From NCBI GenBank assembly GCA_003609755.1, contig AP017991.1, positions 2,745,501 to 2,809,500 of the forward strand: a stretch of 64,000 nt of DNA, read 5' to 3'. Every line of letters begins with the position of its first letter. Positions within the stretch are counted from its first letter, which is position 1. This stretch comes from Planktothrix agardhii NIES-204 (GTDB lineage Bacteria > Cyanobacteriota > Cyanobacteriia > Cyanobacteriales > Microcoleaceae). Of the stretch, positions 1 to 64,000 are shown one piece after another. A program made the position numbers and the translations under genes. The notes under the pieces were generated by a model. That model was not told where the DNA came from and ran no database searches. It worked only from the letters and a program-made list of their open reading frames with translations.

Positions 1-504
1 TTTGAATATATGTTTGTTTTCAGTAAAGGTCAAGTTGCTACCCATAACGCCCTAATGGTAGACTGTTTACACGCCGGATTAGAACTAAATGGCACAACCT
101 ATAAAAATTATTCAAAGGATGATCAAAAACGTTCAAAAATGGCAAAACCTGTAAAGAATCAAAAAATTAAAGGGAATATTTGGGAATATGTAGTGGGAAA
201 AAATCTCGAAGATCAAGAAGCTAAAAATCACCCTGCACCCTTTCCCTGTGAATTAGCGAGGGATCATATTTATTCTTGGTCAAATGCTGGGGATTTGATT
301 CTTGACCCGATGTGTGGAAGTGGGACAACTTGCAAAGTTGCTCAACAAATGGGGAGAAATTTTATCGGAATTGATATTAGTCCAGAATACTGTGAAATTG
401 CGAGAAATCGAATTGAAAAAGTCGATGGATTCCAGTTGCAATTGCCCCTAGATACCATCGAATTAAATCAAAATTCTATTCCGTCATTACCCCAACTTTC
501 CTAA
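1..504 (+). CDS. DNA methyltransferase, C-terminal part (5' truncated by window)
   Basis: The reading frame is open from base 1 and an ATG at 10 is internal, so only the last 167 residues are present. The motif DPMCGSGTTCKVAQQ (residues near 98-112 from that ATG) is the AdoMet-binding motif I, followed by GRNFIGIDISPEYCEIARNRI, which binds the cofactor ribose. Motif I lying close to the C terminus is the order of beta-class N4-cytosine/N6-adenine methyltransferases, whose catalytic (D/S/N)PP(Y/W) motif lies upstream and would be outside the window. Target specificity and any partner endonuclease cannot be seen. It ends tail to tail with the permease on the other strand, overlapping by 4 bases. 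Confidence 0.85.
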   Translation, partial: FEYMFVFSKGQVATHNALMVDCLHAGLELNGTTYKNYSKDDQKRSKMAKPVKNQKIKGNIWEYVVGKNLEDQEAKNHPAPFPCELARDHIYSWSNAGDLILDPMCGSGTTCKVAQQMGRNFIGIDISPEYCEIARNRIEKVDGFQLQLPLDTIELNQNSIPSLPQLS

Positions 505-1526
505 TATCTAATTCTCGGATCAATACAGGCATTCAGAACATCAATTAGAATACTAGCAGCAACAACAATAGCCGCGAAAAAGACAACAATTCCCTGCACC
601 GTTGGATAATCTCGGAAACTAATGGCTTCATATAAACGATTAGCTAATCCCGGCCAAGAAAAGGTAACTTCCGTTAAAATTGCCCCCCCTAATAACGCTG
701 CAAAAGTTAAACCTAAAACCGTAATTACTGGAATCATGGCATTTTTTAAAGCATGGGCTAAAACAATTCTTAATTCGGGAATTCCTCTGGCCCTAGCCGC
801 TTCTACATAATCGGCTTTTAAAGTTTGTTTGAGGTTAACCCGCACAATGCGTTCAAAAATACCACTTAACAATAAACCTAAAGTTAAAGAAGGTAAACAG
901 AGGTAATAAAGTGCGACTCCCAACTGCATTAAGTTTCCCGTAAATAAACTATCCAAGGTATACAAACCACTCCAACCTTCAGGAGTAGGAATTGTCACCG
1001 GAAATCGTGTTCCCAGGGGAAACCAACCCAACTGCACCGCAAATATTAACTGAAACAGCATCCCGGCCCAAAAAGGAGGAATTGCATAGGTAATAATTCC
1101 GAATAAACGGCCCCCCGTGTCCCAAATCGTATCGGGATGGGACGCGGCTACGGCCCCAACGGTAATTCCCACCGCCAAAGCCACCATCATGCTAAATAAA
1201 GCCAGTTCAACCGTTGCGGGAAAGTGATTTTGAATAATTTGCCAAACCGTTTCCCCTCGACTGGTGAGGGATGTGCCTAAATCAAGATGTAGGAGTTTTC
1301 CCATATACTCAAAATATTGTTGCCATAGAGAACCTTTTAACCCCAATTGCGATCGCAAAGCCTCCTTTGCGGCTTCGGGCGCACGGGGGCCAAGAATCGC
1401 ATCCACAGGGTCACCAGGCGTGGCGCGTAACAGCAAAAAAACCACGGTGGTAATTGTCCACAACATTAAGGGGGCTAACAGTAAACGACTAAAAACGTAA
1501 TATTGTAAAGCTTTAGAACGAGACAT
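501..1526 (-). CDS. ABC transporter permease, DppB/OppB family
   Basis: A 341-residue inner-membrane permease of the dipeptide/oligopeptide/nickel uptake family. It starts with a transmembrane helix (residues about 12-32), then the family motif TPGDPVDAILGP, and has about six hydrophobic segments. The cytoplasmic EAA loop that contacts the ATPase is seen as EAARARGIPELRIVLAHALKN near residue 240. It would form a heterodimer with a DppC-type permease and work with two ATPases and a binding protein, but none of these is adjacent, so its substrate cannot be inferred. Scattered solitary genes for this system are common in cyanobacteria. Confidence 0.9.
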   Translation of the reverse strand: MSRSKALQYYVFSRLLLAPLMLWTITTVVFLLLRATPGDPVDAILGPRAPEAAKEALRSQLGLKGSLWQQYFEYMGKLLHLDLGTSLTSRGETVWQIIQNHFPATVELALFSMMVALAVGITVGAVAASHPDTIWDTGGRLFGIITYAIPPFWAGMLFQLIFAVQLGWFPLGTRFPVTIPTPEGWSGLYTLDSLFTGNLMQLGVALYYLCLPSLTLGLLLSGIFERIVRVNLKQTLKADYVEAARARGIPELRIVLAHALKNAMIPVITVLGLTFAALLGGAILTEVTFSWPGLANRLYEAISFRDYPTVQGIVVFFAAIVVAASILIDVLNACIDPRIRY

Positions 1527-1571
1527 AATCGACTAAAAATCACTTTAGACTTATATTAAAGCCTCTGGATC

Positions 1572-1801
1572 AATAAACTTACAATTCACCCCAAATAAAA
1601 AATAATTACCCTGTTAAAAGGAATAAATAAACGCCCGCCAATCAACTCCTTCACGGAAGATCAAATCAACGGTATCTATCGCTTCTTGAAACAATTTAGT
1701 AAATTCATCTGGCCCAAATTCTCCGCTACTGGGGCGACGTTCTCGGTCATCGGTTCCAGGTTTAGGATATTCTAAGAGATAAATAAACTTACAATTCACC
1801 C
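1572..1801. repeat. 20-bp direct repeat pair flanking a gene fragment
   Basis: The sequence AATAAACTTACAATTCACCC occurs at 1572-1591 and again at 1782-1801, so the 210-bp segment between holds one repeat copy plus the small minus-strand reading frame. The arrangement could come from a small duplication or insertion; no terminal inverted repeat is seen. Confidence 0.7.
1614..1799 (-). pseudogene. 61-aa fragment, possibly of a pentapeptide-repeat protein
   Basis: A 61-codon frame opening with GTG. The C-terminal stretch (EAIDTVDLIFREGVDWRAF) resembles a segment I associate with cyanobacterial pentapeptide-repeat proteins, but no pentapeptide repeats are present and the frame ends directly after it, so this looks like a gene relic. 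The GTG overlaps the stop of the preceding 38-codon frame by 4 bases. The link to pentapeptide proteins is from memory and weak. Confidence 0.35.
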
Positions 1802-1912
1802 ATAATAAATTAGTTGATAATATTTAGGATCTTTCAAAAGTTCTCGACAAGCATCCCTATCTCCTTGAAGATAACGCTTGAGCAATGCTTCTGGTGGTTC
1901 TGATAATGGCAT
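1796..1912 (-). CDS. small hypothetical protein (38 aa)
   Basis: A short frame from ATG at 1912 to TGA at 1796 (starts MPLSEPPEALLKRYLQG). It is charged and helical-looking and has no recognised domain. Its stop overlaps the GTG of the next frame as GTGA, which could mean coupled translation, or that both are pieces of one frameshifted ancestor. I do not recognise it. Confidence 0.3.
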   Translation of the reverse strand: MPLSEPPEALLKRYLQGDRDACRELLKDPKYYQLIYYG

Positions 1913-2091
1913 AGCAAAACCTGGTTAGGTGAAAAGTGGATGATTTTAAAAAGGATATATTCCCCTCAAGTTAGTTATAGCATTGATTTTAAAAAAATAA
2001 TTATATCTACCTATATAATTTTGGCATGGAGTCGCATTAATTGTTAAAAACTGTCATAATATAAAAATAGACGTAAAAATTGTTAAACACA

Positions 2092-3600
2092 ATGGCGAGA
2101 GATTTAAGGGGCTTTTTAAAACTGTTAGAAGAACGGGGACAATTAAGAAGGATTAAAACCTTAGTTGATCCTGACTTAGAAATTGCCGAAATTTCTAACC
2201 GAATGTTGCAAGCAGGTGGCCCTGGATTATTGTTCGAAAATGTCAAAGGTTCACCATATCCGGTGGCTGTGAATTTATTGGGGACAGAACAACGGGTTTG
2301 CTGGTCAATGAACATGGAAAACCCCCAAGAGTTAGAGGAATTGGGGAAAAAATTAGGAATGTTACAACAACCTAAACCCCCGAAAAAGATATCCCAAGCG
2401 ATTGATTTTGGCAAGGTTTTATTTGATGTGATTAAAGCCAAGCCCGGGCGCAACTTTTTTCCCCCTTGTCAACAGAATATAATTCAAGGAGATGACGTTG
2501 ATTTAAACCAAATTCCGATGATTCGTCCCTATCCTAAAGATGCGGGAAAAATTATTACTTTGGGATTAGTAATTACGAAAGATTGTGAAACCGGAACACC
2601 AAATGTCGGGGTTTATCGGTTACAATTGCAATCTAAAAATACCATGACCGTCCATTGGTTATCGGTTAGAGGTGGGGCTAGACATTTACGCAAGGCTGCG
2701 GAGAAGGGAAAAAAATTAGAAATTGCGATCGCTTTGGGAGTAGATCCGTTAATTATTATGGCGGCGGCGACTCCGATTCCTGTTGATTTATCGGAATGGT
2801 TATTTGCGGGATTATATGGGGGTTCTGGCGTACAATTAGCCAAGTGTAAAACGGTGGATTTAGAAGTACCTGCGGACTCAGAATTTGTATTAGAAGGAAC
2901 CATTACCCCCGGAGAAATATTACCCGATGGGCCTTTTGGTGATCACATGGGATATTATGGGGGTGTGGAAGATTCTCCTCTAGTTAGATTTAACTGTATT
3001 ACCCATCGTCAAGATCCGATTTATTTAACGACTTTTAGCGGTCGCCCCCCCAAAGAAGAAGCGATGATGGCGATCGCTTTAAACCGGATTTATACCCCGA
3101 TTTTAAGACAGCAAGTATCGGAAATTGTAGACTTTTTCCTACCCATGGAAGCCTTAAGTTATAAAGCCGCTATTATCTCCATTGATAAGGCTTATCCAGG
3201 TCAAGCGAGACGGGCAGCATTAGCATTTTGGAGTGCCTTACCTCAGTTTACTTATACCAAATTTGTGATTGTGGTGGATAAGAGTATTAATATTAGAGAT
3301 CCGCGACAAGTGGTATGGGCAATTAGTTCCAAAGTTGACCCTTCCAGGGATGTTTTTATTCTTCCAGATACGCCTTTTGATACCTTAGATTTTGCTAGTC
3401 AAAAAATCGGATTAGGGGGAAGAATGGGGATAGATGCAACTACAAAAATACCTCCTGAAACCAATCACGAATGGGGAGAACCTTTAGAGTCAGATATTGA
3501 TACAGCCGAAATGGTGACAAAACGTTGGGCAGAATATGGATTAAATGATCTGAATTTAACCGAAGTAGACCCAAATTTATTTGGTTACGATATCAGATAA
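2092..3600 (+). CDS. UbiD family prenylated-FMN-dependent decarboxylase
   Basis: A 502-residue member of the UbiD family, which removes carboxylate groups from aromatic or unsaturated acids using prenylated FMN. It begins MARDLRGFLKLLEERGQLRRI, the usual N terminus, and carries the conserved region EGTITPGEILPDGPFGDHMGYYGG (residues about 266-290), which holds the acidic active-site residues, and further on the segment LPMEALSYKAAIISIDK. Full family length. A TTG at 2080 would add four residues, but the ATG at 2092 matches family N termini. The cofactor-making partner UbiX is encoded 54 kb away at 58088-58666. In quinone-making bacteria UbiD acts on polyprenyl-hydroxybenzoate; the substrate here is not proven by sequence. 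Confidence 0.9.
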   Translation: MARDLRGFLKLLEERGQLRRIKTLVDPDLEIAEISNRMLQAGGPGLLFENVKGSPYPVAVNLLGTEQRVCWSMNMENPQELEELGKKLGMLQQPKPPKKISQAIDFGKVLFDVIKAKPGRNFFPPCQQNIIQGDDVDLNQIPMIRPYPKDAGKIITLGLVITKDCETGTPNVGVYRLQLQSKNTMTVHWLSVRGGARHLRKAAEKGKKLEIAIALGVDPLIIMAAATPIPVDLSEWLFAGLYGGSGVQLAKCKTVDLEVPADSEFVLEGTITPGEILPDGPFGDHMGYYGGVEDSPLVRFNCITHRQDPIYLTTFSGRPPKEEAMMAIALNRIYTPILRQQVSEIVDFFLPMEALSYKAAIISIDKAYPGQARRAALAFWSALPQFTYTKFVIVVDKSINIRDPRQVVWAISSKVDPSRDVFILPDTPFDTLDFASQKIGLGGRMGIDATTKIPPETNHEWGEPLESDIDTAEMVTKRWAEYGLNDLNLTEVDPNLFGYDIR

Positions 3601-3621
3601 AAATGTAGCCACCACTGTTGC

Positions 3622-3730
3622 GCCGTTGTTGCGCTTCAGCGCACCTCTTATCAGGCTAAAGCCTAAAAACGGGGTAGCCGTTGTTGCGCTTCAGCGCACC
3701 TCTTATCAGGCTAAAACCTAAAAACGGGGT
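3622..3730. repeat. 54-bp tandem repeat, two copies (period 55)
   Basis: Copies at 3622-3675 and 3677-3730 differ at one base. Each contains the palindromic core GCGCTTCAGCGC preceded by GTTGTT and followed by a purine-rich tail ending ACGGGGT. It lies between the convergent ubiD-like gene and the giant glycosyltransferase gene. Confidence 0.9.
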
Positions 3731-3805
3731 CTGTTTAAGTAGGTGTTCATAATTATTCGCATTTATAGAAAAATTGTTGTTGATGCTTCAGGTTTTAGAA
3801 GAAAT

Positions 3806-3825
3806 GCGCTGAAGCGCAACAACGG
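3806..3825. repeat. inverted copy of the GCGCTTCAGCGC repeat
   Basis: The 20 bases here are the exact reverse complement of the first 20 bases (CCGTTGTTGCGCTTCAGCGC) of the repeats at 3623 and 3678. RNA across the spacer could fold into a long stem, so the set may act as a terminator for the two convergent genes; that role is inferred. Confidence 0.75.
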
Positions 3826-3854
3826 TGCAACAACGGCGTAACAACATTATTGGT

Positions 3855-6800
3855 TTATTGATGGGTTAACTGTTCATAATCTGAACGAAACCATTGCGGT
3901 AAACGAGAAAGATCCTGAATTTGTAATTGTTCAGGGCGACAATATAATAACACCGCCAATAGAGGTTTAATCGTCTCTATTTGATTCAATTCTTGATTCA
4001 TTTGAGACGCTAAGGTTTTAATGAATTGCTGTTCTGTAGTTGTTAAAGTTTCTTGAGAAAACCCACTATATAATAGGGTTCGATAGACTTGACCCACTGA
4101 ACTTTGATAAACAGATTCTAATTGTATGGTTTCCAAACCCAACCAAAAATCAGCAAATTGTCGGCGAATTTGACGTAAATCCTCAACAATAGCAGCATTA
4201 GCCGGATCAATTTTATATAAATTAACACATCCAACTAACCGATTTTTGAATAATTCTGCATCGGTTAACGGTAGATTTTTTGTAACAATTAAAGGCTGTA
4301 CTTTTTCCACAACTAACGGATTTTCAAATACCCGTTGATATTCTTTTAATAACCATTCAGGTAAACGAGTTTTTGCATTAGCAACTACCATTTTTCCTGG
4401 GGGATAATATAACATTAATACCATTAAATGATTTAAAGAATCAGACTGTTTAAGTCCAATCGCCTGTTGAGTAATTTGGTTAACAAATTGTTCTTCTTCT
4501 ACGGTTAATAGTTCCCGTTGAATCCCTCGATTTAAGAGAATTTGATATCCTTTTCCTAAATCTGTTGTATACATTCTTTCTAACTGTTCGGGTAGAACTC
4601 TTAACCAATGTTCCACCATTATTTTCCGAATAGAACGTAACTGATTAATAATTACTTGATTATTGGGTTCTAATTCATAATGATTGATATGAGTCACCAA
4701 ATCCGATAAATACTGTTGGATTGTTTCTCGACTATTGAGTTGAATAGATGACTGTTTGGGTTGGTTTTGTTGCCAAGTTTGGAATAACTGTTGGAAAATT
4801 ATACCCATTTTATTTGAGTAGGTTCGACTATCCAAAAATTCAGGATTCTGCTGAATTTTTTGTTGAATTTCTTGGCGCTTTTGTTGTCTAAGTTGAGGAT
4901 TATTAGCAAGGTTTGTGGCTAGATTAATATAGGATTCTTCACCATTGGCAATTAAGTCATTAATAGAGAGCGATCGCAACAAAGAAGCCGCCATTAATGA
5001 ACGGAATGAACCAATATCTCGGACGACAAAAACCTCTCCCGCTTGGGATGTTGTCGGGGAAAAATTAGGAATAATATCCCCATCTCGGACAACAGGAACT
5101 AAACCCACTTCTAAGGGATCAACTAAAGAATTTACCCCAGAAAAAGGGTAGGAGTCTAAATAAATATCCGCTAACTTCAGATATTCTTTAATATCACTGC
5201 GACTCCCTTGGGGTTTAATCATAATTAAACGACTCGGATCAACACCATATTTAGTTAAAACTTCTTTAAACTTATTAATCCAGGGAATCGCTCTATATTG
5301 AGATGCCCAATTGGGGTTAAATGGATATAAAACCAACACCGAATTAGGAACTTTTGCTAATAGTTTAGCCCAAGTTTCTCGAAGTTCAGGAATAATTTTA
5401 TAGAAATTAGCACCGGAAATAAAAACAACCACCTGTTCAGAAATTCCTAAACTAGAACGAGTTGGAATTACTTGCGGTGGTTCCGGGGGAGTTACATAAT
5501 AACTAAAACAGTGCGCCGTACCTTCTAAAAGAATTAATTTTTCCCGATATTGGGCTTGGGGATTTTGTTTTATTTCTGTTAAAGTTCCTGAAATATAGTA
5601 ATCTATATTCCGCATTCCTGTAGTTACACAGGATGATGTTGATGTGACTTGAATCCGGGCTAAACGATGTAATCCTAATAGCGTTATCCCATGATTAACG
5701 GCTGTTACATTGGTTCCAATTAACAAAATATCTAAATCATCATTACGGATTAATTGCACCTGTTCTGAGACATTTTTAGGCAGTTTTACCAAGCGTTCAA
5801 CCCGACTCTGACAATACTTTTCTAAGGGATGATTATTCGATTGTAGAGCATATAAAATTACCTCAAATTGAGTTGAATCTAAATACTCAAAAACAGGTAA
5901 AGTTGAGTAAGTTTCGGTTTGGGGTAGAAAATGGTTACTGAGAATTCCTAAGCGGATTTTCTGGCGATTTGGACGTTGGGGAAACTGATAATCTAAAGCA
6001 TAACCCAAATGAGTTAGGGCAAATTCCATAATTTCTGCCCGTTTAATATAAATATTTTTGAGATTAGCGGTATTAAAATATAGAGGAATAAAGTTAGCAA
6101 TTTGGGTAAATTTCCAGGCTAATTCTTGCCAAATTGAAAACTCAGGATGACTGGTAAACCGCTCATGAATATAGGTAATCCAATTTTCCAAATAACGATA
6201 ATATAGTTCAGCTTCTCCTAACTCTTGGAAAAACTGAGGGACGGCTAACATAAACTCAAAATAATCAGGTAAAAACCATTTAGGAATCGGAGCTTGAATA
6301 TACCAATTAGCCGATAACTGGTAGGGATAGCTATACAACATAATTGCCAATAAATATTGTATGCTTTTCGGTTGATTGAGTCCCTGTTTTAGATAACTAA
6401 ACCAATCTTGAACTTGAGCTTTTTCTTGAGGTGTTAAGGCTTCATTTTTTATGCCACTATTGAGTAGAATTTTATGGGCTTGACCAATTTCTCCTCCATA
6501 GGTTTTTTCTAAATTCTCTGATTCTAAAGCCGACCAATATTGAGCGACAATCTGCCGAATTTGACGCAGGGAATCGGGGTTATTTGTTTTCTTGTATTCT
6601 TCAGTTAAACGGGAAACTTCGGCCAGAATTTGAGCCGGAGTTAAGGTTTTGATTTGAGCTTTGGGTGATTTTTGAGGACTAAATAACTCAATAATAGCTT
6701 GTTTAATAACATCAGATTGACTACACTTTAATGCTTCTTGAATTTGAGCAATTACGGCCTTAGCATCCCCATTAACTAACAGTTGTTGAGCGGTATTAAT

Positions 6801-9800
6801 AGCATATAACCCATAGTGTTCTCTGGCTTTATTCGATAAATTAATGGCCAAATTTTCGGGTAAATAGGATTGAGAGAGTTCAATAGATTTTAAAGTATCA
6901 GAAATATTAGCCCCAATGCAAATTAACTTAGAACTTTCTGAAGTTGAATGTAAACGATAACAGGCTAAAGGTTGGGGTTCATAAGCCACAGGATAATAAG
7001 CAGAAATTCGTTTCCATATTTCCCAGTCTGCTGCGGAACCTGCATTTTCAGAAAATCCGCCTAATGTTTCATAAACACTGCGTTTAACCACCATAGCAGC
7101 AAATTGAATGCGCTGCATCACAGCAATGCGTTCTAACCAATTATAAATAATCCCATTTGTTTCTTGTTCTAACGCAGAAATGGAGCGTTGTTTTCCCTGT
7201 TCATCAATATAATAATGGCGACAAAATCCAGCCCCGGCGGTGGGTTCTTTTTCTAATAGTTCTCGCATCCGAGTATAAAATCCAGGGAGGACTAAATCAT
7301 CCTGATGTAAAAGATGAATCCATTGTCCTGTAGACCGTTTAATACAATCATTCCAGTTAGGAATTAACCCTAAATTTTGCGGTTGTCGATAGAATTTAAC
7401 TCGATTTTTACCGATATTTTTAACAATAGTTTCAATCTCTGAATTAGTTGAACAATCATCAACTACAATAATTTCCATTTCTTCAGAACTTATGGCTTGA
7501 GTTAAAACACTATTTAACACCTGTTCGATATATTTTTCGCCATTATAGCTAGGAATAATCACCGACCAAAAAGGTCGAGGTTGAGCGGAAAAAACCGGAT
7601 CAATTCGAGGTGCATTAACTTGACTTAGTTTAGATAAATTAATATACATTTGAGCAGGATCAATTTTTTCCATTCCCTCCCCTTTAATTTGAATTTGCTC
7701 ATCACAAGTTTCTATGATTTCTGGTGATAATGTTTTCATAAATTGAAATCGGGTGGCGGGGTCAGCAAATCGGTTCCAAATTCTTAATAAATTAGTTTGT
7801 ACTGTTTGTTTATAGCTTCCTAATTCAACTACAGAGTTCAATAATTCCGTGATTAATTTAATATAAAACGGTAGATGAAACTGTGATAAAACTTGATTAG
7901 CTAAATCACAGGATAAATTATTAACTAAAATTTGATAGTTTTGATCAGTTAGTTGAATTTGAGCATGATTTAAAAATTGAGCTAATTTTTCCCCGGAGGA
8001 GGTATATCTTTTAAAGATTAATATTTCTTCTTCACGACTTAAATCTTGTTGATGACTTAAGGAATTTTCTGATAAATTCAAAGTCCCTAAGATTTCAGGA
8101 ATAAAATTAAATTCGCCCGCATTAGCAATTCTAATATAAAAGTCTTGATCTCCTCGAACTTTTAAGGTTTGATCAAATAATCCATAATTATTATGTAGAG
8201 ATTTTCGCCACATCGGTTGAGAACCAATTTGGGCTGAAAATAATAATTTTAAACGGGAAAATTCCGACCATTTCCAGTGCGGTTTGCCATTTAACTGTTC
8301 TAAATTAACACTTTCTCCGGGTGATACCGCTTGCTGATCGGCGTGTACTAATACGACTTCTGAATGTTGATCTAAATAGTTAGATAACTTTTCTAAAGTG
8401 TTTAATTTGAGACGATCATCGGTATTTTGATTAGTGATATATTCACCCCGAGCGATCGCAATTCCCCTATTCCACGCTTGATAAATCGGTTCTCTTTCTT
8501 CTGTTCTAATATAGATAATTGAGTTAGGATATTGTTTTTTAAACTTAGAAACAATCTCTCGTTCATTTTCCTGGGAACCGGAATCAACAACAATAACTTC
8601 TAATTTTCCTTGTTTAAATAAAGTTTGATTAACTAAATTTTCCAACCTTCCCGACATCATTGATGCGGAATTATAGGTAGAAACAATCGCAGAAACTTTG
8701 ATTTGAGGTTGAGTTAATGCTTGTTGTTTTAATGCTAAAACTTGAGTATCTTCTAATACTATCATAGGGGGAGATAGCTGCTCTGAAGTATATTTACCTT
8801 GCTGAATTAACTGTATTTCCTCTTGAACAATTTGCTTCACTTCTTGATAATATTGCTCTCGATAAATTTTAGAACGTTGGGTATCGTAGGTACGAAATCC
8901 GCCAATTAAACTTCTTAATAAATACAAAGGAGCATAACGAGAAAAGCGTAACCACAGTTCAAAATCCCCCGCTAAATTCAGATTTGTTTGTAATTTTGAT
9001 CCGGCTTTTTCCCAGAGCGATCGCGTCCAAAATGTACTTTCTTGTTGAATCCAGGTATGTTGTAATTGTTGATATTGTTCCACCCATTGTTTATCTAAAA
9101 GCATTTTTCTTGACCATAAAGGTGTCTGCATTTGACTATGAATATGTTTGCCATTTCTATCCCATTCTGTCGGAATTCCCATCACCCATTCCACCTGTTT
9201 ATTGTGCCCAAATGTTGCCGCCAGTTTATAAAAAGCATCGGAATGGTATTTATCATCGGAATTTAACCATCCCATAATTTCACCCGTTGTTTTTTCAAAT
9301 CCTGCATTCACCGCCACATAATGACCGCCATCCGCTTGACTTTGCCAATGGGTTAAATATTTCTGATATTTTTTAATAATTTCAACTGAATTATCCGTAC
9401 TTCCCCCATCCATAATTATGTATTCTAAATTAGGATAATTTTGACTTAAAATCGAATCAATACACTCCTCTAAAAATTCTCCTTGATTTAAAGAAGGGGT
9501 AACAATAGAAATTTTAGGTAAAGCTGAATAAACTAAAATTTCAGGAGATACAGATTTAATATTTGTTGCGGATTTTTGCCAAAGAATATTATAGGAAATT
9601 GGTTGACCAAATTCTTGATAGGATTTTTGGGTTGTGGGTTGCCAAAATTGACGATAAGAGGTTTCTGACATTCCATATAAATCAGGATCAAGTTTAATTT
9701 GATCAAAATCAATCATAGAATTTAAGGTTTTTTGGGTCTTAAATAAATAGGGTAAAAATTGATTTGTCCAAACTTCTGCGGGTTTTACTACCACATCAAA

Positions 9801-12176
9801 ACAATGCAAGGAAAAACCATTGGGTTTTAAAATTCGATCAATATCTTGGGTAATTTGATCAAAATTTGTTTGATTTTCAGAAATATGTTCTAGGGTAGAA
9901 ATACTAAAAACACAATCAAAATATTGATTAGGAAGTTCAGCGTTAAAGTTGCCAATATAATCTAAAACAATACGGGAGTTAGCATAATTTGTAATCTGAT
10001 TAGGGCCATTTCCTACCCCTTCAAATTTATCTAAATTCCAGCATTCATAATCTTGTTTTAATGCTTCTAATACTCTGGAATTCCCCCCACCAATTTCTAA
10101 TAATTTTGAACCTTTGGGTAAATTCTGGGTAATAAAGTTATAGACTAATAAATCTTGATAAATTTTTAGATCGCAAGCATCGGGATTAATATTAATATAG
10201 GCTTTAAACCGTTGAAATTGATTAAAATGACTCCGTTTAGAATAGGTAAAATCTTGAAAATCAAGCGGTTTTTTTTCTGATTTTAAGTTTTGCATAGTTT
10301 TGATTAAGGTATTTTGGATAATTGCAGCCATTTTTGACCAGGAATATTGAGAAGATTGTTGTAAACCTGCTTCAATTAAAGGTTGACGAATTTCGGTTTT
10401 TTGAATTTCTTCTAATGCTTGTAACATTTCTAAAACCTGATCTTCATTAACATAATAAGCCGCTGTTTTGGCAATTTCTGGAATTGAACCTTTTCGACAG
10501 GTAATTACCGGACAACCGCAAGCCATCGCCTCTATAATTGGCATCCCAAACCCTTCATATTTAGAGGGATAAACCAATGCAGTTGCGCCGGAATACGCCT
10601 GTTTTAATTCCTGATCATCCAGTTGCAATAAGTTAATTTTAAACTGTTGCATATAGGGATAAAAATCTGCTTCTAAAGTTGGTTCTCCACCGACACAAAC
10701 AATTTCAAAATCCTGATTATTTTTGAGTTGAGTTAGGGCTTTAAAAAATAATAAAGTATTTTTATAGCCTCCCGCACCCAAACGTTGACCGACTAAAATA
10801 AAATAGGGTTTATTGATGCTATGCTTAAATTTAAACTGTTGAATTTCTCCTGGAGTTGCGGGGGAAAAAACAGCCGGAACACCACAATGGGCGACGGTAA
10901 TTTGATTTTTATTAATATTAGGGAAAAAGTTAACTAAATCTTGGGCTGTGTTTTCAGAAATCGTAATATAGGCGGATGCGTGTTTAATTCCATGATGTTT
11001 TTCTTGCCACATGGGAATAGTTAAATCCAGTCCTAATTGTTCTGGAATCATATCATATCCCATAAAAACCGAAGGTGTTGTTAGGGGAGTTGTATAATAG
11101 GTAGAAATGAACAGATCCGCATTTTCTTGATCACAGATTTTTTGTAATAATTGCCGATCTTCTTCAATTTTATCATAATTATATTCGGGAATTTGATAAT
11201 ATTTAATCCCAGGAATTTTAGGCGTAGTCCCTTCCCTGTCTAAAACAATAATTTGTTGAGCAAAATCTTTTGTAGACCATGCTTCTAGTAAGGATTTCCA
11301 AACCCTCGCAATTCCGGTATTACGAATCTGGAAAAATACACCATCAATAATAATTTTACTAGAATTTTTACCGGAATTAATCTGTTTTCGAGTTGCTACG
11401 GCTTTTAAAAAATCCTGTTCAATTAAGGAAGGGAGAGAATTAGAAGCAGATTCTATAGACACAGCTTTTTTCCATGCTGATCCTGATATTTTTGTTTGGG
11501 TTAATAGATGTAAACTACTCCCATCAGAATATAAGTTTAACTTAAATTTCTCCGCAATTTTTACCAAAGATTGATAGGTATAAATAGAAATATGTTGACC
11601 TTCATGGAGAGCATAATACCACCATTGATCCGGTTGAGGATGATCCGCCGGAAGTAGTTGGGTACTGAATAATAAATTTTTAGAAAACTTTAATAATTTT
11701 TCAATTTCCTCAAGGGGATCAACAAAGTGTTCAAAAACCTCAAAAGCCGTAATTAAATCATAGTTTTCTTGTTGATTTCCTTCAAATCCCTGATAAAATA
11801 TATTTTGACAATATTGATCATATCCATAAAAATCAAACCCAAAATCTCGCATCAATCGCACAAATAAACCATAACCACATCCATAATCTAAAAACTTGCC
11901 TTTGGAATTAAAACATGATATAATTAACTCTTGAGTGATTTGAGAAAATTTAAAATTTCGTGCCACTAATCCCACATCACTCATAGCAATTGGATCAGCA
12001 TAAGCGACCTCTAACCAATAGGGTTTTTCAGTTTGCACAAACCCACAAACCGAACATTTAAAATAATCAACAGTATAGCGATTTAAGACCGTAGCTTGAG
12101 CAAAATAAGGGGATATAGAACCACAAACTTTACAAAGGGAATTTTGGGTAAATTTTGATTGACTTTTAACTTGCAC
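3855..12176 (-). CDS. giant multidomain glycosyltransferase/methyltransferase (2773 aa)
   Basis: One uninterrupted frame. Approximate domains: residues 15-60 a four-cysteine ribbon (CKVCG...CSVCG); 88-230 class I methyltransferase (KFLDYGCGYGLF); 275-620 GT4 glycosyltransferase (EGFGMPIIEAMACGCPVI); 665-800 second methyltransferase (LLEIGGGNSRVLEAL); 888-1110, 1158-1380 and 1535-1770 three GT2 domains (PSLNQGEFLEECI; STYNSASMMS; PSYNGEKYIEQVL) with DxSG/DD-type sites; 2070-2440 an SPINDLY/O-GlcNAc-transferase-like GT41 domain (SYPFSGVNSLVDPLEVGLVPVV). A module of about 105 residues recurs at roughly 1868-1980, 2510-2625 and 2665-2773. There are no signal peptide or membrane segments, so it is cytoplasmic. 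It probably builds and methylates a surface glycan or glycosylates a protein; the product is unknown. The gene stands alone. Confidence 0.88.
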   Translation of the reverse strand: MQVKSQSKFTQNSLCKVCGSISPYFAQATVLNRYTVDYFKCSVCGFVQTEKPYWLEVAYADPIAMSDVGLVARNFKFSQITQELIISCFNSKGKFLDYGCGYGLFVRLMRDFGFDFYGYDQYCQNIFYQGFEGNQQENYDLITAFEVFEHFVDPLEEIEKLLKFSKNLLFSTQLLPADHPQPDQWWYYALHEGQHISIYTYQSLVKIAEKFKLNLYSDGSSLHLLTQTKISGSAWKKAVSIESASNSLPSLIEQDFLKAVATRKQINSGKNSSKIIIDGVFFQIRNTGIARVWKSLLEAWSTKDFAQQIIVLDREGTTPKIPGIKYYQIPEYNYDKIEEDRQLLQKICDQENADLFISTYYTTPLTTPSVFMGYDMIPEQLGLDLTIPMWQEKHHGIKHASAYITISENTAQDLVNFFPNINKNQITVAHCGVPAVFSPATPGEIQQFKFKHSINKPYFILVGQRLGAGGYKNTLLFFKALTQLKNNQDFEIVCVGGEPTLEADFYPYMQQFKINLLQLDDQELKQAYSGATALVYPSKYEGFGMPIIEAMACGCPVITCRKGSIPEIAKTAAYYVNEDQVLEMLQALEEIQKTEIRQPLIEAGLQQSSQYSWSKMAAIIQNTLIKTMQNLKSEKKPLDFQDFTYSKRSHFNQFQRFKAYININPDACDLKIYQDLLVYNFITQNLPKGSKLLEIGGGNSRVLEALKQDYECWNLDKFEGVGNGPNQITNYANSRIVLDYIGNFNAELPNQYFDCVFSISTLEHISENQTNFDQITQDIDRILKPNGFSLHCFDVVVKPAEVWTNQFLPYLFKTQKTLNSMIDFDQIKLDPDLYGMSETSYRQFWQPTTQKSYQEFGQPISYNILWQKSATNIKSVSPEILVYSALPKISIVTPSLNQGEFLEECIDSILSQNYPNLEYIIMDGGSTDNSVEIIKKYQKYLTHWQSQADGGHYVAVNAGFEKTTGEIMGWLNSDDKYHSDAFYKLAATFGHNKQVEWVMGIPTEWDRNGKHIHSQMQTPLWSRKMLLDKQWVEQYQQLQHTWIQQESTFWTRSLWEKAGSKLQTNLNLAGDFELWLRFSRYAPLYLLRSLIGGFRTYDTQRSKIYREQYYQEVKQIVQEEIQLIQQGKYTSEQLSPPMIVLEDTQVLALKQQALTQPQIKVSAIVSTYNSASMMSGRLENLVNQTLFKQGKLEVIVVDSGSQENEREIVSKFKKQYPNSIIYIRTEEREPIYQAWNRGIAIARGEYITNQNTDDRLKLNTLEKLSNYLDQHSEVVLVHADQQAVSPGESVNLEQLNGKPHWKWSEFSRLKLLFSAQIGSQPMWRKSLHNNYGLFDQTLKVRGDQDFYIRIANAGEFNFIPEILGTLNLSENSLSHQQDLSREEEILIFKRYTSSGEKLAQFLNHAQIQLTDQNYQILVNNLSCDLANQVLSQFHLPFYIKLITELLNSVVELGSYKQTVQTNLLRIWNRFADPATRFQFMKTLSPEIIETCDEQIQIKGEGMEKIDPAQMYINLSKLSQVNAPRIDPVFSAQPRPFWSVIIPSYNGEKYIEQVLNSVLTQAISSEEMEIIVVDDCSTNSEIETIVKNIGKNRVKFYRQPQNLGLIPNWNDCIKRSTGQWIHLLHQDDLVLPGFYTRMRELLEKEPTAGAGFCRHYYIDEQGKQRSISALEQETNGIIYNWLERIAVMQRIQFAAMVVKRSVYETLGGFSENAGSAADWEIWKRISAYYPVAYEPQPLACYRLHSTSESSKLICIGANISDTLKSIELSQSYLPENLAINLSNKAREHYGLYAINTAQQLLVNGDAKAVIAQIQEALKCSQSDVIKQAIIELFSPQKSPKAQIKTLTPAQILAEVSRLTEEYKKTNNPDSLRQIRQIVAQYWSALESENLEKTYGGEIGQAHKILLNSGIKNEALTPQEKAQVQDWFSYLKQGLNQPKSIQYLLAIMLYSYPYQLSANWYIQAPIPKWFLPDYFEFMLAVPQFFQELGEAELYYRYLENWITYIHERFTSHPEFSIWQELAWKFTQIANFIPLYFNTANLKNIYIKRAEIMEFALTHLGYALDYQFPQRPNRQKIRLGILSNHFLPQTETYSTLPVFEYLDSTQFEVILYALQSNNHPLEKYCQSRVERLVKLPKNVSEQVQLIRNDDLDILLIGTNVTAVNHGITLLGLHRLARIQVTSTSSCVTTGMRNIDYYISGTLTEIKQNPQAQYREKLILLEGTAHCFSYYVTPPEPPQVIPTRSSLGISEQVVVFISGANFYKIIPELRETWAKLLAKVPNSVLVLYPFNPNWASQYRAIPWINKFKEVLTKYGVDPSRLIMIKPQGSRSDIKEYLKLADIYLDSYPFSGVNSLVDPLEVGLVPVVRDGDIIPNFSPTTSQAGEVFVVRDIGSFRSLMAASLLRSLSINDLIANGEESYINLATNLANNPQLRQQKRQEIQQKIQQNPEFLDSRTYSNKMGIIFQQLFQTWQQNQPKQSSIQLNSRETIQQYLSDLVTHINHYELEPNNQVIINQLRSIRKIMVEHWLRVLPEQLERMYTTDLGKGYQILLNRGIQRELLTVEEEQFVNQITQQAIGLKQSDSLNHLMVLMLYYPPGKMVVANAKTRLPEWLLKEYQRVFENPLVVEKVQPLIVTKNLPLTDAELFKNRLVGCVNLYKIDPANAAIVEDLRQIRRQFADFWLGLETIQLESVYQSSVGQVYRTLLYSGFSQETLTTTEQQFIKTLASQMNQELNQIETIKPLLAVLLYCRPEQLQIQDLSRLPQWFRSDYEQLTHQ

Positions 12177-12430
12177 TATGGTTTAACCTTAAACTCAACT
12201 GAGGGAAAAATCTTTTACTATATTACTGCGCGCGAGTGCTGGGGCGATCATTAGTGTCAACTTCAGGCTAAAACTAGGGTAGAAAACTGAAATCTTCTCT
12301 AAGGGGCGATCAAGAGCTTTATCCTTAACCAATTGAGATCACCAAACAAGACCCGACGCACTGTTGATGAAAAATACGTTAAGATTAGTAACAATACCAT
12401 AACAATGAGTCCTGTAGACTCGCCGCAACA

Positions 12431-12440
12431 GTAGGAGGAT
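12431..12440 (+). promoter_or_regulatory. ribosome binding site of ftsH
   Basis: GTAGGAGGAT, a near-perfect anti-16S sequence, lies about ten bases before the GTG at 12449 and supports that non-ATG start. Confidence 0.75.
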
Positions 12441-12448
12441 AGACCTCG

Positions 12449-14287
12449 GTGAATAAACGCTGGAGAAATGTGGGGTTATACGCCCTGCTTGCCATTGTAG
12501 TCTTAGCATTAGCAACTGCCTTTTTTGATAAACAGCCCCAAACCCGGGAAAGCTGGAAGTATAGTACCTTTATTCAAGAAGTCAAGAGTAATAAAGTTGA
12601 ACGGGTCAGTCTCAGTTCCGATCGCTCCAGAGCCCTAGTCACGGCCCAGGATGGGAATAAAGTTATTGTTAACCTTCCTAACGATCCGGCTCTGATCGAT
12701 ATTCTGACCGAAAATAACGTTGATATTTCAGTTTTACCCCAAAACGATGAAAGCTTCTGGTTCAAAGCCCTGAGCAGTCTGTTCTTCCCGGTTTTACTAT
12801 TAGTTGGCCTATTTTTCTTACTCCGTCGCGCTCAGAATGGCCCAGGTAGCCAAGCCATGAACTTTGGCAAGTCTAAAGCTAGAGTCCAGATGGAACCCCA
12901 AACCCAAGTCACCTTCGGGGATGTAGCAGGTATCGAGCAAGCTAAACTCGAACTTAGCGAAGTCGTGGACTTCCTGAAAAATTCTGATCGCTTTACGGCT
13001 GTTGGGGCAAAAATTCCTAAAGGGGTGTTATTAGTTGGCCCCCCAGGGACAGGTAAAACCCTATTAGCCAAAGCCGTCGCCGGAGAAGCGGGCGTTCCCT
13101 TCTTCAGTATTTCCGGTTCGGAATTTGTAGAAATGTTCGTCGGTGTGGGTGCGTCCCGGGTGCGTGACCTGTTTGAACAGGCGAAAACCAATGCTCCCTG
13201 TATCGTATTTATTGATGAAATTGACGCCGTAGGTCGTCAACGGGGTGCAGGTTTAGGCGGCGGAAATGATGAACGGGAACAAACCCTAAACCAGTTATTA
13301 ACCGAAATGGACGGGTTTGAAGGCAATAACGGAATTATTATTATTGCCGCGACTAACCGTCCCGACGTCCTCGACTCCGCCTTAATGCGTCCGGGTCGTT
13401 TTGACCGCCAAGTGGTGGTTGACCGTCCCGACTATAACGGCCGTTCAGAAATTCTGCGAGTTCACGCCCGGGGCAAAACCTTGGCTAAAGATGTGGACTT
13501 GGATAAAATTGCCCGTCGTACCCCTGGGTTTACCGGGGCGGACTTATCCAACCTGTTAAACGAAGCCGCTATTTTAGCCGCCCGTCGTAACTTGACGGAA
13601 ATTTCCATGGATGAAGTCAATGATGCCATTGACCGGGTGTTAGCTGGCCCTGAGAAGAAAGATCGGGTGATGAGCGAAAAACGCAAAACCCTAGTCGCCT
13701 ACCATGAAGCCGGACACGCCTTAGTAGGGGCCTTAATGCCCGACTATGACCCCGTACAGAAAATTAGTATTATTCCTCGCGGTCGAGCCGGGGGGTTAAC
13801 CTGGTTTATGCCCAGCGAAGAACGGATGGACTCCGGTTTGTTCAGCCGCTCCTATTTGGAAAATCAAATGGCCGTGGCTTTGGGTGGCCGGGTCGCCGAA
13901 GAAATTATCTTTGGAGAGGAAGAAGTCACCACCGGAGCGTCTAATGACTTACAACAGGTGACTCGGGTGGCTCGTCAAATGATTACCCGTTATGGGATGA
14001 GCGATCGCCTTGGCCCGGTGGCTTTAGGTCGTCAACAGGGGAATGTGTTCCTGGGCCGGGATATTATGTCGGAACGGGATTTCTCCGAAGAAACCGCCTC
14101 AACTATTGATGCCGAAGTCCGTATATTGGTGGATGCCGCCTATAAACGGGCAAAACAAGTATTAGTAGAAAACCGCCATGTTTTAAATCAATTAGCCGAT
14201 GTTTTAATTGATAAAGAAACGGTGGATGCTGATGAATTGCAAGAACTGTTAGCCAATAATGAAGTCAAAATGGCGTCAGTTGTTTAA
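12449..14287 (+). CDS. ftsH: ATP-dependent zinc metalloprotease FtsH
   Basis: A 612-residue thylakoid or plasma membrane protease that extracts and degrades damaged membrane proteins, in cyanobacteria notably photosystem II D1. Two membrane helices (residues about 8-26 and 110-130) flank a short lumenal/periplasmic part. The AAA+ ATPase follows with Walker A GPPGTGKT (about residue 197), Walker B IVFIDEID, and the second region of homology ending MRPGRFDRQ. The zinc site HEAGH is near residue 417. Full length for the family. Start is GTG with a strong ribosome binding site. Cyanobacteria have four paralogues; the N terminus [14 protein letters not shown] suggests the FtsH2/FtsH3 group, which I cannot separate further. 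A strong terminator follows. Confidence 0.97.
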
Positions 14288-14316
14288 TTCAAATCCTAAA
14301 AATTAAATCAGTTTAA

Positions 14317-14364
14317 ATAAAAATAGGGCTGTTTCTGTTTCCAGAAATATAGCCCTATTTTTAT
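14317..14364 (+). terminator. terminator hairpin after ftsH
   Basis: A 14-bp perfect inverted repeat (ATAAAAATAGGGCT at 14317-14330 and its complement at 14351-14364) with a 20-base loop. The right arm supplies a T run, giving a rho-independent type terminator 30 bases past the ftsH stop. Confidence 0.85.
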
Positions 14365-14423
14365 AGTCGTCGCCCCTAACAGTTAGGAAAAAGACTGCTA
14401 AAGTCTTTTCTTCCCTGTTCCCT

Positions 14424-14460
14424 CCCCCCTAGCCCCCCGTGTACGGGGGGTTTGGGGGGG
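14424..14460. repeat. C-run/G-run palindrome (imperfect copy)
   Basis: CCCCCCTAGCCCCCCGTG followed by TACGGGGGG and TTTGGGGGG, flanked on both sides by TGTTCCC. It is the same element as the perfect 36-bp palindrome at 31530-31565; related pieces are at 53917 and 55810. It lies between the ftsH terminator and the convergent CPP1-like gene. Confidence 0.8.
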
Positions 14461-14498
14461 GCTGTTCCCTAATTCCGGTAACTTCAAACCCTGGGGAA

Positions 14499-15104
14499 TT
14501 AACGCAGAAAGCAAGCCACAAGCCACAAAACAATAAAAGTAATAAAAGCAATAAATCGTTCTACCGCGATCGCTCCTGCTAGTGAACTCAATAAACTTCC
14601 TAATATTAACCCCCCAATTAAACCCGCAACGGTCAGTAAAACCGCTCGACCAAACTTATTTTCCTTCCGGTTGAGGAAATAAAGACAAGATCCCACACCC
14701 AAGGCTAAAGTTAGTTGTAATAATGAGGTAGCAAAACCCGAATAAAGGCTCAAACCTGCCAAGGTGACATATACCCCAGAAGGCCATAATAACTCAGCAC
14801 GACTGGGAGTATCCAACAGTTGGCTTAACCAATTGGGTTTTGAATTCGCCACAGGTTGAACACCAGAGGGCGGAGTTGGGGCCACTCGTTCGGGAAAACG
14901 AATTCGCTCCGGGACTTTAATTTTGCCCTCTTGTCGCATTTTCAACCGATCCATCAAAATGGCATCATAAGCCGCTTCAATAGATTGCAGCAGCTTAACT
15001 TCGCCAATATATTGCTGTTTTAGGCGATCTCGAGCTTCCTGAATTTCATCAAAGGAGGCATCAAGGGTAACCCCAAGCTGTTCGTAGGGACTTTGCTCGC
15101 TCAT
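14499..15104 (-). CDS. CPP1-like (DUF3353) J-like membrane protein
   Basis: 201 residues. The N terminus (SPYEQLGVTLDASFDEIQEARDRL) is a J-like fold related to DnaJ but without the HPD tripeptide needed to stimulate Hsp70. The C-terminal half has three to four hydrophobic segments (from about residue 108 to the end), so the protein is membrane anchored. This matches CPP1/DUF3353, the chaperone-like protein of protochlorophyllide oxidoreductase in plants and cyanobacteria, which stabilises that enzyme. It is a single gene with its own spacing from pgeF upstream. Family assignment is good; the client protein is inferred. Confidence 0.85.
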   Translation of the reverse strand: MSEQSPYEQLGVTLDASFDEIQEARDRLKQQYIGEVKLLQSIEAAYDAILMDRLKMRQEGKIKVPERIRFPERVAPTPPSGVQPVANSKPNWLSQLLDTPSRAELLWPSGVYVTLAGLSLYSGFATSLLQLTLALGVGSCLYFLNRKENKFGRAVLLTVAGLIGGLILGSLLSSLAGAIAVERFIAFITFIVLWLVACFLR

Positions 15105-15177
15105 CAGACTTTTTCTTATACCGTTTATTAATTGTAAGCTTAACTCAATCTCGATCCAAACCGTTGATCTATTAACT

Positions 15178-15984
15178 CTACTGACTCACAATCCCTGACC
15201 ATTGAACCCGTTTCAATTGTTCCCGACGATAGGAGAAAAAAGCCTCCGGGTCTTGATAGGTACAATGGGGAGCGATCGCCACTTGTTCAGGTGTAATCCC
15301 TAACTGTTCTAGTTGTAAACTATTAAACCGTCGCACATCTAAACGGACTTTATCCGGGTCAGGATCGGTCATTAGGGGGGAATTAGGGAGTTGATAGACT
15401 GGTTCTAATCCCCCTATATCACAAACCAAACTTTGGGCTAACTGGGTCGCCACATCCAAGGAAACTTGATAGACCTGTCCCGAAATCGCTGGCCCTAATC
15501 CGATCCGTAAATCCTCTAATTGACTACCCTGGGCTTGAAAATGGGCGATCGCCTCTGGAACAATCTTAGCGGCCGTCCCCCGCCAGCCCGCATGAACCGC
15601 AGCCACCTTTCCGGTTTGAGCGTCAGCAATTAATACCGGAACACAATCCGCCGTCGCTACCCAAACCGCCTCCGAGGAATTTTCCGCAAATAAACCATCC
15701 GCTTCCATCAAAGGAATTTCCTGTGATCCCAAATTATCTAAAGGTTCAACAGTTCCCGTTTTTAATACGACATTCCCATGCACCTGCTTAACTCGATACA
15801 CTGGAACCGCAGGTTGTAAAACAGCCACTAAGTCCGAAGGAGTTCGAGGACTAAAAGAACGGGTAAAAAAGCCATGTTGCCAATCTTTAAGCAAACTACA
15901 GGTTAAATAGGGTAATCCATTCCAGGTTTGCCAATGCCAAGTGTGCATAAAATTATGATTAGGAACAGTTGCGACTACAAACAC
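15178..15984 (-). CDS. pgeF: PgeF, peptidoglycan editing factor (YfiH/multicopper oxidase-like)
   Basis: 268 residues of the YfiH/laccase-domain family, which removes wrongly placed L-serine from peptidoglycan precursors in E. coli and has purine nucleoside activity in some members. The zinc ligands are visible as His in VKQVHG (residue about 85), Cys in ATADCVPVLI (about 133) and His in AAVHAGWRG (about 150). The first 15 or so residues may be extra; an internal ATG at codon 13 (FMHTWHWQ) is an alternative start. Its 5' end meets birA on the other strand, so the two are divergent with a very short spacer. Confidence 0.9.
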   Translation of the reverse strand: MFVVATVPNHNFMHTWHWQTWNGLPYLTCSLLKDWQHGFFTRSFSPRTPSDLVAVLQPAVPVYRVKQVHGNVVLKTGTVEPLDNLGSQEIPLMEADGLFAENSSEAVWVATADCVPVLIADAQTGKVAAVHAGWRGTAAKIVPEAIAHFQAQGSQLEDLRIGLGPAISGQVYQVSLDVATQLAQSLVCDIGGLEPVYQLPNSPLMTDPDPDKVRLDVRRFNSLQLEQLGITPEQVAIAPHCTYQDPEAFFSYRREQLKRVQWSGIVSQ

Positions 15985-16061
15985 CCCTAATTTTAACCGA
16001 TTCTTCTTTGTGTCTTTGTGTCTTTGTGCCTTTGTGTTTTATTCCCATTCCCTTAAATAAC

Positions 16062-16865
16062 TTGCTGAATTTATCCCGTTTGGAATCTGCCTTACAAACC
16101 CTGATGGAGACGCGCCGTGGTACTTCTCTACCAACTATTTATTATTTTGATAGCTTAATTTCTACTAATCAAACCGCCTGGGAACTGTTAGAACAGGGTG
16201 AACCTTCGGGAACTGTTGTTATCGCCGGAGAACAAACCGCCGGACGGGGACAATGGGGCCGACAATGGCAGTCGAGTCAGGGGGGGCTATTTTTATCAAA
16301 AATTGTCGATATCAACCTTCGGGTGACTCAACAAGCCCAATTGAGCATCAGTTCAGCTTGGGGTATCGCCACAATTTTGCGCGATCGCTCCTGTCCCGTA
16401 CAATTGAAATGGCCGAATGATTTAATTTTAAATCAGCGCAAACTCGGCGGAATTCTCACCGAAACCAAAATTTCGGGACAGCTTATTACTCAGGCGGTGA
16501 TCGGAGTTGGCTTAAACTGGGAAAATCCCGTTCCTGAAATTGGGATTAATTTACAAACCTTTTTTGCCCATTCTCCCACACCGCCGACGATTCAATCCCT
16601 AGAATTCCTCGCCGCCCTAGTCTTACAGGGATTAGACCTAGGGATTCAACACTTATCAGATACTAAGGTTAAGAAAATGTTAACGGGCTATAATCAACTC
16701 TTAACCTGTATGGGGAAACCGATCCAGATTGGGGATCAAATGGGTGAAATTATCGGAATTTCGGAACAAGGGAACCTGCGAGTTGGTCTTTATCCTAAAA
16801 CCGAAATCGGTTTTTCTCAAGAAATTGACCAACAGCCCGGTACAATAAATATCGGCTACAGTTAG
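16062..16865 (+). CDS. birA: BirA, biotin-[acetyl-CoA-carboxylase] ligase
   Basis: Biotin protein ligase: makes biotinyl-AMP and transfers biotin to the carrier protein of acetyl-CoA carboxylase. Motifs seen are the biotin-loop sequence GRGQWGRQW and KWPNDLIL, followed by ETKISGQ and the small C-terminal SH3-like domain. There is no N-terminal winged helix, so it is the non-regulatory class. The frame is open back to 15969, but the first 30 codons are a TCTTTGTG tandem repeat and look non-coding. I place the start at TTG 16062 (LLNLSRLESALQTL); ATG 16104 (METRRGTS) is the alternative. Start uncertain, product sure. Confidence 0.88.
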   Translation: MLNLSRLESALQTLMETRRGTSLPTIYYFDSLISTNQTAWELLEQGEPSGTVVIAGEQTAGRGQWGRQWQSSQGGLFLSKIVDINLRVTQQAQLSISSAWGIATILRDRSCPVQLKWPNDLILNQRKLGGILTETKISGQLITQAVIGVGLNWENPVPEIGINLQTFFAHSPTPPTIQSLEFLAALVLQGLDLGIQHLSDTKVKKMLTGYNQLLTCMGKPIQIGDQMGEIIGISEQGNLRVGLYPKTEIGFSQEIDQQPGTINIGYS

Positions 16866-16901
16866 TTCAACAGTTAGATCATTATTGGTTGTGTGAGGAA
16901 G

Positions 16902-18488
16902 ATGACGGAACAGAAAAAATATCCAACATCCAATACCCGCCAAGGACGTTGGTACTTGGGTTCAAGAAGTTACGCCCTTTTGGGTTTAGGTTGTCTTACG
17001 GGTTTAGTCCTATTCAGTAGCCGTGTAATTGCTACGGATGAATTTTCTATACCCGTGGAAGCGGAACCTGTGGAAGCGTCTGTTCCCAGCGCTCCTGAAG
17101 CGACTACAGGATACAGTGATAACTTGACTGTTCCGAATACTGAACCAGAACCCACCTATAGCGAACCCGCAACTGTTCCAGACTACTCTACACCTGATCC
17201 GAGTTATTCTGAACCCGCCCCTAATCCTGAACCAGAATATTATTCCGAACCCTACAGCCCAGAAATTCCTAATATTGTCCCTCCACCTGAACAAGAGATT
17301 GTTTTTCCAGAAACACCCCCCGCAGAGGAGTCTCCAGCTAATGCTTATATAGATCCAACGGATTATCAAATTGGGGCCACGGACGGCTATGAAGCTCCCT
17401 CTACAGTGGTATTCTCCGAACGTTCAACTGGATGCGAAGCGGCTTTAGAATTAGGACAATCCGCCGGAGATTTATGCGTCCCGGCTTATCCCTCATCAAT
17501 TTATCAGGCGGAAAATAATCAAGTTCCCTATACTGGAAATACTCCCTACATTGGCAATAATAATTTAGGCTCTATTCCCAACCCCTTACTAGACGGGGGA
17601 AATACCGCCTATGGTCAGCCCAATTCCTCCTACACTAATGGTTTTGTTGCCAACTCCGAGGCTAATATTGGGGGCGGTTACGAGGCCAACTATACTTATA
17701 ATCAGCAACCTCAATCCGTTGATTATGGTTCTGGTGGGTCATACTCTGGGGAAGTAGCCGTTACCGGGTTTAGCCCGATTCAAGTTGGCCCAATGGTGGT
17801 CAGCAGTATGAGTAATTCCGGTTTGACCTATTATAATCGCACCCAACGTCCGGCGGCGGTGCGGGGAAATGGCAATAGCAGCGCGCTTTTTCCCCTAACT
17901 ATTCCCTCCCCAATTACTTCTTTATTTGGTTGGCGTGAACACCCGGTTTTGGGTTATGGCCGTTTTCACACCGGGATTGATTTAGGGGCTGATGAAGGGA
18001 CACCCGTTGTGGCTTCCTATTCCGGTCAAGTGTCCGTCGCCGATTGGTTAGGGGGCTACGGGATGGCGGTGGTACTAAATCACTCGGAAAAATCCCAGGA
18101 AACCCTCTATGGTCACTTATCGGAATTGTTTGTTAAACCCGGAGAGCAGGTTAAACAGGGGGAAGTGATTGGACGGGTCGGAAGTACGGGGATATCCACC
18201 GGGCCCCATTTACACTTTGAGTTGCGGAAGTTAACCAGTCAAGGTTGGGTGGCTATTGACCCCCGCAATGATATTGAAGTGGCGCTGGCTCAACTATTAA
18301 ATACCATGAAGGTGGCGCAGGTTCCTTCCTCAGAATTTATTGCCAAATTAGCAGAAAAAACCACCGATGTTGAAACCGGAATTCCTAAATTACCCCCGTT
18401 ACCGCCGGGTGTGGATGTGATGATTCCTAATTTAGAACCTCCTACCCTGAATTTTGGATTTGCAGAGAATCTTAAAAGTCCTGGATAA
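16902..18488 (+). CDS. M23 family metallopeptidase, secreted (murein endopeptidase)
   Basis: About 528 residues. A hydrophobic signal/anchor (about residues 25-45, YALLGLGCLTGLVLFSS) is followed by a long low-complexity Pro/Glu/Ser/Tyr-rich stretch (50-330) that probably spans or binds the wall. The C-terminal M23 (LytM) domain, about 340-465, has the zinc site FHTGIDLGAD and the HLHFEL signature, plus YGHLSELFV, so it looks catalytically complete. It would cut peptide cross-links of peptidoglycan in the periplasm. ATG 16902 is preceded at once by GAGGA; a GTG at 16893 would add three residues. It follows birA by 36 bases and may be cotranscribed. Confidence 0.88.
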   Translation: MTEQKKYPTSNTRQGRWYLGSRSYALLGLGCLTGLVLFSSRVIATDEFSIPVEAEPVEASVPSAPEATTGYSDNLTVPNTEPEPTYSEPATVPDYSTPDPSYSEPAPNPEPEYYSEPYSPEIPNIVPPPEQEIVFPETPPAEESPANAYIDPTDYQIGATDGYEAPSTVVFSERSTGCEAALELGQSAGDLCVPAYPSSIYQAENNQVPYTGNTPYIGNNNLGSIPNPLLDGGNTAYGQPNSSYTNGFVANSEANIGGGYEANYTYNQQPQSVDYGSGGSYSGEVAVTGFSPIQVGPMVVSSMSNSGLTYYNRTQRPAAVRGNGNSSALFPLTIPSPITSLFGWREHPVLGYGRFHTGIDLGADEGTPVVASYSGQVSVADWLGGYGMAVVLNHSEKSQETLYGHLSELFVKPGEQVKQGEVIGRVGSTGISTGPHLHFELRKLTSQGWVAIDPRNDIEVALAQLLNTMKVAQVPSSEFIAKLAEKTTDVETGIPKLPPLPPGVDVMIPNLEPPTLNFGFAENLKSPG

Positions 18489-18532
18489 TTCACCATAAAT
18501 TTCTATTTTTTAACAGTTCAATATCTTCCCCC

Positions 18533-18630
18533 GTAGGTGCGGGTTCGAGTGAGGGGTTATTGGTTGGGTGGGGGCGGGTTTATTAAGGTTGTTGGTGAGT
18601 GGCAAAATTCATCGGTGAACCCGCCCCTAC
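18533..18630. repeat. 98-bp element with 14-bp inverted ends
   Basis: GTAGGTGCGGGTTC at 18533-18546 and GAACCCGCCCCTAC at 18617-18630 are inverted with one mismatch, around a GT-rich centre. It is MITE-like and of a kind widely scattered in cyanobacterial genomes. It sits just past the 3' end of the decayed ATPase gene; no coding content is seen. Confidence 0.65.
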
Positions 18631-18772
18631 ATATAGAAACAGGATTTCTGGTTATTGACAATTCAAAATAAGATATTGTTGAATAATGGGAGAAACCTTA
18701 AAGTAGGTTTGCTGTTGCTGTTCTTCAGTTTCTATTAAACAACGGCGTTCTAAAGATTGAATCGCTTTAAAT

Positions 18773-20829
18773 CCCACATTCCGCAGATATTTAAGTCAAT
18801 TTAATTTTCAACTAAATTGTTCTAAATAAAAGCCCAAATGATTGCCATGTAATAATTTGGACTATTTTTAATGTAGAATAATAATTGCAGTAACTGAACC
18901 AATAAAAAGATGAAAAACCCCCTAGAAGCGATAGAAATCGTAAATTTAGACCATTTAGGAATAGTAGCAGGGATAATAGATGAGATGGAATTAGTAGAAG
19001 AAGTGAATAAAAAAGTGGGATTAAGAGGAAAAGAAGCCATAAGCCCAGGACAGGTAATGAAAGCAATGATTTTGAATGGATTAGGATTTTTGAGCGCGCC
19101 ACTGTACCTATTCGAGAACTTTTTCATTGGGAAAGCAACAGAACATTTAATAGGAGAAGGAGTAACAGCAGAGCAACTAAATGATGACAGAATCGGGAGA
19201 GCATTAGATAAATATTATGAAGTAGGAACAACAAATCTATTCACAGCAATAGCCCTAAAAGCCGCCCAAAAATTCCAAGTAGAAAAGGAAAGCGTACACC
19301 TAGATAGCAGTTCGATATCAGTAGAGGGAGAATACAAAAGTAAAGAAGAAGAAAATCAGGAAATAGAAGAAGAAATGAAAGCCATAAAAATAGTGCATGG
19401 ATACTCAAGAGATAAAAGACCAGATCTGAAACAATTTATAATAGATATGGTAGTAAGCGGAGACGGAGATGTGCCATTATATCTAAAAATAGATGACGGA
19501 AACGCCGATGATAAAAGCGTATTTGTAGAAAGACTAAAAGAATTTAAAAAGCAATGGACATTTGAAGGAATATGTGTAGCAGACAGTGCATTATACACAG
19601 CAGAGAATATAGGAGCAATGGCAGGAATGAAATGGATAACAAGAGTACCATTAAGTATAAAAGAAGCGCAAAATAAGATTGTAGAGATAGAAGAGGAAGA
19701 ATGGGAGCAGAGTCAAATAAAAGGATATAGAATAGCAACGAAATCAAGTGAGTACGCAAACATAAAACAAAGATGGTTAGTAGTAGAAAGTGAAGCCAGG
19801 AAAAAAGCAGCCCTAAAAAAAATATCAGAGCAAGTAGAAAAACAGTTAGAGAACGCCAAAGCATCACTGCGGAAGCTATTGAAACAAGAGTATGCTTGCA
19901 TAGCGGATGCAGAGATTGGGATAAAAATGTTATCAGATTCGTGGAAATATCACGAAATAAAAGAAATAAAATGCACAGAAAAAGCCAGTAAAAAAAGCCA
20001 AAGTAAAACAGAAAAAGGGAATCAAGAAAAGACAATAGTTTATCAAGTAACAGGAGAGATAGAACCTAGAGAATCAGTGATAGAAGCGGAAAAAATCAAA
20101 GCCGGAAGATTTATATTAGCGACAAATATATTAGACAAGAAAGAGGTGAGTAATGAAAAGCTATTAGCCGAATATAAAGCGCAGCAAAGTAACGAGAGAG
20201 GATTTAGATTTTTAAAAGATCCGTTATTTTTCACAGCAAGTGTATTCGTGAAAAAACCAGAGAGAGTGGAAGCAATAGCGATGATAATGGGATTGTGCTT
20301 GTTAGTGTATAACCTAGCTCAAAGAAAATTGAGAAAACAATTAGAAACAGCCCAAGAAGGGGTGAGGAATCAGGTCAAGAAAATCACGAATAAACCGACA
20401 ATGCGGTGGATATTTCAAATGTTTCAAGCGGTACATTTAGTCAGGATAAATGGGGAGAAACAAGTGAGTAACTTAACCCAAGAACGTCAAGAAATATTGC
20501 AGCATTTAGGGAAAGATTGCTGTCAATACTATTTAATGATTCCTGGGGGATAAAGATTAAAAGAAAGGGGGAAATAGTTGTAAAAAATCTAAGTTATGAG
20601 TCAAGATGAGAACTCTTGGCTGAAAAGAATTTGGTGATAAAATACAAATATATTAAAAAAATGGAGTTCTATTTCTATTAAAAAATAGTAATTATTTATG
20701 TTTAGTTAAATAGCGGTAAACTAGCTATATAATTTGATAGTAAAGCCTCGGAAGTTCACCGAAAAATTGGAATAGGTTTCTATTTTTTAGAATTAGTGGA
20801 AAATTTGACCCCTATCTGCGGAATGTGGG
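18773..20829 (+). mobile_element. IS1634-family insertion sequence, complete (2057 bp)
   Basis: Both ends are perfect 17-bp inverted repeats, CCCACATTCCGCAGATA at 18773-18789 and its complement at 20813-20829. The six bases TTAAAT flank it on both sides (18767-18772 and 20830-20835) as a target duplication. One intact transposase gene lies inside. The perfect ends and intact gene suggest a recent insertion. Bases 20554-20812 inside the element are AT-rich and hold no gene that I can see. Confidence 0.93.
18910..20553 (+). CDS. IS1634 family transposase (DDE)
   Basis: 547 residues of the IS4-like DDE transposase class. The N-terminal region (MKNPLEAIEIVNLDHLGIVAGIIDE) is the DUF4277 domain found in IS1634 transposases. 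Candidate catalytic acids are Asp in HLDSSSISV (near residue 136), Asp in CVADSALYT (near 222) and Glu in NERGFRFLKD (near 430). Codon use is much richer in A than in neighbouring genes (AGA for Arg, ATA for Ile), which marks it as foreign. The frame is complete and the element's ends are intact, so it may be active. Confidence 0.93.
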   Translation: MKNPLEAIEIVNLDHLGIVAGIIDEMELVEEVNKKVGLRGKEAISPGQVMKAMILNGLGFLSAPLYLFENFFIGKATEHLIGEGVTAEQLNDDRIGRALDKYYEVGTTNLFTAIALKAAQKFQVEKESVHLDSSSISVEGEYKSKEEENQEIEEEMKAIKIVHGYSRDKRPDLKQFIIDMVVSGDGDVPLYLKIDDGNADDKSVFVERLKEFKKQWTFEGICVADSALYTAENIGAMAGMKWITRVPLSIKEAQNKIVEIEEEEWEQSQIKGYRIATKSSEYANIKQRWLVVESEARKKAALKKISEQVEKQLENAKASLRKLLKQEYACIADAEIGIKMLSDSWKYHEIKEIKCTEKASKKSQSKTEKGNQEKTIVYQVTGEIEPRESVIEAEKIKAGRFILATNILDKKEVSNEKLLAEYKAQQSNERGFRFLKDPLFFTASVFVKKPERVEAIAMIMGLCLLVYNLAQRKLRKQLETAQEGVRNQVKKITNKPTMRWIFQMFQAVHLVRINGEKQVSNLTQERQEILQHLGKDCCQYYLMIPGG

Positions 20830-22327
20830 TTAAATACATCCGTTGCAGGTAATTTAGATATTTCTATTAATTCTGCAATTCCTAAAGGTGGTTTTTCTTG
20901 ACTCAGAGTAGTAATCACTGTTTTTTAAATCTTTGATAACCGTTCCAAATGCTGTTTTAAGATTTTGGTTAATTCATCGCCTATGTATAGATTATCATAT
21001 TTGATAAATTCTGCAACCTTTCCCCTAAAAATATCTTGAATCAGGGTAGCAACGATTTTTAACCATAGGGGATTTCCTTGATAAGTCTCAATTAACAAAT
21101 GCCATTGTTCCTCATCTGTTAATCGTTTTTCGCGTAAAATTTCCGTTGCTGCTGAACCCAAACCGGGTAATTTTAAACAGCGAATGGGTGCATTATCATC
21201 GGTTAAAGTAACAATATCTTGAGGAAGTTCCCAACTATTGAGAATTAAACAACTTTGATGGGAGGTTTCAGCAATTAATTTAAACAATAGGCTATAATTT
21301 TTAAAGTCAGGATGATATTGTCCGGCTAGGGTTCCTTAATTGAGTAAAGTTTGCACATCATCCAGAATAATCAGACAGCGTTTTGTTCTCAGATATTCGA
21401 TTAATAAAGATAATTTTTCTTCTAAACTAACAGGTAATTCCGTTAAGGATTGATTAGATAAAAATAGTAATAAATTTTTTAGGGTAATTTCCAAACTGGG
21501 GGAAGTATAAAAACTTCGCCATATAATTGCTTCAAATTCTGGTTGTAGGGTTTGAATTAAATAACGAGTTAGGGTAGTTTTACCAATACCACTTAATCCA
21601 ATAATAGAAACTAGGCGACAATTTTCTTGAATTATCCAATTTTGTAGGGTTTTTAATTCGTGAATGCGATCGCATATTTTCTTGATATCCGGTGCTGTTC
21701 CTAAGTCAATTTGTTGTTGTTTTGGGGAAGAAGGCGATCGCTCTTTGGGAATTATTGATGATGAGTTATTATTGCATATATTAACATGGCTAAGATTTAC
21801 AGACTCATTATAATTCAAAAAATAAGCTGATTGTGAGCGTTCCAAACTCGATATAATATTCGATTTCCTAATATTTTCACCTAAAATCCCTGAAAACATT
21901 TTCCATAATTGTGAGGCTAAATTTCTCACATAAGCCTCGGTAAGATAACATTCTTCTGCGATTTCAGAATATTTTTGGCCATCCCATACACCGCGCAAGA
22001 CGGCTTTTTGCAGATCATCCAGATGTTTTTCCGTCTCCGAAAAAACCACATTGTCTGCTAACTTTAAAAATTCTTCTATATCCATAACTCCACAACATAT
22101 CAGTATTTTCACTAGGATATCAGACTTTTTGTGATTTCACCTGACATTTTTCAAAATATTATGACAATTTATGACGAAAACGATTTTAATTATCTGCTTA
22201 AAAGTGATATTTTATTACTTTACAAAAATAGGTTTTTCATCCACACTATTTTTTAAATCAGTTCGTTTAGTCAGTTACTTATATTTATCAAAATTATCTC
22301 ACTTTTATCTAAATTCAGGGAAGATAT

Positions 22328-24010
22328 ATGTCTAATCCACTTTCGCCAGATCCTAGTCAGAATTTGCTCCCATCTACCAGTTTTTCTGCTTTGAATTGGA
22401 ACCCCCAGGAACCTAATCCAGCAGTTATTTTACAATCTGACTTATTAATCGGTCATATTAATCAAAACCCAAATATTACAGCACTCACGCCGAACCCCTC
22501 TGATAGTTTATTGCTGGCTCAAATTGAAGGATCAATTGCAACTATTGACCCTAATATAACGTTACCGAATGACAATTCCTTCGATGGGTTGACGGGTGAA
22601 GCAATGGATATTGTTAAGGAACAATTAACCCAGTTTGCCAAGGTTCCTAATTTTGTCGAAAAGATGAATTTAGCCTTTGGAGAAAGTTGGGATACTCAAG
22701 CTGCAAATAGTCTAACCCAAGATTGGTTAAACGGTGATTTTAGTTTAATTCCGCCAGTTAAATTTGTCTCGTCTGCCGAAATTGGTGGGGCGAATGGGGC
22801 TTTTGCATCGGCGACGGATACGATTTATTTATCGAGAGAATTATTGGCCGGGAATGGGGCAAATCCGGCGACGGTGGCCGATGTGTTGTTGGAAGAAATC
22901 GGGCATTCTGTTGATACGCGGTTGAATGTTGCGGACTCACCGGGAGATGAGGGGGCTGTTTTTGCCGCCGTTGTTCGAGACAAACAATTGAGCAAACCGG
23001 AAATTCTCGCTCTCAAATCCGAAGACGATACAGCAACTATTACTCTCGGCGGCAAAACTGTTTTCATAGAACAATCAACGCCCTCAGCATTTCAGATAAA
23101 CCTCAACTCAACTAATTACAGTCGTTCCGGTAATAAATTTGTTGCCAGTAACGGCACTGGCGGCACCTATCTCTGGTGTACAGACTTTGCTTTTGGTCGA
23201 GCCTTAGAAAAAGGTTTGCTTCAAAACTATAGCGGTTTGGGAGGAAAAATTTCAGGTAACGCAGGTGTTTGGGACGACCAGGCAGGTTCCTGGGGCCGTC
23301 AAGCCCGAGCTAACAGTCTTATAGTCTGGGACCCCAATCAAGGCGGTGCAGGTAGCGTAGGTCATGTAGGCTTTGTCGAACGAGTGAATTCTGACGGTTC
23401 TTTTGTGATTTCCGAAGCCAATTTTGGTTCGGCCAGAATGTCTTTCAACTCGCGTACTATTAACCCCGGTACTAATGCTTTTAATAGCGCTAAATTCGTA
23501 TATCTGTCAGGAAATCCGACACAGAATCCCATCACACAGAATCCCGTAACTGGCACGTTGTTCCGGGGTACAGTAGACGGACAACTTAACGTTCGCAGCA
23601 GCCCGGGAACGAACAGTTCTATAGTTGGTTCGCTGAGTCCCAACAGCAGTCGCAATTTTGACGCAGTTTCTCGCAGTACCACTGTTTGGGACGCTCGCGA
23701 ACAGCGCAATGATGATCGCTGGTTCCGCATTCAAAATACAAACCAGTGGGTTTCTGCTGCATTTATCACAGGCAATCCGTTATTTAACGGCGCCACTGAT
23801 GGAAATGTAAATGTCCGTAGTGGGCCAGGAACAAATTTCCCAGTAGTAAGTTCTCTGGCTACCAATAACAGCCGGACTTTTGACGCTACAACTGTGGGAA
23901 CAACGCACTGGGATGCGCGGGAAGGAAAAAATGAAAATCGTTGGTTCCGCTTGCAAAATACAGATCGGTGGGTATCAGCATCTTTTATCACCGGTAATCC
24001 AAGTTACTAA
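22328..24010 (+). CDS. CHAP-domain cell-wall protein with two SH3b repeats
   Basis: 560 residues. Residues 1-255 resemble the N-terminal module of large cyanobacterial secreted proteins, including LLEEIGHSVDTRLN (near 195), which looks like a metalloprotease helix with the first His of HExxH replaced. Residues about 262-395 form a CHAP amidase/endopeptidase domain, with the catalytic Cys in YLWCTDFAFGRA, His in GSVGHVGFVERV and the polar segment SFVISEANFG. Two bacterial SH3 domains follow (about 405-475 and 482-555; GQLNVRSSPGTNSSIVG and GNVNVRSGPGTNFPVVS). No classical signal peptide is seen, so export may use a type I or other leaderless route. It probably binds and cuts peptidoglycan, its own or a competitor's. 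Confidence 0.82.
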   Translation: MSNPLSPDPSQNLLPSTSFSALNWNPQEPNPAVILQSDLLIGHINQNPNITALTPNPSDSLLLAQIEGSIATIDPNITLPNDNSFDGLTGEAMDIVKEQLTQFAKVPNFVEKMNLAFGESWDTQAANSLTQDWLNGDFSLIPPVKFVSSAEIGGANGAFASATDTIYLSRELLAGNGANPATVADVLLEEIGHSVDTRLNVADSPGDEGAVFAAVVRDKQLSKPEILALKSEDDTATITLGGKTVFIEQSTPSAFQINLNSTNYSRSGNKFVASNGTGGTYLWCTDFAFGRALEKGLLQNYSGLGGKISGNAGVWDDQAGSWGRQARANSLIVWDPNQGGAGSVGHVGFVERVNSDGSFVISEANFGSARMSFNSRTINPGTNAFNSAKFVYLSGNPTQNPITQNPVTGTLFRGTVDGQLNVRSSPGTNSSIVGSLSPNSSRNFDAVSRSTTVWDAREQRNDDRWFRIQNTNQWVSAAFITGNPLFNGATDGNVNVRSGPGTNFPVVSSLATNNSRTFDATTVGTTHWDAREGKNENRWFRLQNTDRWVSASFITGNPSY

Positions 24011-24019
24011 TTGCGGATT

Positions 24020-24044
24020 GATAGGGGTAGTGCCTGCCCCTATC
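24020..24044 (+). terminator. hairpin after the CHAP gene
   Basis: GATAGGGG and CCCCTATC form an 8-bp stem with a 9-base loop ten bases past the stop codon. There is no long T run, so it is a weak or RNA-stabilising terminator. Confidence 0.5.
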
Positions 24045-24127
24045 CTCAATAAATACTTGGAGTAACGCAATACCTCAAAGCAGTCTCATAATGCCTTGGA
24101 TTTAGCGCAATTGTTTCTTTTTCCCAA

Positions 24128-24399
24128 AGTGCGATCGCCCTGATTTTCCCAAATAACAAAAGGTGCGATCGCTCTTTTGATTTTTGATCGGGCGATCATT
24201 TTCAGAACATCAAAAATATTTTGCTATAATCAATTTAACTTTGATAAAACGACGAAGCATTAATTAATATGAACATCACTTTTAAACAAAATTTGATTAA
24301 TACATTTGATAATTTAACTTCAGAAGAACGAGATCAACTGATTGAGTTTCTGCAAAAACGCCGGCTAGAGTTACAAGAACAAGAAATACTAAAATCTGT
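24128..24399 (+). repeat. duplicated segment, copy 1 (second copy 25642-25909)
   Basis: About 270 bp, almost identical to 25642-25909, differing by one base near the start and a 4-base indel just before the ATG. It carries the promoter region and the first 43 codons of a RelB-like antitoxin. Copy 1 continues into an intact gene; copy 2 breaks off. Confidence 0.95.
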
Positions 24400-24484
24400 C
24401 AAGCTGACACGAGAAGCCAAGAAAAATGGCACAGCTTTTTGTGGCACTGCGGAAGAAGCAATTGCAAATCTTTTGGCAGACTAA
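24269..24484 (+). CDS. type II antitoxin, RelB-like (71 aa)
   Basis: A 71-residue protein with a predicted helical N-terminal half (NLTSEERDQLIEFLQKRRLELQEQE) and a flexible C-terminal part (NGTAFCGTAEEAIANLLAD) that would wrap the toxin. It lies three bases before a RelE-type toxin gene, the usual antitoxin-first order, so its role rests on position more than on sequence. The pair probably represses its own promoter. The 5' two thirds of the gene is duplicated at 25779. Confidence 0.8.
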   Translation: MNITFKQNLINTFDNLTSEERDQLIEFLQKRRLELQEQEILKSVKLTREAKKNGTAFCGTAEEAIANLLAD

Positions 24485-24487
24485 TTT

Positions 24488-24775
24488 ATGAAAATAGTCT
24501 ATGAAAATAGTTTTAAAAGGTCATTTAAAAGATTAGTAAAGAAGAATCCCCAACTGCAAGAAAAAGTCATTTCAGTAATAACTTTATTATCTGAAGACCC
24601 TTTTATCCCATCCCTAAAAACCCATAAATTAAAGGGAAATCTGGATGGTTTGTGGTCTTGCTCTGTTGCCTATGATTGTAGAATTATTTTTGATATGGAA
24701 ACAATAGACGAGTCAACAGGAGAGGGGATTTTAAACTTATATTATATTGGTAGTCATGATCAGGCTTATAGTTGA
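24488..24775 (+). CDS. type II toxin, RelE/YafQ-type mRNA interferase
   Basis: 95 residues with the RelE-fold features: N-terminal strand MKIVYENSFKRSFKRLVKKNP, the middle HKLKGNLDGLWSCSVAYDCRIIF, and the end ILNLYYIGSHDQAYS, in which the final His and Tyr correspond to YafQ-type active-site residues. Such toxins cut mRNA on the ribosome. It is complete and directly downstream of its antitoxin gene. Confidence 0.88.
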   Translation: MKIVYENSFKRSFKRLVKKNPQLQEKVISVITLLSEDPFIPSLKTHKLKGNLDGLWSCSVAYDCRIIFDMETIDESTGEGILNLYYIGSHDQAYS

Positions 24776-24930
24776 TATGATTTTGATTTTTGAAAGTGCG
24801 ATCGCTCTTTATTTAGAAAATGCGATCTGGCTTTTTTTCCGAAAGTGCGATCTCCCCCACAATAGATTATAATTGAATAGCCTAACTCACTCGACAGATT
24901 AAATAACATAATCAATTGAGGTAATTTTAA

Positions 24931-25140
24931 ATGAAATTAACAGCAACAGAGCAAGGATTATTAATACCTAAAGAAATGTTAGGAAAAGACCAAGAGTTTG
25001 AAATCATTCAAGAACAGGAAAAAATTATTATTACGAGTATCAAAAAAGAATCTTCTATTTGGGATTTAGGTTCAAACCCTGTGGAATGTGATGTAAAAGA
25101 TGGCGCAGTTAACCATGATCATTATCTGTATATTCCATGA
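24931..25140 (+). CDS. AbrB-like antitoxin of a broken VapBC pair (69 aa)
   Basis: The start MKLTATEQGLLIPKEMLGK is like the swapped-hairpin AbrB/VapB DNA-binding fold, and the tail (DLGSNPVECDVKDGAVNHD) matches the toxin-binding ends of cyanobacterial VapB proteins. The stop overlaps the toxin ATG as ATGA (25137-25140). Its toxin is truncated, so this antitoxin no longer has a complete partner here. Confidence 0.75.
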   Translation: MKLTATEQGLLIPKEMLGKDQEFEIIQEQEKIIITSIKKESSIWDLGSNPVECDVKDGAVNHDHYLYIP

Positions 25141-25169
25141 AAAATATCTATTTTTTAGATACCAGCTAT

Positions 25170-25321
25170 ATTTTAGCTCTGGAAATAAGAAATGAAGACG
25201 CTCATAAAAAAGTATTACAAAATTGGGCAGCTTTAGCAAGCTCCAAACCTTTTTTAGTAACCACAACTTATGTTTTTGATGAAGTTGTCACTTTTTTTAA
25301 TAGTCGCAACTTTCATTATAA
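25170..25321 (+). repeat. 152-bp perfect duplicate (partner 26992-27143)
   Basis: 152 bases identical at both sites, containing codons 12-61 of the PIN toxin. Flanking bases differ on both sides at both copies, so each copy is a fragment cut at a different point. Confidence 0.95.
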
Positions 25322-25360
25322 TGCCAGCGACCAAACCGAACTATCAACAAGAACATTCAT
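25316..25360 (-). pseudogene. second VapC-type toxin, only the first 14 codons
   Basis: ATG at 25360 overlaps the antitoxin stop as ATGA, and the frame reads MNVLVDSSVWSLAL before a stop created at the junction. MNVLVDSSVW is the typical first strand of VapC with the catalytic Asp. Everything past base 25322 belongs to the other toxin fragment. Confidence 0.75.
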
Positions 25361-25557
25361 GTTGTTTGTCGCTGTTGCTTGTAGTTATAATCTTCATCGT
25401 AGTCAATAGTACCAAACAATTCCAATATTTTTAGTTGTTTGCGACGTTGAATATACTCGCGTAAAGCTGCTTCAATTAATGTAGTAGGTGTTGGATGGTT
25501 ACTCAAATCAAGAGCTTCTTGAAGAAGAGTTTTGTCAATTTCGAGCGTAGTTACCAT
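25357..25557 (-). CDS. VapB-family antitoxin (66 aa), toxin partner lost
   Basis: Starts at ATG 25557 (MVTTLEIDKTLLQEALDLSN), eight bases after an AGGAGGA ribosome binding site. The ribbon-helix-helix pattern (strand TTLEID, helix LLQEALDLS, helix LIEAALREYIQRRKQLKIL) and tail (LFGTIDYDEDYNY) match the VapB/DUF2191 antitoxins. It is intact while the overlapping toxin is cut to 14 codons, so the gene is an orphan antitoxin. Confidence 0.85.
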   Translation of the reverse strand: MVTTLEIDKTLLQEALDLSNHPTPTTLIEAALREYIQRRKQLKILELFGTIDYDEDYNYKQQRQTT

Positions 25558-25641
25558 GTATTTTCCTCCTGCAAGTAGGGTATGACACAATTGCCACCAG
25601 ACAATACTGTAATTCTAGTGTAGCACTGAAATTCCATCAAT

Positions 25642-25909
25642 AGTGCGATCGCCCTTATTTTCCCAAATAACAAAAGGTGCGATCGCTCTTTTGATTTTTG
25701 ATCGGGCGATCATTTTCAGAACATCAAAAATATTTTGCTATAATCAATTTAACTTTGATAAAACGACGAAATATTAATATGAACATCACTTTTAAACAAA
25801 ATTTGATTAATACATTTGATAATTTAACTTCAGAAGAACGAGATCAACTGATTGAGTTTCTGCAAAAACGCCGGCTAGAGTTACAAGAACAAGAAATACT
25901 AAAATCTGT
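25642..25909 (+). repeat. duplicated segment, copy 2 (first copy 24128-24399)
   Basis: Near-identical to 24128-24399. The match stops inside the antitoxin gene at AAAATCTGT, after which the sequence goes to an AGTGCGATC motif, the same motif that begins the repeat. HIP1-like GTGCGATCGC strings at both borders could have served as recombination sites. Confidence 0.93.
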
Positions 25910-25979
25910 AAGTGCGATCACGTCTCTCCCAATCACCAAAAGCGCTATACGGCCTAAAAACTCAAGGACTCACCAATAA
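25779..25979 (+). pseudogene. truncated copy of the RelB-like antitoxin
   Basis: The first 43 codons equal those of the gene at 24269, then the frame diverges (SAITSLPITKSAIRP) and stops. No toxin gene follows. It could still bind the shared operator if the N-terminal part is the DNA-binding half, but that is speculation. Confidence 0.8.
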
Positions 25980-26040
25980 CATTAGCCAAACTTTAATTGA
26001 TATTTGCTATCATATCCTTAACAAATAACCCAAGAAATGT

Positions 26041-26244
26041 ATGAAAATTAGAGCAATCATCCATCCCGCCGAAGAAGGTGGCTATTGGGCAGAAGTTCCC
26101 GCTCTTCCTGGGTGCATTACCGAAGGAGACACCATCGAAGAAGTGATGATTAATTTAAAAGATGCTATTGAGGGTTGGCTCGAAGTTGCGAATAGTCGTG
26201 AAGCCATTGCTTCCACAGATAAAATTGTGGAGATTGCGGTATGA
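26041..26244 (+). CDS. hicB: HicB family antitoxin (67 aa)
   Basis: Short HicB: the partial RNase H-like fold is clear in MKIRAIIHPAEEGGYWAEVP and ALPGCITEGDTIEEVMINLKDAIEGWL. There is no separate DNA-binding domain, as in the short UPF0150-type members. Stop overlaps the hicA start as ATGA (26241-26244), so translation is coupled. Confidence 0.92.
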   Translation: MKIRAIIHPAEEGGYWAEVPALPGCITEGDTIEEVMINLKDAIEGWLEVANSREAIASTDKIVEIAV

Positions 26245-26450
26245 AATCTATTTCGGGCAAACAACTTTGTAAAATAGTAGAGCAGAAAGGTTGGGTTTTG
26301 AAAAGAATTACAGGCAGTCATCATATCTATGAAAACCCAGAATTAGAACAAATTTTGTCAATTCCAGTTCACCGCAATCAAGATTTGAAAGTGGGAACCT
26401 TGAGAGCCTTAATGAAAATAGCCCGGCTATCTGAGGAAGATTTACTCTGA
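26241..26450 (+). CDS. hicA: HicA family toxin, mRNA interferase (69 aa)
   Basis: A double-stranded-RNA-binding-fold toxin. MKSISGKQLCKIVEQKGWVL and ITGSHHIYENPE contain the catalytic His in GSHH; IPVHRNQDLKVGTLRALMKIA completes the fold. It is full length. This is the clearest complete toxin-antitoxin module in the island, with antitoxin before toxin. Confidence 0.93.
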   Translation: MKSISGKQLCKIVEQKGWVLKRITGSHHIYENPELEQILSIPVHRNQDLKVGTLRALMKIARLSEEDLL

Positions 26451-26623
26451 TTGTTAATTCAAGTTTTCGCAGTAATTTGAGGGATATCGTCAAGCCGATG
26501 CTTGTCAAGAGTCATAGCTACCTTTCTCCCATACCCCAAATCACCAAAAAGTGCGATCGCCTTTTTTTATAAAGAGCCAAAAGCACGATCTTTTTTGATC
26601 TAACTTATACTTTTCTTATATTT

Positions 26624-26887
26624 CTAAGCAACAGCGAGTTCATATTGCAGAACTAAAATTTCATCTGCTTTCAAAATAGCCATAGCATATTCAATCCCTT
26701 GACTATCAGCAAACTCCACTAAATACTGACATTCCTTGCCCGTATCATACACTTCAACAATAGTTCCCACAAGTCCTACTGGTAAACTAGAAACAGATTC
26801 ATATTCCGGTTCCACTAGCGTTAACCGTGTATTTAAAACAGGCTTGAGAATAGCAACAGAATCCAAAAGTTTAAGGTGTTTTGTCAT
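26624..26887 (-). CDS. DUF4926 domain protein (87 aa)
   Basis: A small beta-rich protein: KLLDSVAILKPV, then SSLPVGLVGTIVEVYD and CQYLVEFADSQGIEYAMAILKADEI match DUF4926, a family of unknown function often found beside toxin-antitoxin genes and DUF6883 proteins in cyanobacteria. No partner is seen next to it, and the DNA upstream (26888-26991) is debris fused to a PIN fragment. Confidence 0.8.
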   Translation of the reverse strand: MTKHLKLLDSVAILKPVLNTRLTLVEPEYESVSSLPVGLVGTIVEVYDTGKECQYLVEFADSQGIEYAMAILKADEILVLQYELAVA

Positions 26888-26991
26888 AGTTTAAGAAAAG
26901 CTGAAATCAAACGAGGATTAGAATTAGTTGAAGTAATTTCCCAAATTGTCCTAAGCTCAATCCCTGCTGTATCGGGTACAGTCCAATCAAC

Positions 26992-27180
26992 ATTTTAGCT
27001 CTGGAAATAAGAAATGAAGACGCTCATAAAAAAGTATTACAAAATTGGGCAGCTTTAGCAAGCTCCAAACCTTTTTTAGTAACCACAACTTATGTTTTTG
27101 ATGAAGTTGTCACTTTTTTTAATAGTCGCAACTTTCATTATAAGGCAGTTGAAGTCGGTAGCCGAACTCTAATTAATTAA
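26992..27180 (+). pseudogene. PIN toxin fragment, second copy with different 3' end
   Basis: Codons 12-61 are identical to the toxin at 25137, then it reads KAVEVGSRTLIN and stops at TAA 27178-27180, against the end of the Uma2 gene. It lacks the first 11 codons with the catalytic Asp, and the last third of the domain. The stop overlaps the Uma2 stop on the other strand. Confidence 0.8.
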
Positions 27181-27788
27181 TAGTTGCGAGGCAAAATATC
27201 ATCAAGACGAAGTTGTAAATTTTTTAATAGAGGAGAAATAATCGGTTCACCAATACGAAATTGTTGCTGGGTGTAATCTTCAGCAATCAGTTGACAAACT
27301 GTAACTGTCGGTTGTTTGGGTTTACCAATAAAAGCCACCCCACCCAAACCCCGATAATCCACAATCCAATATTCAGGTATCCCCAAAAGAGCATATTCTT
27401 CAACTTTTCGAGCGTAATCGGTTTCCCAATTTGTACTTACAACTTCTACGACTAATTTAACTGAACGTCCCAAGGTAATAACAGGTTCTCTTTCCCATAA
27501 CGGTTCACTGCTGATCGCAGTTTCATCTAAAATAATAATATCAGGACGACGGGCAGTGGCGGCATCTGCAAAGGGACGAATTAAACAAGTGCGGGGAATA
27601 AACCAGGGAAGTTTTTCTGTTGTGATAGCAATACCAATTTGAGTTGCTAATTTACCGCTAACGGTTTCATGAGCGCCTGTGGGTTCCATTTCAACTAATT
27701 CTCCGTTAGCAAGTTCATAGCGGGGATTGTCACCATATTGAGCCAGAAATGTTTCAAATGTTAAAAGTGTTTCTAGGGTATAAGTCAT
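27177..27788 (-). CDS. Uma2 family endonuclease-like protein
   Basis: 203 residues of the Uma2/DUF820 family, a PD-(D/E)XK nuclease fold hugely expanded in cyanobacteria. Seen are the N-terminal TFETFLAQYGDNPRYELANGE, the acidic residue in RRPDIIILDE and the VKLVVEVVSTNWETDYARK strand with the conserved Glu and downstream Lys, and EYALLGIPEYWIVDYRG. Complete and intact. The cellular role of the family is unsettled. Confidence 0.9.
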   Translation of the reverse strand: MTYTLETLLTFETFLAQYGDNPRYELANGELVEMEPTGAHETVSGKLATQIGIAITTEKLPWFIPRTCLIRPFADAATARRPDIIILDETAISSEPLWEREPVITLGRSVKLVVEVVSTNWETDYARKVEEYALLGIPEYWIVDYRGLGGVAFIGKPKQPTVTVCQLIAEDYTQQQFRIGEPIISPLLKNLQLRLDDILPRNY

Positions 27789-27936
27789 GGGAAACCTGCT
27801 CTGTTTTTTTACAATACCTTTGCTAATTTATTGAACAACCGCACGGGCATAACCGATTAAATAATACAACCAATTAATGCGATCGCCCTTTCACCTCCTA
27901 AAAAAGCGATCGCTCCTAAATTATTAGAAAATCAAC

Positions 27937-29058
27937 CTAGAATTGTTTCCGTCGCCGCCCTTGGGCATCCGCAGCTAACATCGCTGCCAGCACTGTTTCA
28001 GGACTGATTTCACAGGGTTCATTATGGATGGTTTCACCCGTACTACAGGCCCGCTCTGCTGCTAATAATAAGCGATCGCGACTGACTCCCTCCAGTCCGA
28101 TATCGGCTAAAGTCGTAGGCAGTCCGATGGACTCACAAAAACTGAACACCCGATCAATCACTGGACTGGGGCGATCGGTTAAAATTAACATCGCCAAAAC
28201 CCCAAAGGCGACTTTTTCACCGTGCCAGAATTTTTTGGTTTCTTCCAAAACCGTAAACCCATTATGAATAGCATGGGCCGCAGCTAGTCCGCCACTTTCA
28301 AAACCTAGCCCACTCAGTAACGTATTCGCTTCGATAATTCGTTCTAAGGCCGGAGTCACCACCTGTTGTTCACAGGCAATTTTCCCATAAACCCCGTATT
28401 CTAGCAAGGTTTCATAACACAAATGGGCTAAACTAAAGGCAGTCATTGGCCCCATGCGTCCGGTCATATTTTTGGCGCGTTTAATTTGACAGTCTTCGGC
28501 TTCAAACCAAGTCGCCAGGGCGTCTCCCATCCCGGCCACCAAGAACCGCACCGGAGCTTGGGCAATAATATCGGTATCGACCAAAACTAAATCAGGGTTG
28601 CGCGGTAAGACTAGATAACGCTCCCAGACCCCTTCCGGGGTATAAATCACGGATAAGGCACTACAGGGGGCATCGGTGGAAGCAATGGTGGGAACAATCG
28701 CGACGGGAAGTTTGAGTTGATAGGCGGTGGCTTTAGCCGTGTCGATGGTTTTTCCGCCGCCAATACCTACAATTAAATCTACTTCCTGAGTTTTACCTAA
28801 ACTGACCATCTGTTCAATTTCAGGATCGCAACATTCACCCCCAAAACGTTCCAGATAAATCTCTATTTTTCCCTCGGTGAATTCCTCAACAATGGGTTGC
28901 AATTGAGGGAAAATTACTGGCCCCATTATTACCAGGGCTTTGTGACCTAAACGACTTAATTCTTCACCCAGGAACCGGATGGCATGACTGCCTTGAACAT
29001 ATCGGGCTGGGAAAATAGCTGTAGTAATCACGGTTTGCTCCTTGTTCAAAACGAACAC
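27937..29058 (-). CDS. gldA: iron-containing alcohol dehydrogenase, glycerol dehydrogenase type
   Basis: 373 residues. NAD-dependent oxidation of glycerol to dihydroxyacetone is the usual GldA reaction. The nucleotide site is IVGIGGGKTIDTAKATAYQLK (about residues 95-115). Metal ligands are Asp in GMGDALATWFEAEDC (about 176), His in AAAHAIHNGF (about 260) and His in KKFWHGEKVAFG (about 278). Start taken at ATG 29058; a later start would shorten a variable N terminus (FVLNKEQT). It stands alone, with repeats on its 5' side. Confidence 0.88.
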   Translation of the reverse strand: MFVLNKEQTVITTAIFPARYVQGSHAIRFLGEELSRLGHKALVIMGPVIFPQLQPIVEEFTEGKIEIYLERFGGECCDPEIEQMVSLGKTQEVDLIVGIGGGKTIDTAKATAYQLKLPVAIVPTIASTDAPCSALSVIYTPEGVWERYLVLPRNPDLVLVDTDIIAQAPVRFLVAGMGDALATWFEAEDCQIKRAKNMTGRMGPMTAFSLAHLCYETLLEYGVYGKIACEQQVVTPALERIIEANTLLSGLGFESGGLAAAHAIHNGFTVLEETKKFWHGEKVAFGVLAMLILTDRPSPVIDRVFSFCESIGLPTTLADIGLEGVSRDRLLLAAERACSTGETIHNEPCEISPETVLAAMLAADAQGRRRKQF

Positions 29059-29229
29059 TCTTACTCACCGCAGAAGTCGGGAACGACAAAGAATAACTAA
29101 TTATGCCTTAGTTCCAGTTCATACCATATATTATAAACGATCACTCTTAAATTGACAAGAATTGACAATAATTTGTTACAATTGTTTTGCTAGTCAAACT
29201 CCTTGAGATTAAGCTAATTATCGTTGTTC

Positions 29230-29333
29230 GTTGTTGGGCTTTAGCCCTGTCTTTTTTGGGGGCTTTAGCCCAAAACAAAACTCCCCAGTTGTTGAGCCTT
29301 AGCCCCTATATTCTTGGGCTAAAGCCCAACAAC
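29230..29333. repeat. 18-bp perfect inverted repeat with GGGCTTTAGCCC cores
   Basis: GTTGTTGGGCTTTAGCCC at 29230-29247 is repeated as its exact complement at 29316-29333; further copies of the core lie between. It is related to the GCGCTTCAGCGC repeats at 3622-3825 and 54606. It lies between gldA and fcl in otherwise empty sequence. Confidence 0.85.
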
Positions 29334-29405
29334 AAGGGATTTAATATTGATCAAAAAAGGGTGCGTAACTTAATGTTAACACACCCTAATTATTATTTCA
29401 AACTA

Positions 29406-30350
29406 TTATTCCGCGTGTTGACGATACCAATTAATAGTATTTTTCAACCCTTCTTTAAAGCCAACTTCTGCCACAAACCCGAACCTTTCTTTAGCTCTAG
29501 TTGTATCTAAACAACGGCGAGGTTGACCGTTAGGTTTATCGGTTTCCCAAACAATTTCTCCCTGAAATTCCATTAATTCACAAATCGTTTCTACTAAGTC
29601 TTTAATTGTGACTTCGTGATTTGTTCCTAAATTAACTGGGTCGGGTTCATTATATAATTGAGTTGCCATCACAATTCCCCGCGCCGCATCCGTTGAATAA
29701 AGAAACTCCCTGGTCGGACTGCCATCTCCCCAAACCGGAAGGGTTTTATCTCCCCGTTTTTGAGCTTCATAAACCTTACGAACTAACGCGGGAATCACGT
29801 GGGAACTTTTCGGATTAAAATTATCTTCTGGGCCGTATAAATTCACGGGTAACAGATAGATACCGTTAAAACCATACTGTTGACGATAGGATTGTAACTG
29901 CACCAATAGGGCTTTTTTAGCAATTCCATAAGGTGCGTTAGTTTCTTCGGGATAACCTTCCCAAAGATCATCTTCTTTGAAAGGAACTGGGGTAAACTTA
30001 GGATAGGCGCAAATTGTTCCGACACAGACAAACTTTTGGACTTCCGCACGATAGGCACTCTCAATTAATTGAGTTCCCATCATTAAGTTATCATAGAAAA
30101 GTTCCGCAGGTTTTACTAAATTTAAGCCAATTCCGCCAACGTGCGCGGCCAAATGAATCACAATATCTTGACCCTGAACAACTTTTTGGCAAGCATCTAA
30201 GGTACAAAGATTATACTCCTGAGAACGAGGAATCATAATCTGATTTGGATCGGCGCCCGACTGGAGTAGTTGAGCGACCACTTGACGTCCTAAAAAACCT
30301 GCACCTCCTGTTACCAGAATCCGTTTATTTTTCAAATCTAAGGAATTCAT
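29406..30350 (-). CDS. fcl: GDP-L-fucose synthase
   Basis: 314 residues, a short-chain dehydrogenase that epimerises and reduces GDP-4-keto-6-deoxymannose to GDP-L-fucose with NADPH. The Rossmann motif is [12 protein letters not shown]; the catalytic pair is YGIAKK (Tyr/Lys near 136-140) after [21 protein letters not shown] and the C-terminal [13 protein letters not shown] are family-typical. It begins 26 bases after gmd, so the two form an operon making fucose donors for exopolysaccharide or lipopolysaccharide. Confidence 0.96.
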
Positions 30351-30376
30351 AAATTTAGCCTCTATTGTATCAGTAA

Positions 30377-31405
30377 TTAATCAAATTGATGGGTTGGTTC
30401 TTGATTTTCTTCTAAGGCTTTAAGATCGGAATCTACCATTAATTTCACCAATCCTTCAAAGGTAATACTGGGTTCCCAGCCCAATTTTTCTTTAGCTTTA
30501 CCCGGATCACCAATTAAAATATCTACTTCCGCCGGACGCAGATAACGCTCATCAAATTTGACGTAATTTTGCCAATCTAAATTAACATGACCAAAGGCAA
30601 TATCAAGAAATTCCCGAATCGAATGGGTTTCATTTGTAGCAACTACATAATCATCTGCTTCAGAATGTTGGAGCATCAGCCACATAGCTCGAACATAATC
30701 TTTAGCATAGCCCCAATCTCGTTTTGAGTCGAGATTTCCTAAATAGATTTCTTTTTGTTTTCCTTTGACAATTCGAGCCACCGCCCGGGTAATTTTTCGG
30801 GTGACAAAAGTAGGGCCACGACGGGGACTTTCATGGTTAAATAAAATCCCATTACAGGCAAATAAACCGTAGGATTCTCGATAGTTTACGGTTTGCCAAT
30901 GTCCGTAAACCTTAGCACAGGCGTAGGGACTGCGGGGATAAAATGGTGTGGTTTCTTTTTGGGGAATTTCTAACACTTTCCCGAACATTTCTGAGGAACC
31001 TGCTTGATAGAATCGAACTTCAATTCCGGTACGTTGTTGATAATCTCGAATTGCTTCTAATAGACGTAATACCCCCATCCCAACGGCATCAACCGTATAT
31101 TCTGGAGAGTCAAAACTGACCCGAACATGGGATTGAGCGCCCAGATTATAAATTTCTACGGGTTTAACTTCTTCAATAATCCGCCGTAAAGTTGTACCAT
31201 CGGTTAAATCTCCATAGTGTAGAAATAATCGAGCATCAGGGTTGTGAGGATCTTTATAAATATGGTCAATGCGATCGGTATTAAAGCTAGAAGATCGGCG
31301 GATAATCCCATGAACTTCATAGCCTTTTTCTAGTAATAATTCACTTAGATACGAGCCATCTTGACCAGTGATTCCAGTAATTAATGCCCGTTTACGTTCT
31401 GTCAT
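30377..31405 (-). CDS. gmd: GDP-mannose 4,6-dehydratase
   Basis: 342 residues. It converts GDP-D-mannose to GDP-4-keto-6-deoxymannose, the first step to GDP-fucose. The dinucleotide motif is [16 protein letters not shown], followed by the [18 protein letters not shown] region that binds cofactor; catalytic [10 protein letters not shown] is near residue 160. Complete. It is first of the gmd-fcl pair. Confidence 0.97.
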
Positions 31406-31529
31406 TTAAACTATTCCTTAGAGTTTTATCGGTTAATGTTCCCTAGTTTGATTATACCTAATAACTAATCTAGGGAGTGTGTTAAGTACCTAAACAAAAT
31501 TAATTACACATCCTCCACCCTGTTCCCTT

Positions 31530-31565
31530 CCCCCCTAGCCCCCCGTGCACGGGGGGCTAGGGGGG
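31530..31565. repeat. 36-bp perfect palindrome of C and G runs
   Basis: CCCCCCTAGCCCCCCGTG and its exact complement meet at 31547/31548. It is flanked by TGTTCCC strings as is the copy at 14424. The spacer 31406-31888 (483 bp) otherwise holds no gene; a small imperfect hairpin near 31824-31855 could terminate transcription. Confidence 0.9.
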
Positions 31566-31888
31566 GATGTTCCCTCTCTCAACTAGGTAATTTATTTTGT
31601 GTAACTACTTAATCTGCACCCTGAAACATATTCAGCAATTTCGGAGTCAAGGTGATCTTGTAGATCCTTGAGTTTTAGGATCGTAGCTACAACCAAATTA
31701 ACCTTAGATCAGGTTTAATTCAAGGTTAGGCTAAATTCCTACTTCTACCCGTTTAATTTAGAAACCGGAGATATAAACTTAACTTAAGTATTTAATTCTA
31801 CCTCTATTAGACTCAAAATAAAACCCCTAAACCCATCGATGAAAGAGTTAAGGGGAAATAAAATTATCTATGTATTTTTCTGTTTGAA

Positions 31889-32623
31889 CTAATAAGCTCC
31901 ATTATTTTTAGGAAAAATCACAACCCCAATAGTTTTAACGACAATTCCCAAGTCTGTCCAAAAATTCTTGAAAGTGACATAGTATAAATCCATCTGAACT
32001 CGCCGAGGATAGGGAATATCATTGCGTCCCGAAACTTGCCATAGTCCAGTGATTCCAGGTTTAATAGTTAGGATTTTATCCATGTGACGACCATATTTGT
32101 GTAGTTCTTCCACCACTAAAGGTCGGGGGCCGACTACACTCATGTCTCCTATTAAAACATTCCAAAATTGGGGAAATTCATCTAAACTTGTCACCCGGAG
32201 AAACCGACCTATCCAAGTAATTCTAGGATCATGTTTGAGTTTGAAATTGCTCTGAAATTCCTCTCGCAAATGGGGATAAGTTTCCATAATTTGCGTTAAT
32301 ATTTCATCGGCATTACTCACCATGGTTCTGAATTTAATGCAGCCGAATAACTGGCGGTTTTTTCCGACTCGTTCCTGTACATAAAAAACTGACCCTGGAG
32401 AGCTTAATGCAATCAGCAGAGCCAAAATTAAGTAAACCGGAGCGAATAAAATCAGAACAAACAGAGAGAAGACAATATCAAATAATCGCTTCCAAAATTC
32501 CTCATCTACACGCTGTAGAGAGAGGCGTTCAGGTATTGCTCGATAGGCCAAGGGTAAAACCCCTTGCCTTGTGAACCCACGCCGAAGTCCCTTACCAAAG
32601 ATGAGTTGGCTATTGGCTGTCAT
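31889..32623 (-). CDS. bacterial sugar transferase (undecaprenyl-phosphate glycosyl-1-phosphate transferase)
   Basis: 244 residues. A short N-terminal part, one membrane re-entrant helix (LFDIVFSLFVLILFAPVYLI, about 50-72), then the catalytic domain with KFRTM, DEFPQFWNVL, MSVVGPRP and GITGLWQVSGRND. This is the WcaJ/PglC-like family that links the first sugar phosphate to the lipid carrier, starting repeat units of exopolysaccharide. It is the short form without the four-helix N-terminal region of full WcaJ. Neighbouring GT4, gmd and fcl fit a surface polysaccharide locus. Confidence 0.93.
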   Translation of the reverse strand: MTANSQLIFGKGLRRGFTRQGVLPLAYRAIPERLSLQRVDEEFWKRLFDIVFSLFVLILFAPVYLILALLIALSSPGSVFYVQERVGKNRQLFGCIKFRTMVSNADEILTQIMETYPHLREEFQSNFKLKHDPRITWIGRFLRVTSLDEFPQFWNVLIGDMSVVGPRPLVVEELHKYGRHMDKILTIKPGITGLWQVSGRNDIPYPRRVQMDLYYVTFKNFWTDLGIVVKTIGVVIFPKNNGAY

Positions 32624-32864
32624 CTTACTCCTTCAATTCACACCACACACAGTCCTGATCATAAAGCCTCAAGACACCCAATATAGGTAATTCGGCTTTA
32701 GTTAGTCAAAATTCGGATAGAAAAGCATTCTGCTTAAAACGGGAAAACTCAAGGCCAGAGGGGGAAACAGCTAAATTTTGTTACCCACAAATCTAGGTAT
32801 TCCTTGGTTTTCAACCCTCTATAATCGGGAACGGATTTTCATAAGTCCGAAATTAATTGGCATT

Positions 32865-34043
32865 TTAGCTGATATTGCCCGATTGAAACTGTTGCAAACA
32901 ATGCTCTACGAATCCCAAGTAATGTTCTTGAAATTGTTTCGGGCTAAATTGAGTGGCATTTAATCGGGCCATATCGGGGTTGAACTTGTCCTTAGACTGC
33001 TCAAAGGCTTCTACTGTCTCCACTAAGGCCTCCTCGGTTTGGGCGGAAAATAACAAACCCGTTGCAGAATCTGGATATTGTCGCAGATCTCGCACCGTTT
33101 CCAAAGCACCTCCGACCCCGTAGGCAATTACCGGAGTCCCACAGGCTTGAGCTTCGACTAAGGCGATACCAAAATCCTCACAGGCGGCATAAACAAAGGC
33201 TTTAGCATCCCTCATATACTGGTCTACGACGTCATTTGGTTGCCACCCTAACACCTGAATATTGGGTTTTGCCATTTCTTGAATAGCATTCAATTGCGCC
33301 CCAGTCCCAATCACAACTAACGGGTATCCTAGACGATTGAAGGCTTGGACAATCAAGGCGATTTTTTTATAACTGACTAAACGACAAACCGTTAAGTAAA
33401 AATCCTGTTTTTGCGGTTGAAACTGAAAGCGTTCTATCTGTACAGGGGGATAAATGACCGTAGCCCGGCGACGATAACAGCGCCAAATCCGTCGGGCTGT
33501 ATGTTTGGAATTGGCCATAAAATAATCCACCCGGTTCGCCGAGACCACATCCCACAGCCGCAAACGATGCAACAGATAGCGAGTAAATGCCCCTTGCAGA
33601 CCCTTTCCAGCTAAACTGCTGTTCAGGTAGTCAAAGGTTAAATCCCAGGCGTAGCGCATGGGTGTATGGCAGTAACAGAGGTGCAGTTGATGGGGACTGG
33701 TGAGCACTCCTTTAGCCACCGCATGGGAGGAGGAGAGAATCACGTCATACCCTCGGATGTCTAGTTGTTCGATGGCCAGAGGTAGTAAGGGCAGATATTT
33801 TTGTACCCCCGAACGCGCTTGGGGGAAATGTTGCAGAAAGGTTGTACCGATGGAGCGTTGATACAAATAGCTATCGGGGTTGGTGGATTCAAAATCAATC
33901 AGGGAGTAAACATCCGCCTGAACATGGTTGAGAATTTCCTGGACAACGAGTTCTGAACCTCCCGTCGCCAGGGGTGTTAACCATTCATGAACCATTGCAT
34001 AGGTTAACGACACAGCAAACATCCGTCCGAGAGAGTGCAACAA
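32865..34043 (-). CDS. glycosyltransferase family 4
   Basis: 392 residues with the GT-B fold. The acceptor half begins AMVHEWLTPLATGGSELVVQEIL; donor-binding features are YLTVCRLVSYKKIALIVQAF and DFGIALVEAQACGTPVIAYGVGG, with the E-x7-E signature. The nucleotide sugar is probably a GDP- or UDP-sugar. Starts at an ATG or the ATG eight codons later (MFAVSLTYAMVHEW). It precedes the sugar transferase by 241 bp on the same strand and likely adds a sugar to the same repeat unit. Confidence 0.92.
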   Translation of the reverse strand: MLHSLGRMFAVSLTYAMVHEWLTPLATGGSELVVQEILNHVQADVYSLIDFESTNPDSYLYQRSIGTTFLQHFPQARSGVQKYLPLLPLAIEQLDIRGYDVILSSSHAVAKGVLTSPHQLHLCYCHTPMRYAWDLTFDYLNSSLAGKGLQGAFTRYLLHRLRLWDVVSANRVDYFMANSKHTARRIWRCYRRRATVIYPPVQIERFQFQPQKQDFYLTVCRLVSYKKIALIVQAFNRLGYPLVVIGTGAQLNAIQEMAKPNIQVLGWQPNDVVDQYMRDAKAFVYAACEDFGIALVEAQACGTPVIAYGVGGALETVRDLRQYPDSATGLLFSAQTEEALVETVEAFEQSKDKFNPDMARLNATQFSPKQFQEHYLGFVEHCLQQFQSGNIS

Positions 34044-34088
34044 TTAATATCCCACAGCTTGGGAATTAAATTAGAGGAACATATAAAA

Positions 34089-34220
34089 TCAGGGTATCTT
34101 TGCCCAAATCAGACTATCCTGTTCTACACTATTTAGAATCTCCAGGGTGCAGGGAAAATGTAAAAGACGATACACTTCCTCCGCAAAGTAACGGTCATCG
34201 GCAGAATACGGATCTAGGTT
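34089..34220 (-). pseudogene. 43-codon open remnant, unrecognised
   Basis: In the 303-bp spacer before the kinase gene, the minus strand has an open frame without start codon (NLDPYSADDRYFAEEVYRLL to a TGA at 34089). Its composition is protein-like, so it may be the tail of a lost gene. No family is recognised. The rest of the spacer shows nothing. Confidence 0.25.
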
Positions 34221-34346
34221 CTACCTAGTATTAACTAGAGAATAAGAGATACACACAACTAGATTAGTTGCGGGTCTATTTTTCCCTAACTTAACAATTA
34301 GCAAAAACCAGTTAATCGAACTTTGATTCAACCCTTAAACCCTTGA

Positions 34347-36359
34347 ATGATGCTAGAAAACAAACTTTCTCCAGAATCTTTTATGGATCAAAAAAATCCT
34401 ATTTTTCCAGAATCTGAAAACTGGAAAAATACTACCGTTTACCTAAAAATTTGGCATGAAAAACAAAAAAATAAATCTCTTGTTTCTGCCGATAGTTCTG
34501 AACTTATGATTCCATCACAACGAGAAATTTTTGAAGCGATCGCAGAAGTCACACCGATTCCGATTATGATTAGCCGTTTATCCGATGGTTTAATCTTATA
34601 TGCTAATTCCTTCTGTAGTGAGTTATTTGATTTCCCCCTGAATCAAATCAAAATTATCACAACTCTAGGATTTTATCCTATTGCCTTAGAACGACAAAAA
34701 TTAATTGATCAAATTATCGCAGAAGGCTATATTCATAACCATGAACTGCAAGTTAAAAAAACCGATGGGACTCCCTTTTGGGTGACGGGTTCTTTCCAAA
34801 TTCTACCCTTTCAAGGTGAACAAGCTATTCTTTCTATTTTTCACGATATTACGGAGCGAAAAAAAACCGAAGCTACCCTACAATTAAGTACGGAACGCCT
34901 CTATCGTCAAAATGTTGCCCTACGGGATTTAAGTCGAGAACAAACCTGCAATTATGATCATATTGATACAGCCATTCGTCAAATTACTGAAACCGCTGCT
35001 CATACTTTAGATGTTGACAGAGTGAGTGTTTGGCTCCATAGTGGCCTGGGGGATTCGATTTCAGAACAAGAACGGGTTAATGATTTAAACCCAGCTTGTG
35101 AGGACGAACTTTGGGTTAAACAAAATGCTTTGGAATGGACTTGTGTAGATTTGTATGAACGTCAAACCCATCACCATTCCCCCGAGGAATCAGCAATTAT
35201 TAATCACAACTTTTCCCTATGTTCAAATCCGTTTAATTTGAAAAAATTCTCATTTTATCCCCTCGATTTATTAACTAAATCTTTATCCAAATCATCTGAA
35301 CTAATTGGCAATAGTCTTGCCTCTTTTTCTAGTCACTGTTTAGATAGACCGATTTGGTTAAACGGAAAAATTATTGGGTTTATTTGTGTTGAATATCCCA
35401 TTGATCAACAGGAATGCAGCCTAGAAGATCGGATATTTATTGATTCCTTAGCCAATTTAGTCGCCTTAGCAATTGAACGATTTGAACGGATCAAAGCTGA
35501 AAAAGCATTAGCTCAGGTCAAGAATGAGTTAGAAATTAGAGTTAAAAAACGCACGACAGAATTACAAGAAGCCGTCCAACAGTTACGAATAGAAATGGTA
35601 GAAAGATTTAAAGTAGAAGGGATTTTACAAACTGCTTTACATCAAGCTCAAGCTGCTTCCCAAGCGAAAAGTACCTTCTTAGCAAACATGAGTCATGAGT
35701 TACGAACACCTCTACACGCCATTATCGGTTTTAGCGATTTATTACTCGAAGAAGTAGTGGATAAAAAACTCTATGACCTATTACCCGATGTGGAAAAAAT
35801 TCATCAGTCCGGCTATCATTTGCTTACCTTAATTAATGATATTCTGGATTTATGCAAAGTTGAAGCCGGACAAATACCTTTATCTTTAGAAACCTTTGAA
35901 GTGGCTAGTTTTGTTCATGATGTGGTGACTTGCTTACAACCCCTAGCCGAGCAAAATCAAAACACGGTACAAATTTGTTGTAAAAATAATTTGGATATCA
36001 TGGAGGGAGATATCACTAAAATTCGACAAATTCTTTATAATATAATTAGTAATGCTCTGAAATTTACTTATCAGGGCAAAGTTACCGTCACTTTGAAGCG
36101 TGAACAGAATGAAGACTCAGACTGGATTTGTTTTGAAGTCACCGACACCGGAATTGGTATTTCCCGTGAACAACAAAAAAATTTATTTCAAGCCTTTACC
36201 CAAGTTGATAATTCTTTAAGTCGGGATTATGGTGGTACAGGTTTAGGTTTAGCAATTACCCATCACTATTGCAAAATGCTGGGAGGACAAATCATCGTTT
36301 CTAGCCAACTTGGAGTCGGTTCTAAGTTTACAGTTTATCTCCCAACAGCCCTAGTTTAA
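34347..36359 (+). CDS. PAS-GAF sensor histidine kinase
   Basis: 670 residues, apparently soluble. Order: PAS domain with PAC tail (about 55-175, ITERKKTEATLQ), GAF domain (about 205-378), a coiled coil (380-440), HisKA with FLANMSHELRTPLHAIIGFSD (phospho-accepting His near 450), and HATPase_c (about 550-668; N box NIISNALKFT, G1 DTGIGIS, G2 GTGLGLAI). It has no receiver or membrane region, so it senses an internal signal. The GAF domain shows no obvious bilin-binding CH motif. No response regulator is adjacent. Confidence 0.93.
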   Translation: MMLENKLSPESFMDQKNPIFPESENWKNTTVYLKIWHEKQKNKSLVSADSSELMIPSQREIFEAIAEVTPIPIMISRLSDGLILYANSFCSELFDFPLNQIKIITTLGFYPIALERQKLIDQIIAEGYIHNHELQVKKTDGTPFWVTGSFQILPFQGEQAILSIFHDITERKKTEATLQLSTERLYRQNVALRDLSREQTCNYDHIDTAIRQITETAAHTLDVDRVSVWLHSGLGDSISEQERVNDLNPACEDELWVKQNALEWTCVDLYERQTHHHSPEESAIINHNFSLCSNPFNLKKFSFYPLDLLTKSLSKSSELIGNSLASFSSHCLDRPIWLNGKIIGFICVEYPIDQQECSLEDRIFIDSLANLVALAIERFERIKAEKALAQVKNELEIRVKKRTTELQEAVQQLRIEMVERFKVEGILQTALHQAQAASQAKSTFLANMSHELRTPLHAIIGFSDLLLEEVVDKKLYDLLPDVEKIHQSGYHLLTLINDILDLCKVEAGQIPLSLETFEVASFVHDVVTCLQPLAEQNQNTVQICCKNNLDIMEGDITKIRQILYNIISNALKFTYQGKVTVTLKREQNEDSDWICFEVTDTGIGISREQQKNLFQAFTQVDNSLSRDYGGTGLGLAITHHYCKMLGGQIIVSSQLGVGSKFTVYLPTALV

Positions 36360-36558
36360 TCTAAAGGTTACAAAATAATCAATAACAATTCCCACGTTTT
36401 CTTCATTTAGTGTTAGTTTAAGGGAAGATAGTATGAGATTGATCAAGATTGCGGATGTTTCCAGAAGGAACCTATCCCAGTTCAAGTAGCCAAGCAATTC
36501 GGTCTATCTCCCCTATTTAGGGAAAAGCCACCAGCAGTTAATTAAAAATTAATTCAAT

Positions 36559-37905
36559 ATGTCCAGATATGATTCTCATTTACGGTGTTCCTTCTGCGGT
36601 AAATCTCAAGAGCAAGTTCGCAAATTAATTGCAGGCCCTGGTGTTTATATCTGTGATGAATGCGTAGAACTCTGTAACGAGATTTTAGAAGAAGAATTTT
36701 CCGATAAAAATCTAGCCGCGGCTTCAGTCACAGGACAACCGGGGGTACGTTCTCCCAAACAGTCTACGAATAAAGGGTTTTCTCTGACTTCTATTCCTAA
36801 ACCCATCGAAATTAAAAACTATTTAGATGATCATGTCATCGGTCAAGATGGGGCAAAAAAAGTGCTATCTGTTGCAGTTTATAACCACTATAAACGTCTG
36901 AGTGTAGAAAAGTTAAAAGATTCTGATGCCCAGGCTGATGATGCGATAGAATTGCAAAAAGCGAATATTCTATTGATGGGGCCGACGGGTTGCGGTAAAA
37001 CCTTACTCGCCCAATCTTTAGCGAAATTATTAGATGTTCCCTTTGCTGTTGCTGATGCCACCACTTTAACCGAAGCCGGTTATGTTGGGGATGATGTGGA
37101 AAATATTTTATTACGGTTATTACAGGTTGCCGATTTTGATATTGAAGCCGCACAACAGGGGATTATTTATATTGATGAAATTGATAAAATAGCCCGCAAA
37201 AGTGAAAATACCTCCATTACCCGAGATGTGTCTGGAGAAGGGGTACAACAAGCCCTATTAAAAATGTTAGAAGGTACGGTAGTTAATGTTCCTCCCCAGG
37301 GTGGACGTAAACATCCCTATCAAGATTTTATCCAAATTGATACCAGCAAAATTCTATTTGTCTGTGGCGGGGCTTTCGTTGGTTTAGAAAAACTAATTGA
37401 ACAACGTTTAGGCAAAAAATCCCTGGGTTTTGTGCAGTCAAGAGAAGATCATAAAACTCCGGTTACTCCTCTCCATTCCGACGAAGTTTTGTATCATGTT
37501 CAACCGGAAGATTTAGTTAAATTCGGCTTAATTCCTGAATTTATTGGCCGACTTCCAGTATTAACTAGGGTTTCGCCTTTGGATGAAGGAGCATTAATGC
37601 AGATTTTAACCGAACCTAGTAATGCTTTAGTTAAACAATATAAAAAGCTATTACGCATGGATAATGTCCGGTTAGAATTTGAACCGGAAGCGTTAAAAGC
37701 TATTTCTAAAGAAGCCTTCCGTCGGAAAACTGGGGCGCGAGCCTTACGGGGAATTTTGGAGGAATTAATGTTAGAAGTAATGTATGAAATTCCCTCCAGA
37801 AAAGATGTGGTTCACTGTGTGATTACCCAAGAAATGGTAGAAAAACGTTCCACAGCAGAAATATTATGGCATCCCGCCTGGCATCGACAACATGAGTCGG
37901 CATAA
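36559..37905 (+). CDS. clpX: ClpX, ATP-dependent Clp protease ATP-binding subunit
   Basis: 448 residues. The N-terminal zinc domain has [11 protein letters not shown] and CDECVELC; the AAA+ domain has [12 protein letters not shown] (about residue 140), [10 protein letters not shown] and sensor regions, then the IGF-type loop for ClpP docking within the region after FVGLEK. It unfolds tagged proteins and feeds them to ClpP. Cyanobacterial clpX normally follows clpP2; here the upstream gene is a sensor kinase, so the operon is rearranged or clpX is free-standing. Confidence 0.97.
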
Positions 37906-37919
37906 TCGTGACACATACT

Positions 37920-37952
37920 CCCACATCAACCTGTTTACGGGTATGATGTGGG
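37920..37952 (+). terminator. hairpin after clpX
   Basis: CCCACATCA and TGATGTGGG form a 9-bp perfect stem 15 bases past the clpX stop, followed by CTTCTT. It probably ends clpX transcription and may also serve nadE from the other side; a mobile-element end is the alternative reading. Confidence 0.55.
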
Positions 37953-38003
37953 CTTCTTAGCAGCCCGCTAAAAATTACTGCTTTAAAAGTGACAAAACAG
38001 GGA

Positions 38004-39698
38004 TTACCAATCAATCCCTTTAGCAATGGGCATTCTCCATCCTGTTCCAAAAGCTCGATCACTAATTTTTAATCCAGGGGCGGCTTGACGACGTTTGAAT
38101 TCAGCAATCATCACTAATTTAATCACTTTTTTAACCACCAATTCTTGATGTCCTGCTTCTACAATTTCAGCTAGGGATTGATGTTTTTCAATTAAACGAT
38201 ATAAAATATCATCTAAAATTTCATAAGCGGGTAAAGAATCCTGATCTACTTGTCCGGGTTTGAGTTCTGCACTGGGCGCTTTTGTTAATATATGATTAGG
38301 AATTATTTCTTTGCTATGATATTGATTAAACCAAGAACACAAGGAATAAACCCGGGTTTTAGGCACATCGGCAATTACCGCTAATCCACCATTCATATCC
38401 CCATATAAAGTACAATATCCTACCGCAATTTCCGATTTATTCCCTGTAGTTAATAATAAATGTCCGAATTTATTAGAAACCGCCATTAATAATGTACCTC
38501 GGATGCGAGATTGTAGGTTTTCTTCTGCTACTCCAAAAGATGTTCCTGCAAACATGGGTTCTAAGGTTTGATCAAAGGTTTGCATTAAATCTCCAATGGG
38601 TAAAGTTTGGGTTTTTATCCCTAAATTATTGGCTAATTCTAAGGCATCTTGAATCGAATGATCGGAACTATAGGGAGAGGGCATTAACACCCCTAAAACC
38701 TTTTCTTTGCCTAATGCTTGCGTTGCGATCGCAGCAACTAAAGCCGAATCTATTCCCCCACTTAACCCTAAAATAACTTGAGAAAATCCACACTTTTGCA
38801 CATAATCTTTTACCCCCAAAACCAAGGCTAACCAAATTTCTTGATCCTCACTTTCAATTAAGTTTATTTCCTGGTTTTGGGCAGAAATAGCAGTTAAATC
38901 TTGTATATTTGAATCAAATTCTATAATCTCAAAATCCGTATCAAAATCTTTTAAACTTAATATTTTATCGCCATTTCTATTAAATGCAAAGCTACAACCA
39001 TCAAAAATTAAATCATCATTTCCCCCCACTTGATTCGCATATAGAATCGGAATATTATACCGTTTTGCACTATGACTAATTAAAGATTGTCTGAATTTCT
39101 GTTTACCGACTTGATAGGGAGAAGCCGATAAATTAACCACTAAATCTATATTTTTTTCTACTAATTCTGCTAAAGGATTACAAGCATAATTCCGTTTACC
39201 CCAGAAGGATTCATCATTCCATAAATCCTCACAGATTGTCACCCCAATTTTAATTCTCTCTCCAGAATTTTCTAAAACAAAAAAATCACTTTCTAACCCA
39301 GGTTCAAAATATCGATCTTCATCAAAAACATCATAGGTTGGTAATAATCGCTTTTGAAAATATTGTTTAATTTCACCCTGTTCTAATAATGCTGCACTAT
39401 TATAAATAGGGTTTCCCCCATTTTTTTCATAGTCTAAATTCTGTTCAACTGTTCCTACTAATACCGCAATTGCTGACGGTAAATCTCTTGCTAATTGCTG
39501 TAACTTTTGCGTTGCTGCCTGAATAAAACTAGGACGAATTAATAAATCTCTGGGAGGATATCCCGTTAAGGATAATTCCGTTGTTAATAACAGACTACAT
39601 CCGGCTGCAAACGCTGTTTCTGCTGCTTCTAATATCCGTTGCGCGTTTCCGGTTAAATCTCCAACGGTGGGGTTAAGTTGAGCGATTGCGATTTTCAT
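38004..39698 (-). CDS. nadE: glutamine-dependent NAD+ synthase
   Basis: 564 residues from ATG 39698 (MKIAIAQLNPTVGD, a typical nitrilase start; an ATG six codons upstream exists). N-terminal carbon-nitrogen hydrolase domain (1-265) with Glu in TTELSLTGYP, Lys in FQKRLLPTYDVFDE and Cys in GVTICEDLWND makes ammonia from glutamine. The C-terminal synthetase (285-560) has the PP-loop GLSGGIDSALVAA and LTTGNKSEIAVGY. It makes NAD from deamido-NAD. Complete. Confidence 0.96.
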   Translation of the reverse strand: MKIAIAQLNPTVGDLTGNAQRILEAAETAFAAGCSLLLTTELSLTGYPPRDLLIRPSFIQAATQKLQQLARDLPSAIAVLVGTVEQNLDYEKNGGNPIYNSAALLEQGEIKQYFQKRLLPTYDVFDEDRYFEPGLESDFFVLENSGERIKIGVTICEDLWNDESFWGKRNYACNPLAELVEKNIDLVVNLSASPYQVGKQKFRQSLISHSAKRYNIPILYANQVGGNDDLIFDGCSFAFNRNGDKILSLKDFDTDFEIIEFDSNIQDLTAISAQNQEINLIESEDQEIWLALVLGVKDYVQKCGFSQVILGLSGGIDSALVAAIATQALGKEKVLGVLMPSPYSSDHSIQDALELANNLGIKTQTLPIGDLMQTFDQTLEPMFAGTSFGVAEENLQSRIRGTLLMAVSNKFGHLLLTTGNKSEIAVGYCTLYGDMNGGLAVIADVPKTRVYSLCSWFNQYHSKEIIPNHILTKAPSAELKPGQVDQDSLPAYEILDDILYRLIEKHQSLAEIVEAGHQELVVKKVIKLVMIAEFKRRQAAPGLKISDRAFGTGWRMPIAKGIDW

Positions 39699-39778
39699 GC
39701 TTGAGTATGACATCAATTAAACTGACCTCAATTATTGCAAACCCACCCTAAAAAATTAGCAAAAGATGATATTAAAAC

Positions 39779-40543
39779 CTATAAATATTCTTCTTGAATA
39801 GAATTCGGTAACTTTTGTAAATTTTGGATTTCCACCAGTTCTTTCTCCTGTTCCTTCACACTAATTGGCACTCTCAAAGGTTGACGCTGTTCTAACCAAC
39901 AACTGGCTAAAGGTAAGGTTTGATCCAAATCTTCCAAAGGTCGAGGAATCACCATTACGGCGTTTAACTCCCCAATCCGTTCAGCTTCAAACATTCCCGC
40001 CTCAATCGCCATCGCCACATCGGACACCGGGCCCCGAATAATCACCGTACACAACCCCGCCCCAATCCGTTCATAGGACATCAGACTCACATCCGCCGCC
40101 TTCAACATGGCATCCGCTGCCCCCACCATCGCCGGAAATCCACGGGTTTCGAGTAACCCCACCGCCTGATTACTTAAACGATGACCCGCCCCATTGGTTA
40201 GATTAGATAACCGCGAACTAATCGGAAGCACCAGTTCTAAATTCGGAAAGGGTCGAGGAATTACTAAGCTAGAAATAAATTGACCAAACTGTTTAGCCGT
40301 TTGCTCCCCGGTTTCCACCGCCAAACGCACCTCAGAAATTTTCCCCCGGACAATTGCTGTGCAATGTCCCCCCCCAATTTTTTCATAGCCCACTAAATGA
40401 ACCCCGGCGGACTTTAACATCATATCCGCCGTTCCCACAATCGCCGGGAAGCTCTGGGTGGAAACTAGACCCAAAGCCATATCTCTAAAATCGGTCTGGT
40501 TTGACCGTTCAGAAGGGCTGGAATTTCGTCTGCTTGCGTCCAT
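39779..40543 (-). CDS. ccmO: CcmO, tandem-BMC carboxysome shell protein
   Basis: 254 residues with two BMC domains, about 22-105 (ALGLVSTQSFPAIVGTADMML) and 125-208 (AVGLLETRGFPAMVGAADAML), each ending in an IPRPxxxL segment. An N-terminal polar extension and a C-terminal tail of about 45 residues are extra. CcmO forms pseudohexamers in the shell of the beta-carboxysome and is needed for shell closure. It lies 112 bp past ccmN, last in the ccmK2K1LMNO series. Confidence 0.95.
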   Translation of the reverse strand: MDASRRNSSPSERSNQTDFRDMALGLVSTQSFPAIVGTADMMLKSAGVHLVGYEKIGGGHCTAIVRGKISEVRLAVETGEQTAKQFGQFISSLVIPRPFPNLELVLPISSRLSNLTNGAGHRLSNQAVGLLETRGFPAMVGAADAMLKAADVSLMSYERIGAGLCTVIIRGPVSDVAMAIEAGMFEAERIGELNAVMVIPRPLEDLDQTLPLASCWLEQRQPLRVPISVKEQEKELVEIQNLQKLPNSIQEEYL

Positions 40544-40654
40544 TTTTAATCATTCCGATAAATCGGATGTGGCGTATGAGTAATAGGTAATGGGTAATGG
40601 AAAGAGTTTACCTTTACCTCCCCTGCTCTCCTGCTCCCCCTGCTCTCCTGTTCT

Positions 40655-41386
40655 TCAACTCTGGGAGTTATTGAAAGCTTTGCGATGGGGAAGCAAGGTA
40701 TCCAATAACCGACTCAGATTTTCTTTCCCATAAATTACCGGAGGAATGGGCGCAGATGACAGTTCCGAGGATGCTGGGGACTGGGGAACCAGAGCCGTTT
40801 CCTCCGTTTTTTCTGGGCTAGAGGGGATGACCGTTTCAGTTTCAGCAGGAATGAATAAAACCTCCGATGGTTGAGCCGTGATTTCTTCCAATACCGGGGT
40901 ATTCTCCGGTTCAGGGGCAAAGGATACCAACTCTAAAATCGGCTCAGGCTCCTCAAACCAAGGAGAGGTGATCGTGGGTTCAGGAGTAAGTTCTGGTGGC
41001 GGAGATACCTGTTCGGGTTCTAATTCGGGTTCTAATACACGAGAGCGATCCCCAATCAAAGATCCCGCGGCAACAACTTGTTGAGATGCAATAGAACTCT
41101 CCAAGATCGTTGTTTCTGAACCAATACAGGCATTTTCCCCAAGGGTTCCTGCCCCTAAAATTAATACTCCTGACCCCAAGACTACACCTGTCTCTATCTC
41201 TAGGATACCTTGGTAAACCTGAATAATCACCCCCCTTCCGATACAAACCCCCGCAGCAATTCTAAGCTGACCATCGGCTGCCGCTTGTAGGATCACCCCA
41301 GGTGCTAGGGTAGCCCCGGGATCAATTGTGACATCGCCACTCACATAAACATCTGGGTTTAGGAGTTGCGGTGGCGATATGTTCAT
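40655..41386 (-). CDS. ccmN: CcmN, carboxysome assembly adaptor
   Basis: 243 residues. N-terminal left-handed beta-helix of hexapeptide repeats (residues about 10-115, e.g. VTIDPGATLAPGVILQ), a variable Pro/Glu-rich linker (120-220), and a C-terminal encapsulation peptide (YGKENLSRLLDTLLPHR) that binds the CcmK shell. The helix binds CcmM, so the protein links core to shell. Complete. Confidence 0.95.
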   Translation of the reverse strand: MNISPPQLLNPDVYVSGDVTIDPGATLAPGVILQAAADGQLRIAAGVCIGRGVIIQVYQGILEIETGVVLGSGVLILGAGTLGENACIGSETTILESSIASQQVVAAGSLIGDRSRVLEPELEPEQVSPPPELTPEPTITSPWFEEPEPILELVSFAPEPENTPVLEEITAQPSEVLFIPAETETVIPSSPEKTEETALVPQSPASSELSSAPIPPVIYGKENLSRLLDTLLPHRKAFNNSQS

Positions 41387-41406
41387 CAGAAAAATGGGTA
41401 GAAACC

Positions 41407-41423
41407 CCTAACTTCTAGTTAGG
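41407..41423 (-). terminator. small hairpin between ccmM and ccmN
   Basis: CCTAACT and AGTTAGG pair around a 3-base loop just upstream of the ccmN start. Too small to be sure; it might pause or attenuate transcription within the ccm cluster. Confidence 0.3.
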
Positions 41424-41519
41424 CTTTACATTTCCCCTTTCGGGGTAGAGGGGTATGGTTGCCCCTCTGTGGAGATATGGTTGTCTCCTAACACCTATTT
41501 CTAGGGTAAAGTTAGCTGA

Positions 41520-41745
41520 GTGCTTCGCACACGCTACGCGAACGCCAATGTTTTAAGAGCTTGTTAGGTTAGCAGCACTTCCTTAACCCGATAAAGATGT
41601 TTAACCACTAACGACAGAGCCAGGGACGCGGCTCGCGCATCCGCAGGGTGTCTTGACTCAAAAAACGTAGTCAGTTAAGACTTAGGCTGGTCAGCTAATA
41701 CGGTCGGTGAGGCATGAAGCCCCGTCGCTTCAGCGCGGGGTGCTG
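41520..41745 (+). mobile_element. probable IS200/IS605-type right end without transposase
   Basis: The stretch ends with GGCATGAAGC, a CCCCG...CGGGG hairpin (41720-41740) and TGCTGAC, an arrangement I associate with the right ends (and guide-RNA ends) of IS605-family elements in cyanobacteria. Upstream is a scattered-repeat string (TTCGCACACGCTACGCGAA). There is no tnpA or tnpB frame. The spacer 41387-41804 has no other gene. Confidence 0.45.
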
Positions 41746-41804
41746 ACCTTTACTCGAACCTCTAGCGTTGCGTTTTAATTCTCAATCCCCTTTATAGAGG
41801 AATG

Positions 41805-43751
41805 TTAGGGACGTTGGATAATTTCCTCCAGTACCCGACGCTTGGCTTTTGAGTCGATCCCAATTAACCGTACATATTCCCCACGATGTTCGTTTAAGCA
41901 ACCATCTAAAGCTGCCATCACTTCGGAGATATTGTTAGATTGAATCGGAGCACAACTGTTCCAAGATCCGGTACGGAAGCGGCGAGCATCCGCGTGTTCT
42001 GTGCCGACTTTGTAGCCTTTGGCTAACAGACCCCGAACGTGATCCGCAACACCATTATCTAGTTTGCCACTGCTGACGGTTGCTGCACTAGGACGACTGG
42101 TGGAAGCCGGAGCCGAAGCCGAAGCCGTTGGCGCTACTTTGCCATCGGGACGCTGAATAATTTCTTCTAGGACACGGCGTTTGTTTTTGGGATCAATTCC
42201 AATTAAACGCACATATTCCCCCTGATGCTCACTAGCGATCGCATCTAATTTAGAAAGAATATCTGCTACCCCTGAACCGGAGATACTGGGGCCACCACGC
42301 CAAGATCCGGTACGGAAGCGACGAACATCGGCGTATTCTGTGCCAATTTTGTAACCTTTGGCTAACAGATCGCCAATTTGTCCGCCGAGACCGGAACTGG
42401 CAATACTGGCTGAACCCGAAGCCGTAGTCACCGAAGTGCTGACCTTAGCAGTGCCAGCTTTTGTGGCTACGCGGCCATCGGGACGCTGAATAATTTCTTC
42501 TAGGACACGGCGTTTGTTTTTGGGATCAATTCCAATTAAACGCACATATTCCCCCTGATGCTCACTAGCGATCGCATCTAATTTAGAAAGAATATCTGCT
42601 ACCCCTGAACCCGAGATACTGGGGCCACCACGCCAAGATCCGGTACGGAAGCGACGAACATCGGCGTATTCTGTGCCAATTTTGTAGCCTTTGGCCAACA
42701 AATCGCCAATTTGTCCCCCGATACCCGAACTGGCAACACTGGCCGAACCCGCAGAAGTAGCCACCGAAGCACTGACCTTGCCATTACTGGATTTTGGGGC
42801 TACGCTGCCATCGGGACGTTGAATGATTTCTTCTAGGACACGACGTTTATTTTTCGAGTCAATCCCCAACAGACGGACATATTCTCCGCCATGATCTCTG
42901 AGGCCAGCTTCTAAGGCTGCAACGACTTCCCCGGTGGTTTTAGCATTGATCGGAGCGCCACTGCGCCAAGATCCGGTGCGAAAACGACGGGTATCGGCGT
43001 GTTCCGTGCCAATTTTGTAGCCCTTGGCTAACAGATCCCCGATTTGCTGCACAATTTCAGGGGCTAAATTAGAACTTCCGGTATAGGCATAGGAGCGATC
43101 GCGACCACTACCATTACCAACTCCAGTCCCTTCATTACGAATCGGGTTAATACAAGAGGAGTTTTCAGAACACTGATAACCCGCTTTTAGGGATTGATTG
43201 ACCCCGATGACGTGGTTAGCAAAGCTCAGATCCGCATCCGTAACGTTGGGTAAGCGATCGGCCTGTTGTTGATTGGTGATAATTGAACCGGAGGGAACAT
43301 ATTTTCCGGGGGGAATTTCCACGTCTTCAATTAAAACGTGCATCATCACAATGCAACCATTCCCGACTCTGGAATTGAATACCGTAGAACGGAATCCGAT
43401 AAAACAATTATCTCCCACATAAGCTGGGCCATGAATTAGGGCCATGTGGGTGATGGAGGAATTTTTACCCACCCAGACGGAGTAGGATTGACCATCATCC
43501 CCTTTGACGCGGCCTTCTTCTAAGCCATGAATCACCACGCCGTCTTGGATATTGCTATTTTCCCCGATGGCAAAGGGTGAACCTTCATCGGCTCGGATAG
43601 AAGTGCCAGGAGCTACTAAGACATGATCACCAATCCGAACGTCACCAATAATATTAGAAAAAGAATGTACATAAGCCGTTGGGTCGATTTTCGGCTCTGC
43701 CAAGTTCTTCGACCAAGGGGTTGGAGGAGCCGCTAGGCCACGAACTGCCAT
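41805..43751 (-). CDS. ccmM: CcmM, gamma-carbonic anhydrase / Rubisco scaffold
   Basis: 648 residues. Residues 1-210 are a left-handed beta-helix gamma-carbonic anhydrase with zinc-site histidines (e.g. [19 protein letters not shown]) and the pair C-x5-C in [12 protein letters not shown] near 193-199, which in other CcmM proteins forms the disulfide needed for activity. Four Rubisco small-subunit-like modules follow at about 233-315, 344-425, 455-536 and 567-648, each with RRFRTGSW and EYVRL(L/I)GID. They condense Rubisco in the carboxysome core. Modules 2 and 3 are nearly identical in DNA. Only module 4 has two Cys 18 residues apart. A GTG at 43052 at the start of module 1 could begin a short form. 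Confidence 0.97.
42141..42723 (-). repeat. nearly identical tandem SSUL modules 2 and 3 of ccmM
   Basis: The repeats are spaced by exactly 333 bp (111 codons). From 42141 and 42474 onward about 145 bases are identical and the next 100 differ at only a few positions, unlike modules 1 and 4. This indicates recent duplication or gene conversion. Confidence 0.9.
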
Positions 43752-43997
43752 ATTTTAATTTCTCCTAAACCGAATAGTTGTTTGTTGTTTGTTGTTCGTT
43801 ATTGCACCGGATCAAAAGGGATGATTAAGAAGTTGATTCAGTTAAATATTAAAAAGTTCTGAAGTTTATAATTTCGGGTGCGGAATTTCAACTTTTTTTC
43901 AAAATTTGATTTATCCTATAACTAACACCTTTCCTAACTTTTTCCCTCTTAAAAATTTAAAGTCTTTCGCTTCTCAATAACTCCCACTTTTTTCCTG

Positions 43998-44300
43998 TTA
44001 ATAATGATCTTTTTTGCTGTAAATCGTTCGATTTTCCAGATTTATGGTGTCGATGATTGCAACAATCGCCGCGTCACTGGGTCGTTTTTCACTCCCTTCA
44101 ACTTGACGGGCTGCACTACCTCGACTCACAAGTACCCATTCACCGATTCCGGCTCCCACCACATCAATCGCTACCTCATACTCGTTGGAGATATCTTCTC
44201 CATGTTCATCAACAAATCGTAAAAGCAGAAACTTGGAACCCCTTAAACTAGGTTCTTTCTGATTGCCAACAACCGTGCCAATCACTTTGGCAATTTGCAT
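43998..44300 (-). CDS. ccmL: CcmL, carboxysome vertex pentamer
   Basis: 100 residues of the EutN/CcmL family: MQIAKVIGTVVGNQKEPSLRG, then AIDVVGAGIGEWVLVSRGSAAR and DAAIVAIIDTI. Five copies cap the icosahedral vertices of the shell. It follows ccmK1 by about 90 bp. The 246-bp spacer to ccmM holds a TTTGTTG microrepeat and no gene. Confidence 0.97.
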   Translation of the reverse strand: MQIAKVIGTVVGNQKEPSLRGSKFLLLRFVDEHGEDISNEYEVAIDVVGAGIGEWVLVSRGSAARQVEGSEKRPSDAAIVAIIDTINLENRTIYSKKDHY

Positions 44301-44389
44301 AATGAGTTTGAGGAAGAATAAATGGGAATTTGGAGGGATTTATCAAAGGATCAAGGGTAAATTTACCGATTTTTAAAATCCTCTGGAAA

Positions 44390-44731
44390 TTAGGGACGGT
44401 TTAAAGGACGAATCCCACTGAGGCTTTCGCGGAATTGTTCTACTGCTTCGGTATAGCGGATGGGTAAAACGTATTCTAAGTTTTCGTGGGGACGAGCAAT
44501 AATATGAGTGGATAAAACTTCTCCACCCTTAACTCGTTTAATGGATTCAACCCCTGCGGATACGGAGGCTTGCACTTCGGATACATCCCCCCGCACAATC
44601 ACAGTAACCCGGGCACTGCCAATTTTTTCGTAACCCACTAAGGTGACTCGAGCGGCTTTTACCATTGAGTCCGCCGCTTCCACAACGGCAGGAAAGCCTA
44701 AAGTCTCGATCATACCAACTGCAATCGCCAT
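44390..44731 (-). CDS. ccmK1: CcmK1-type carboxysome shell hexamer protein
   Basis: 113 residues with one BMC domain ([56 protein letters not shown]) and a C-terminal extension (REDSL-like, [12 protein letters not shown]) longer than the 103-residue neighbour. The order and the longer tail match ccmK1 in the ccmK2-K1-L-M-N clusters. Forms shell facets; central pores pass bicarbonate. Confidence 0.94.
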
Positions 44732-44892
44732 TAAATTTGACTCCTAAAATCAATCAAAACAGTTCGGGAATAATACAGAATTTCGCCATAAAATGGGGAT
44801 AATTCCGCTTTTAATTAAAATTGACTTGGGGTTGTGAAATTACTTTTTAGAACTTCTACACGGGTCAATTCAACGTGAGATTTTTTGAGTCC

Positions 44893-45204
44893 TTAGTAAG
44901 CCCTGAACTGCTCCACTGCCTCGGTATAGCGAATCGGCAGAACATATTCTAGGTTTTCATGGGGACGAGCAATAATGTGGGTGGAAGTCACTTGACCGCC
45001 GTTCACTCGTTTGATAGATTCCACTCCGGCTGCTACAGATGCTTGGACTTCGGAAACATCGCCACGCACGATGACGGTGACTCGGCCACTGCCAATTTTC
45101 TCATATCCGACTAAAGTGACCCGGGCTGCTTTAACCATGGCGTCTGCTGCTTCTACAACAGCAGGAAAGCCTAAAGTTTCAATCATTCCCACAGCAATTG
45201 ACAT
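44893..45204 (-). CDS. ccmK2: CcmK2-type carboxysome shell hexamer protein
   Basis: 103 residues, a single BMC domain almost identical to CcmK1 through residue 98 and ending EQFRAY. It is the major facet protein of beta-carboxysomes and the first gene of the cluster, so the cluster promoter should lie in the spacer upstream of 45204. Confidence 0.95.
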
Positions 45205-45763
45205 GGTTTAACTCCTAGTTAATGAACAAAACAAACTACACTGTATTTTTAAGCGATAAGCTAATTTCCAACAGATTCAACCGTCGGATTTCGGGCTACA
45301 CTCAGATGTTGTAGTTATCCTTTAAGTCTAATTTTAGGGCTTATTGATCCCTAGATTTGGCAATAGTTATATTTTCCTATTGCTTACTTCCATGCCATTG
45401 AGGATGGAAACGGAGATCAGCAGATTACCTACAATTTCAATTTACAGAAATAGTAACGAACCTCCCTCTATAAGAATAGGAGAAGGGTGACACTCTTGAC
45501 AATATTAATCTGGATTATATTTTCTCATTTTTAATATTATTTTTGTTGATAATGAATTTTAATTAAGTTTTGTTAAGTTTTTGAGAATTATAACCGTGCC
45601 AATGTAAGCAAGACTCTAATGAAAAGACTTTTTGTGTATATAGCTCTATAAAATAGTATAATAATCCGCCAATCCCGGCTGAAAGTTAACTCAAAGACCT
45701 ATGAATCCGAAATTTTGATATAGTAAGCTGAGACTTCCTAAGAATTTTTTAATTTTAAGTTAA
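45205..45763. promoter_or_regulatory. 559-bp divergent spacer between ccmK2 and ndhF4
   Basis: No gene on either strand. It must hold the start sites for both the minus-strand ccm cluster and the plus-strand ndhF4-ndhD4-cupB set. It is AT-rich with runs such as TTTTAAT near 45540. I could not single out a CcmR/CmpR-type LysR site by eye, so no specific operator is claimed. Confidence 0.5.
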
Positions 45764-47635
45764 ATGACAGATTTTCTCCTCCACACCAGTTGGTGGATAC
45801 CTTTTTATGGCTTAATTGGGGCAATCTTGACCTTACCTTGGTCAGCGGGACTGGTGCGACGCACTGGGCCTAGACCCGCAGCCTACTTTAATTTGTTAAT
45901 GACGGTTTTAGCCCTTGTCCATGGTTCGGTTGTTTTCCGCACTACCTGGGATGAACCCATTCAGCAAATTGTTTTCCATTGGGTACACACCAACAATTTA
46001 GATTTATCCTTTGCCCTAGAAATCTCCCCGGTGAGTTTGGGGGCAATAGAATTAATTACGGGTTTGAGTTTAATTGCTCAATGCTACGCCCTGGGATACA
46101 TGGAAAAGGACTGGGCTCTGGCTCGGTTTTTTGGTTTGATGGGATTCTTTGAAGCGGCAATTAGTGGGTTAGCCCTAAGTGATTCGTTATTACTGAGTTA
46201 TATCCTCCTAGAGTTATTAACCCTCTCTACCTATCTGCTGGTGGGCTTCTGGTATGCTCAACCCTTGGTGGTAACGGCGGCTCGGGATGCGTTTTTAACC
46301 AAACGGGTCGGAGATGTATTGCTGTTGATGGGGGTGGTGTATCTCTCCACCCTGGCCGGAAGTTTGAGCTTTTCCGATTTGGAAGGATGGGCTGAAACCG
46401 CCACCTTAACGCCCCTCCATGCGACTTTACTGGGTCTGGCCTTGATTTCTGGCCCGATTGGAAAATGCGCCCAATTTCCCTTAAATCTCTGGTTAGATGA
46501 GGCGATGGAAGGCCCAAACCCGGCTTCGATTCTGCGAAATTCCGTGGTGGTGGCCAGTGGAGCCTATGTTTTAATTAAACTGCAACCGGTTTTGGCCCTT
46601 TCCCCAATTGCATCTACAACTTTGGTGGTTTTGGGGACAATTACCGCTATTGGTGCTTCTTTGGTTTCCATTGCCCAAATTGATCTCAAACGGGCCTTAT
46701 CCCATTCTACCAGTGCCTATTTAGGGTTGGTATTTATTGCGGTGGGAGAAAGTCAAGTTGATATTGCTCTGTTATTATTGTTCACCCATGCGATCGCCAA
46801 AGCCTTAGTTTTCATGAGTGCGGGTTCGGTAATTCTAACCACCAATACCCAAAATCTAACGGAGATGGGGGGGTTATGGTCAAAAATGCCCGCAACGACA
46901 ACGGCTTTTATTGTGGGTGCGGCGGGTTTAGTCGCCTTAATGCCCTTGGGTACTTTTTGGACAATGCGCCGTTGGGTGAATGGATTTTGGACATTACCTC
47001 TGTGGTTGATTTTGGTCTTGCTGCTGGTTAATTGTTTAACGGCTTTGAGTTTAACCCGGGTTTTCGGATTAGTTTTTGCGGGAAAACCCCAACAAAAAAC
47101 CCGGCGAGCACCGGAAGTTCCATGGCCAATGGCTTTACCCCTCGTGAGCATGACCATTTTGACCTTGTTAGTACCCCTGATGTTACAACAATGGCAATTA
47201 TTAATTAGTTGGAGAGCACCTTTAGTGGTGGCTCCCGGGACGGGATTTGCTGAGATTGTGCGTCAAGCCACGGTGCCTTTACTGGTAATTTCGGGTTTAT
47301 TAGGAGTGGCAATTGGGGGCGGGATTTATTTATTGGGAATGGGTTCTAAACCTTACAAATTACCCTGGAAAGGATTGCAAGATTTATTCGCTTACGATTT
47401 TTATATTGATCGAATTTACGGTCTGACTGTGGTTTTATTTGTTCGTCAAATTTCCGCTTTTAGTGCTTGGATTGATCGCTATATTATTGATGGCATTGTT
47501 AATGCTTTTGGTTTAGCAACTTTGTTTAGCGGAGAAGGCTTAAAATACAGTATTTCTGGACAGTCCCAATTTTATCTCCTGACGATTGCTTTAGGGGTAG
47601 GGGTGTTGATGGGATTAATGTTGTGGCAATTTTAA
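45764..47635 (+). CDS. ndhF4: NdhF4-type NDH-1 subunit (CO2 uptake)
   Basis: 623 residues, a 15-plus-helix antiporter-like subunit related to NuoL. The conserved proton-channel regions include FFEAAISGLALSDSLLLSYILLEL (Glu) and GPIGKCAQFPLNLWLDEAMEGPNPAS, and a long C-terminal helix region follows. Together with NdhD and CupA/CupB it forms the NDH-1MS complexes that hydrate CO2 at the thylakoid. Linkage with a cupB-like gene and ccm genes suggests the constitutive F4/D4 form; the F3/D3 inducible form is the alternative. Confidence 0.85.
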   Translation: MTDFLLHTSWWIPFYGLIGAILTLPWSAGLVRRTGPRPAAYFNLLMTVLALVHGSVVFRTTWDEPIQQIVFHWVHTNNLDLSFALEISPVSLGAIELITGLSLIAQCYALGYMEKDWALARFFGLMGFFEAAISGLALSDSLLLSYILLELLTLSTYLLVGFWYAQPLVVTAARDAFLTKRVGDVLLLMGVVYLSTLAGSLSFSDLEGWAETATLTPLHATLLGLALISGPIGKCAQFPLNLWLDEAMEGPNPASILRNSVVVASGAYVLIKLQPVLALSPIASTTLVVLGTITAIGASLVSIAQIDLKRALSHSTSAYLGLVFIAVGESQVDIALLLLFTHAIAKALVFMSAGSVILTTNTQNLTEMGGLWSKMPATTTAFIVGAAGLVALMPLGTFWTMRRWVNGFWTLPLWLILVLLLVNCLTALSLTRVFGLVFAGKPQQKTRRAPEVPWPMALPLVSMTILTLLVPLMLQQWQLLISWRAPLVVAPGTGFAEIVRQATVPLLVISGLLGVAIGGGIYLLGMGSKPYKLPWKGLQDLFAYDFYIDRIYGLTVVLFVRQISAFSAWIDRYIIDGIVNAFGLATLFSGEGLKYSISGQSQFYLLTIALGVGVLMGLMLWQF

Positions 47636-47700
47636 TCACGGATTTAGACGGATTAAAAGATGACACGGATTATTGGAGTTATCGGTAATTACTGATGACT

Positions 47701-47738
47701 GATAACTGATAACTGATAACTGATAACTGATAACTGAT
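47701..47738 (+). repeat. heptamer tandem repeat before ndhD4
   Basis: Five exact copies of GATAACT plus GAT end two bases before the ATG of ndhD4 at 47741. It belongs to the class of short tandem heptamer repeats known in filamentous cyanobacteria. It replaces any recognisable ribosome binding site. Confidence 0.93.
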
Positions 47739-47740
47739 TT

Positions 47741-49243
47741 ATGCTTAGTGTATTAATTTGGCTTCCTTTGTTGGGTGCGGCTGTGATTGCCTTTTGGCCG
47801 AATTTATCGGGTAAAACGGCTCGTCAATTGTCTTTAGTGATCACAGTCGGATTGTTTTTATGGTCGTTGGTTTTAGCGGGAATATTTGATCCAGATAATC
47901 CGGCTTTACAGTTTAAAGAATATATTCCTTGGATTAAACCTTTGGGGTTAAATTATACTTTGGGGGTTGATGGTTTATCCTTACCTTTGGTAATTTTAAA
48001 TGGGTTATTAATTACGATTGCGATCGCAATTACTGATTTATTTATTAGTCGCCATCAACTCTATTATTCCTCAATTTTACTGATTTCGGCTGGGATTTCT
48101 GGGACATTTTTATCCCAAAATCTATTATTATTTCTGCTGTTTTATGAAGTGGAATTAATCCCTTTGTATCTATTAATTGCGATTTGGGGAGGCAAACGCA
48201 AAGGCTATGCAGCCACTAAATTTCTACTGTATACGGCCGTTTCGGGATTTCTAATTTTAGCGTCTTTTTTAGGAATTGTTTGGCTGACCCATACCCTAGA
48301 TTTTGATTTAGATACCATTAGTGCTACAGCCTTGGGAGTCTCATCTTTACCTTTAACCACCCAACTGATTTTATTAGGAGGTCTGTTAATTGGATTCGGA
48401 ATTAAAATTCCTTTATTTCCCTTCCATACCTGGCTACCTGATGCTCACGTTGAGGCTTCAACCCCTGTTTCTGTGCTGTTAGCCGGGGTATTATTAAAGT
48501 TAGGAACATACGGGTTATTACGGTTTGGTGTAGGCTTATTTCCCGATGCTTGGTTAGTAGTATCTCCTTGGGTGGCAAGTTGGGCTGTAGTTAGTGTTTT
48601 ATATGGAGCTTTTTGTGCTATTTCTCAAAAAGATATGAAGAAAATAGTCGCCTATAGTTCTATTGCTCACATGGGCTATATTTTATTGGCTTTTGCTGCG
48701 GCTAACTCCACCAGTTTATTAGGGGCTGTGATGCAAATGGTGAGTCATGGTTTAATCTCGGGATTAATGTTTTTAACCGTTGGAGTTGTCTATCGAAAAG
48801 CCGGAAGTCGAGATTTAGATATTATTCAAGGGTTACTCAATCCAGAACGAGGTTTACCCGTGATTGGTACTATTATGATTATGGCGGTAATGGCGAGTGC
48901 GGGAATACCTGGTTTGGTGGGATTTGTGGCAGAATTTATCATCTTTCGAGGCAGTATGGAAGTGTTTCCAGTACAAACTTTATTGTGCATGATTGGAACC
49001 GGATTAACTTCAGTTTATTTCCTGATTATGATTAATAAAGCTTTCTTTGGTCGCCTCTCGGAATCCGTGGTGAATTTGCCTTCTGTCCAATGGCGCGATC
49101 GCATTCCAGCTATGATTTTAGCATTAATTATTGTGATCTTAGGAATTCAACCTAACTTACTGGTGAGATTAACTGATGCTTCCACAACTGCTTTAGCCCA
49201 TACTCAACCTTTATTTGCTCAACATCTCGCGGAAAAAGTTTGA
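47741..49243 (+). CDS. ndhD4: NdhD4-type NDH-1 subunit (CO2 uptake)
   Basis: 500 residues, NuoM-like with about 14 helices. The key glutamate lies in LLFYEVELIPLYLLIAIWGG and the lysine in [26 protein letters not shown]. It lacks the C-terminal extension seen in the respiratory NdhD at 59481. It follows ndhF4 by 105 bp on the same strand, and cupB follows it, so the three are likely one transcription unit. Confidence 0.87.
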   Translation: MLSVLIWLPLLGAAVIAFWPNLSGKTARQLSLVITVGLFLWSLVLAGIFDPDNPALQFKEYIPWIKPLGLNYTLGVDGLSLPLVILNGLLITIAIAITDLFISRHQLYYSSILLISAGISGTFLSQNLLLFLLFYEVELIPLYLLIAIWGGKRKGYAATKFLLYTAVSGFLILASFLGIVWLTHTLDFDLDTISATALGVSSLPLTTQLILLGGLLIGFGIKIPLFPFHTWLPDAHVEASTPVSVLLAGVLLKLGTYGLLRFGVGLFPDAWLVVSPWVASWAVVSVLYGAFCAISQKDMKKIVAYSSIAHMGYILLAFAAANSTSLLGAVMQMVSHGLISGLMFLTVGVVYRKAGSRDLDIIQGLLNPERGLPVIGTIMIMAVMASAGIPGLVGFVAEFIIFRGSMEVFPVQTLLCMIGTGLTSVYFLIMINKAFFGRLSESVVNLPSVQWRDRIPAMILALIIVILGIQPNLLVRLTDASTTALAHTQPLFAQHLAEKV

Positions 49244-49338
49244 ATTTCTTGATAAAGTGGGTCTAAATAATTGAGTAGAAAATCAAACCCATTTTATCAC
49301 TTTTCCAGAGATTAATTTTAATTAAACCTTTAAACAAA

Positions 49339-50508
49339 ATGACCATTACCGATTTTAATACCATGTCTAAACATCCTCTATCTGAATATATTCATCGCCT
49401 CGAGTCCGGCGAAGCATTATTACTAGATTATCCTGAAAATTTAGTAGAAGTTGTCGGCATTTTAAAAAGTTATGGGATTGTTTTGGATGCCTATTCTAAA
49501 AATCTAATTTATATTGCAGATGAACAGTTTTTAGAATTATTTCCCTTTTTTAAATATTTCAACGGAGAGGTAAACATCAAAAAAATATTGCAATATTTGT
49601 GGCATGATCGGATTAATTTTGAATATGCCGAATATTGTATGAAAACCATGTTTTGGCATGGAGGAGGCAAATTAGATCAATATTTAGATTCTCCTGAATT
49701 TCTACTATTAGCAGAAACGGCTATTCAAGCCAAAACTAAGGGAAATTTGATCATTCAACCGTTACATCGTTTTTTCCCAGGATTTCTCCCCGAACAAATC
49801 CGACAACTCTCCTATTATAGTGGATTAGGTCAATTTTGGCGGGTGATGAGTGATATGTTTATTTCCCTTTCTGATCTGTATGATCAAGGAGAAATTAAAT
49901 CTATTCCTGAAGTGGTTAATCATATTTTATTAGCATTAGTAGAAGCTGCCAATAAACCGATTACCTATAGCGTCAAAATCAATAATAAAGTTTATGATAT
50001 CCTGCCAAAATCTGCCGAATTAACCTTTTTAATGGATACCGCCGTTCCCTACGTTGAAGCTGTGTTCTTTAGGGGAACTCCTTTTCAGGGAACCGTTTCT
50101 TATAATGCCCAAGCACAGCAAATTCCCACAGAACAAAAAGACTTTGCCTATGGTGCATTATACGCCGATCCTCTACCAATTGGCGGTTCAGGTATTCCCC
50201 CAACTCAATTAATGCAGGATATGCGTCATTTTCTCCCCGATTATTTACATAATATTTATCAAAATAGTTGTCGCGGGGAAGATGATTTACGGGTGCAAAT
50301 TTGTCAGAGTTTTCAAAAGTCAATGTTCTGTGTCACCACGGCGGCAATTCTGGGATTAGCACCCCATTCTATTAATACTAATGATCCCGAAGAAAAACAA
50401 GCTAATCGGATCTATTTGGAGAATTGGATGGATCGATTTTTAAACTCCCGTTTAGGGGAAGTTAATCAACCTACCTTCAGGGAATGTAAGCTATTTCCTG
50501 AACGTTAA
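49339..50508 (+). CDS. cupB: CO2 hydration protein, CupB/ChpX family
   Basis: 389 residues of the cyanobacteria-specific CO2 hydration family (e.g. YLWHDRINFEYAEYCMKTMFWHGGGKLDQYL, HRFFPGFLPEQIR, FCVTTAAILGLAPHS). CupA/B sit on the NDH-1MS complexes and convert CO2 to bicarbonate, driven by electron flow. Linkage to ndhF4-ndhD4 fits CupB (ChpX), the constitutive form. Start may be ATG 49339 or the ATG nine codons on. Conserved His and Cys could be zinc ligands, but I cannot assign them. Confidence 0.88.
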   Translation: MTITDFNTMSKHPLSEYIHRLESGEALLLDYPENLVEVVGILKSYGIVLDAYSKNLIYIADEQFLELFPFFKYFNGEVNIKKILQYLWHDRINFEYAEYCMKTMFWHGGGKLDQYLDSPEFLLLAETAIQAKTKGNLIIQPLHRFFPGFLPEQIRQLSYYSGLGQFWRVMSDMFISLSDLYDQGEIKSIPEVVNHILLALVEAANKPITYSVKINNKVYDILPKSAELTFLMDTAVPYVEAVFFRGTPFQGTVSYNAQAQQIPTEQKDFAYGALYADPLPIGGSGIPPTQLMQDMRHFLPDYLHNIYQNSCRGEDDLRVQICQSFQKSMFCVTTAAILGLAPHSINTNDPEEKQANRIYLENWMDRFLNSRLGEVNQPTFRECKLFPER

Positions 50509-50538
50509 AAGACACTTTAAAAGAGCGAGGATTGTCAA

Positions 50539-53232
50539 ATGTCAGCAACACCGGAAAGTTTACAAAAATTTATTGATTTCTGTAAAGAACATATCACAGG
50601 ACAGGAAAAAAAAGAAGCACAAACTTTTTTAGATCGTTTTTTTAAAGCATTCGGTTATGAGGGTGCTTTAGAAGCGGGAGCAAAATATGAGGAAGCGATT
50701 AAAAAAGGGAGTCAAAAAGGTAAAACTGGTTTTGCTGATTTAATTTGGAAACCTAAAGTTTTAATTGAGATGAAACAACGGGGTGAGGATCTTAATAAAC
50801 ATTATGCCCAAGCTTTTGCTTATTGGCAACGTTTAGTACCTAATCGCCCTAGTTATGTGATTCTTTGTAATTTTGATGAATTTTGGATTTTTGATTTTGA
50901 TAATCAATTAGATGAACCTGTTGATAAAGTCGCTCTGATTAACTTAGTAGAAAGAGCGAGTGCTTTTGCTTTTATGGAGTCAGGAAATCGGACTCCTGTT
51001 TTTAGAAATAATCAAGTAGAAATTACTGAAATTGCGGCGCGAAGAATGGGGGAATTATTTACCATTTTACAGCAAAGATTATCAAAACAAGCTGATTCTG
51101 AATTAATCGCTCAACGTTTTATTTTACAATGTGTGTTAGCCATGTTTGCCCAAGATCGGGGATTATTACCTCAAGATCTATTTATTGCTTGTGTACAAGA
51201 TTGTCTGCAAAATAAACTAAGCTCTTATGATATCATTGGGGGATTATTTAGAGAAATGAATCAAACCGGAATTACTCCGGCTGGGCGTTATAAAGGTGTT
51301 GATTATTTTAATGGTGGACTATTTTCTACGATTTATCCAATTGATTTAACCGAGAAGGAATTAGAATTTTTAGATGTGGCTGCGAGACAGGATTGGAGTA
51401 AGGTTAGACCCGCAATTTTTGGGAATATTTTTGAAGGCTCGGTTAATAAAAAAGACCGTCATTCCTACGGAATTCATTATACTTCAGAAAGTGATATAAT
51501 GAACATTGTTCGCCCTACTATTAGTCAGTATTGGGAGGAGCGTATTGAAGGTGCAAATACCCTTAAGCAATTATATCAATTACAGCTAGACTTACTCAAT
51601 TATAAAGTCTTAGATCCGGCTTGCGGGAGTGGAAATTTTCTTTATATTGCTTATCAAGAATTAAAACGCATTGAACAGCTTTTAATTGATAAAATTATGA
51701 GTAAAAAAACTACCAATATTGATCAATTACAGATCAGTTTTGTTACTCCCCATCAGTTTTATGGAATGGATCTTAATCCTTTTGCGGTGGAGTTAGCTAG
51801 AGTTACTTTAATGATAGCGCGTAAGGTGGCAATTGATAAGTTTAATTTAACTGAAGCGGCTCTACCTTTAGATACTTTGGATGATAATATTGTCTGTAAA
51901 GATGCTCTTTTTAGTGATTGGATAAAAGCCGATGCTATTATTGGCAATCCGCCCTTTTTAGGAGGTAAACATATTCGTTTAAATTTAGGAGATGATTATG
52001 TCGATCATCTCTTTGAAAAATACCCTAAAGATGTGGATTTTTGCAGTTATTGGTTTAGATTAGCCCATGATAATATTGATAATAATGGCAGAGTTGGTTT
52101 AGTTGCGACTAATTCAATTAGTCAAGGGAAAAGTCGCAAGGTTTCTTTAGATTATATCAATGAAAATAACGGTTATATTCACGAAGCCATTTCAACTCAA
52201 GAATGGTCTGGAGAAGCCGCAGTTCATGTTAGTATTGTGAATTGGTGTAAAATCAAACCTGATACTTATTTTTTAGATCATAAACCCGTTAATTTTATTA
52301 ATTCTTCTCTGACTTGTTTAACTGATGTAACCCAAGCTAAAACTTTAAAAGCAAATCTTAATCACTGTTTTCAAGGTGTAATTCCTAATGGAAAAGGGTT
52401 TATTGTTACTGAAAAAGAAGTTCAAGAATGGCTTGAAAAAGATATTAAAAATAAAGATGTTTTAAAATTATTTTCTATGGGAACAAATTTAGCTAAATTT
52501 CCTCATGGAAAACCTGATAGATGGATTATTGATTTTGATAATATGAGTTTGGAAGAAGCGAGTGATTATGAATTACCTTTGGTAAGATTAAAACAAACTA
52601 TTCCAGAAGAAAGAACGAATAATCGCAACAATAAATTAAAAGAATATTGGTGGCAATATGAAGGTAAAAGATTAACAATGAGAAAAGCAATTAAGGATTT
52701 ATCCTATTATTTTTCACTTCCTCGGCTATCAAAATGGGCGATATTTATTCCTGCTGAAATTAATTGGCTTCCTGGAGACTTAAATATTATTATTGCATCC
52801 GAGGATTTTTACATATTAGGAATATTAACCTCAAATATTCATCGTATTTGGGTAAAAGCACAAAGTTCAACTTTAAAAGGAGATACCCGCTACACTCATA
52901 AAACCTGTTTTGAAACCTTCCCCTTTCCGCAAACACCCACTAAAAAGATAGTTGAAAAAATCAGAGAAACCATGATTAAACTCCATGAATATCGAACAGA
53001 GCAAATGGAGAAAAAACAATGGGGAATCACCCAATTATACAACAATTTTTTTACCGAGTCTAGTAGTCAATTGTATAAACTCCATCAACAATTAGATAAA
53101 TTAGCAATGGAGGCTTATGAATTTAATCCCGATGATGATCTTTTAGAGAAATTATTAAAACTCAATTTAGAGTTAGCCGAAAAAGAGGAAAGAGGGGAAA
53201 AAATAGTGGGTTGTTGGGATATTTATCAATAA
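50539..53232 (+). CDS. MmeI-like type IIG/IIL restriction-modification enzyme
   Basis: 897 residues, one chain for both activities. The endonuclease part shows D67-x9-E77-x-K79 (FADLIWKPKVLIEMKQRG), the PD-ExK pattern with the same spacing I recall for MmeI. A helical region follows (90-340), then gamma-class N6-adenine methyltransferase: motif I LDPACGSGNFLYIAYQE (about 357) and catalytic NPPF (about 470). The target-recognition region is about 640-800 and the end (830-897) is helical. It would methylate one strand and cut about 20 bases away. All visible catalytic residues are present. AT-rich codon use and its place after a housekeeping cluster suggest acquisition. Confidence 0.87.
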   Translation: MSATPESLQKFIDFCKEHITGQEKKEAQTFLDRFFKAFGYEGALEAGAKYEEAIKKGSQKGKTGFADLIWKPKVLIEMKQRGEDLNKHYAQAFAYWQRLVPNRPSYVILCNFDEFWIFDFDNQLDEPVDKVALINLVERASAFAFMESGNRTPVFRNNQVEITEIAARRMGELFTILQQRLSKQADSELIAQRFILQCVLAMFAQDRGLLPQDLFIACVQDCLQNKLSSYDIIGGLFREMNQTGITPAGRYKGVDYFNGGLFSTIYPIDLTEKELEFLDVAARQDWSKVRPAIFGNIFEGSVNKKDRHSYGIHYTSESDIMNIVRPTISQYWEERIEGANTLKQLYQLQLDLLNYKVLDPACGSGNFLYIAYQELKRIEQLLIDKIMSKKTTNIDQLQISFVTPHQFYGMDLNPFAVELARVTLMIARKVAIDKFNLTEAALPLDTLDDNIVCKDALFSDWIKADAIIGNPPFLGGKHIRLNLGDDYVDHLFEKYPKDVDFCSYWFRLAHDNIDNNGRVGLVATNSISQGKSRKVSLDYINENNGYIHEAISTQEWSGEAAVHVSIVNWCKIKPDTYFLDHKPVNFINSSLTCLTDVTQAKTLKANLNHCFQGVIPNGKGFIVTEKEVQEWLEKDIKNKDVLKLFSMGTNLAKFPHGKPDRWIIDFDNMSLEEASDYELPLVRLKQTIPEERTNNRNNKLKEYWWQYEGKRLTMRKAIKDLSYYFSLPRLSKWAIFIPAEINWLPGDLNIIIASEDFYILGILTSNIHRIWVKAQSSTLKGDTRYTHKTCFETFPFPQTPTKKIVEKIRETMIKLHEYRTEQMEKKQWGITQLYNNFFTESSSQLYKLHQQLDKLAMEAYEFNPDDDLLEKLLKLNLELAEKEERGEKIVGCWDIYQ

Positions 53233-53245
53233 TATTTGACAGTAG

Positions 53246-53290
53246 AAACCCTGTTTCTGACCTCCAGCAGCGCTCCAAGAAACAGGGTTT
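53246..53290 (+). terminator. 13-bp stem after the restriction-modification gene
   Basis: AAACCCTGTTTCT (53246-53258) and its exact complement (53278-53290) flank a 19-base loop 14 bases past the stop. The sequence AGAAACCGGGTTTCT-type is itself a dispersed cyanobacterial repeat; pieces recur at 53332 and 59463. Confidence 0.7.
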
Positions 53291-53408
53291 GGTGCAATGA
53301 CTTTTGCTTCCCAACCGAGATTTATGGAGAAACCCGGTTTCTGAGTCCCACGCGCGACTATATCTAGTTGTTATAATAGATAAACCTGAGCATTAAAATC
53401 GCAAATGT

Positions 53409-53657
53409 ATGACAGCAAAAATACACATCAGCAACTTGGGTAATTCCTTAGCTTTGCCAATACCCGACTATATTGTAAAATTTTTCAATCTGAAAGCAGA
53501 TGATTCAGTAATTTGCAGTATAGAAAATGGAAAAATGGTCATAGAACCTGTATATCAGAAAGTTTCCAAATATACCCTAGATGAATTATTAGCAGGCGAA
53601 ATAGAACCCAGCGAAGAAATCTCTTGGGGAAAACCAGAAGGAGAAGAATTTTGGTAA
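53409..53657 (+). CDS. MazE-type (AbrB fold) antitoxin (82 aa)
   Basis: The first 47 residues form an AbrB/MazE swapped-hairpin domain (KIHISNLGNSLALPIPDYIVKFF with the SLAxPIP pattern). The tail, KYTLDELLAGEIEPSEEISWGKPEGEEFW, is the MazF-wrapping segment. Its stop overlaps the first codon of a truncated mazF (ATG-less, TTG start), so the pair was a normal MazEF operon before the toxin was lost. Confidence 0.88.
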   Translation: MTAKIHISNLGNSLALPIPDYIVKFFNLKADDSVICSIENGKMVIEPVYQKVSKYTLDELLAGEIEPSEEISWGKPEGEEFW

Positions 53658-53746
53658 ATTATATCCCCGAACGAGGTCATTTCATTCGCCTCAATTTCGA
53701 TCCTCAAGCAGGGCACGATTGGGGAAGACTTTTAACGATCGCGTAG
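53651..53746 (+). pseudogene. mazF toxin, only the first ~22 codons remain
   Basis: From TTG 53651 the frame reads VNYIPERGHFIRLNFDPQAGH, a typical MazF/PemK first strand, then leaves the family (DWGRLLTIA) and stops at 53746. Normal MazF is about 110 residues, so the toxin is dead. Confidence 0.85.
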
Positions 53747-53851
53747 ATTTGTTCAATGATAGTCATAATCTGGTTGGTGATCGAGTATGTTTATTGCTAT
53801 TTAATCTAACTGATTTCATGTTATCATAAAATCACTTGAGAGCACAAGGAA

Positions 53852-53980
53852 ATGACCATGCAAACTCAAGAAAAATCAGCTATCGAAAAGCAACCCAAAA
53901 CCGAAAAACGCTATTACACGGGGGGGCTAGGGGGGGAGGGATCTGGGGTAATACTTCTGGCCGTTTCATATCAGTATTGA
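53852..53980 (+). pseudogene. 42-aa frame, possibly a Uma2 N terminus cut by a palindrome
   Basis: ATG 53852 follows an AAGGA. The first 22 codons (MTMQTQEKSAIEKQPKTEKR) look like the start of a Uma2-type protein (EKRYYT normally leads to PEEYL), then the frame enters the G-run repeat and stops. Weak, as it rests on a short resemblance. The rest of 53747-54063 shows no gene. Confidence 0.3.
53917..53940. repeat. half copy of the C/G-run palindrome
   Basis: CACGGGGGGGCTAGGGGGGG is the right arm of the palindrome seen whole at 31530-31565. The left arm is absent. Confidence 0.75.
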
Positions 53981-54063
53981 AATGTTACAACCTATTTAGG
54001 ATTGCTATATAAAGGAGCAAAAGACGGCAAAAGAAAGACAAGAGGGAAGCCATGAAGGGCTTA

Positions 54064-54525
54064 CTACGGTTTGAAGGGGTTTTTAACTAAGTTGGAGTTA
54101 TAATACCGAGGATCGGAGGTGACTTCTTTTCCGATCCAATGGGGAATATTAATATTTTGATCTTCTATTTCTAGTTCTACTTCTGCTAAGATTAATCCTT
54201 GATTCTCTCCCCAAAATTCATCAACTTCCCAAATTAAATCCCCGATATTAATTTTATATCTGGTTTTTTCAATTAAAGGGTGATCGCATAATGTTTCTAA
54301 TAATTCTTGAGCATCATCAACGGGTATTTCATACTCAAATTCTGCCCGACTACTTCCTGTTGTTAGCCCTTTAATCGTTAAATATCCCTGACTTCCTACG
54401 ACCCGCACCCGCACCGTGCGACCATTGATATTAGCAATATAGCCTTGACGATAGGTTTCTCCCACTGCAAGCGATCGCCATTCATCCCCCTGAACTAAAA
54501 ATTTTCGTTCAATTTCTATTGCCAT
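54064..54525 (-). CDS. CYTH domain protein (triphosphate tunnel metalloenzyme)
   Basis: 153 residues. The signature ExExK is seen in AIEIERKFLVQ, followed by basic residues of the tunnel (RQGYI, RTVRVRVVG, LTIKG) and acidic metal ligands (EFEYEIP, WEVDEFWG, AEVELE). Members hydrolyse inorganic tripolyphosphate or bind triphosphates; bacterial ones lack adenylate cyclase activity in most cases. Complete, single gene. Confidence 0.92.
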   Translation of the reverse strand: MAIEIERKFLVQGDEWRSLAVGETYRQGYIANINGRTVRVRVVGSQGYLTIKGLTTGSSRAEFEYEIPVDDAQELLETLCDHPLIEKTRYKINIGDLIWEVDEFWGENQGLILAEVELEIEDQNINIPHWIGKEVTSDPRYYNSNLVKNPFKP

Positions 54526-54605
54526 TTATAGTGATCTAAAAAATTATCTGTTTATGATTATACCATAAAATTTTATATTTTTATCAACAAATAAAAAAAA
54601 AATCC

Positions 54606-54661
54606 CGTTGTTGCGCTGTTGTTGCGCTTCAGAGCAATCTTGAGGGCTAAAGCCCAACAAC
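54606..54661. repeat. imperfect copy of the GTTGTTGCGCTTCAG repeat
   Basis: GTTGTTGCGCTTCAGAGC is followed by GGGCTAAAGCCCAACAAC, mixing the two core types found at 3622 and 29230. It lies in the spacer upstream of cruE. A lone core is also at about 57969-57987 (GTTGTTGCGCTTTAGCGC). Confidence 0.7.
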
Positions 54662-54797
54662 ATACAACATCATGTTTATGTTAATAATAATTAATTTGCC
54701 AATAGCTACAAAATTGATATAATCATTATACGGTGAGCGTCATCGCTTCGTAGATTAGAAAATAATCTGGCTTTAAAATTTTAAGTTTATTTTATCC

Positions 54798-56807
54798 ATG
54801 ACTGAACTATTTAATCCTTCTGAAAATTCTAATGTTTCTCGTCGTTTTATTCTTAAACTATTAGGAATTAGTTCTGTTGGTGGACTCTTAGGTTATTCTC
54901 GATTCCATAAACCTGAACCAACAATTTTCCAGCCAAATATCCTGAATTTACCCCAATTTTTGACCCAACATAAGCACGTTGTAATTGTCGGTGCAGGATT
55001 AGCCGGATTAGCCTGTGCTTATGAATTGAGTCAACGGGGATTTAAAGTTACTTTATTAGAAAAATCTCCCCAATTGGGCGGTAAAATTGCCAGTTGGGAT
55101 ATTAAAATAGGTGATAAAACCTTTAAAATGGAACATGGCTTTCATGGATTCTTTCCTCAATATTATAACTTAAAATCCTTAGTTAAAGAAATCCAAATCG
55201 AAGATAATTTTAAATCCTTAGAATCCTACGCCGTGGTTTTTAAAAATAACCAATATCAACCAGAAGTATTCCGTCCCAGTCATTCTGCATTTCCTTGGAA
55301 TGTGGTGGATTTAGGGTTTTCTTCTGCTAATCGTTTAAACTGGGGAATTAATCTGACTCATTTGAATCATTGGAAAGTATTTAGAGAAATTGGTGGGTTT
55401 AAAATTCCCAATAGTTTTCAACGTTTGGATGACATTTCTGTGGCGGACTGGGTGAGTCAAGATTTCCCTCAAGGTTTGTATGATTTATATTTTCTTCCCT
55501 TTGCTAAATCGAGTTTAAATGCACCGGATAAATTGAGTGTGGGGGAATTGATGCAGTTTTTCCATTTCTATTTTTTTGGTAATCCTGAAGGGTTGGCTTT
55601 TAATGGAACTTGTCAAGATATGGGAACCAGTTTAGTCCAACCTTTAGTTAAAGCAATTCAACAAAAAGGAGGAGAAGTTTTAACAGATGTTACCGTGAAT
55701 AATATTAACTGGAATCAAGGAAAAATTGACTCTATTAGTTATTTTCAAGGTAATCAGATTAATTCAGTTCCATTTTGGGTAAAATATAATCCGATTCTAT
55801 CATTAATTGACCCCCCCTGCCCCCCCTTGGTAAGGGGGGGTGAATATCAGGAATTGGTTGGGGGTGACTGTTTAGAATATTTTGGGGCTGGAGATGAGGT
55901 TTATGCGGTATCTGGAGAGAATAATCAAGCTATTTCTTTACAATGTACCCATCAAGGTTGTACGGTACAAATGGCAGAAGATGGATATTTTCATTGTCCT
56001 TGTCATGGGGCAGTTTTTAATCAAAAAGGTCAGGTAATTTCTGGCCCAGCACAACGAGATTTACCAAATTATCAGGTAATAGAAAGACAGGATAATCAAG
56101 TTAAGTTAGTTGGTATTAATAATATAACCAGAAATTCATCTATTACAAATAATATCCAGGCAGATTATTATGTATTAGCGACGGATATTCCTGGGACGCA
56201 ACGATTATTTACCTTGATGAATGGGGAAATCAATCAACAGGTGAAACAACAAATTGAACAACTACAAGTCGCTGACCCCTTTGCAGTTTGTAGGTTTTGG
56301 TTTGACCGAGATTTCCCTTGGGAATATAGCCATTTTACCTCTTTATCAGGTTATAATTTAACCGATAGTATTACCCTTTATCATCGTATTCAAGAGGAAT
56401 ATATTAAATGGTATAAAGAAACTGGGGGGACTGTGGTAGAACTTCATGCTTATTGTTATAAAGAAGCTCAATTTCCCACACAAGAAGCTTTATTAATAAC
56501 TTTTGAACAGGAACTTTATGAAATTGTCCCCGAATTAAAATTAGCTACCCTATTACATCGAGAATTAGTCAATCAGAAAAATTTTGCCGGATATCCCCCC
56601 GGAAGTTATGCAAATCGTCCGGCTACAAATTCTGGGGTTACTAATTTAATGTTTGCGGGAGATTGGGTAAAAATTCCCTTTCCCTGTGGTTTAATGGAAA
56701 GGGCTGTTAGTAGTGGATTATTAGCAGCAAATGAAATTTTATATCAGGAGGGTTTGCAAAAACGCTCGATTTTTTCTGTAAATCCAGAAGGGTTTTTAAA
56801 GATATAA
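54798..56807 (+). CDS. cruE: CruE-like carotenoid desaturase/methyltransferase (FAD, Rieske)
   Basis: 669 residues. N-terminal twin-arginine-like stretch SRRFILKLLG (about 14-23), then an FAD Rossmann motif VVIVGAGLAGLACAYELSQRG (about 56) of the CrtI/CrtU type, EKSPQLGGK, and the MEHGFHGFF loop. A Rieske [2Fe-2S] domain is inserted at about 365-440, with CTHQGC and CPCHGAVF giving C-x-H and C-x2-H. The C terminus (LMFAGDWVKIPFPCGLMERAVSSG) closes the FAD site. This layout fits isorenieratene-synthase-type CrtU/CruE, which turns beta-rings aromatic. The next gene supports synechoxanthin synthesis. A palindromic repeat is read in frame just before the Rieske domain (see 55810). Confidence 0.75.
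   Translation: MTELFNPSENSNVSRRFILKLLGISSVGGLLGYSRFHKPEPTIFQPNILNLPQFLTQHKHVVIVGAGLAGLACAYELSQRGFKVTLLEKSPQLGGKIASWDIKIGDKTFKMEHGFHGFFPQYYNLKSLVKEIQIEDNFKSLESYAVVFKNNQYQPEVFRPSHSAFPWNVVDLGFSSANRLNWGINLTHLNHWKVFREIGGFKIPNSFQRLDDISVADWVSQDFPQGLYDLYFLPFAKSSLNAPDKLSVGELMQFFHFYFFGNPEGLAFNGTCQDMGTSLVQPLVKAIQQKGGEVLTDVTVNNINWNQGKIDSISYFQGNQINSVPFWVKYNPILSLIDPPCPPLVRGGEYQELVGGDCLEYFGAGDEVYAVSGENNQAISLQCTHQGCTVQMAEDGYFHCPCHGAVFNQKGQVISGPAQRDLPNYQVIERQDNQVKLVGINNITRNSSITNNIQADYYVLATDIPGTQRLFTLMNGEINQQVKQQIEQLQVADPFAVCRFWFDRDFPWEYSHFTSLSGYNLTDSITLYHRIQEEYIKWYKETGGTVVELHAYCYKEAQFPTQEALLITFEQELYEIVPELKLATLLHRELVNQKNFAGYPPGSYANRPATNSGVTNLMFAGDWVKIPFPCGLMERAVSSGLLAANEILYQEGLQKRSIFSVNPEGFLKI
55810..55841. 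repeat. C/G-run repeat inside the cruE-like coding region
   Basis: GACCCCCCCTGCCCCCCTTGG and the G-run that follows form an imperfect palindrome of the same class as 31530-31565. It is read in frame as DPPCPPLVRGGE, so the protein keeps its reading frame, inserted just upstream of the Rieske domain. Confidence 0.85.
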
Positions 56808-56911
56808 AATTGATTTCACTTTAATTCCGCGCAGGCGGAATTTGTTTGTGTAGCTGCGATTTCAAATCGCCCGGTTAATATAAATCTTCTATTAAAATCG
56901 CACAGGTTAAT

Positions 56912-57940
56912 ATGAATTCTAACGATATTCGACAGTCAGGAATCAACCCGAATCATTGGTATGTTGTAGCAGCGAGTCATGAAGTCAAAACCCAACCCCT
57001 GGAAGTAAAATTATGGCATCAAAATATTGTTTTATTTCGGGATAGTTTAGGCAAAATTCAAGCCTTAGAAAATCGCTGTCCCCATCGACAAGTTAAATTA
57101 AGTCATGGTAAAATCATATCAGATTATATAGAATGTGCCTATCATGGTTGGCAATTTAATTCTCAAGGAGAATGTGTCAAAGTTCCCTACTTAGAAGATA
57201 ACCAAAAATTACCTAAAAATTGTAAAATCAGAGAATATTCAGTTAAAGAATTAGATGGTTTTATCTGGCTTTTTCCTGGGGATAATCCTAATTTAATTCA
57301 ACCCTTAGCAATTCCAGAATGGGATAATCTAAATTATATTGCAACGGTTTCAGTAATTCATTATCAAGGACATTTTTCCTTTTTAATTGAGAATTTAATG
57401 GATATGTACCACGGACATTTACATCAAGATTTACAAGCATGGACGGATGCTATTTTAGACAAGATAGAAGCAGATGAAAACCGAGTTGATGCTTACTATC
57501 AAGCTAAAAGTTATTATAAAATTGATAAAATTTGGTCAATTTCTCAGCTATTTTTTCCCGGTTTAAGAAAACTTCATCCTGAACCTTTAACAGTTAGTTA
57601 TATTTATCCCCATTGGGTTTCTACTTTGGGAGACTATTTTAAAATATATTGTTTATTTTGTCCGATTAGTTTAACAGAAACCAAGGCATATTTAATTCAT
57701 TTTACCTCATTAAATGCCTTTTGGCGACTCCATAAACTGCCTATAAAATTCAGAAAATTTGTCAAAAATTTATGTTTTGGTTCCGCCCAAAAACTATTAG
57801 ATGGGTTAGTTAAACAGGATGTTTTAATGATAGAAGAAGAACAACAAGCCTATTTACAAAATTCCCAACAAAAAGGATATGAATTTAACCCGACTATCGC
57901 CAGTATTCAAAGGTTAATTAACAATCAAGTTGAAAAATAA
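56912..57940 (+). CDS. cruH: CruH-like Rieske oxygenase
   Basis: 342 residues. N-terminal Rieske domain (about 15-105) with CPHRQV and CAYHGWQF; a non-haem iron domain follows with the facial triad region ENLMDMYHGHLHQD (Asn/Asp and two His, about 170). This is the Rieske ring-hydroxylating oxygenase type. In Synechococcus PCC 7002 CruH oxidises the aromatic-ring methyl to the carboxylate of synechoxanthin after CruE. It follows the cruE-like gene by 104 bp on the same strand. It could also be a sterol- or chlorophyllide-type oxygenase; the neighbour favours CruH. Confidence 0.72.
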   Translation: MNSNDIRQSGINPNHWYVVAASHEVKTQPLEVKLWHQNIVLFRDSLGKIQALENRCPHRQVKLSHGKIISDYIECAYHGWQFNSQGECVKVPYLEDNQKLPKNCKIREYSVKELDGFIWLFPGDNPNLIQPLAIPEWDNLNYIATVSVIHYQGHFSFLIENLMDMYHGHLHQDLQAWTDAILDKIEADENRVDAYYQAKSYYKIDKIWSISQLFFPGLRKLHPEPLTVSYIYPHWVSTLGDYFKIYCLFCPISLTETKAYLIHFTSLNAFWRLHKLPIKFRKFVKNLCFGSAQKLLDGLVKQDVLMIEEEQQAYLQNSQQKGYEFNPTIASIQRLINNQVEK

Positions 57941-58087
57941 TCAGTAGGGGGTCATCAATACAAAATTTCGTTGTTGCGCTTTAGCGCTCCATAAAGGGGC
58001 ATTAATAGGCAGGGTATAGGATTGCTATAGGTAATAGGTAATGGGTAATAACTGGTACAGACGCGCCATGGCACGTCTCTACACTGA

Positions 58088-58666
58088 TTACTGATTGCTA
58101 ATTCCCTCCCAGCGTTTCATCTGACACCCATCAATATCAAAAAGATCAAGCACCCGACAAACCGTATTTGTAACCATTTCATCAATGGATTCCGGCATAG
58201 TATAAAATGCAGGAACCGGGGGCATAATAATTCCCCCACATTCTGTCACCGTTAACATATTTTTAAGATGAATCGCATGGAGAGGGGTTTCCCGTACCAT
58301 TAACACTAACCGACGACGTTCTTTGAGCACCACATCCGCCGCCCGGGTTAGGAGGTTGCTTGTCACTCCCGTCGCCACTTCAGCCAAGGTTTTCATTGAG
58401 CAGGGAAGAATCACCATCCCCATCGTCCGAAACGAACCACTAGATATAGCGGCTCCCACATCTCCAATAGGATAGCTGACGTTGGCCAGGTTGTGAAGTT
58501 GTTTACTATCTATATTCAACTCATGGGATCGGGTGATTTCTCCAGCCCGGGAAACCACCAGATGGGTTTCCACATCGGTTTCCCGCAGGAGTTCCAACAG
58601 ACGCACCGCATAGATAATACCACTGGCCCCACTAATACCCACAATGAGACGTTTAGAACTGGTCAT
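58088..58666 (-). CDS. ubiX: UbiX flavin prenyltransferase
   Basis: 192 residues. GISGASGIIYAVRLLELL is the flavin-binding start, then VVSRAG, PCSMKTLAEVATGVTSNLLTRAADVVLKERRRLVLMVRETPLH, the standard UbiX signature, and MPPVPAFYTMPESIDEMV. It attaches a dimethylallyl unit to FMN to make the prenyl-FMN cofactor needed by UbiD-type enzymes such as the one at 2092-3600. Complete. Confidence 0.96.
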   Translation of the reverse strand: MTSSKRLIVGISGASGIIYAVRLLELLRETDVETHLVVSRAGEITRSHELNIDSKQLHNLANVSYPIGDVGAAISSGSFRTMGMVILPCSMKTLAEVATGVTSNLLTRAADVVLKERRRLVLMVRETPLHAIHLKNMLTVTECGGIIMPPVPAFYTMPESIDEMVTNTVCRVLDLFDIDGCQMKRWEGISNQ

Positions 58667-58734
58667 ATTAATGGCGGCTTCCTAATCTGAATTATTGTAT
58701 TTTAACCCGAAATAAACGCATTTTTTCAAGAAAC

Positions 58735-59165
58735 TTATTTCCTGATATCACTACGAATATGTAAATCTCGTTGAGGATAGGGAATTTCAATATTATTCTC
58801 TGCAAAAACTTTCCAAATTTCACAAGCAATTTCGCTCATAATTCGTTTGATTTAAAGTTTCAGGATGTTTATAGATAATTTCTAACAAAATCTCAATCAC
58901 TTTTTGTGGATCACAATCATAAATGACTCCCACAATTAAAGACTTTCGCACTCGGCGATCGCTACCCGTCATGGTTTTAAGTTCTTGGGTAAAAAAGATT
59001 TGATTCGGAATAATTTTTTCTGAATTATCTCTTATCACTTGTACCGTTGTCGCTCGCATACTGATTTTTTTAACTTCACTGGATTCTCCCCCAATTTCAA
59101 TAATATCTCCAGGTTTTAACGAACCTTCAAATAATAAAAATATCCCACTAATAAAGTTACTAAAT
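58735..59165 (-). pseudogene. MscS-type mechanosensitive channel, relic
   Basis: From 59165 the minus strand reads the MscS core (FLLFEGSLKPGDIIEIGG, KKISMRATTVQVIRDN, IIPNQIFF) and then LIVGVIYDCDP, stopping at TGA 58820. A different frame continues with a short C-terminal piece (MSEIACEIWKVFAENNIEIPYPQRDLHIRSD) to TAA 58735. About 50-60 residues between the two are missing and the membrane region is gone, so it is a deleted, frameshifted relic. Confidence 0.85.
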
Positions 59166-59171
59166 ACTTCT

Positions 59172-59369
59172 TTATCTACAAATAAACAAAGAGCCTTCTA
59201 GGAGGCTTAACCGCTTGCGAGTTTGTTCTGGATTTGTAAAAAATTGAGCTAATTGTAGCGATAACTTTTTTTGTTGAGGACTCGATGTTTGATTAAACAA
59301 AATCACACGGGAATAGAGAAAAGGCCCGGCGGGGTTGTTTCCTTCCCCTGGTAATAAGGCAACACCCAA
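59172..59369 (-). pseudogene. C-terminal fragment, probably a solute-binding protein
   Basis: A 65-codon frame without a proper start (opens at TTG): GVALLPGEGNNPAGPFLYSRV and LSLQLAQFFTNPEQTRKRLSLL resemble the end region of sugar-type extracellular binding proteins. It abuts the MscS relic within six bases, so two gene fragments were joined by deletion. The match is moderate and the protein is not functional. Confidence 0.5.
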
Positions 59370-59418
59370 ATTATTTTTTGTGTCTTTGTGGTTAAATTAA
59401 CCCCAACCCTAACTATAA

Positions 59419-59458
59419 AATAAGCGATCGCCTTTTTCAATCAAAGCGATCGCTTATT
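59419..59458. terminator. terminator built from two HIP1 sites
   Basis: AATAAGCGATCGC (59419-59431) and its exact complement (59446-59458) make a 13-bp stem around a 14-base loop 22 bases past the ndhD1 stop. A TTATTTTATA string follows on the minus strand. The stem arms contain GCGATCGC, the HIP1 octamer. Confidence 0.8.
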
Positions 59459-59480
59459 CTAAAAGAAACCCGGTTTCTAT

Positions 59481-61169
59481 CTATTTCAACATTCCCGAAA
59501 CCGAAGCCACCTCCGGTTTAGCAATCCGAGGAGCCATAAACCCTTTAGCATACAAATCAGGATTAGCCTTAGCCACTTGAGCATAAGAATCCCGCATCTG
59601 AGTATTCAGGGCAACGGTTGTGGCATCATAAACCTTAGTCACCAGTTTAGGATATAACCCAATTCCCACAATCAGCACCAGGAAACTCGCAGCAATGAAC
59701 ATCTCCCGGGGTCGAGCATCACTAAAAGTAGCTTCCGAGGGCAGCACACAACTGGTTCCAAAACAAACCGCTTCTTGGTCATCAGAATTTTGTGAACCTG
59801 CATTACCCAACATACAAGCCGGAGCTTCACCCGTTGCATAGAACAACTGACGGAGCATCGACAGCAAATAAATCGGGGTCAGCACTAATCCCACACCCGC
59901 CAAAGCCACCAAGACCACGCGGAAGTTCGAGCTATAGATATCGCTCGTGGTGATGCCAATAAACACCAACACCTCACTCGCAAAACCACTCATCCCAGGT
60001 AAGGCCATGGATGCCATCGCTCCGGCGGTAAACAGAGTAAACACCCGGGGCATCACCTTACCGATATAACCCATCTCATCCAAGATCAGGGTATGGGTGC
60101 GGTCATAGGTCACACCGGCCAGGAAGAACAGCACCGCCGAAATCAGACCGTGAGAGATCATTTGTAACAATGCTCCACTCACCCCAATATCGGTAAAGGA
60201 GGCAATTCCGAGCAACACAAATCCCATGTGAGACACAGAGGAATAGGCGAGGCGGCGTTTCATATTGGATTGGCCAAAGGAATTTAAGCCACCATACACA
60301 ATATTAACCACCCCTAAAATAGCCAGAATCGGGGCAAAGTAGATATGGGCATCGGGTAGCATTCCCATATTCACCCGAATCAGACCGTATCCCCCCATCT
60401 TTAAGAGCACCCCAGCTAAAATCATCGAAACCGGGGCAGATGCTTCACCATGAGCATCGGGGAGCCAAGTATGTAGCGGGAAAACGGCCAGTTTCAAGCC
60501 AAAGGCAATCAAAAATCCCGCATACATCAATAGTTCTAGGCTCAGAGGATAATCCTTGAGACCCAGTTCCACCATATCGAAAGTTAAGGGGCCACCGCCA
60601 TAGAAGGCCATTGCTAGGGCAGCCACCAGGATAAATAAAGAAGCAGCGGCCGTATACAATAAAAATTTAGTCGCGGCGTAACGGCGTTTTGGCCCGCCCC
60701 AGATGGAAATTAATAGGTACACCGGAATTAATTCCAGTTCCCAGACAATAAATAACAGCAGTAAGTCTTGAGCCACAAACACCCCGATTTGGGCCGAATA
60801 TAGCACCAACATCAGGAAGTAGAACAGACGAGGTTTTTGGTCTACCTGCCAAGCTGCAAAAATAGACAGGGTTGTGACCAGTCCTGCCAGAAGTACCAGG
60901 GGAAGGGAAATCCCGTCTACAGAAACGGCCCAGTTCAAACCCAATTGAGGCGCCCAGGGAAACTTTTCCACGATTTGAAAAGTTGCACTGCTCGCATCGT
61001 AATACTTCAAGAAGACATAGCACATTAATAATAAGTCCGCGATGCCTACACCAAGGGCATACCAGCGCAACTGTTTGCCGTTGTTATCCGGCAGTACAGG
61101 AATGAGCACCGAAGCTACGAGTGGGAGCAGGACTATCGTGGTCAGCCAGGGAAATTGATCCGCCATCAT
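59481..61169 (-). CDS. ndhD1: NdhD1-type NDH-1 subunit 4 (respiratory/cyclic)
   Basis: 562 residues. Proton-pumping NuoM-like membrane subunit; [18 protein letters not shown] and [33 protein letters not shown] hold the key Glu and Lys. A hydrophilic insertion with several cysteines (about 455-490) and a long soluble C terminus (520-562) are typical of NdhD1/D2, which serve NDH-1L in respiration and cyclic electron flow, in contrast to the shorter NdhD4 at 47741. First Met or the second are equal choices. Confidence 0.93.
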
Positions 61170-61364
61170 GACAGTAAGAACAAATACTTATCTGTGAATA
61201 ATCGTATTGTACTAAACTTTGTAACGATTTGTATATAAATTTTTACCGTAGGCAATTATTCATTATGGTGTATGGCTTTTTTCCCAGCCGTTGCCCTCTG
61301 TCTATTCCCGCTTGACTACCCGCAGGGCTTCATTAACTCTGGTTCAGAACTAACCAAACTCAAG

Positions 61365-62198
61365 TTAATTTGGCGGTAATTCTAAGGCAATATTTCCCAA
61401 TAAACCCTTACGAAAATCATTCAACATTTGACGAGCGGTGCGTTCGATATCGCCTTTGTTTCGATAATCAGCCAATTCCTGTAAATAGACATCCCCACTC
61501 AAGGCCGTAAATTCTAATTGATATCGGGAAACCAACAAATGCTGTAAATTAAAATCCTGTAACAACTCAATCAATACCGTTGCAACCTGTAGATTTTCAT
61601 AGGACGCTTCCCCAATATCCTCACAAATTGCCAACTTTAAGGCATCTTCCTCTTTTCTGATTTTGGTCGGAATTACCCCAGGAGCATCTAATAATTCCAG
61701 AGTCTCGGAAATTCTCACCCATTTCAAATGACGAGTCACCCCCGCCCGTCTAGCACTATCCACAATTCTTCGATTCAATAACCGATTAATTAAAGCCGAT
61801 TTTCCCACATTCGGAAAACCAATTACCGCCGCCCGCACCGGACGCGGTAACATCCCCCGTCCGGCCCGTTTTTCATTGATTTGTGACCCGGCGGCTTGGG
61901 CAGCTTTCGCCACCGCATCCACCCCATTTCCCAACCTAGAATTCGTAAAATAGGCCGTTTCCCCCTGTTCCTCAAACCACTCGTCCCACTGTTTTTGTAT
62001 ATGGGAGGGAATCATATCCATACGGTTAATCACCAGCACTTTCATTTTACTTCCCACCCACTGCGGAACATTGGGATGATGGGTCGTCAGAGGAATACGA
62101 GCATCTCGCACCTCCAAAATCACGTCCACCCGTTTCAGTTGTTCCTGAAGGGTGCGTTCGGCTTTAGCAATATGACCGGGATACCATTGGATAGACAT
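61365..62198 (-). CDS. YlqF/RbgA ribosome biogenesis GTPase
   Basis: 277 residues. A circularly permuted GTPase: the G4 motif NRMD (VLVINRMDMI) comes first, then G1 GFPNVGKSALINRLL, G2 region VTRH and G3 DAPGVI. The N terminus MSIQWYPGHIAKAERTLQEQL is the RbgA signature. It acts in maturation of the 50S subunit. Complete. Confidence 0.95.
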   Translation of the reverse strand: MSIQWYPGHIAKAERTLQEQLKRVDVILEVRDARIPLTTHHPNVPQWVGSKMKVLVINRMDMIPSHIQKQWDEWFEEQGETAYFTNSRLGNGVDAVAKAAQAAGSQINEKRAGRGMLPRPVRAAVIGFPNVGKSALINRLLNRRIVDSARRAGVTRHLKWVRISETLELLDAPGVIPTKIRKEEDALKLAICEDIGEASYENLQVATVLIELLQDFNLQHLLVSRYQLEFTALSGDVYLQELADYRNKGDIERTARQMLNDFRKGLLGNIALELPPN

Positions 62199-62344
62199 TA
62201 TGTTAGGGGAGCAGGGGAGGTAGGGGGCATGGGAGCAGGGGGAGCAGTGGGAGCAAGGGAGGCAGGGCGGGTGTCTTACCGTAGTGAGTCCTTTAGGACT
62301 CTCTTAGAAGGAGCAGTTTAACAGTCAACCGTCAACACCCTCCA

Positions 62345-62761
62345 TTAAGGAACAATCAGGACAGGACAGGGAGACAAATTAATTACACGGTTAGTAACGC
62401 TATCGGCCGCACCATCTTCGGTCAGACCAATTCCTCGACTCCCCATGACAATTAAATTCGCATTAATTTCATCAGCAACGTCACAAATCGTAAAAGCGGG
62501 TTTTCCCTCTTTTTCTAGGATTTGAGCCTCAATACCATCCTTAGAAAACAGGGTTTGAGCCTGTTTTAGTAAGTCCGCCACCGCTTCCGGGGACGACATT
62601 TGTTCAGGATGGGGTTGAGGTTCGGTCACCTCAGTATTGGGTTCCACAACGGCCAAAACATAGAGACTAGACCCAAAGGTTTTGACCAGGTTGGTCACAA
62701 TTACCGCCGCTTCGTGGGCTTCACGGCTTTGGTCAACAGCAAATAAAATGGTTTTAAACAT
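62345..62761 (-). CDS. universal stress protein (UspA family)
   Basis: 138 residues with a Rossmann-like fold: FKTILFAVDQSREAHEAAVIV at the start and NLIVMGSRGIGLTEDGAADSVTNRVI, giving the ATP-binding pattern G-x2-G-x9-G(S/T) in a slightly changed form. Role: nucleotide-responsive stress survival factor. Complete. Confidence 0.93.
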   Translation of the reverse strand: MFKTILFAVDQSREAHEAAVIVTNLVKTFGSSLYVLAVVEPNTEVTEPQPHPEQMSSPEAVADLLKQAQTLFSKDGIEAQILEKEGKPAFTICDVADEINANLIVMGSRGIGLTEDGAADSVTNRVINLSPCPVLIVP

Positions 62762-62926
62762 AATCGCGCATCTCCAAGACGCGGACTTAGGTAGAATGTT
62801 TACTGTGAACGATTAGGTGATCAACCGGATTGGGCTGACAGACAGGATTAAACTGTCCGAAACCTGACCCATGCCACCTAAATTTAATCTGATTTAGACA
62901 ACAACATATCCTAGGAGGATTATCCT

Positions 62927-64000
62927 GTGTCAAAAAAAACTGTAGCAGATTTATCCGCATCAGATTTATCTGGGAAACGGGTATTAGTCCGCGTTGATTT
63001 TAATGTTCCCCTAGATAACGGTTCAATTACCGATGATACACGGATTCGTGCGGCTCTGCCGACTATCCAAGATTTAACTTCCAAAGGCGCTAAAGTGATT
63101 TTAACCAGCCACTTTGGCCGTCCTAAAGGCGTAGACGAGTCCCTGCGTTTAACCCCTGTGGCAGCCCGGTTATCGGAATTGTTAGGTAAACCTGTTAAGA
63201 AATTTGACGATTGTATTGGGGATGAAGTCACCCAAGCGGTTGCAGCCATGGAAAATGGGGATGTCGCCGTATTAGAAAACGTCCGTTTCTATGCCGAAGA
63301 AGAAAAAAACGATCCGGAATTTGCTAAACAATTAGCTTCTGTTGCTGATTTATACGTTAATGATGCTTTTGGAACCGCCCACCGCGCCCATGCTTCTACT
63401 GAAGGAGTAACTCATCATTTGCCTTCTGTCGCGGGGTATTTAATTGAAAAAGAACTCAAGTTTTTACAAGGAGCAATTGAAGAACCCAAACGGCCTTTAG
63501 CTGCTATTGTTGGCGGTTCTAAAGTGTCTTCTAAAATTGGTGTAATTGAAGCTCTTTTAGATAAATGCGATAAATTGCTGTTGGGCGGTGGGATGATTTT
63601 CACCTTCTATAAAGCTCGCGGTTTGAATGTGGGTAATTCTTTGGTGGAAGAAGATAAACTGGAATTAGCCCGGGCATTGGAAGCCAAAGCTAAACAAAAA
63701 GGCGTGGCATTCTTATTACCTACCGATGTGATTGTTGCTGATAAATTTGCCCCTGATGCGGAAGCAAAAACCGTTAGCATTAATGAGATTCCTGATGGTT
63801 GGATGGGGTTAGATATTGGCCCGGATTCTGTTAAAGTCTTCCAAGACGCTTTAGGGGATTGCAAAACCGTGATTTGGAACGGCCCCATGGGGGTTTTTGA
63901 GTTTGAGAAATTTGCAGCCGGAACTAAAGCAATCGCTTTAACGTTAGCAGATTTAACCAAAACAGGCGCAATTACTATTATCGGTGGCGGTGACTCCGTT
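62927..64000 (+). CDS. pgk: phosphoglycerate kinase (3' end beyond window)
   Basis: The open frame runs from GTG 62927 to the window end (358 codons so far; the family is about 400). It reads [21 protein letters not shown], the signature [26 protein letters not shown], and [21 protein letters not shown] is in the middle, and WNGPMGVFE and GGGDSV near the end. An AGGAGG at 62913-62918 lies nine bases before the GTG and supports this start. It makes ATP from 1,3-bisphosphoglycerate in glycolysis and works in reverse in the Calvin cycle. Confidence 0.97.

Follow-up and report, generated by a model that had tools for sequence, protein, structure and literature searches.

Results

The window analysed here is a 64,000-nucleotide stretch of DNA from the filamentous freshwater cyanobacterium Planktothrix agardhii NIES-204, in which positions 3855-12176 of the minus strand form a single open frame of 2773 amino acids with a GTG start; the plus-strand reading of the same positions is full of stops. 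Seven catalytic modules and the copies of a helical domain, here called R, account for 2545 of the 2773 residues, with module borders set by hand from Pfam, NCBIfam and PDB sequence searches. The 19-residue hydropathy mean of the protein has a maximum of 1.41, so a membrane span is not expected and the chain is probably soluble. Two plus-strand genes outside the enzyme flank the frame: ftsH (12449-14287), the conserved flank of a variable locus, and a ubiD-family gene (2080-3600) on the other side. ftsH lies within 440 bp in nine of ten Planktothrix genomes, the exception being the cut contig of G005, and ubiD is found in eight of the ten stretches, two of them with further ORFs in between; G002, which has a full-length orthologue, has no ubiD in view. 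Scans of six neighbouring genes returned FtsH, the UbiD family, PgeF, a peptide/nickel-type ABC permease, a DNA-methyltransferase fragment and one gene with no match. These six include no Wzm/Wzt-type exporter or initiating transferase, in agreement with an earlier note on this DNA, which had remarked that no polymer exporter is adjacent. Furthermore, no metabolite synthesis gene was present among the scanned neighbours in the window and its relatives.

All modules are read from the minus strand. The N-terminal module, MT1 (residues 1-268; 11373-12176), consists of a CxxC...CxxC ribbon and a Methyltransf_23 match, and is the part replaced in G001, a genome of the same species; its two CxxC pairs (C15, C18, C41 and C44) do not vary across all 17 aligned sequences. 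GT4 (residues 269-635; 10272-11372) contains an E541...E549 motif and matches the Pfam families Glyco_transf_4 (288-433) and Glycos_transf_1 (447-593). It is followed by MT2 (residues 638-880; 9537-10265), a Methyltransf_11/23 module with Methyltransf_11 at 693-788, which brings the Methyltransf_23 stretches in the protein to two. Three stretches match Glycos_transf_2, and Pfam and motifs identify them as GT2a (residues 881-1148; 8733-9536), GT2b (1149-1400; 7977-8732) and GT2c (1511-1800; 6777-7646). A linker and GT41-like domain (residues 1985-2470; 4767-6224), recognised by Pfam, by a PDB sequence match and by K2260, is preceded by the first R copy, R1 (about 1849-1975; 6252-6632), and followed by R2 (about 2490-2615; 4332-4709) and R3 (about 2644-2769; 3870-4247). 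Among the 25 NCBIfam models listed, only the glycosyltransferase domain model TIGR04440 passed its cut-off (81.3 versus 70 bits). Each catalytic module shows the motif expected of it: SAM motif I in the methyltransferases, E-x7-E in GT4, aspartates in the GT2 modules and the lysine in GT41. Across an alignment of seven Planktothrix proteins the key positions of these motifs hold, with slight variation in adjacent residues; G001 departs from this, its first module being another kind of methyltransferase. The domain searches over the whole frame therefore confirm what the earlier note had read from the letters, a single chain with two methyltransferases and five glycosyltransferase domains (one GT4, three GT2 and one GT41-like), and a methyltransferase with at least two glycosyltransferase modules in one chain is the arrangement of WsaE-type enzymes. 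The active-site motifs kept in relatives are consistent with that note's idea of single-chain assembly of a methylated glycan; it overlooked the R domains and the module exchange.

The best match to Glyco_transf_41 lies at residues 2236-2457 (64.4 bits, cut-off 25), which places the domain in GT41, and residues 2070-2368 match Arabidopsis SPINDLY in a PDB sequence search (E 3.3e-17). K2260 aligns with the catalytic lysine (SPINDLY K665, OGT K842) and is invariant in 25 of 25 sequences of an alignment that includes the window protein and its close relatives, as are R2240, R2316, D2341, G2347 and S2350; E2088 and T2089 are each kept in 24. The acceptor-side histidine (OGT H558, SPINDLY H495) is replaced by Q2086 and occurs in one of the 25, the OGT His-Thr-Thr stretch is not kept, and the position of human OGT Cys917 and SPINDLY Tyr744 is occupied by Phe in the window protein (Tyr in 20 and Phe in 5 of the 25). 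No TPR family was found in the window protein up to an E value of 0.1 in Pfam, R1 occupying that place. According to the excerpts of PMC9715652, SPINDLY K665 is essential, and a bulky residue at the Cys917 place goes with the use of other donors or with little or no GlcNAc transfer; human OGT Cys917 is described in parts of PMC9715652 and PMC4683255 as belonging to the pocket for the N-acetyl group. The invariant lysine together with the bulky Tyr or Phe at the Cys917 place indicates that the domain is most likely an active GT41 that uses a non-GlcNAc donor. O-GlcNAc specificity is not favoured because of that Tyr or Phe and the lack of TPRs, and, judged by sequence, the protein is not classed as an OGT since both the TPRs and the acceptor-side histidine are missing. 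Of the "O-GlcNAc-like domain" proposed earlier, the GT41 assignment thus stands, but the likeness to OGT fails at the TPRs, at His495/His558 (Gln) and at Cys917 (Phe).

R is a helical domain of about 122 residues, and its three copies in the window protein are mutually 32-39% identical; R3 is predicted to be a seven-helix domain (mean pLDDT 88). Of the 25 proteins aligned over the GT41-like core, 24 contain R domains; the one without, from G050, lies outside the host family. When 34 R members were compared with Pfam, the best match was TraO (6e-4) in one member, and no family was matched by more than two members; against PDB sequences the best E value was 0.18, with nothing convincing. Fold comparison did not show a clear relative, and a missing match there proves nothing. 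R is also found in other settings: ORFs of 864-869 aa with the order GT2-GT2-R and without a GT41 match lie at L101:98-2692 and L128:3376-5985, and ORFs with three R copies, in which the module search gave no transferase, lie at L118:3807-5468 and L125:6926-9523.

All ten Planktothrix genomes, the window's own counted in, match the window protein. Full-length orthologues of 2772-2797 aa (80-91% identical) are encoded in five of the nine other genomes; of the remaining four, G005 is cut by a contig end, and G001, G006 and G009 have other fronts. The ratio omega (dN/dS) was 0.09-0.34 in 60 of 60 comparisons (five full-length orthologues by 12 segments), and 0.09-0.14 in the GT41-like domain. Judged by these ratios, purifying selection acts on every module of the window protein, and synonymous divergence is of about the same order as that of ftsH/ubiD in the four of five orthologues whose flanks were compared. 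The unusual length and the mixture of fold classes would suit an assembly or frame artefact that fuses separate genes; however, five other genomes have the same junctions in genes under purifying selection, and giant ORFs of comparable size occur across the host family, so that such an artefact is effectively ruled out. The earlier note had regarded frame errors joining separate genes, or homologues that are always split, as grounds against its reading; the former is contradicted by the full-length orthologues and their omega values, and the latter is not the case, giant fused ORFs being common in relatives.

The same-species allele of G001 encodes 3267 aa and is 94% identical to the window protein from residue 272 onward. 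Its front, for which no match to window residues 1-271 was reported, carries an FkbM methyltransferase module, and nucleotide identity between the two alleles, followed in 10-codon steps, jumps from 0.30-0.47 to 0.83-1.00 near residue 270. The G006 and G009 alleles have GT4-MT24-TylF-GT4-GT2 ahead of the C-terminal R-GT41-R platform and keep only residues 274-629 and about 1403/1443-2773 of the window protein. Between the window and G001, synonymous divergence is 0.16-0.31 in the GT4, MT2, GT2 and R1 modules and falls to 0.03-0.07 in GT41-R2-R3 (window 3870-6224), which suggests that the 3' ends of these two alleles recently recombined.

The GT41-like core is encoded in 60 of 61 host-family genomes (E 1e-60). 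One locus per genome was examined in 55 of the 60 positives (G306, G319, G337, G346 and G349 were left out), and the larger ORF was preferred where a genome had two; 52 of the 55 ORFs are uncut, with lengths of 1426-3498 aa. The R-GT41-R platform is conserved, and the glycosyl- and methyltransferase modules ahead of it differ among the 55 loci. BLAST with the modules of three reference proteins gave 19 module strings, 17 when only the part before the platform was counted; because GT2 labels are interchangeable and fronts without a match were left blank, these 19 strings, and the 23 changes given below, are rough, and further modules missed by BLAST were found by Pfam. The GT41 core was used for one quick platform tree, in which 14 of 52 branches are open. 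Placed on this tree, the 17 front strings require a minimum of 23 changes, against a floor of 16 and a shuffled mean of 39.8. By this rough count, fronts are often replaced but also in part passed down by descent, and they are not freely shuffled.

Ten pairs, picked from the quick tree mostly for their differing strings, were compared, and six, the window/G001 pair described above among them, share the rear and differ in front. In G042 and G326 the last 1634 residues are 94% identical with no match reported in front; G332 and G335 are 91% identical over 1592 residues and differ in their fronts, and the same arrangement of common rear and different fronts is seen in G100/G316 (79%) and G347/G348 (79%). 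G313 and G314 are 93% identical over 911 residues, and their fronts share one GT2 module (73%) at a different position. The front is simply missing from the shorter ORF in G327/G339, G336/G318 and G324/G318 (79-85%), and G117 and G317 are 87% identical along their entire length. The content of the chain ranges widely: the G341 allele (3498 aa) carries GT4, four methyltransferases, three GT2 and GT41, and seven host-family ORFs of 1426-1435 aa have, by the module search, GT4 and the platform alone. Six of these seven have ftsH in view, with two more ORFs in between. As far as module content tells, a full assembly line within one chain is not general in the host family.

ftsH was present in the fetched stretch for 43 of the 55 loci (within 700 bp in 19, within 2300 bp in 28 and within 6.1 kb in 43), and several of the 12 stretches without ftsH in view are short at contig ends. 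The gap to ftsH exceeds 1.5 kb at 24 loci, and at 23 of them the intervening ORFs (at least 200 aa) are co-oriented with the main ORF, the sole exception being an IS605-type OrfB. Pfam families in ten of these intervening ORFs included Methyltransf_13/14 and RMNT_CmcI (by their Pfam names a C-methyltransferase type and a rhamnosyl O-methyltransferase type, respectively), the GDP-mannose 4,6-dehydratase family, GT4 and TPR-FkbM. The linked RMNT_CmcI, Methyltransf_13/14 and GDP-mannose 4,6-dehydratase genes point to methylated deoxysugars, which supports the view that the methyltransferase modules may act on sugars, methylated deoxysugars among them. At the ftsH locus, a conserved site and flank is thus combined with exchangeable transferases, as at a variable glycan locus. 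Outside the genus, an order-wide sample of 148 genomes that includes the host family had 41 with a best E value of at most 1e-45 for the C-terminal query; the weaker matches among those listed mostly showed 24-31% identity in the GT41 part, and a few hit the last R only. As a look at phage carriage, IMG/VR was scanned once with the GT41-core alignment; no relative was present among the 29 pattern matches.

Varied transferase fusions also occupy another locus in Planktothrix, next to genes of the TPR-GT41 type: MT1-GT4 in three genomes, FkbM-G1x-GT4 in one and GT2-GT4 in one. In G003, whose flank is just 52-58% alike, the GT4 fusion there has 835 aa and, ahead of GT4, a weak match to a methyltransferase. 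Recent copying between the ftsH locus and this locus was not seen, the GT4 modules being about 56-58% identical and lying on separate tree branches. The second site in the window's own genome (L102, C1:4113000-4132500) has two ORFs, one of 1157 aa that ends in TylF and one of 754 aa, and other Planktothrix carry different fusions there. Elsewhere in the same genome, L100:3517-9786 is a 2089-aa ORF outside the platform family, in which two stretches resemble GT2 and the end resembles GT4. ORFs of 524-527 aa lie directly downstream of the MT1-GT4 fusion at L052:6117-7700, where no Pfam match was found, and at L054:2178-3752. Beside a 1977-aa glycosyltransferase fusion, L055:10137-11681 begins with a sulfotransferase-like N-terminus followed by what appear by eye to be TPR-like repeats. 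A 1107-aa Dolichospermum ORF (L015:17588-20911) has an MT1-GT4 relative (55%) behind another glycosyltransferase-like front, without the platform, and in planctomycetes (L017-L021) relatives of GT4 and of the Cys-ribbon methyltransferase are separate adjacent genes in reversed order.

Discussion

The reading we prefer, with a probability of roughly 0.55, is that the window protein is the FtsH-linked allele of a family-wide soluble enzyme that assembles a methylated, strain-variable glycan, presumably on a protein. In the window strain the front would supply, in order, MT, GT4, MT, GT2, GT2 and GT2; the soluble chain would assemble a short, methylated oligosaccharide on a single acceptor, with every module contributing or capping one sugar, and the platform would hold the common acceptor and transfer either the first sugar or the finished glycan. 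By analogy with the GT41 enzymes characterised so far, the acceptor would most likely be a protein that is modified in the cytoplasm. A swap of front modules would then change the glycan and leave the acceptor step as it is. We infer the order of action, the donors, the acceptor and any surface role of the enzyme; transfer to protein could be wrong, because the acceptor-side residues differ from those of OGT and SPINDLY and TPRs are absent. Nothing in the present results points to the gas-vesicle, sheath or surface-layer acceptors raised in the earlier note. The short host-family ORFs that combine GT4 alone with the platform, and the partial inheritance of front content, with G117/G317 alike throughout, also count against this reading. 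A farther-reaching version, which we put forward tentatively and with the odds against it, is that R-GT41-R is a near-universal platform for protein glycosylation across this family of filamentous cyanobacteria, that in-frame module exchange yields serotype-like glycan variation driven by phages, grazers or chytrid parasites, and that R is a new acceptor-recognition module replacing TPRs.

Other readings share much of this evidence. The protein may instead work like WsaE/WbdA on a polysaccharide that is exported as capsule, O-chain or slime, building the repeat on a lipid carrier and adding methyl caps, with the exporter encoded elsewhere. Several GT2 modules and methyl caps fit such a product, although the six scanned neighbours contain no exporter or initiating transferase of the Wzm/Wzt kind, and what is conserved in the ORF is its GT41-like platform at the C-terminus. 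To our knowledge, GT41 is not a component of such systems. PMC2943079 describes WsaE as a methyltransferase with two rhamnosyltransferases, and enzymes of this sort are placed in O-polysaccharide systems there and in the excerpt of PMC11231755; overall we consider this reading possible but doubtful.

Two further readings are less probable again. Glycosylation and methylation of a small molecule or lipid, such as a carotenoid glycoside or a peptide metabolite, with strain-specific sugars would be in keeping with the TylF/macrocin-O-methyltransferase- and RMNT_CmcI-type enzymes in fronts and linked genes, which are known from small-molecule glycosides. Cyanobacterial carotenoids bear methylated sugars. 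However, the CruG carotenoid-transferase model scored 59.7 bits against a cut-off of 600, the scanned neighbours lack a metabolite synthesis gene, and five transferases seem more than such a product would need, which makes this reading improbable. It is equally hard to maintain that the GT41-like domain is enzymatically dead and R-GT41-R a mere scaffold for the front enzymes: the loss of the acceptor-side histidine and of the His-Thr-Thr stretch, and the conservation of the platform while the front changes, could be read in that way, but the catalytic lysine, Arg2240, Arg2316, Asp2341, Gly2347 and Ser2350 show no variation in the 25 aligned sequences, and the low omega of the domain in the five full-length Planktothrix orthologues (0.09-0.14) also argues against it.

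If the assembly of a strain-variable glycan by one enzyme is correct, one recombination event would explain differences in sugar decoration among strains of one species, and the exchange of front domains looks like a one-gene route to altered cell sugar decoration. One gene would then serve as a marker of glycan type, an undescribed domain (R) would be added to a GT41 branch, natural junctions could be used for chimeric glycan assembly enzymes, and the role of cyanobacterial GT41 enzymes would become testable on a single gene.

Among the literature matches listed, neither the gene nor the fusion family is described in titles or the beginnings of abstracts, and neither the R-GT41-R platform nor in-frame block exchange had a precedent among them; in the excerpt of PMC9398003 glycosyltransferases go unmentioned, and lipid glycosylation appears as a single GO term. 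A cyanobacterial case is the OGT of Synechococcus elongatus PCC 7942, a GT41-type gene with a knock-out phenotype that is cited in PMC12206446 and PMC4683255 as a single OGT homologue. SPINDLY of Arabidopsis, human OGT, XcOGT and TtOGT resemble the window protein in the GT41 domain, by Pfam and PDB sequence, and in the catalytic lysine. Unlike this group, the window protein has R domains instead of TPRs, has lost the acceptor-side histidine and carries extra fused transferases. The Tyr or Phe at the Cys917 place differs from OGT and resembles SPINDLY and XcOGT, and the cytoplasmic N-glucosyltransferases HMW1C/NGT also have a bulky residue there, according to the excerpts of PMC9715652. HMW1C/NGT are GT41 relatives with profile matches of 9e-13 to 1e-10; however, the match spans just about 86 C-terminal positions, and the window chain is multi-module.

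WsaE of the Geobacillus S-layer glycan and ORF6 of the Klebsiella pneumoniae O7 cluster combine a methyltransferase and two glycosyltransferases in one chain, but they have three catalytic modules against seven in the window protein and sit in exporter-bearing clusters, and a GT41/R platform does not appear in the excerpts describing them (PMC2943079, PMC11231755). The chlorovirus proteins A064R and A111/114R likewise bring several glycosyltransferase modules to one capsid-protein glycan, with a methyltransferase in A064R; these enzymes are viral and have three domains, and the excerpt of PMC7826918 describes no GT41/R platform in them. Multi-domain glycosyltransferases are thus already known, and a constant platform with block-replaced modules across a whole family would constitute a natural combinatorial system. 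O-antigen and capsule loci combine a conserved flank with interchangeable glycosyltransferases; in the window family, by contrast, alleles differ within a single reading frame, in which the variable modules are joined to a platform that stays constant.
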